Virus record (IMG/VR): IMGVR_UViG_3300031669_002167
Span: 1-20,050 of that record
Strand: one strand, 5' to 3'
DNA from: a virus
DNA length: 20,050 nucleotides
The position numbers and the translations under genes are program-made. The first letter of the stretch is position 1. Every line of letters begins with the position of its first letter. The notes beneath the pieces were generated by a model, which worked only from the letters and a program-made list of their open reading frames with translations, searched no databases and was not told the DNA's origin. Positions 1-20,050 of the stretch are shown piece after piece.

Positions 1-156
1 AAGGTCGACGACTATGAAGATAGCGAGGGGAATAAAAAGTGTTCACCTTGTATCATGGCTGATGACATTTCCCTTGGGCCAGATCCATCTACGATCACGG
101 CGAGAGAGAAACCCTACGACCCGAGTTCTAAAGAGCAAGTGGTAGCATCCGTATAA
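1..156 (+). CDS. C-terminal end of an unrecognised protein (5' partial)
   Basis: An open frame enters the window from the left and reads 51 codons to a TAA stop at 154-156. The tail is hydrophilic and rich in Asp, Pro and Ser, with one CxxC pair (Cys-Ser-Pro-Cys) at about residues 14-17 of the visible part. It ends in a polar stretch with no membrane segment. I do not recognise the family from this fragment. A 49-base gap and a good ribosome binding site separate it from the next gene. The start and most of the protein lie outside the window, so function cannot be assigned. The frame is supported by continuous coding with phage-like composition and by its position just upstream of a well-formed gene. 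Confidence 0.6.
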   Translation, partial: KVDDYEDSEGNKKCSPCIMADDISLGPDPSTITAREKPYDPSSKEQVVASV

Positions 157-205
157 ACTCGGCAACCACTTAGATAGAAAATTCAATTGTTCATAAGGAG
201 TCACA

Positions 206-757
206 ATGTATCGTGTTATAAGTTTTCTGTGTGCGTTTTTATTTGCACACGCTGTTTTAGCTCAGGGCGTAACCGTAAGTCATAATCAAAAAACCGTAGC
301 TACCCACAATCAAAATCCATTATATGGAGAATATGATGTGTGGATGGATACGTTTGAAATTGAAGGAGCGCAAGGCACGCCAGAGACTACTATTGAGGTT
401 GCACTTCAATATCGTAGATGGATTTTGGTCGTTGGTGGCGAAGAAACAGAAGATTGGCAAACTTGCCTTGTTAATATATCGAGGCAAGATTGGACAAATC
501 CAATGATTCTCGATGTTTCGGCAGGCTCTCTTACTACTATTGTGTATTCGGCAAAGGCGGACCCTCCGCCTTCCACAAACAATGACCTTTATGATATTGT
601 GCTCAACACTCATGACGATGCAGGATATACTTTTAGGGTAGTTACCAGACTTTATACTATCGACGGATCAGAGAACTGGGCTGAAAAGGTCAGGTGGCAT
701 GTTCCAGTAGTCACTCCGCTTCCTCCCCCGATTGATGGTAATCCTTCTGCGGGCTAA
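206..757 (+). CDS. Small secreted protein with signal peptide and proline-rich tail
   Basis: This 183-residue protein of unknown function starts at ATG 206, preceded by a strong Shine-Dalgarno (AAGGAG, 195-200). Residues 1-19 form a typical signal peptide: a short charged start, a hydrophobic core, and Ala-Val-Leu-Ala before Gln20, a plausible signal peptidase I site. There is no lipobox cysteine at the junction. The mature part is rich in Thr, Asn, Asp and Trp and looks beta-strand-like, with two His-Asn-Gln repeats at about residues 26 and 35. The last 20 residues are proline-rich. The sequence points to export across the inner membrane. A phage protein of this kind could be an exported host-modifying factor or a virion-associated protein, but no family was recognised. 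No terminator is visible directly after it. Confidence 0.8.
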   Translation: MYRVISFLCAFLFAHAVLAQGVTVSHNQKTVATHNQNPLYGEYDVWMDTFEIEGAQGTPETTIEVALQYRRWILVVGGEETEDWQTCLVNISRQDWTNPMILDVSAGSLTTIVYSAKADPPPSTNNDLYDIVLNTHDDAGYTFRVVTRLYTIDGSENWAEKVRWHVPVVTPLPPPIDGNPSAG

Positions 758-789
758 AATAACCACTAGATAATGAACTTAGAAGATCC

Positions 790-969
790 ATGAGCAATCA
801 TAAAGAACGAACATTACGACAAGACTTTGCCGCGTTGGTGCATAACGAGGCTTTATACGCTTGCGGTGAAGAACGGTTTATGGACAAGAACATGGACAAG
901 AACATTGACGCTGATTATGTAAAGGAAGTTATTCAAGAACTTCAAGCGATAATCAAAAAGTACAAATGA
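790..969 (+). CDS. Hypothetical 59-residue protein
   Basis: A short frame from ATG 790 to TGA 967-969 encodes 59 residues. The protein is charged and probably helical. It has a Met-Asp-Lys-Asn repeat (two copies in tandem near residue 32) and a Lys-rich C-terminus. Upstream purines (AGAAG, 780-784) give a weak ribosome binding site. It sits 32 bases after the secreted protein and ends exactly at the start of a perfect hairpin, which fits the last gene of a transcript. No family was recognised. The call rests on frame integrity, plausible amino-acid composition and position, so it is moderately certain only. Confidence 0.5.
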   Translation: MSNHKERTLRQDFAALVHNEALYACGEERFMDKNMDKNIDADYVKEVIQELQAIIKKYK

Positions 970-993
970 ACTATTAGGGATTACCTAATAGTT
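969..993 (+). other. Perfect 10-bp stem-loop directly after a stop codon
   Basis: AACTATTAGG (969-978) and CCTAATAGTT (984-993) are exact inverted complements separated by a 5-base GATTA loop. The stem is AT-rich and is followed by GATTGG, not by a T run, so it is not itself a classical intrinsic terminator. It begins at the last base of the preceding stop codon and stands 5 bases before a second, GC-richer terminator hairpin. It may protect the 3' end of the transcript or be a processing site; that is inference. Confidence 0.7.
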
Positions 994-998
994 GATTG

Positions 999-1033
999 GC
1001 CTTACATAGCATGACGCTTTGTGAGGCTTTTTT
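999..1033 (+). terminator. Rho-independent terminator
   Basis: Bases 999-1010 pair with 1016-1027 in a 12-position stem with one T-T mismatch (1007/1019) and one G-T wobble (1003/1023). The loop is ATGAC (1011-1015). The stem is followed at once by six T residues (1028-1033) and an AT-rich stretch. This is a strong intrinsic terminator shape on the + strand and closes the transcript that carries the genes at 206-969. Confidence 0.85.
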
Positions 1034-1049
1034 ATTGAAAGGAAAGAAA

Positions 1050-1220
1050 ATGAAATGCAAAAATTGCAGATACTGCTCAATATACGTAGATCAAAGCGAG
1101 GACATGCGACCTCCATACGCAACGTGTAAACTAGGGCATGAGATCATAGTTGTTGGCATTATGGAATGGAAGCCACAAGACAGTTGTAATTTTGAGGAAG
1201 GCGAACCCGAAATATTTTAG
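1050..1220 (+). CDS. Small cysteine-rich, probably zinc-binding protein
   Basis: This 56-residue protein starts at ATG 1050, with a purine-rich ribosome binding site (AAAGGAAAG) just upstream. Cysteines at 3, 6 and 9 form a CxxCxxC cluster; further cysteines lie at 26 and 46 and a histidine at 30, which suggests a compact metal-binding fold. The same frame is open back to a TTG at 996, but that extension would run through the terminator hairpin and lacks a ribosome binding site, so I chose the ATG. The gene lies between a terminator (999-1033) and a promoter (1240-1267). It therefore probably depends on read-through or an unseen promoter. Small Cys-rich proteins of this type are common in phages, but I cannot name a function. 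Confidence 0.7.
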   Translation: MKCKNCRYCSIYVDQSEDMRPPYATCKLGHEIIVVGIMEWKPQDSCNFEEGEPEIF

Positions 1221-1239
1221 CAATTTTCCCTAAAGCCTA

Positions 1240-1267
1240 TTGACATTCGTGTCGATTATGGTATAAT
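1240..1267 (+). promoter_or_regulatory. Sigma-70 type promoter (extended -10)
   Basis: TTGACA at 1240-1245 is a perfect -35 box. TATAAT at 1262-1267 is a perfect -10 box. The spacer is 16 bases, and TG at 1259-1260 gives an extended -10 element (TGnTATAAT). Transcription should start near 1274, about 23 bases before the ATG of the gene at 1297. It is read by housekeeping host RNA polymerase by homology to the consensus, which suggests expression without a phage-encoded factor. Confidence 0.85.
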
Positions 1268-1296
1268 AAGATAAACATTTTTGAAAAGGAACTATT

Positions 1297-1731
1297 ATGG
1301 GTATCGAAAATCCTACTATGATGGCAATATTTGCTCCAATCATTGCAATTTGCTTTATTCTATGGGCCGCTTATAGCTTTATGAAAGGCTATTTAAATCA
1401 CGCAACCGTTAAGCCGTTTAAGATTCCAGATCGTTTCGACCTTGGTTACATCGACGATCCGATTGTTCCACCGGCGGTATACACAAACATCACCATCCAG
1501 CAACCTATTGCCTTGCCGAATCCTTCGGCAGCGGTTGCTTCACCGGCACCGGCACCAGCCCCTGCCGCAGTCCCCGTAGTGGACAGTCAATTGAAAGCTC
1601 AATGTGTTGCGGCACTTATTGGGCTTGGTTACAGCAAAACGAGGGCCGACAAAGTGGCGGATCAGACTTTTCAAGCCTGCCCCGATACTGCCGACGTTTC
1701 TGACTTCCTAAAAAAGGTATTAGCTATATGA
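1297..1731 (+). CDS. Membrane-anchored protein with RuvA C-terminal-like domain
   Basis: A 144-residue protein starting at ATG 1297, with AAAAGGA (1284-1290) as ribosome binding site, directly behind a consensus promoter. Residues about 9-28 form one strongly hydrophobic segment. Residues 57-96 are a linker rich in Pro and Ala (alternating Ala-Pro near 82-92). Residues 99-143 resemble the small three-helix C-terminal domain of RuvA and UBA-like folds: a leucine/alanine helix, a Gly-Leu-Gly-Tyr turn at 109-112, then two more short helices. In RuvA this domain contacts the RuvB motor; here it would be tethered to the membrane, so its partner is unknown. The domain match is from pattern only. 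Its stop overlaps the next start by 4 bases, which suggests coupled translation. Confidence 0.8.
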   Translation: MGIENPTMMAIFAPIIAICFILWAAYSFMKGYLNHATVKPFKIPDRFDLGYIDDPIVPPAVYTNITIQQPIALPNPSAAVASPAPAPAPAAVPVVDSQLKAQCVAALIGLGYSKTRADKVADQTFQACPDTADVSDFLKKVLAI

Positions 1732-2348
1732 TAGATTACTATGTTTATTTAATGTGTGATGGCTGTAACTACAAAATAGGAAAATCAAAAGATCCAAATA
1801 TCAGGCTTAATCAGTTAGCCACTGCAAATCCGAATATACGATTATTAGCTTACTCAGATAAAGTATCAGAAAAAAACCTACATAAACTTTTTGAATCTAA
1901 GAGGTTGTTTACTCCAAGCGGAAGCAAATCAGAATGGTTTGATTTAAGTGATGATGATGTCGCTATAATTCTCGATTCGTTTGCCACAGGAGAGTTCGGG
2001 AGTCAAGACGTGGATGAACAATTCCGTGGAAATATACTTTGGGGTGGGGGCAAAGAAGCTAAACTTCATGGGAAATACCATTGGGGAAATAGAGTAAAAG
2101 GTATGCATCGGTTTAAGATTAATTTTGGTAAACACAAAGGTAAAAAGTTGACCGCCATGCAAAGTGAGGAGGAGATTAGATATATACAGTATTTTATTAA
2201 GGAATTTATGAAAAAGCCAAGGCCCGAATGGTTACATGGTGAGTGGGCTGGCCATGTCTATAGTAGATTTTGTTGGTGGATTGGAGAGTTAAGAATTAAA
2301 GACTATAGAGCTATTAAAAAGTATTTTGATGATGGGGTTGACGAATGA
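1728..2348 (+). CDS. T5orf172 (GIY-YIG type) domain protein with FGKxKGK domain
   Basis: The 206-residue protein starts at ATG 1728, overlapping the preceding stop in ATGA. Residues 3-72 match the T5orf172/Mug113 group of GIY-YIG nucleases: Tyr-Val-Tyr at 5-7 as the GIY strand, Tyr15-Lys-Ile-Gly18 as the YIG strand, Arg26 two turns on, Glu48 and His52 in the next helix, and the Glu69-Trp-Phe71 signature that ends this domain. Residues about 128-165 carry Phe-Gly-Lys-His-Lys-Gly-Lys (133-139) followed by a Tyr-Ile pair, similar to the small domain found at the C-terminus of exonuclease-X-like proteins and DUF3820. A nucleic-acid-cleaving or -binding role is likely; DNA cleavage has not been shown for most family members. 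The gene is more AT-rich than its neighbours, a possible sign of separate acquisition. Confidence 0.8.
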   Translation: MIDYYVYLMCDGCNYKIGKSKDPNIRLNQLATANPNIRLLAYSDKVSEKNLHKLFESKRLFTPSGSKSEWFDLSDDDVAIILDSFATGEFGSQDVDEQFRGNILWGGGKEAKLHGKYHWGNRVKGMHRFKINFGKHKGKKLTAMQSEEEIRYIQYFIKEFMKKPRPEWLHGEWAGHVYSRFCWWIGELRIKDYRAIKKYFDDGVDE

Positions 2349-2440
2349 TAGTTCACAAGCATATTAACTTATCTAAACAGCCATTTAGTCCAGATTATTT
2401 CATTTCCATTTGTGAAAAGGTGGTCGCGTGGTCAACATAA
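2345..2440 (+). CDS. Possible 31-residue microprotein
   Basis: A short frame starts at ATG 2345, overlapping the preceding stop by 4 bases, and ends at TAA 2438-2440 inside the beginning of the glycosyltransferase gene (13-base overlap). It has no independent ribosome binding site and would depend on coupling to the upstream gene. Its role could simply be to carry ribosomes to the GTG start at 2428, or it may be the remnant of a longer gene. I see no domain. It is listed because the overlap pattern matches that of true gene junctions in this window, but it may be noise. Confidence 0.3.
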   Translation: MIVHKHINLSKQPFSPDYFISICEKVVAWST

Positions 2441-3549
2441 ATTTACAGTGCCCAATTAATAAGCTGGGCTATGGAATCGCCGGACTAAATATTTTCAAGT
2501 CGCTCTCAAAGATAGCCAACGTGGCACTTCATGTGATCGGCAACCCTTCTGTAGGCTCGCAGGAGGACGCTAACCTTGTGCAGGCCGGAATGACCAAGGC
2601 TCAAACGTTCAACCATAAAGCTCCCTGCATTAAGATTTGGCACCAAAACCAAATGGCAGAGCGTATCGGGAGTGGTAAATTCATCGGCTTTCCTATCTTC
2701 GAGTTGGACACTTTCTCTGACTTAGAGAAGCATCATCTTTCTTCCTGCGACGAACTCATGGTGTGTTCACAGTGGGCAAAATCAATCGTTATGGATCAAT
2801 GCCCTCCCCTTAAGTATGAGGCTTATGGGCTGGGAGCTAAACCGTCTGAGGCCATTGGAAAACCTGACGGGTCTCGTGTTCACGTAGTACCACTTGGGGT
2901 AGATACCAACATCTTCAGGCCAGCTATCCCGACAGCGGCTAATGGCAAGACGATCTTCTTTAACTGTGGGAAATGGGAGGTTCGAAAGGGGCACGATGTA
3001 CTACTCGAAGCATTCGAATTGACCCTTTTACACCACGACAACATTGAATTATGGATGATGTGTGAGAATCCCTTTAACTCCCCGACAGAAGAGGCGAAGT
3101 GGAAACGGCTATATTCACATCCAAAAGTCAAGTTGATCCCAAGGGCTGAGACACAGCAAGAAGTGTATAATATCATGTCTCAAATAGACTGTGGGATTTT
3201 TCCCTCACGGGGAGAAGGATGGAATTTAGAGCTTTTAGAAATGATGGCCGCTGGTAAGCCTGTAATCGCAACCAACTATTCCGCCCATACTGAGTTTTGC
3301 AACAAAGACAACTGTCGCCTTATAGAGATCCAAGACACTGAGCCAGCGTTAGATGGCAAATGGTTCTTTGGCCAAGGTAATTGGGCGGCATTGGGACCAG
3401 ATCAAATAGTAGATATAAGCATGGCTATGAGGGATTTTATTGACAATGGACAGCGGTTTAATCACGCTGGCCTTGAAACTGCAAAACAATATTCTTGGGA
3501 CAATACCGCCGACGCCATCCTTAACAAATTACGAGAGGACGCAATATGA
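2428..3549 (+). CDS. Glycosyltransferase, GT4 family (GT-B fold)
   Basis: A 373-residue protein with a GTG start at 2428, preceded by AAGGTGG (2417-2423). The N-terminal half begins with a beta strand and the Gly-Tyr-Gly-Ile-Ala turn (14-18) typical of the acceptor domain of GT-B enzymes. The C-terminal nucleotide-sugar domain carries Gly181-Lys-Trp-Glu-Val-Arg-Lys-Gly188, the usual GxxxxxKG start of GT4 donor domains, and the EX7E motif at Glu263 and Glu271, then Gly-Lys-Pro-Val-Ile-Ala-Thr. It should move a sugar from a nucleotide donor to an unknown acceptor in the cytoplasm. In phages such enzymes decorate virion proteins, modify DNA bases or alter host surface glycans; which applies here is not visible. 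Its stop overlaps the next start by 4 bases. Confidence 0.9.
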   Translation: MVNINLQCPINKLGYGIAGLNIFKSLSKIANVALHVIGNPSVGSQEDANLVQAGMTKAQTFNHKAPCIKIWHQNQMAERIGSGKFIGFPIFELDTFSDLEKHHLSSCDELMVCSQWAKSIVMDQCPPLKYEAYGLGAKPSEAIGKPDGSRVHVVPLGVDTNIFRPAIPTAANGKTIFFNCGKWEVRKGHDVLLEAFELTLLHHDNIELWMMCENPFNSPTEEAKWKRLYSHPKVKLIPRAETQQEVYNIMSQIDCGIFPSRGEGWNLELLEMMAAGKPVIATNYSAHTEFCNKDNCRLIEIQDTEPALDGKWFFGQGNWAALGPDQIVDISMAMRDFIDNGQRFNHAGLETAKQYSWDNTADAILNKLREDAI

Positions 3550-3887
3550 GTGAACCAGTTGTTCCAGAACCACCACCAGAAGAAGAACCGTTAGCGTCTG
3601 TAGTATATAGCGTATTACCAAACGGAGACTTAACGATCAACATACATATTAATGACTATTCTGAAGAAACACTAGAATTGTTTTCATTATTGTTTGCTTC
3701 GATGCCAACCATAGAATTTCAATTACAAGGGCTAGAGATTACCAAGGACGCCTTTGTCGCTGATGGGAAAGAAAAAGAATTTGATTTGTTTTTAGCCAGA
3801 ACACTCATTAAAAATAGCTCTATGGCCGCAGGGATAAAGGAAAAAGGACCAGATGACCCATTAATTTCCCCTATTGACCTCATGTAA
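3546..3887 (+). CDS. Hypothetical acidic protein with proline-rich N-terminus
   Basis: This 113-residue protein starts at ATG 3546 in an ATGA overlap with the glycosyltransferase gene. Residues 4-15 are almost only Pro, Val and Glu, followed by a region that alternates hydrophobic and polar residues (about 18-37, likely beta strands) and then two probable helices. There is no signal peptide, membrane segment or cysteine. I do not recognise a family. Translational coupling suggests co-production with the glycosyltransferase. The short Pro/Glu arm may be a protein-binding tail. Confidence 0.75.
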   Translation: MSEPVVPEPPPEEEPLASVVYSVLPNGDLTINIHINDYSEETLELFSLLFASMPTIEFQLQGLEITKDAFVADGKEKEFDLFLARTLIKNSSMAAGIKEKGPDDPLISPIDLM

Positions 3888-3899
3888 AGGAGCTGCACA

Positions 3900-4349
3900 A
3901 TGAATGCTCACAAGAAAATAGGCTGGCAGAAGTATGAAGACGTTCTGCAAGACCAGTTAGATTCTCCGCTATTAGAGGCCATGATGAAAAAATTAGCTGG
4001 TGAACAGATAGTTACTGATGAAGAAATGAAAGAGATTATGGAAGCAGAAGGAGTACTAGAAACCAGACAAATGATTCCAATTGATGAAAAAACAATGGAA
4101 AATATCTATCTAGCAAATAACTTCGACTGCTGGATGGGACACACAAACTTCAACATATCTAAAACGGTGATGGATGCGCTGTGTGAAATGGAAGGAGTAG
4201 AAATACTTAAGGTTTGCAGCAGATACAGATTTTTTCTTGGTGTAGGAAGAATGTTCGACTTCTCGAACGTTCGCCAAAATATTGAAAAACTATTCTTAAT
4301 TAAAGAGGTTAAAAATGAAGGAAAAACTAGTGGAGAAGTACCTGAATGA
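3900..4349 (+). CDS. Hypothetical phage protein, 149 residues
   Basis: The protein starts at ATG 3900 behind AAAGGAG (3886-3892). The first half is acidic and helical, with a cluster of Glu and Met residues around 50-62. The second half (about 75-135) has a mixed alpha/beta look, including an Asn-Asn-Phe-Asp-Cys-Trp-Met-Gly stretch and an Arg-Tyr-Arg-Phe-Phe-Leu-Gly strand. This second half resembles short phage proteins that accompany virion or regulatory genes, but I cannot name the family. Its 3' end overlaps the sigma-like gene by 35 bases in another frame, so that gene's ribosome binding site lies inside this one. Confidence 0.75.
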   Translation: MNAHKKIGWQKYEDVLQDQLDSPLLEAMMKKLAGEQIVTDEEMKEIMEAEGVLETRQMIPIDEKTMENIYLANNFDCWMGHTNFNISKTVMDALCEMEGVEILKVCSRYRFFLGVGRMFDFSNVRQNIEKLFLIKEVKNEGKTSGEVPE

Positions 4350-4779
4350 CTCCGACGTTATCAATGTCGCTTATAAAGCGGCTTCACGATTCTTAGGATC
4401 ATTATCAAAGGACGAGATTGAAAATTGCGTTACTACCGCAATTTGGAAAGCGGCCATGCGATACGACAAGCGCAGAGGGCCAAAATTTACTTCGTTTGTG
4501 TATACTGGCGTTGTTTTTGAGTGTCTTACTCAAAGAAAATTAAATAACTCCAAGCCAGCGTCGGCTTTAAGTGCAACTCTGGTAGATCACTACAATCCTA
4601 TTGCAAAAATTGACATGATTGACACAATAGAGGTCAAATGCGACGATCCAGACCTAGTTATTGATAGATTTTACAAGAATATGACAATCCGTGAGTTAGC
4701 TAAAGCTCACAGCGTTTGTGGAGAAACTATCAGAATAAGACTCAAAAAAAATCTGGAAAAGCTACAATCTGCACTCTAA
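4315..4779 (+). CDS. Sigma-70-like transcription factor (small, possibly late-gene sigma)
   Basis: A 154-residue protein starting at ATG 4315, with AAAGAGG (4302-4308) upstream. Residues about 30-78 look like sigma region 2: an acidic first helix, then Ile-Trp-Lys-Ala-Ala (43-47), Tyr50-Asp51-Lys and Lys57-Phe-Thr-Ser-Phe (57-61), which correspond to the core-binding and -10-reading helices. Residues 120-150 form a helix-turn-helix (Met-Thr-Ile-Arg-Glu-Leu-Ala at 123-129, recognition helix near 136-148) that fits region 4. The length matches compact phage or ECF-type factors rather than full sigma-70. It would direct host RNA polymerase to a subset of phage promoters. It lies just upstream of the probable structural gene at 4859, which suggests late-gene control; that is inference. 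Confidence 0.75.
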   Translation: MKEKLVEKYLNDSDVINVAYKAASRFLGSLSKDEIENCVTTAIWKAAMRYDKRRGPKFTSFVYTGVVFECLTQRKLNNSKPASALSATLVDHYNPIAKIDMIDTIEVKCDDPDLVIDRFYKNMTIRELAKAHSVCGETIRIRLKKNLEKLQSAL

Positions 4780-4785
4780 AAAGTG

Positions 4786-4791
4786 TATAAT
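4786..4791 (+). promoter_or_regulatory. Possible -10 box for the gene at 4859
   Basis: TATAAT at 4786-4791 lies 68 bases upstream of the start at 4859. No good -35 box is present at the expected distance. The surrounding AAGTGTATAATAT could be a promoter read by the phage sigma-like factor encoded just upstream, or an isolated match. The same 13 bases occur inside the glycosyltransferase gene (3161-3173), which weakens the case for a specific promoter. Confidence 0.35.
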
Positions 4792-4828
4792 ATGGTGGAC
4801 TTGGACTACACATGGAATAGGAACTCAG

Positions 4829-4852
4829 TTTTTTAATTTTTTTTCAAGGAGA
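4829..4852 (+). promoter_or_regulatory. U-rich leader and strong ribosome binding site
   Basis: Two T tracts (4829-4834 and 4837-4844) lie just before AAGGAGA (4846-4852), 6 bases from ATG 4859. U-rich leaders of this kind bind ribosomal protein S1 and raise translation in other bacteria. I found no stable hairpin before the T tracts, so they are not a terminator. The arrangement predicts very high output of the next protein. Confidence 0.6.
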
Positions 4853-4858
4853 TTTTCT

Positions 4859-5527
4859 ATGCCTACTGTAGCTCCGAGCGGTGCTGGCGACCAGCCCGCC
4901 GTCGAAAAACGGGACGGGGGAACCGTCATCAAAGGTGGTAATGTTGCCGCCAATTCACCAATGTCAAAAACTATTAGTGAGGCCGAACTGGCCGACGACC
5001 AAGGTGGACCACTAGGCTCCAAAGTTATCGCTAGCGATGGTGCCGGGACTCAATACACTGACAAGCACGGTATCAAAGATGCTATCGGAACCGCTGTCAC
5101 TGACGGAGTTACCCAGCTTGGGTATCAAGCAAATGCCCAAGAATGGGTTGTGCAAGGCGGTAACGTTACTACCACTCTTGGGGGCGTTGCCTACACAGAC
5201 CTTATTGGAGGTGCCGCCGACATTGAGGGCGCTAATCCAAATCGAGACTCTACGTATCAGCTTGAGAAAGGCGTTCAGTACGGAGTTGTCGATATCGACA
5301 TTCTTGCTGCTCCTGCCTCTGGTTACCAATCGTGGGTCACTAAAAGTGGAAACACGGGAGTGCCTTTTGATTACGTTCGTCCTTCTGGGGCGGGCGACGT
5401 GGCAGCTTCTGGCTCCGACGGCGCTGCCAACACAACGCGTTCAGTTCCCGGTGAATTGACGTATATGTTTGGGGGCAAATTGCCAACGGGCGTTCAATAT
5501 AAAGCGAAAGATTCTTACGAATCATAA
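4859..5527 (+). CDS. Gly/Ala/Thr-rich protein, probably an abundant virion component
   Basis: This 222-residue protein starts at ATG 4859 with the strongest ribosome binding site in the window. It is rich in Gly, Ala, Thr, Asp and Val, has no cysteine, signal peptide or membrane segment, and shows many short beta-like stretches separated by Gly-Gly turns. The N-terminal 60 residues look disordered. The gene is more GC-rich than its neighbours. It stands alone between a possible -10 box and a clear terminator, an arrangement often used for highly expressed structural genes. A head decoration, tail or fibre-associated protein would fit; I do not recognise the family. Mass spectrometry of virions would settle it. 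Confidence 0.75.
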   Translation: MPTVAPSGAGDQPAVEKRDGGTVIKGGNVAANSPMSKTISEAELADDQGGPLGSKVIASDGAGTQYTDKHGIKDAIGTAVTDGVTQLGYQANAQEWVVQGGNVTTTLGGVAYTDLIGGAADIEGANPNRDSTYQLEKGVQYGVVDIDILAAPASGYQSWVTKSGNTGVPFDYVRPSGAGDVAASGSDGAANTTRSVPGELTYMFGGKLPTGVQYKAKDSYES

Positions 5528-5548
5528 AGCTCACCTTGCGGTAAATCG

Positions 5549-5584
5549 CCCTAGTCGTGAACATATTTGCGGCTAGGGTTTTTT
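5549..5584 (+). terminator. Rho-independent terminator
   Basis: CCCTAGTCG (5549-5557) pairs with CGGCTAGGG (5570-5578) over nine positions with one G-T wobble. The 12-base loop can add up to four weaker pairs. Six T residues (5579-5584) follow at once. It closes the single-gene unit 4859-5527 and lies right before the PAS-protein gene. Confidence 0.85.
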
Positions 5585-5608
5585 ATGGCGTTTACTGAAA
5601 GGTGTCCT

Positions 5609-6223
5609 GTGTTCGATATAGCATTTATAACTCATGAAACAGTAGTGGCATTGGTCACGTTGGTAGGAGCGGCTTGTACGGCATTAATATTCCTATGGAG
5701 GATTTTTAAAACGTGCGGAACATACTTAAGAGATAATGAAGATTTTAAAACTTCATTGGAAACCATTAAGAACGAAGTAACGCCAAACGGCGGGAAATCA
5801 CTGAAAGATATTGTTACCGGGCTAAAGAAAACGTGCGAGGACATATCAGACAGGCAAAAGGTAGCAGATCAACGGTCAAAGGCTGCGCTCCATTATCATA
5901 TGGACGCTCTTTTTGAGATTGATTCGGAAGGAAGAATGACGTGGTGTAACGACAGATTTCGAGAATTAACATCTGACATTGGAGACATCACCTCAGGATC
6001 AGATTGGATTAGTATAGTCCATGACGAAAGTCGAGGAGACTTTATAGATGAACTACACTCTTGTTTAGAAATGTGTAGAAAGGTTGATATCGAAACCAAG
6101 AACGTAAAAGGCGTTGGTGTAAGATTCGTTGGTTATCCTTACAGGACTTCCTCATCAACCCAAAAGGGCTTCTTGATTAATTGTTTTTTTCACGACCTGA
6201 ACTCTGAAAGGGTATCACTATGA
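5609..6223 (+). CDS. Membrane-anchored PAS-domain protein
   Basis: The chosen start is GTG 5609, which has GAAAGGTG (5597-5604) upstream. ATG 5585 in the same frame directly follows the terminator T run and has no ribosome binding site. From the GTG the protein has 204 residues: one hydrophobic segment (11-31), a charged helical linker with Pro-Asn-Gly-Gly-Lys-Ser-Leu-Lys-Asp (59-67), a motif often seen in phage proteins, and a PAS-like domain (about 97-196). PAS features include Leu-Phe-Glu-Ile-Asp (101-105), Gly108-Arg-Met-Thr-Trp, Cys113-Asn-Asp-Arg-Phe, and Trp133-Ile-Ser-Ile-Val-His138. No kinase or output domain follows, so it would act as a membrane-bound sensor or dimer platform. Its stop overlaps the holin-like start by 4 bases, which links it to that gene. 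Confidence 0.75.
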   Translation: MFDIAFITHETVVALVTLVGAACTALIFLWRIFKTCGTYLRDNEDFKTSLETIKNEVTPNGGKSLKDIVTGLKKTCEDISDRQKVADQRSKAALHYHMDALFEIDSEGRMTWCNDRFRELTSDIGDITSGSDWISIVHDESRGDFIDELHSCLEMCRKVDIETKNVKGVGVRFVGYPYRTSSSTQKGFLINCFFHDLNSERVSL

Positions 6224-6441
6224 GCCAAAACTCACCAAAATTTAAACTAGACATAGCCGACTTCGTAACTGTCGGTAAAACAGCCTTGCTGGTTGGTGGA
6301 GCAGCAGCATTAACATATATTGCTCAAAATTTGGGGGCGATTGATCTTGGGACTTACGGTCCACTGATTGTTCCAGTTGTAACTCTTGTCCTTGACACTG
6401 TTGTCAAATGGCTGCGAGATAACAGCAAAAAAAAAGACTAA
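6220..6441 (+). CDS. Holin-like small membrane protein
   Basis: A 73-residue protein starting at ATG 6220 in an ATGA overlap. It has two hydrophobic segments, about residues 19-36 and 46-65, joined by a short loop (Asn-Leu-Gly-Ala-Ile-Asp-Leu-Gly-Thr-Tyr-Gly). The tail is strongly positive (Arg-Asp-Asn-Ser-Lys-Lys-Lys-Asp). This size, two-segment topology and charged tail fit class II holins, which pierce the inner membrane at a set time to release lysis enzymes. The peptidase gene follows after 14 bases. The family is assigned by architecture, not by a sequence signature, so another small membrane role remains possible. Confidence 0.65.
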   Translation: MSQNSPKFKLDIADFVTVGKTALLVGGAAALTYIAQNLGAIDLGTYGPLIVPVVTLVLDTVVKWLRDNSKKKD

Positions 6442-6455
6442 CACAGGAGACTGAC

Positions 6456-7406
6456 ATGGGATTTGAAGCTGAAAGTTGGGTGCCAGATTTTAGTTCGCCT
6501 AAAAGTATTTGGAAAGCTTATCGCCAAGGGTATATGGGCGCGGTTTGTGATCCAGAAGAAACGGCGGCCCTGTTGGCGGCGTTAAAAACTCCATTGTTTG
6601 GTCCTTGTGCCTATAAACTGTATGGTGCGGGAGAAGGGAAGCTCTCCATGCCATTTAAATCGCTGCTAAAGTTTGACCCAAAGTTTGGACCGCTAGAGGC
6701 CCAGACCACGGGCGACTGCGTATCTCATGCAACTAGAAATGCCGTAGACATTACTAGGGCGGTTGAAATTGACATCAAGGGGGAAGCAGAATCATTTGAG
6801 GGGCGTGGTGCCACCGAAGGTATCTATCAATCCAGACCTTGGTCTGGCGAGGGTATGACATGTTCTGGTGCCGCCAAGTATATCAATTCAGAAGGCGGAC
6901 TACTGATTAGAAAAGATTATGGAGCAGTCGATTTATCAGTATATAATTCTAGTCTAGGGTCTAGTAAAAGAATTCCATTTAGTGTTTACGCAACTGAAGC
7001 TAAAAAGCATCAGGTAAAAACTATTTCAATGATTACGACTCTAGAAGAAGCCCGGGACGCGATTGCCAACGGATACTCAATTTCGGTATGTTCTGATGTT
7101 GGATTTTCTAGTAAAAGGGATTCAAAGGGTATCGCAGAGCGATCAGGAAATTGGAACCACGCAATGGCATGGATTGCCTGTGATGACACGCGGGAAAGAT
7201 CAAATGGACTACTGTTCTTGGTCCAGAACAGTTGGGGATTATGGAATTCAGGACCAAGAGTTCATGGTCAACCAGAAGGTAGCTTTTGGATTAAAGAAAG
7301 CCCAGCCAGAGCCATGTTAGCACAGCAAGGATCGTGGGTCTTTAGTGATGTGGAAGGTTTTCCAGCTAGAGACTTACCAGATTACGGTACAGCATCCTAT
7401 CTCTAA
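6456..7406 (+). CDS. Papain-like (C1 family) cysteine peptidase
   Basis: A 316-residue protein starting at ATG 6456, with AGGAGA upstream. The papain active-site set is complete: Gln83 (oxyanion hole) and Cys88 in Gln-Thr-Thr-Gly-Asp-Cys-Val-Ser-His; His235 in Asn-Trp-Asn-His-Ala-Met; and Asn258 in Gln-Asn-Ser-Trp-Gly (257-261). The tail has the usual Gly-Ser-Phe-Trp-Ile strand (275-279). There is no signal peptide and no obvious propeptide, so it is probably made active in the cytoplasm. It could cut peptide crosslinks in the host wall after holin action, process virion proteins, or attack a host protein; context next to a holin-like gene favours the first, but this is inference. C1 peptidases are uncommon in phages compared with other lysis enzymes. 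Confidence 0.85.
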   Translation: MGFEAESWVPDFSSPKSIWKAYRQGYMGAVCDPEETAALLAALKTPLFGPCAYKLYGAGEGKLSMPFKSLLKFDPKFGPLEAQTTGDCVSHATRNAVDITRAVEIDIKGEAESFEGRGATEGIYQSRPWSGEGMTCSGAAKYINSEGGLLIRKDYGAVDLSVYNSSLGSSKRIPFSVYATEAKKHQVKTISMITTLEEARDAIANGYSISVCSDVGFSSKRDSKGIAERSGNWNHAMAWIACDDTRERSNGLLFLVQNSWGLWNSGPRVHGQPEGSFWIKESPARAMLAQQGSWVFSDVEGFPARDLPDYGTASYL

Positions 7407-7416
7407 GGAGAAGACT

Positions 7417-8130
7417 ATGAAGACTATGTTTTTTACTTCTGGCACCATGATTACTACAGCGGTCTTGCTTTCCTATGGTGGGTTTGGCGGAATGTCTGAC
7501 ACAGACTGGAGACCGTACATCAGCACTAGGCTTGCCCGCGTTATTATGCTGGAAGATTCAACTCCGGACGTTAATCCAGACACGCCAGTTGCCTTATGCG
7601 ACGGTTCTGGATGGATTACCCATGGGGATGGACATCAAACGCGTTGCCCCGGATGCATCGCCTGCGAAAATAACAGAGAACGATCTGTTGTTGAGCCAGA
7701 AATCGTAGAACCTCCGGTCGTGGAGCCAGCGAAAAAGCCACAAATTCAACCTCCAGCAATTGTTGAACCGGTTGAACCATCTATAATTGAGCCTGCCCAA
7801 CCCGCTAAGCCACAAGTTCCCCAACCGCAGGCCGTTCCTCCCCCAGCCAAGTATAAAATTTATCATTTTGGAGCGAGTTGGTGTTTTCCATGCACAATGA
7901 TGAAACGCACTTGGAATAGCGAATCGGTTCTACGCAAACTAATCGAATTGGACGCAGAAATCTTCTACCTTGATAACGATAACCCAGAGCATATGGATCT
8001 TTTCCGTCAGTTTGGTATTTCAAGTTTTCCAACGATTATTATCGTAAAAGAAGACTACGCCTTTTTCCGATGGTCTGGATTTAGGACTATTCCGCAGACG
8101 ATCAAAATTTTACAGGACAATTTAAAATGA
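7417..8130 (+). CDS. Exported thioredoxin-fold protein with zinc-binding and proline-rich regions
   Basis: I chose ATG 7417, which has TAAGGAG (7404-7410) upstream; the longer open frame would overlap the peptidase gene. The 237-residue protein has a hydrophobic leader (about 4-24), a DnaJ-like zinc motif (Cys61-Asp-Gly-Ser-Gly, then Gly-Asp-Gly-His at 70-73 and Cys77-Pro-Gly-Cys80 with Cys83), a long Pro/Glu/Val linker (91-143) with repeated Val-Glu-Pro units, and a thioredoxin domain (146-237). The redox motif is Trp155-Cys156-Phe-Pro-Cys159 and the cis-proline is Pro205. It would form or reduce disulfides outside the cytoplasm. Possible clients are the exported proteins encoded around it. 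Its stop overlaps the next start by 4 bases. Confidence 0.85.
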   Translation: MKTMFFTSGTMITTAVLLSYGGFGGMSDTDWRPYISTRLARVIMLEDSTPDVNPDTPVALCDGSGWITHGDGHQTRCPGCIACENNRERSVVEPEIVEPPVVEPAKKPQIQPPAIVEPVEPSIIEPAQPAKPQVPQPQAVPPPAKYKIYHFGASWCFPCTMMKRTWNSESVLRKLIELDAEIFYLDNDNPEHMDLFRQFGISSFPTIIIVKEDYAFFRWSGFRTIPQTIKILQDNLK

Positions 8131-8519
8131 ACATTTTCAAAACCGCAGAGATAGCTGCCGGTATTATGTTGGAAAAAAAGCTCGTTGATAGAATATGTAT
8201 CTACATTCAAGCCAAAGAAAAAAACTTTTCTTTAGATCCTGAGACAATTAAAGCAATTCTTAATTGCATTATTGCCATCGCTGGACTATTATATAAGTGT
8301 TATGGACACGATCCGTCACAATACTACGGGGTTGTGCAAAACCCGGGGCTATTTAGCCGGTGGATGGTATCTCTTTATACACGAAAGTATTTCAGGTTTA
8401 AGCCCTCAGATCAAAGGGAAATTATGTGTAGCGCCATGATGGATACGGCGAAAGGAATGTCAGAAAAGGAAATTCAACAATTAATATCATATGCCAATGG
8501 GTTAAGGAGTAAAACTTAA
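8127..8519 (+). CDS. Hypothetical protein, 130 residues
   Basis: The protein starts at ATG 8127 within an ATGA overlap with the thioredoxin-like gene. It is mostly helical. Residues about 42-57 form a hydrophobic stretch (Ile-Leu-Asn-Cys-Ile-Ile-Ala-Ile-Ala-Gly-Leu-Leu-Tyr) that could be a membrane segment or a buried helix. The part after it is basic and aromatic. I do not recognise a family. Its place in the cassette, coupled on both sides, suggests a role with its membrane-facing neighbours. Confidence 0.75.
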   Translation: MNIFKTAEIAAGIMLEKKLVDRICIYIQAKEKNFSLDPETIKAILNCIIAIAGLLYKCYGHDPSQYYGVVQNPGLFSRWMVSLYTRKYFRFKPSDQREIMCSAMMDTAKGMSEKEIQQLISYANGLRSKT

Positions 8520-8896
8520 TGAGTACGTTTCAAATTGTGATGCTGGCTGGCGCTGCAGCTTTAGCAGTTAGTATTTTTTGGCCGCAAATACTAGAGTTTG
8601 CACACCAATTGCTAGAGCGTCCAGATACGCCAATCATTACACCAGCCCCACTGCCGCCTCCAACTCCAGCCCCTGTTCCAGACGAACTTCTACATTTGCA
8701 GGCGACAGAGTTGGTAGCGATTATTGCTTGCTGGGAAACCCTAAAGATAAACTGCATCAAAGCAGGCATGGGTGAGGCCGCCGTTGAATTGAACAAAATT
8801 TTCCCACTATTCGCTTTGGGCAAGAGTAAGATTAAAACCAAGGACTATCCCCTCGACTTCATTTCATTGACAGACGGCGAGGTGAAGAATGTCTAA
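8519..8896 (+). CDS. Small membrane-anchored protein with proline-rich linker
   Basis: A 125-residue protein with ATG 8519 overlapping the preceding TAA by one base (TAATG), with AAGGAG at 8504-8509 upstream. Residues 5-22 form a hydrophobic N-terminal anchor. Residues 36-54 are a linker of Pro, Ala and Thr. Residues 55-125 form a mainly helical, soluble domain with two cysteines near 71 and 79. Anchor, Pro linker and small domain repeat the plan of the protein at 1297, although the end domains differ. It would face the periplasm or the cytoplasm depending on insertion. No family was recognised. Confidence 0.75.
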   Translation: MSTFQIVMLAGAAALAVSIFWPQILEFAHQLLERPDTPIITPAPLPPPTPAPVPDELLHLQATELVAIIACWETLKINCIKAGMGEAAVELNKIFPLFALGKSKIKTKDYPLDFISLTDGEVKNV

Positions 8897-9368
8897 AGGT
8901 GTAAAAATAATTCTACTTATCGTTCTAGTTATCGGTGGACTATGGGGAGAAAAGATTGTTGATCTTGTAAAAAACAACGTTGAAATTGTTCTTCCGTCGC
9001 CGACCCCAACCGTGCCAATTGATGAACCATCTATCGCTTTCAAAAGTGCCGTATTGCCAATATCAGAGCTTTATATCACACCAGCAGACGCTAGCCAAAT
9101 CTCCAATTTCTTCCTAGAGTTGGCAAGCGTGGTAAAAAACGACCCCGGGTTTATCGTGTCGACATCTATTTTCCGCGAATTCAATATTACTTCCGGAGGT
9201 CTGAATTTTGCTGGGACAACTTTGAAAAATAAGTATCCTAACTTGGGAGAAATGATAGACACAACCATTGTGCTTACTGTTGGAAAAGAAAGTGTACCAC
9301 TAGACCCCGCTAAGAGGTCAGATTTGGTAGACTGTTTGAAAGCCATAGCATGGGCCGTACACCAATAA
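8889..9368 (+). CDS. Exported or membrane-anchored protein with proline-rich stretch
   Basis: A 159-residue protein starting at ATG 8889, overlapping the gene before it by 8 bases. A GGCGAGG stretch (8877-8883) lies just upstream. Residues 1-20 hold a basic start and a hydrophobic core, like an uncleaved anchor or a signal peptide. A Pro/Thr stretch (36-47) follows, then an alpha/beta-looking domain. It is the third exported-looking protein in a row, and its C-terminus has no cysteine pair or lipobox. No family was recognised. A spanin-like or scaffold role could be imagined, but nothing in the sequence proves it. Confidence 0.75.
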   Translation: MSKGVKIILLIVLVIGGLWGEKIVDLVKNNVEIVLPSPTPTVPIDEPSIAFKSAVLPISELYITPADASQISNFFLELASVVKNDPGFIVSTSIFREFNITSGGLNFAGTTLKNKYPNLGEMIDTTIVLTVGKESVPLDPAKRSDLVDCLKAIAWAVHQ

Positions 9369-9532
9369 TAGATGCCATCGTCGAGGGCATTATTGAAACG
9401 CTAGACTTAGATAAAGAATTCATCAATAAAACGAAAGCCATCATGGAAATGGTATCCTTCGTAGAGGAAAATGGCGACGACGTGATCCTAATACAAATTG
9501 GTGATAACATTGAAATAAAAATTACTCGTTAG
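9350..9532 (+). CDS. Hypothetical 60-residue acidic protein
   Basis: ATG 9350 starts a 60-residue frame that overlaps the previous gene by 19 bases and ends 18 bases before a terminator. The protein is acidic and probably helical in its first 35 residues, followed by two short strands (Val-Ile-Leu-Ile-Gln-Ile and Ile-Glu-Ile-Lys-Ile). It has no signal or membrane segment. The last place in the transcript and an intact frame support it as a gene; no family is evident. Confidence 0.6.
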   Translation: MGRTPIIDAIVEGIIETLDLDKEFINKTKAIMEMVSFVEENGDDVILIQIGDNIEIKITR

Positions 9533-9550
9533 CGGCTCAATCCGCGAATT

Positions 9551-9585
9551 ATCCTTGTGCCACGGAGGGCGCAGGGATTTTTTTT
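9551..9585 (+). terminator. Rho-independent terminator
   Basis: Bases 9551-9561 (ATCCTTGTGCC) pair with 9568-9578 (GGCGCAGGGAT) over 11 positions with two G-T wobbles and a 6-base loop. Eight T residues run from 9578 to 9585. It ends the envelope cassette and insulates the nrd promoter that begins ten bases later. Confidence 0.9.
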
Positions 9586-9594
9586 ACTTTTAGG

Positions 9595-9623
9595 TTGACA
9601 AAATCGTATGTATACAATATAAT
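9595..9623 (+). promoter_or_regulatory. Perfect-consensus sigma-70 promoter for the nrd operon
   Basis: TTGACA (9595-9600) and TATAAT (9618-9623) are separated by exactly 17 bases, the ideal layout for housekeeping sigma. Transcription should start near 9630, about 20 bases before nrdA ATG 9651, with AAAGGA (9639-9644) as ribosome binding site. An 8-base palindrome, TGTATACA (9609-9616), sits in the spacer and could bind a repressor. Such a strong host-type promoter suggests early expression of the nucleotide and replication genes. Confidence 0.92.
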
Positions 9624-9650
9624 ACAAGAAATCAAATCAAAGGACTAAAA

Positions 9651-11897
9651 ATGCAAGTAACGAAGCGCGACGGGACCGCAGAGGAGTATTCGGTAGAAAA
9701 AATTCACAAAGTCGTAGATCAGGCTTGTAAGGGAATCAATAGCGTATCTCTTTCTGACATCGAAATGAATGCCAACCTATCTCTTTACGACGGCATTTCA
9801 AGCTCAGAAATTCATAAGATCATTATTAAATCTGCAAATGATTTAATCTCAACATCTTCTCCCAACTATCAATACGTAGCCGCCAGACTATTAAATATGC
9901 AACTTAGAAAAGAGGTGTGGGGCTGTGGGAATAAGCCGAACGATTTCGCCATGTTCTTAGAACGAAATGTTGACAACGGCGTCTATGATCCACTAATCTT
10001 AGAGAAGTGGACCAAAGAAGAAGTCTCCACAATAGAAAAGTATATCAATCACAATAGGGACGATCTGTTCACTTACGCCGGTCTTCAACAGATGATTGAT
10101 AAATACCTAGTGAAGAATAGAAGTACGGGCAGCATTTATGAAACACCACAATTTGCGTACATGTGCATTGCTATGTGTTTATTTGGAACCCTAGACGAGG
10201 TTAAAAAAGCTTATGACTGTTACTCTACCTTTAAGATCAATCTTCCTACTCCTATTATGGCTGGTGTTAGGACTAACATTAGGCAATTCGCTAGTTGTGT
10301 CTTGGTGGATATTGATGATAATTTGGATTCAATATTTGCAAGCCTCCATGCCGTAGGGCGTTATACGGCAAGGCGTGCTGGCATTGGTTTAAACATTGGT
10401 CGAATGCGCCCAATTAACTCTCCAATTCGTGGTGGAGAAGTTATTCACACAGGACTTATCCCATATCTAAAGAACTTTGAGTCTTGTGTTAAATCTACCA
10501 GTCAAAATGGTTTGCGTGGTGGCTCGGCAACCGTTCATGTTCCATTTTGGCATTATGAGGTCGAAGATATTATTGTGTTGAAGAACAATGCTGGCACAGA
10601 CGACAATCGCGTGCGCAAATTAGACTATTCTCTTCAGTTCTGTAAGCTGTTCTATGATCGTCTCATCGCCAATGAAGACATTACACTTTTTAGTCCACAC
10701 GAAACTCCGGGGCTATATGAAGCTTTTGGAGACAACGAAAAGTTCGATGAACTCTATCTAAAATACGAAAACGCACGGTCTTTAAAGTTTAAAAAGAAAA
10801 TTCCTGCTCGAAAACTTGCAGAGATTTTTGCGAGAGAGAGGTTAGAAACTGGCCGCATTTATTCTATGAATGTTGACACAGCCAATGAGCATGGTTCGTG
10901 GAACGTCCCAGTGAAAATGTCTAACCTTTGCCAAGAGATTATACACCCAACAAAGCCCATAAAATCTATAGACGACAAAGATGGAGAAATTGGTATTTGC
11001 CTTCTATCTGCCCTTAATCTTTTGGAGCTGAATAACGAGAAAGAAATTGAGGCGGCCTGCACAACAGCAGTAAAGACACTTGAGGCAATTATCGACTATC
11101 AAGATTACCCAGTTTTAGCTGGCGAAAACTTTACCAAGAATCGACGGTCGTTGGGGATCGGGGTTACAAATCTAGCCGGATTCTTAGCTAAGAACAAACT
11201 GAAATACGAAGACCCAGAGGCCTTGGAGCTAATCCATGAGACAATGGAACAGATTCAGTGGAATCTTATCAGCGCCTCTTGTCATTTAGCTAAAGAGCTT
11301 GGCCCCTGCGCAAAATTCAACGAGACAAAATATGCAGATGGACTATTGCCAATCGACTGGTATAAAAAATCAGTAGATGATTTAGTTAGGCCAGAATACA
11401 ACATGGACTGGGAAGAACTGCGAGAACGAATCAAAAAGTATGGTTTACGTCATTCCACCTTTACCGCTGGCATGCCCTGTGAGTCCAGTAGCGTGATCCA
11501 GAACAGCACAAACGGTATTGAGCCTGTCAGGAGCCTACTTATCCACAAGAAGGCTAAAAACGGCATTTTGAAGCAACTGGTGCCCAACTACCACACTCGG
11601 AAGAACTATTATACCCTAGCTTGGGAAATGACTGACAATAAGGCAGTCATGAATGTGGCAGCAGTTATTCAGAAGTTTATGGACATGGGCATAAGTACCA
11701 ACCTGTACTACAACTATGCCCACTACGACGACGGGAATATTCCACTGAGCGTTTTAATTAAAGACCAGATTTATGGTTATAAGTATGGGTTGAAGAACTT
11801 TTATTATGCCAATACTCCAGATGGAGACAAGGAGCAGTCCCCGATGTTGGGCGAGGAAGTAGAAGAAGTGTGTGGTGGAGGAGGATGCAGTATATGA
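9651..11897 (+). CDS. nrdA: Ribonucleotide reductase class Ia, large subunit
   Basis: The 748-residue enzyme reduces ribonucleoside diphosphates to deoxy forms, together with NrdB. An N-terminal ATP-cone-like region (about 1-90, starting Val-Thr-Lys-Arg-Asp-Gly) suggests dATP control, although phage copies often lose it. Active-site residues are all present: Cys216 and Cys450 as the redox pair, Asn425-Leu-Cys427-Gln-Glu429 with the thiyl-radical cysteine, the tyrosine pair Tyr718-Tyr719 for radical transfer, and the C-terminal Cys741-x4-Cys746 that receives electrons from thioredoxin or glutaredoxin. Length matches the family. The gene starts about 20 bases after a perfect promoter start. No intein or intron interrupts it. 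nrdB follows after one inserted gene. Confidence 0.97.
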   Translation: MQVTKRDGTAEEYSVEKIHKVVDQACKGINSVSLSDIEMNANLSLYDGISSSEIHKIIIKSANDLISTSSPNYQYVAARLLNMQLRKEVWGCGNKPNDFAMFLERNVDNGVYDPLILEKWTKEEVSTIEKYINHNRDDLFTYAGLQQMIDKYLVKNRSTGSIYETPQFAYMCIAMCLFGTLDEVKKAYDCYSTFKINLPTPIMAGVRTNIRQFASCVLVDIDDNLDSIFASLHAVGRYTARRAGIGLNIGRMRPINSPIRGGEVIHTGLIPYLKNFESCVKSTSQNGLRGGSATVHVPFWHYEVEDIIVLKNNAGTDDNRVRKLDYSLQFCKLFYDRLIANEDITLFSPHETPGLYEAFGDNEKFDELYLKYENARSLKFKKKIPARKLAEIFARERLETGRIYSMNVDTANEHGSWNVPVKMSNLCQEIIHPTKPIKSIDDKDGEIGICLLSALNLLELNNEKEIEAACTTAVKTLEAIIDYQDYPVLAGENFTKNRRSLGIGVTNLAGFLAKNKLKYEDPEALELIHETMEQIQWNLISASCHLAKELGPCAKFNETKYADGLLPIDWYKKSVDDLVRPEYNMDWEELRERIKKYGLRHSTFTAGMPCESSSVIQNSTNGIEPVRSLLIHKKAKNGILKQLVPNYHTRKNYYTLAWEMTDNKAVMNVAAVIQKFMDMGISTNLYYNYAHYDDGNIPLSVLIKDQIYGYKYGLKNFYYANTPDGDKEQSPMLGEEVEEVCGGGGCSI

Positions 11898-11925
11898 CAA
11901 AGTCTCAAAAGGGGGCGTGTGCGAT

Positions 11926-12570
11926 ATGATAAATAGAAGAGATTTTCATAAAACAATTGCGACACTGTTTGGCGCAGCCGCAATCCCCACGGTTGTATTA
12001 GACACCATTATCCCAGCGTTACCGCCCTCAGAATTGTCTGGCTTTTGGGGCGTACAGCGACTTTTAATAAACACAAGTTTTGATGTAACTTCTGTATTTG
12101 AACTGGGCACCATAGAGGCCATCGACGAGATCAGAACGGAAGTTTCTATTGAGACAGATCTATGCGTACTATCCGGCGATGAGCCAGATTTTGCTAAGGA
12201 AATAACCCTAAATTTTAAAGGTACGAATAAGGAATGGATTGTTCATCGAAAGACGAATGACCCGCCGACAAAGAAAGTTTGGTGGAACAGTGGCTACCTT
12301 TCATGTAATAAAAGACAACCGTCGTACTATTGCTCTTCCGATATGGATATTTTTCATGCCGGAACGGACAAGATAGCAAATGTCACTAAGATGCTCCCAG
12401 AAAAATTCTACGACATACACATATACTATTCTGAATGCGCCGATTTTTCGTTTGATAGTCGTGAAAAGGCTGAGTATAAAATAGTGCTTTCAAATCACCA
12501 ACTACAACGAGTACAGTGGGATAAGCTCCCAGACCCTAAACAATTCACTCGCTTAATCCGGAGACCCTAG
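11926..12570 (+). CDS. Protein with twin-arginine-like leader, inserted between nrdA and nrdB
   Basis: I chose ATG 11926, preceded by GGGGG (11911-11915); the same frame is open from ATG 11872, but that would overlap nrdA by 26 bases and place the leader inside the protein. From 11926 the protein has 214 residues. It starts Met-Ile-Asn-Arg-Arg-Asp-Phe-His-Lys, close to the Tat motif (S/T-R-R-x-F-L-K), followed by a hydrophobic stretch (10-30). The rest looks like a beta-rich soluble domain with cysteines at about 80, 126, 135 and 168. The arrangement suggests export of a folded protein. No known family was recognised. It ends with TAG overlapping the GTG of nrdB by one base, so it is translated with that operon. 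Confidence 0.7.
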   Translation: MINRRDFHKTIATLFGAAAIPTVVLDTIIPALPPSELSGFWGVQRLLINTSFDVTSVFELGTIEAIDEIRTEVSIETDLCVLSGDEPDFAKEITLNFKGTNKEWIVHRKTNDPPTKKVWWNSGYLSCNKRQPSYYCSSDMDIFHAGTDKIANVTKMLPEKFYDIHIYYSECADFSFDSREKAEYKIVLSNHQLQRVQWDKLPDPKQFTRLIRRP

Positions 12571-13643
12571 TGAAATCCATATTTAATCTCAAAAACGTAG
12601 ACCCCATGTCTCAACCGCTATTCTTAGGGAAAGACTTGGGTGTTCAACGGTATGATCTTGTTAAATATCCCATTTTTAAGGAATTAGATTCCAAACAAAT
12701 GATGAACTTTTGGCGGCCAGAAGAAATGGAACTGAAAAAAGACAGGTCCGACTTTCAAACCCTGACCGACAATGAAAAGTTTATTTTCACAAGTAATCTA
12801 AAGTATCAAACGATGCTGGATTCGGTAATTTGCCGTGGTGTTCCCACGCTTCTTGAATTTGTAACAAACACTGAACTAGAAGCGTGTATGATGACTTGGC
12901 AATTCTTTGAGAAAATCCACTCTCAAAGCTATTCCTACATCATTCAGAACGTTTATTCCGACACTAGGGAAGTTTTTGGGGGAATTTATGAGGATAAGGA
13001 GATAATTAAGCGGGCAAAAAGTGCCATGGCGGCATATAATGATTTGATGGGGATGGCCTGCGACTCTAATAAGATCGCGGATGTCAAAAAACAAATCTAC
13101 ATGACGGTCATGTCAATCAACATTTTGGAAGCCGTGAGATTTTATGTCAGCTTTGTTTGTAGCTTTGCCTTTGCTGAGAATAAAAAGATGGTGGGGAATG
13201 CTGACATTGTCAAGTTAATCAAACGAGACGAGGCCCTTCACCTATCTAACACTCAAGAAATCCTCAAGATTCTACAAAACGAAGAGTCGGAGGGTTTCTG
13301 TAAAATCGCTGAACAGTGTCAAGAAGATGCCGTACTTATGTTCGATGACGCAGCTAAAGAAGAAAAAGAATGGGCGTCGTACCTTTTTAAAGACGGTTCC
13401 ATGATAGGGCTAAACGAAACCGTTCTTCATCAGTATATTGATTGGCTGTGTATGTCTCGTCGCAAGACGATAGGGTTGCCCTACGACAATGTGGGAAAAA
13501 ACCCTATAGCTGGATGGACAGAACCGTGGATGAATAGCGAAAGTGTTCAAGTTGCGCCGCAAGAACATGAAATCACGAGCTACAAAATTGGTGCCAGCAA
13601 GAATGACTTAGACGGTATGGATTTTGGAGACTTAGAACTATGA
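12570..13643 (+). CDS. nrdB: Ribonucleotide reductase class Ia, small (radical) subunit
   Basis: A 357-residue protein with a GTG start at 12570 overlapping the upstream stop by one base; GGAG (12560-12563) serves as ribosome binding site. It holds the di-iron centre and tyrosyl radical that drive NrdA. The iron ligands are all in place: Asp84, Glu114, His117, Glu187, Glu221 and His224. The radical tyrosine is Tyr121 in Ile-His-Ser-Gln-Ser-Tyr. Typical stretches are Phe-Trp-Arg-Pro-Glu-Glu (47-52), Leu-Glu-Ala-Val-Arg-Phe-Tyr (186-192) and Arg-Asp-Glu-Ala-Leu-His-Leu (219-225). The acidic C-terminal tail (Asp-Gly-Met-Asp-Phe-Gly-Asp-Leu-Glu-Leu) should dock on NrdA. The Tyr places it in class Ia rather than the radical-free class Ic. 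Confidence 0.97.
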   Translation: MKSIFNLKNVDPMSQPLFLGKDLGVQRYDLVKYPIFKELDSKQMMNFWRPEEMELKKDRSDFQTLTDNEKFIFTSNLKYQTMLDSVICRGVPTLLEFVTNTELEACMMTWQFFEKIHSQSYSYIIQNVYSDTREVFGGIYEDKEIIKRAKSAMAAYNDLMGMACDSNKIADVKKQIYMTVMSINILEAVRFYVSFVCSFAFAENKKMVGNADIVKLIKRDEALHLSNTQEILKILQNEESEGFCKIAEQCQEDAVLMFDDAAKEEKEWASYLFKDGSMIGLNETVLHQYIDWLCMSRRKTIGLPYDNVGKNPIAGWTEPWMNSESVQVAPQEHEITSYKIGASKNDLDGMDFGDLEL

Positions 13644-13975
13644 TTGAGTGCGTTCTGAACGAGTTTGACGTATCGCTTATGGGTGAATATGTTAATGCTA
13701 TCATTGGCTGGCACTATGACCGCAACCTGATTGACGGTAGTACTGACAAAGACCAGTTTCTCAAACTGATGCAAGAAGCTGGAGAGCTTTCAGATAATAT
13801 TTGTAAGGGGAAAGATATTAGCGATGACATTGGAGATATGTTGGTTGTATTGATAAATATCGCCACCAGAAATAATCTTGGACTACACGAATGTCTAGCA
13901 AAGGCGTGGGATGACATTAAAGATAGGAAGGGGAAAATGGTGGACGGCATTTTTATAAAGGAGGGTGACCTTTAA
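13640..13975 (+). CDS. MazG-like nucleotide pyrophosphohydrolase
   Basis: A 111-residue protein starting at ATG 13640 in an ATGA overlap with nrdB. It has the MazG-type helical hydrolase pattern: Glu46-Ala-Gly-Glu49 in the first metal-binding helix and Asp63-Ile-Gly-Asp66 in the second, followed by Leu-Val-Val-Leu-Ile. The C-terminal Ala-Trp-Asp-Asp-Ile-Lys-Asp-Arg-Lys-Gly-Lys (89-99) with Gly-Ile-Phe-Ile-Lys-Glu is typical of phage MazG-like proteins. It would hydrolyse nucleoside triphosphates, or alarmone-like nucleotides, to monophosphates. Coupling to nrdB points to nucleotide-pool control during infection. Substrate specificity cannot be read from the sequence. Confidence 0.85.
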   Translation: MIECVLNEFDVSLMGEYVNAIIGWHYDRNLIDGSTDKDQFLKLMQEAGELSDNICKGKDISDDIGDMLVVLINIATRNNLGLHECLAKAWDDIKDRKGKMVDGIFIKEGDL

Positions 13976-14002
13976 CAATCAACAACTCAATAAGGGCAAT
14001 AT

Positions 14003-14668
14003 ATGAAACCAACTCGCAAGAAGCGCACCAAACAAACCCATTCCGTACAACAGCTAGAAGCTAAGACACCAAACCAGAAAGAGTACATCAGAACGATCAT
14101 CGAAAACGAAGTCATTTTTTGCACAGGGCCGTCTGGTTCTGGAAAGTCGTTTATACCCGCCGGGATATCCTCGGAACATTTACACCAAAATAAAATCGAA
14201 AGGATTATTGTAACTAGGCCCCTTGTTTGCACCGGTAAAGACATTGGATCTCTGCCGGGAGAACTAGGAGAAAAGATTGCCCCGTACCTACTGCCTATGC
14301 AGGAAAATTTGCAGTTCTTTTTGGGTCGTGCGTTTTATGGTCATTTTGTTAACGTTGGAGCTATTCAATATATGCCCCTAGAATTGATGAGAGGGGCCAC
14401 CTTTCACAACGCATTTATGATTTTGGACGAAGCTCAAAACTGTACCGAAGAGCAAATCAAAATGTTCATTACAAGGATGGGGAAATTTTCGAAAGTTATG
14501 ATTAACGGAGACACTAAACAAACCGACATAAGGGGCAGCAGTGGGCTAGACCATTGTATTTCCCGATGTAGGAAGATCGTGGGCGTCGGGGTTTGTGAAT
14601 TGGAACTTGAAGATATTCAAAGAAACGGAATTATCGGAGATATTTTAATGGCACTGGAGAACGAATAA
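14003..14668 (+). CDS. phoH: PhoH-like P-loop ATPase
   Basis: A 221-residue protein starting at ATG 14003, with AAGGGC (13992-13997) upstream. The Walker A motif is Gly42-Pro-Ser-Gly-Ser-Gly-Lys-Ser49. The Walker B is Met139-Ile-Leu-Asp-Glu-Ala-Gln-Asn146. Further PhoH marks are Thr-Arg-Pro (71-73), Gly-Ser-Leu-Pro-Gly (82-86), and Asn-Gly-Asp-Thr-Lys-Gln-Thr-Asp (168-175). The length equals that of other phage PhoH ATPase cores, without extra domains. PhoH proteins hydrolyse ATP and some act as RNA helicases; the role in phage infection is not settled. It follows the nucleotide genes after a 27-base gap and overlaps the next start by one base. Confidence 0.93.
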   Translation: MKPTRKKRTKQTHSVQQLEAKTPNQKEYIRTIIENEVIFCTGPSGSGKSFIPAGISSEHLHQNKIERIIVTRPLVCTGKDIGSLPGELGEKIAPYLLPMQENLQFFLGRAFYGHFVNVGAIQYMPLELMRGATFHNAFMILDEAQNCTEEQIKMFITRMGKFSKVMINGDTKQTDIRGSSGLDHCISRCRKIVGVGVCELELEDIQRNGIIGDILMALENE

Positions 14669-15033
14669 TGCCAACTTATGATTATGAGTGTTCCAACTGT
14701 GAACACCAAGTGTTGGATATTATCCAAAGCTTCAATGACGAGCCACTGAAAAAGTGTCCTGAGTGCAAGAAGAATAAACTGTTCAGAATTGTGACCGGAG
14801 GTTTAATGGGTAAGGTTTACAATTGTGACACAGTCAGCAAACTGGCCGCAAAGAACTCTAAAGACTATAAAAGTCAATTAGAAGAAGCGGCCGCAAAACG
14901 GAAGGAAGAAGCGCCGCCACCACCTAAGAAAGAGTGGTATCAGGACGATAAATTTGGGGGAGCAACGCCCAAAGAAATTAATAAAATGTCACGCAACCAA
15001 CAAGTACGCTACATAATGGAGGGCAGAAAATGA
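14668..15033 (+). CDS. FmdB-like zinc-ribbon protein
   Basis: A 121-residue protein with ATG 14668 overlapping the phoH stop by one base. It begins Met-Pro-Thr-Tyr-Asp-Tyr-Glu-Cys, the usual start of FmdB-type zinc ribbons, with metal ligands Cys8, Cys11, Cys30 and Cys33. A Lys/Glu/Ala-rich helix (about 65-85) leads to a Pro run (Pro-Pro-Pro-Pro near 88-91) and a short basic tail. The zinc ribbon probably binds nucleic acid or protein; the family was named from a putative regulator, and no function is proven in phages. The stop overlaps the next start by 4 bases. Confidence 0.8.
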   Translation: MPTYDYECSNCEHQVLDIIQSFNDEPLKKCPECKKNKLFRIVTGGLMGKVYNCDTVSKLAAKNSKDYKSQLEEAAAKRKEEAPPPPKKEWYQDDKFGGATPKEINKMSRNQQVRYIMEGRK

Positions 15034-15377
15034 GATATGTTGATGGTACAAAGCCGTTCTCAACAAGAACTAATACTGATGTAATTTTATTCGACAGAAC
15101 CGGCAACACCTTAAGCGGAGAAGCTAGACACAAAGTTCAACATTTTGCTAAAATGTTGTCAAAAAACGATGGAACAGCCAGCGGTGACACTTACTATGTG
15201 AGAATTCATCAAGCCGGTTTGTTCGACCCCAACGGCCCATATGGTCGACGGGACAGAGTTATGGATACGGAACTTAAGCGCGTGTCTAAAAACACGTTTG
15301 ATTTCTATATCACCTATCTGAAAACCAACAATTCTATTTACATGACCAAGGCACAAAGGGGATTTTTAAATGACTAA
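15030..15377 (+). CDS. Hypothetical phage protein, 115 residues
   Basis: The protein starts at ATG 15030 in an ATGA overlap, with GGAGGG upstream. It is polar and basic, with one run Thr-Tyr-Tyr-Val-Arg-Ile-His (54-60) and an Asp-Pro-Asn-Gly-Pro-Tyr-Gly-Arg-Arg (66-74) loop. It has no cysteine, signal or membrane segment. The pattern resembles small proteins that sit beside phoH and recombination genes in other large phages, but I cannot name it. The next gene overlaps it by 8 bases. Confidence 0.75.
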   Translation: MRYVDGTKPFSTRTNTDVILFDRTGNTLSGEARHKVQHFAKMLSKNDGTASGDTYYVRIHQAGLFDPNGPYGRRDRVMDTELKRVSKNTFDFYITYLKTNNSIYMTKAQRGFLND

Positions 15378-15678
15378 AAAAGGACCACTCAGTAAGGCAG
15401 AAAGATTTTATATCGACAACAATTTGCAGCTACCCATTGGGGAACTCTGCAAAGATTTGGATCGAGCGAAGTCTACCCTCGAAAAGTACCTTAAGACCAT
15501 TGTCACTGACGATTCAGTACAGGCGGAAACGCTACTGTTTCAGCAATTTGCGAGAAACGACAATGGAGCGACCGTCATGACAGAAAACGCCGCCATGATG
15601 GGCGATGAAATGGGTATAAAGCGCCGTAAAGCAGCTCCACCAAAGCAATCAAAGTGCGTTACCAAAATCAGGAAATAG
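15370..15678 (+). CDS. Possible helix-turn-helix DNA-binding protein
   Basis: A 102-residue basic protein starting at ATG 15370. Residues about 8-42 can form a helix-turn-helix: a first helix (Leu-Ser-Lys-Ala-Glu-Arg-Phe-Tyr-Ile), a turn after Asn17-Asn18, then Ile23-Gly-Glu-Leu-Cys-Lys-Asp-Leu and Lys34-Ser-Thr-Leu-Glu-Lys-Tyr-Leu as recognition helix. The middle carries Ala-Thr-Val-Met-Thr-Glu-Asn-Ala-Ala-Met, and the tail is rich in Lys, Arg and Pro. It could regulate phage or host transcription. The assignment is from the helix pattern only and needs a profile comparison. Confidence 0.65.
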   Translation: MTKKGPLSKAERFYIDNNLQLPIGELCKDLDRAKSTLEKYLKTIVTDDSVQAETLLFQQFARNDNGATVMTENAAMMGDEMGIKRRKAAPPKQSKCVTKIRK

Positions 15679-15679
15679 T

Positions 15680-16120
15680 ATGGATGATGCGTTATGGGCG
15701 GAATTTTACCAGAGCGACAGAACACACACCAAAAGCGTGTTTATCAAAGTAATGACTGGCGACGGGAAACATTTCTTTTTCAGTGACTATGATGAATGGT
15801 TTAAGGTAAAATCGCACTGTGAAAAAAATAAGACCTTTATTCAGGATTTACACTTGCAATTTAGGACTCACAAATGTATAATAGATATAGGTAGCGCCGA
15901 GGGTGTATATCTTGTGCGTTCTGTTTTGGGTGCCATAGGTATGAAAACTAACCACTACTTTACCGTTGGGTTAATCAACGGCAATAAGGTGGATAAACAA
16001 TTGTGGATAGTGCCAGAACTCGTTAAAGAAGACGAATACAAAGACACTATATCAAACTGTTTTTCAGAGGCGATAATCTACCATGAAAAAAAGAAAAAGA
16101 ACAGAAAAGAGCAAGTATAA
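15680..16120 (+). CDS. Hypothetical protein, 146 residues
   Basis: ATG 15680 starts one base after the previous stop, with AGGAAA (15669-15674) as ribosome binding site. The protein has a mixed alpha/beta look with aromatic strands (Lys-His-Phe-Phe-Phe-Ser-Asp-Tyr at 30-37) and a Gly-Ser-Ala-Glu-Gly-Val-Tyr-Leu-Val-Arg (71-80) segment. The C-terminus is a run of Lys and Glu. It has three cysteines without clear metal spacing. No family was recognised. The last 38 bases overlap the next gene in another frame. Confidence 0.7.
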   Translation: MDDALWAEFYQSDRTHTKSVFIKVMTGDGKHFFFSDYDEWFKVKSHCEKNKTFIQDLHLQFRTHKCIIDIGSAEGVYLVRSVLGAIGMKTNHYFTVGLINGNKVDKQLWIVPELVKEDEYKDTISNCFSEAIIYHEKKKKNRKEQV

Positions 16121-16547
16121 GCATGAATCAACGGGGGATTATTGCACTTGTGCAGCATATATTGCTGAAATTATGTGCAAAAGGAATGCCGAAAGGAAAA
16201 ATCAAGGATCGCTACCGTATAAATTTTGGAGGAAGCCCCCTTGGAATTGGACATTCACCCGCCAAGTGACCAAGGCGCACGAATTGATTAAGAAGTTTAG
16301 TGAAGAAGCGATTGTCAAGGCCATTCACTCGCCGGAGTTTAAGGGAATTTTTTCTCTGAATCATCCGAGTGCAGTCATGATTATTTCAAAATTCGAAACT
16401 CTTAGAAAGCAACGAAAACCGACGGATCAAGAGATCATAACAACAAACGATCCGATTCACCGTAAATGTAAATACGGCAAACGCGGAAGTGTATTAAACA
16501 AACTAAGGAAACTACAAGATGGCAAAGAAGGCGGCGCGCAAGAGTAA
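16083..16547 (+). CDS. Hypothetical basic protein upstream of uvsX
   Basis: A 154-residue, strongly basic protein starting at ATG 16083 within the end of the previous gene. It carries Cys21, Cys23 and Cys32 near the start, then Pro-Tyr-Lys-Phe-Trp-Arg-Lys-Pro-Pro-Trp (45-54) and a helical region (57-110) with Phe-Thr-Arg-Gln-Val and Phe-Ser-Glu-Glu-Ala-Ile-Val-Lys-Ala-Ile. The pattern suggests nucleic-acid binding. It overlaps uvsX by 29 bases, so it is translated just before the recombinase and may take part in the same process. No family name can be given. Confidence 0.7.
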   Translation: MKKRKRTEKSKYKHESTGDYCTCAAYIAEIMCKRNAERKNQGSLPYKFWRKPPWNWTFTRQVTKAHELIKKFSEEAIVKAIHSPEFKGIFSLNHPSAVMIISKFETLRKQRKPTDQEIITTNDPIHRKCKYGKRGSVLNKLRKLQDGKEGGAQE

Positions 16548-17715
16548 AGGGATTGTTAAGAGTACTGGCAACATGGTTGTCGACAACGTACACGCAAAGT
16601 ACGGGAAAATCATAGAATCGGGGACCAAGGTGTTAGCGGATCTTCAAAATTTTGCTGTTATTGGCATTTCACCAGCGTTGGATATCGCACTTGGCGGGGG
16701 ATTAAGGGAAGGAAGTTGCGTGGTTCTCACTGGAGATCCTAAGACTGGGAAAACGACCACCGCCCTATTCTTCGCCGGTAAGTGTCAAAAGCTGGGCAAG
16801 AAAGTCTATTACTTTAATACTGAGGGCAGATTAACAAAAGAAAATTTTGTTGGCATTAAGGGACTCGATCCCGATAAAATCAATATCGTACAAGCGAATG
16901 AGGATGTTGCTCAAGTTTCAGCAGAAACGTTCCTGAACGCGTTGGAAACAATCGTCAAACAAGAAGAAGGTTTGGTAGCCATTGTTGATTCAACTTCTAG
17001 TATGGTTCCACAGGATGAATTAGATGGAGAAATTCGTACCGGAGTAAGAAACGCCCTTCCAAGATTACTCGCCATGTTCTTCAAACGCATTTCTGGAGAC
17101 GTGGCTAGAACGAAAGCTATTATAATTTTCGTTACCCATAATATTGCCAATACCGGTGGCAGTAAATTCGCTCCCAACAAAATGGCCGACTGCGGCAATA
17201 TGTTGCAATATCAAGCCGGAACCAACATGGTTATCACTCATAGAGGAAAATGGGAAGTCCCAAAAGAATCTGGAAATCATGTTGGTCAAGTGGCAAACTG
17301 GGTAGTGAAGACTTCTGCGGCAGGCGGCACGCCAAATTCTACAGCCTCAAGTTGGATTAGATATGGTATAGGTATTGATGAATCTCAAGAGATTGCACAT
17401 ATAGCCACCGAGTTCGCCATGATCAAACAGGCGGGAGCTTGGTACACCATAACTTCGCTCATTGACCTCAAGGGCGAGGGCAATCCTGCGATCAATAAGT
17501 TCCTGAAAGACAACGAGATACTTCAACCCGTCTTGACCAACGAAGAGATAGACAAAATGACTGATAAGCAGTTGGAGAAGTATCAGAAGGAAGATGAAGA
17601 AAGGCTTGAGAAAGCTTTTAAGTTTCAGGGTATGGAGAATGTTGTAAACTTCTTGGATCAGAATCCAGACTTGAAAGACCTTCTAATTGCCGAAGTAAAA
17701 GGGGCCATTCTGTGA
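16519..17715 (+). CDS. uvsX: UvsX/RecA-like recombinase
   Basis: A 398-residue protein, close to the length of T4 UvsX. It starts at ATG 16519, with AAGGAAA (16505-16511) upstream. The Walker A is Gly72-Asp-Pro-Lys-Thr-Gly-Lys-Thr-Thr80. Glu102, in Asn-Thr-Glu-Gly, is in the place of the catalytic glutamate. Walker B is Leu-Val-Ala-Ile-Val-Asp157-Ser. A DNA-binding-loop region lies around 160-178, and Phe-Val-Thr-His-Asn (204-208) matches the conserved switch strand. It forms filaments on single-stranded DNA and drives strand exchange for repair and recombination-dependent replication. Its stop overlaps the next GTG by 4 bases, so it is coupled to the nuclease gene. Confidence 0.93.
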   Translation: MAKKAARKSKGIVKSTGNMVVDNVHAKYGKIIESGTKVLADLQNFAVIGISPALDIALGGGLREGSCVVLTGDPKTGKTTTALFFAGKCQKLGKKVYYFNTEGRLTKENFVGIKGLDPDKINIVQANEDVAQVSAETFLNALETIVKQEEGLVAIVDSTSSMVPQDELDGEIRTGVRNALPRLLAMFFKRISGDVARTKAIIIFVTHNIANTGGSKFAPNKMADCGNMLQYQAGTNMVITHRGKWEVPKESGNHVGQVANWVVKTSAAGGTPNSTASSWIRYGIGIDESQEIAHIATEFAMIKQAGAWYTITSLIDLKGEGNPAINKFLKDNEILQPVLTNEEIDKMTDKQLEKYQKEDEERLEKAFKFQGMENVVNFLDQNPDLKDLLIAEVKGAIL

Positions 17716-18125
17716 AATGCATCGGACTCAACGGGAGTGAATATAATCTTGACCTTAAGAAATATCTAGCCAACGAGAGGGACAAGCGGTCATACTATCA
17801 CATTTTAGCCAGACAGTTAGCACACGAAATGTTTAAGGGTTATACAGTTCTTGAAGAAGTAAAATTACCCGGATCTTCTCAAAAACTTTCCGTTTTATAC
17901 CTTGACTTTCTCATTCCAAGCTGTAAAATAGCATTAGAGGTTCATGGCGAGCAGCATTTCAAATATACGCCATTTTTTCACAAAAGCAAAGCTGGGTTTC
18001 TAAGAGCGAAGAAGCGTGACCTAGACAAAGAAGAATGGTGCAACATTAACAATATCACATTGGTGGCATTACGATATGATGACTCAGAAGAATATTGGAG
18101 AGAACAAATTGAACGCTGCAGATAG
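17712..18125 (+). CDS. PD-(D/E)XK-like endonuclease
   Basis: A 137-residue protein with a GTG start at 17712 overlapping the uvsX stop by 4 bases. The likely catalytic core is Asp65 in Leu-Asp-Phe-Leu-Ile-Pro, then Leu-Glu76-Val-His-Gly-Glu-Gln-His82, with Arg102-Asp103 and Lys106 further on. This order resembles Vsr, DUF559 and related small PD-(D/E)XK nucleases, in which the His after the Glu-Val strand takes part in metal chemistry. Joint translation with the recombinase suggests that it cuts recombination or branched DNA intermediates, or host DNA. A homing role is less likely because no intron or intein is near. Catalysis is not proven. Confidence 0.75.
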   Translation: MKCIGLNGSEYNLDLKKYLANERDKRSYYHILARQLAHEMFKGYTVLEEVKLPGSSQKLSVLYLDFLIPSCKIALEVHGEQHFKYTPFFHKSKAGFLRAKKRDLDKEEWCNINNITLVALRYDDSEEYWREQIERCR

Positions 18126-18573
18126 ATTAAAAAACTTTTTAGACGGTATTGATTCCTATATCACCGCTAAGAATCTTACTGCAACTAAATTCACTACAGA
18201 ATTTGCGGTGGCAGAAACGTTAACTATGGACCAACTGCATAAGCTAACGCAAGACGAATGTTTCAATTACGCATATCATCTTTATCAATATGCGGACCAT
18301 GTAAGTGTGGAGCGGGCGCAATGCGAGAATGTTATAAGGTGGTGTAACCATAACGTTCAATCTATTATAGCAACCGCCCTTAATGACGAAATCTGGGGAA
18401 CTTATGTTAAGTACGAAACAAAGGTGGCAACAATCCTGCGCAACGATGATCTTGCGTACAAAATCAATGAGTGGCTGATGACTGCGGAAGGCCGCCTAGA
18501 AAAAATCAAGAATAGAGAATATAACATTAGACGCAAGGCCGACATACTCATAGAGAAAGGTAAACGAAAATGA
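18109..18573 (+). CDS. Helical protein in the UvsY position (possible recombination mediator)
   Basis: I chose TTG 18109, which has GGAGAGA (18097-18103) at good distance and overlaps the nuclease gene by 17 bases. ATG 18076 in the same frame is the alternative (11 more residues, 50-base overlap). From TTG the protein has 154 residues, nearly all helical. It starts Asn-Ala-Ala-Asp-Arg-Leu-Lys-Asn-Phe-Leu and ends in a basic stretch with Asn-Arg-Glu-Tyr-Asn-Ile-Arg-Arg-Lys-Ala. Size, helical content, basic tail and place beside uvsX fit a UvsY-like mediator, which loads recombinase on SSB-coated DNA. I see no decisive sequence signature, so this is a context-based idea. Confidence 0.7.
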   Translation: MNAADRLKNFLDGIDSYITAKNLTATKFTTEFAVAETLTMDQLHKLTQDECFNYAYHLYQYADHVSVERAQCENVIRWCNHNVQSIIATALNDEIWGTYVKYETKVATILRNDDLAYKINEWLMTAEGRLEKIKNREYNIRRKADILIEKGKRK

Positions 18574-19019
18574 GTGATGACACCCTAAAATCTTTACTAC
18601 AATCATTAACCGAAGAACAGAAAGCGAAGCTTATGGCGTCGTTGATGTATCCAGATTCAAATCCCGATTCGGATCCAGAACCAGAAGATGAACCGCCCCG
18701 GCTGGCAATTCCGACATCAGATCGGCCACAAGGCAAGACTGTAGTCAATTCAGACTTCACTGTTGTTAGAGACAACGCCGTCACGGCCGGTCTTAGACAG
18801 CCAGTAAAAGCCAAACCAAACCAATGGAAAGACATTGGATATGACAGCGATCCGGATTTTGAGGCTGAAAAGTATGAGAAGTTAGGAAGAGTAGCCCGAC
18901 GCAAGTCTGGTCCAAAGAAGGTTAAAATTGAGTGCCATGTTTGTGGGAAGTCCTTCTCCGCTAACGCTAGTACCGTTTATGGCGAATTTGTTAGATGTAA
19001 CCGTTGCACTGGAAGATAA
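18570..19019 (+). CDS. Protein with acidic repeat and C-terminal zinc ribbon
   Basis: A 149-residue protein starting at ATG 18570 in an ATGA overlap. An N-terminal helix (4-26) is followed by an acidic Asp/Pro/Glu/Ser stretch (28-43) with Pro-Asp-Ser repeats, a basic middle part, and a C-terminal zinc ribbon with Cys122-x2-Cys125 and Cys143-x2-Cys146. The zinc end probably binds DNA, while the acidic arm could bind a partner protein. It sits between the recombination genes and the helicase gene, where a helicase loader or single-strand-binding factor would be useful. That role is inferred from place only. Confidence 0.75.
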   Translation: MSDDTLKSLLQSLTEEQKAKLMASLMYPDSNPDSDPEPEDEPPRLAIPTSDRPQGKTVVNSDFTVVRDNAVTAGLRQPVKAKPNQWKDIGYDSDPDFEAEKYEKLGRVARRKSGPKKVKIECHVCGKSFSANASTVYGEFVRCNRCTGR

Positions 19020-19022
19020 TAA

Positions 19023-19373
19023 ATGAGTATGCTAATTACTTTTTGTAGTGTTGTTAAAGCTACTCAGGATGAAGAAGAATATCAACTTCTTTTAAAAAAG
19101 GTTGAATATAATCGTAGGCAGGTTGCATGGACATATTTACCATGTAGGTGTGATATTAAGTGCGAATGTCCACAAGAAGAATTGGACAAACTTAATACTC
19201 GTATTCGTGATGATCTTAAAAAGAGAAGGGAATTTTATCAAAACAGGTCTATTAAGATCCCTCTGTTTGATATTAGTTCTGCTGTTGATCTTATGGTTAA
19301 GAATGCCACAGATGCTAATTGGGATTCTTTAAATAAGGCTTACAAAATTTTGAACGAAGGATTTGAAAGATGA
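19023..19373 (+). CDS. Hypothetical protein with Cys cluster and atypical codon use
   Basis: A 116-residue protein starting at ATG 19023, with GGAAGA just upstream. Four cysteines at 41, 43, 47 and 49 (Cys-Arg-Cys-Asp-Ile-Lys-Cys-Glu-Cys) form a compact possible metal site between helical parts. The second half is basic and helical. Codon use differs from its neighbours: all six valines are GTT and eight of nine aspartates are GAT, while nearby genes mix endings. This suggests recent acquisition or a different expression need. The stop overlaps the helicase start by 4 bases. No family was recognised. Confidence 0.75.
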   Translation: MSMLITFCSVVKATQDEEEYQLLLKKVEYNRRQVAWTYLPCRCDIKCECPQEELDKLNTRIRDDLKKRREFYQNRSIKIPLFDISSAVDLMVKNATDANWDSLNKAYKILNEGFER

Positions 19374-20050
19374 GTTCGCAACTAGCGGATATAGGTGCAG
19401 AGCGCGCCGTTTTGGCCGGGCTGTTTTCTCACGGTCTAGAAGCCTATGTTGAAATAAATGACTTCATTGATTACACAAGCTTTGCTGACCAAAACAATCA
19501 GGTAATATACAAGTGTATTGAAAAGGTGTTGCAAAATGATGCGGTAGTAGATTTACCAGCTATTCTAGCCGCCGCAGAACAATTAAACTTATCTGATAAC
19601 GTCAAGACAGAGCAAGAGCTTGATTACATAAAAGCATTAATGGATTTTCCGGTCAAGGTTGAGAATGTTCCTTATTTTGCGGCACAAATTAAGAAGTTTG
19701 AATTTGCTCGGAAAGCTAAGCGTGTAGCAAAGCAGATTGATGCCGATATCTCAAATATCAAGGGCGATGAATCTATTGATGATATTATTGGGCTGGTAGA
19801 AGATCCGTTGCTTGCGTTCATTCGTGACGACGAAGCTGGCCAACAGCCAGAAAAGCTTGGCGAAGACTTAGATGATTACATTCAATATCTAATAGATAAC
19901 AAGTGCGATCAAATAGGTTTGTCTAGCGGGAACCCTTTGTTTGACGCCGTTATCGGCGGTGGTTTGAGACGTAAGTGTGTTGACCTAGTTTCCGCACGTC
20001 CGGGCGTAGGTAAATCCGTCTTTGCTGACAACGTGGCCTTACACAACGCA
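19370..20050 (+). CDS. dnaB: Replicative DNA helicase, DnaB type (3' partial)
   Basis: The gene starts at ATG 19370 in an ATGA overlap and runs off the window after 227 codons. Residues about 9-110 match the helical N-terminal domain of DnaB-type helicases (Glu-Arg-Ala-Val-Leu-Ala-Gly-Leu-Phe near the start). A linker (about 125-180) leads to the RecA-like motor: Gly-Leu-Ser-Ser-Gly-Asn-Pro-Leu-Phe-Asp, then Gly-Gly-Gly-Leu, and Walker A Ala209-Arg-Pro-Gly-Val-Gly-Lys-Ser216. The rest of the motor lies beyond the window. The enzyme would unwind DNA 5'-3' at phage replication forks. T4 gp41 and phage-encoded DnaB belong to the same broad family; the exact subgroup cannot be fixed from this part. 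Confidence 0.9.
   Translation, partial: MSSQLADIGAERAVLAGLFSHGLEAYVEINDFIDYTSFADQNNQVIYKCIEKVLQNDAVVDLPAILAAAEQLNLSDNVKTEQELDYIKALMDFPVKVENVPYFAAQIKKFEFARKAKRVAKQIDADISNIKGDESIDDIIGLVEDPLLAFIRDDEAGQQPEKLGEDLDDYIQYLIDNKCDQIGLSSGNPLFDAVIGGGLRRKCVDLVSARPGVGKSVFADNVALHNA

Follow-up and report, generated by a model that had tools for sequence, protein, structure and literature searches.

What might a phage do with a transcription unit that joins a holin-like protein, a papain-like peptidase and an exported thioredoxin to a set of small membrane proteins? The question is raised by positions 5609-9532 of the IMG/VR virus fragment IMGVR_UViG_3300031669_002167, the whole 20,050-base stretch of which is referred to here as the window. 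A sequence-only reading had described eight consecutive genes between two strong terminators, and had proposed a joint role in lysis or envelope remodelling in which a thioredoxin and a PAS protein take part. All eight open reading frames are found on the + strand between the two terminators, as follows.

5548..5579, + strand: upstream intrinsic terminator, separating g09 from the cassette (14-pair stem, T-run)
5609..6223, + strand: gene A, PAS protein, GTG start behind GAAAGG
6220..6441, + strand: gene B, 73 aa, hydrophobic, read as two TM segments and a basic tail; holin slot
6456..7406, + strand: gene C (PEP), predicted papain-like cysteine peptidase, no export signal
6702-6704 (Q83), 6717-6719 (C88), 7158-7160 (H235) and 7227-7229 (N258), + strand: catalytic codons of C
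7417..8130, + strand: gene D, exported protein, ATG behind AAGGAG
8127..8519, + strand: gene E, 130 aa, one hydrophobic segment; family profile in 60/98 loci
8519..8896, + strand: gene F, N-terminal TM, Pro-rich linker, short C-terminal domain; family profile in 88/98 loci
8889..9368, + strand: gene G, N-terminal TM, linker, compact helical bundle; 91/98 loci
9350..9532, + strand: gene H, small soluble protein, optional; family patchy, mainly in PAS-type loci
9551..9578, + strand: closing intrinsic terminator of the cassette (11-pair stem, T-run)

Intergenic gaps within the window cassette are at most 14 nt, with short overlaps at the other junctions. In relatives the median gaps are +1 (PAS to holin slot), +6 (holin slot to PEP), -1 (PEP-D), -4 (D-E), -1 (E-F), -8 (F-G) and -4 (G-H), and by this comparison the junctions appear tighter than chance would give, equally so in the relatives. 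Terminator-like sites are absent from the relatives' PAS-holin, holin-PEP, PEP-D, E-F, F-G and G-H gaps, while the D-E gap has one in 1 of 68 cases and the g09-PAS gap in 27 of 50; terminators in relatives lie outside the cassette with rare exceptions. The comparison of junctions and terminators across relatives supports a real, conserved transcription unit and backs the co-transcription of all eight genes that had been proposed. Past the closing terminator and before nrdA, the window carries a sigma-70 promoter of perfect consensus (TTGACA-17-TATAAT, 9595-9623). Elsewhere in the window, at 1297-1731, a TM protein has a layout resembling those of F and G, with a linker rich in Pro/Ala and, at its C-terminus, a RuvA_C-like domain (4.7e-5).

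A single-sequence search with C recovers 71 relatives in IMG/VR at 56-77% identity, and an alignment search recovers at least 586. Among the 98 loci with enough downstream sequence, C is accompanied by D in 92, G in 91, a holin-slot protein in 89 and F in 88. The sequence-only reading had named beforehand two findings that together would count against joint lysis, a gene order not shared by related phages and a place in the particle for the peptidase and its neighbours; the order is kept across the 98 loci, so the cassette survives the first of these. Upstream neighbours vary by group and comprise g09-PAS, a glycosyltransferase or nrdB. Searches of 50,697 deposited phage records return no relative of C and none of B, G, short D or C14, a second holin-slot protein; D with its thioredoxin gives weak matches there, mostly to phage thioredoxins. 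The cassette has no relative in deposited phage genomes, and its carriers are large uncultured phages, confirmed as tailed by tape-measure, terminase and ClpP-like genes. In bacterial genome sets, C is matched at 68-75% in SAR202 and Lokiarchaeota MAGs, and these matches look like mis-binned phage contigs. Chromosomal homologues are rare (Mucilaginibacter and Flexithrix, 33-45%), this class amounting to 2 matches in 295 genomes with the query genome counted.

The identification of C as a C1 peptidase holds at the level of fold and active site. Q83, C88, H235 and N258, in Gln-Cys-His-Asn order, are invariant in 39/39 relatives. An AlphaFold2 model (mean pLDDT 86.6) shows a two-domain papain fold that aligns with xylellain (PDB 3ois) over 236 residues (Z 21.6, rmsd 3.1, 18% identity) and with procathepsins at Z 17-20. 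Even with a threshold of E 10, Pfam assigns no family, Peptidase_C1 included, to C of the window, so its fold and active site class C as papain-like but not as Pfam C1. PDB sequence searches with C and with its profile give no match. On the model and the tetrad, C is confidently predicted to be a papain-like peptidase of the C1A type. The N-terminal 60 residues align with cathepsin pro-regions, including that of procathepsin X (1deu, Z 18.5); the title of that entry describes the proregion as covalently linked to the active-site cysteine. Four cysteines of C are invariant (31, 88, 136 and 212), and C31 lies within this N-terminal segment; by analogy with procathepsin X it may latch the catalytic cysteine in a redox-dependent way. 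At a contig edge (L070, 3-200), the N-terminal PEP reading finishes with FLANGCIAHN immediately ahead of the catalytic Cys; this sequence resembles an intein C-terminus, as if an intein had been inserted at the active site.

C shares 74-80% identity among the three fully read records, compared with 66-72% for the candidate major head protein and 50-64% for terminase. Its conservation is nearly that of replication enzymes, which is unusual for a lysin. In record G003, C and the cassette lie in the metabolism/replication arm, far from the structural genes, and the cassette neighbourhood includes nrdA/nrdB and a sigma-like factor. It may be that C cleaves one or more host proteins inside the cell early in infection. 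In that case the membrane proteins would form a complex in the envelope for recruiting targets or protecting the membrane, and the small TM protein would be no holin. The very high conservation of an enzyme without an export signal, its place in the metabolism arm by nrdA/nrdB and the sigma-like factor, and the cytosolic-type homologues on Bacteroidota chromosomes are all in keeping with such a takeover of the host. However, every constant partner of C has an export or membrane signal, all complete loci contain a holin-slot protein and the searches found no other lysin; early cleavage of host proteins is accordingly judged rather unlikely.

The call of a holin-like protein in the cassette depends on comparison of the loci. 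B has one segment only above a strict hydropathy threshold, and its own match to a PHROG holin profile is weak (E 0.098), so its assignment as a holin comes from analysis of the slot. The 93 complete loci comprise 48 with a B-type protein and 45 with C14, with 0 having both and 0 neither. B-type genes always stand before C and C14-type genes always after it. L070 was left out of this set as truncated; it carries a B-type protein where C14 would otherwise stand. Slot type changes twice on the PEP tree, and the exclusive slot tracks clades with few independent switches. For C14, up to 21 of 27 members match PHROG holin families (best 1.6e-5). Homology between B and C14 is undetected and the two are unsupported as homologues (hhalign probability 2%). 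The holin-like part of the proposal rests on a slot that is always filled and on the profile matches of C14; the match of B itself is weak.

C14 is also present without PEP in 30 related loci, showing that the holin and the peptidase are separable. Of these loci, 13 have g09 no more than two genes upstream, 11 have a membrane dipeptidase (M19) close by and 20 have a small TM protein nearby (clusters k23, k33 and k62, of which k33 and k62 have a coiled coil). D and G are absent from C14 loci that lack C, except for 6 edge-truncated cassettes. One PEP-less relative (L189, 3646-5572) encodes near its C14 holin both a matrixin with an RR-type N-terminus (PF00413, 9.8e-32) and a membrane dipeptidase (PF01244, 1.4e-50). 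Besides matrixin, a trypsin-like protease is also encoded by related phages. A membrane dipeptidase M19 occurs in a PEP-bearing record as well (L144, 5425-6636, record G005; 3.9e-51).

The downstream genes would supply the envelope side of the cassette. Most genes had been credited with a membrane or export segment, which applies to the constant partners D, F and G but not to C and H. D has an N-terminal signal/anchor, the cysteine motif CDGSGWITHGDGHQTRCPGC, a Pro-rich linker and a C-terminal thioredoxin domain (about 7849-8121). This domain carries WCFPC, matches Pfam Thioredoxin_2 (2.2e-7) and PHROG thioredoxin (1.4e-12), and exceeds the curated cut-offs of PF13098 (31.6 bits, cut-off 27) and PF00085 (30.4, cut-off 23.5). 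In relatives the constant part of D is the exported CxGxGxIxxGDGHxTxCPx[CH] motif and not the thioredoxin, and every group has an export/anchor segment on D in the form of a signal peptide, a lipobox or a TM anchor. In one clade, comprising 18 loci, D and the G domain form a single fused protein, which places D and G in the same compartment. The AF2 model of G (pLDDT 91.3) is a helical bundle with no confident PDB match (best Foldseek E 1.2, best Z 6.6), a result that does not in itself prove a new fold. Pfam and PHROG profile searches with window C, F and G give nothing above noise.

The exported thioredoxin that had been noticed is indeed present on window D, but it is not general to the cassette, occurring in 33/93 loci with 7 changes on the PEP tree. 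On these counts it was rejected as the cassette core and is best regarded, from its distribution, as an optional accessory. This bears on the idea that the membrane proteins and C alter the cell surface without lysis, as in envelope remodelling or superinfection exclusion, with the thioredoxin maintaining exported thiols or countering oxidants. D is exported, F and G are anchored and the thioredoxin domain is DsbD-like, all as such a role would have it, and phage thioredoxins have been proposed as an oxidant defence (PMC6802176). Yet without a holin C would have no way out of the cytosol. Two thirds of loci also lack the thioredoxin, which rules out redox defence as the core function, and surface alteration without lysis seems improbable.

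The PAS protein is similarly confined to part of the family. A starts at a GTG, and an in-frame ATG upstream at 5585 overlaps the terminator T-run. Its product has one TM near the N-terminus, a coiled-coil/TNGG linker and a C-terminal PAS domain (nt about 5882-6199), which basic residues after the TM suggest is cytosolic. The window protein matches the PAS profile weakly (E 0.004; 18 bits against a Pfam gathering score of 27), so the assignment is secured only by relatives, 10/25 of which match PAS_9 (best 1.9e-7). In G005 and G007 the protein in the A position adjoining g09 has a TM and a coiled coil without PAS. The PAS domain of the proposed anchor is therefore backed by relatives but is not general. 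The PAS protein was rejected as the cassette core, other lineages being PAS-less with a protein still beside g09, and on this comparison it is an accessory rather than the heart of the system.

If C is a lysin, no second one is evident in these phages. Searches of 12 related, possibly incomplete records (80-174 kb) give no match for Amidase_2, Phage_lysozyme, SLT, M15_4, M23, CHAP or NlpC/P60, and all seven families register in control genomes. Lysin families beyond the seven could exist in the 12 records. Four long structural proteins of G003 show no lysin domain, and ten further G003 proteins show no match to PHROG lysis families. Searches for GH108 and for a T4-like capsid (PF07068) gave no match and were silent in the control genomes too, hence they are uninformative. 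Since no ordinary cell-wall-cutting enzyme was found in these phages, their hosts are possibly burst by digestion of protein.

A role in the virion would give C a different task, packaged in the particle or acting in its maturation or entry, with its neighbours as assembly factors. Tail-fibre-like genes do lie between C and D in L056-L064, and the upstream g09 appears to resemble a particle protein. As a prohead protease C was judged unlikely, because a ClpP-like protease adjoins the terminase gene and would serve head maturation. C is also distant from the structural arm in G003 and the signal peptides of D are unsuited to a virion protein, making a place in the particle very unlikely. Other G003 genes include a MotA/TolQ/ExbB-family protein (L130, 19925-21671; PF01618, 1.6e-8) with two membrane-protein neighbours, one ExbD-like by eye, and an HSP20 family chaperone (L131, 55449-55859; PF00011, 9.2e-11).

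The nature of the host affects what C might cut. DUF1501 proteins are encoded in G003 (23356 and 82759), G005 (101261-104957) and many PEP loci, at one to three per fully read record; several have Tat-like signals and one matches PF07394 at 8e-81. DUF1501 is abundant in planctomycetes, and together with the phage genes this makes a planctomycete a plausible host. The closest plasmid relative of DUF1501 here is from Singulisphaera, a planctomycete, which is only suggestive of the host. Among the papers searched, none was found to join planctomycetes, DUF1501 and phage. The planctomycete wall was described as a disulfide-bonded protein sacculus (PMC2754498), and peptidoglycan was later found in planctomycete walls (PMC5147048). 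If the host, a planctomycete for instance, has an envelope rich in protein and bonded by disulfides, lysis might proceed by proteolysis and disulfide reduction, not by peptidoglycan hydrolysis. The exported thioredoxin and the cysteine-motif protein would reduce or rearrange disulfides while the holin frees the protease; this more specific version is considered unlikely.

A role in lysis or at the envelope is the best-supported reading of the joint function that had been proposed, given the invariant holin slot, the cytosolic papain-like enzyme, the exported partners and the lack of a detected canonical lysin; the thioredoxin and PAS parts of that proposal do not generalise. The evidence is evenly balanced as to whether the cassette is a host-lysis (exit) module with a holin-released papain-like lysin and envelope partners. 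In such a module the holin would be the small membrane protein, which is B in the window and a different, unrelated protein, C14, in sister lineages, and C would accumulate in the cytosol, for lack of an export signal, until released. C would then take the place of a classical endolysin by cutting protein or peptide bonds of the envelope. D, F and G, and also E, would be envelope partners with domains predicted outside the inner membrane, positioning or activating the protease or disrupting outer layers in the manner of spanins. A may act as a regulator associated with the holin, and the thioredoxin, where D has one, may keep exported thiols reduced. The observations beneath this module are the conserved unit, the invariant tetrad, the predicted fold, the D export signals, the exclusive slot and the finding of no other lysin; from them we infer lysis itself, the substrate of C and the parts played by A, D, E, F and G. 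The main objections are the high conservation of C and the placement of the cassette in the metabolism arm. If true, the lysis reading would define a protease-based exit mechanism for widespread large aquatic phages, with D, E, F and G as a ready set of candidate envelope-acting proteins.

Several known systems share parts of this arrangement. CHAP, NlpC/P60 and C39-type cysteine endolysins belong, like C, to the papain superfamily and use Cys-His catalysis, whereas the alignment of C covers the entire two-domain C1A fold of xylellain and procathepsins, and no CHAP or NlpC/P60 match occurs in the 12 records. A precedent for C1 in a putative phage lysin is the annotated 'endolysin' of Alicyclobacillus phage MMB025, which has Peptidase_C1 (3e-6). 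Unlike C, its C1 domain is linked to GH-like and PG_binding_1 domains, and relatedness to C is undemonstrated (a match to a bacterial homologue has E 0.2, and the profile score is negative). Xylellain, from Xylella fastidiosa (PDB 3ois), is the closest solved fold to C but is a cellular enzyme with no phage context. D shares an exported WCxPC thioredoxin with DsbD C-terminal/Thioredoxin_2 domains, although in D it is fused to a cysteine-motif protein and is optional in the cassette. A similar layout is that of the holin-endolysin-spanin cassettes of tailed phages, in which a small membrane protein of pore type likewise adjoins a papain-superfamily hydrolase lacking a signal, and anchored envelope proteins are included. 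Spanins pair an inner-membrane coiled-coil protein with an outer-membrane lipoprotein; here D is a lipoprotein in part of the loci and F and G are TM-anchored, but G is a helical bundle. In contrast to those cassettes, the enzyme here is C1A-type with no recognised cell-wall-binding domain, no Rz/Rz1 pair is recognisable, D, E, F and G are extra, and the holin slot is filled by two unrelated proteins.
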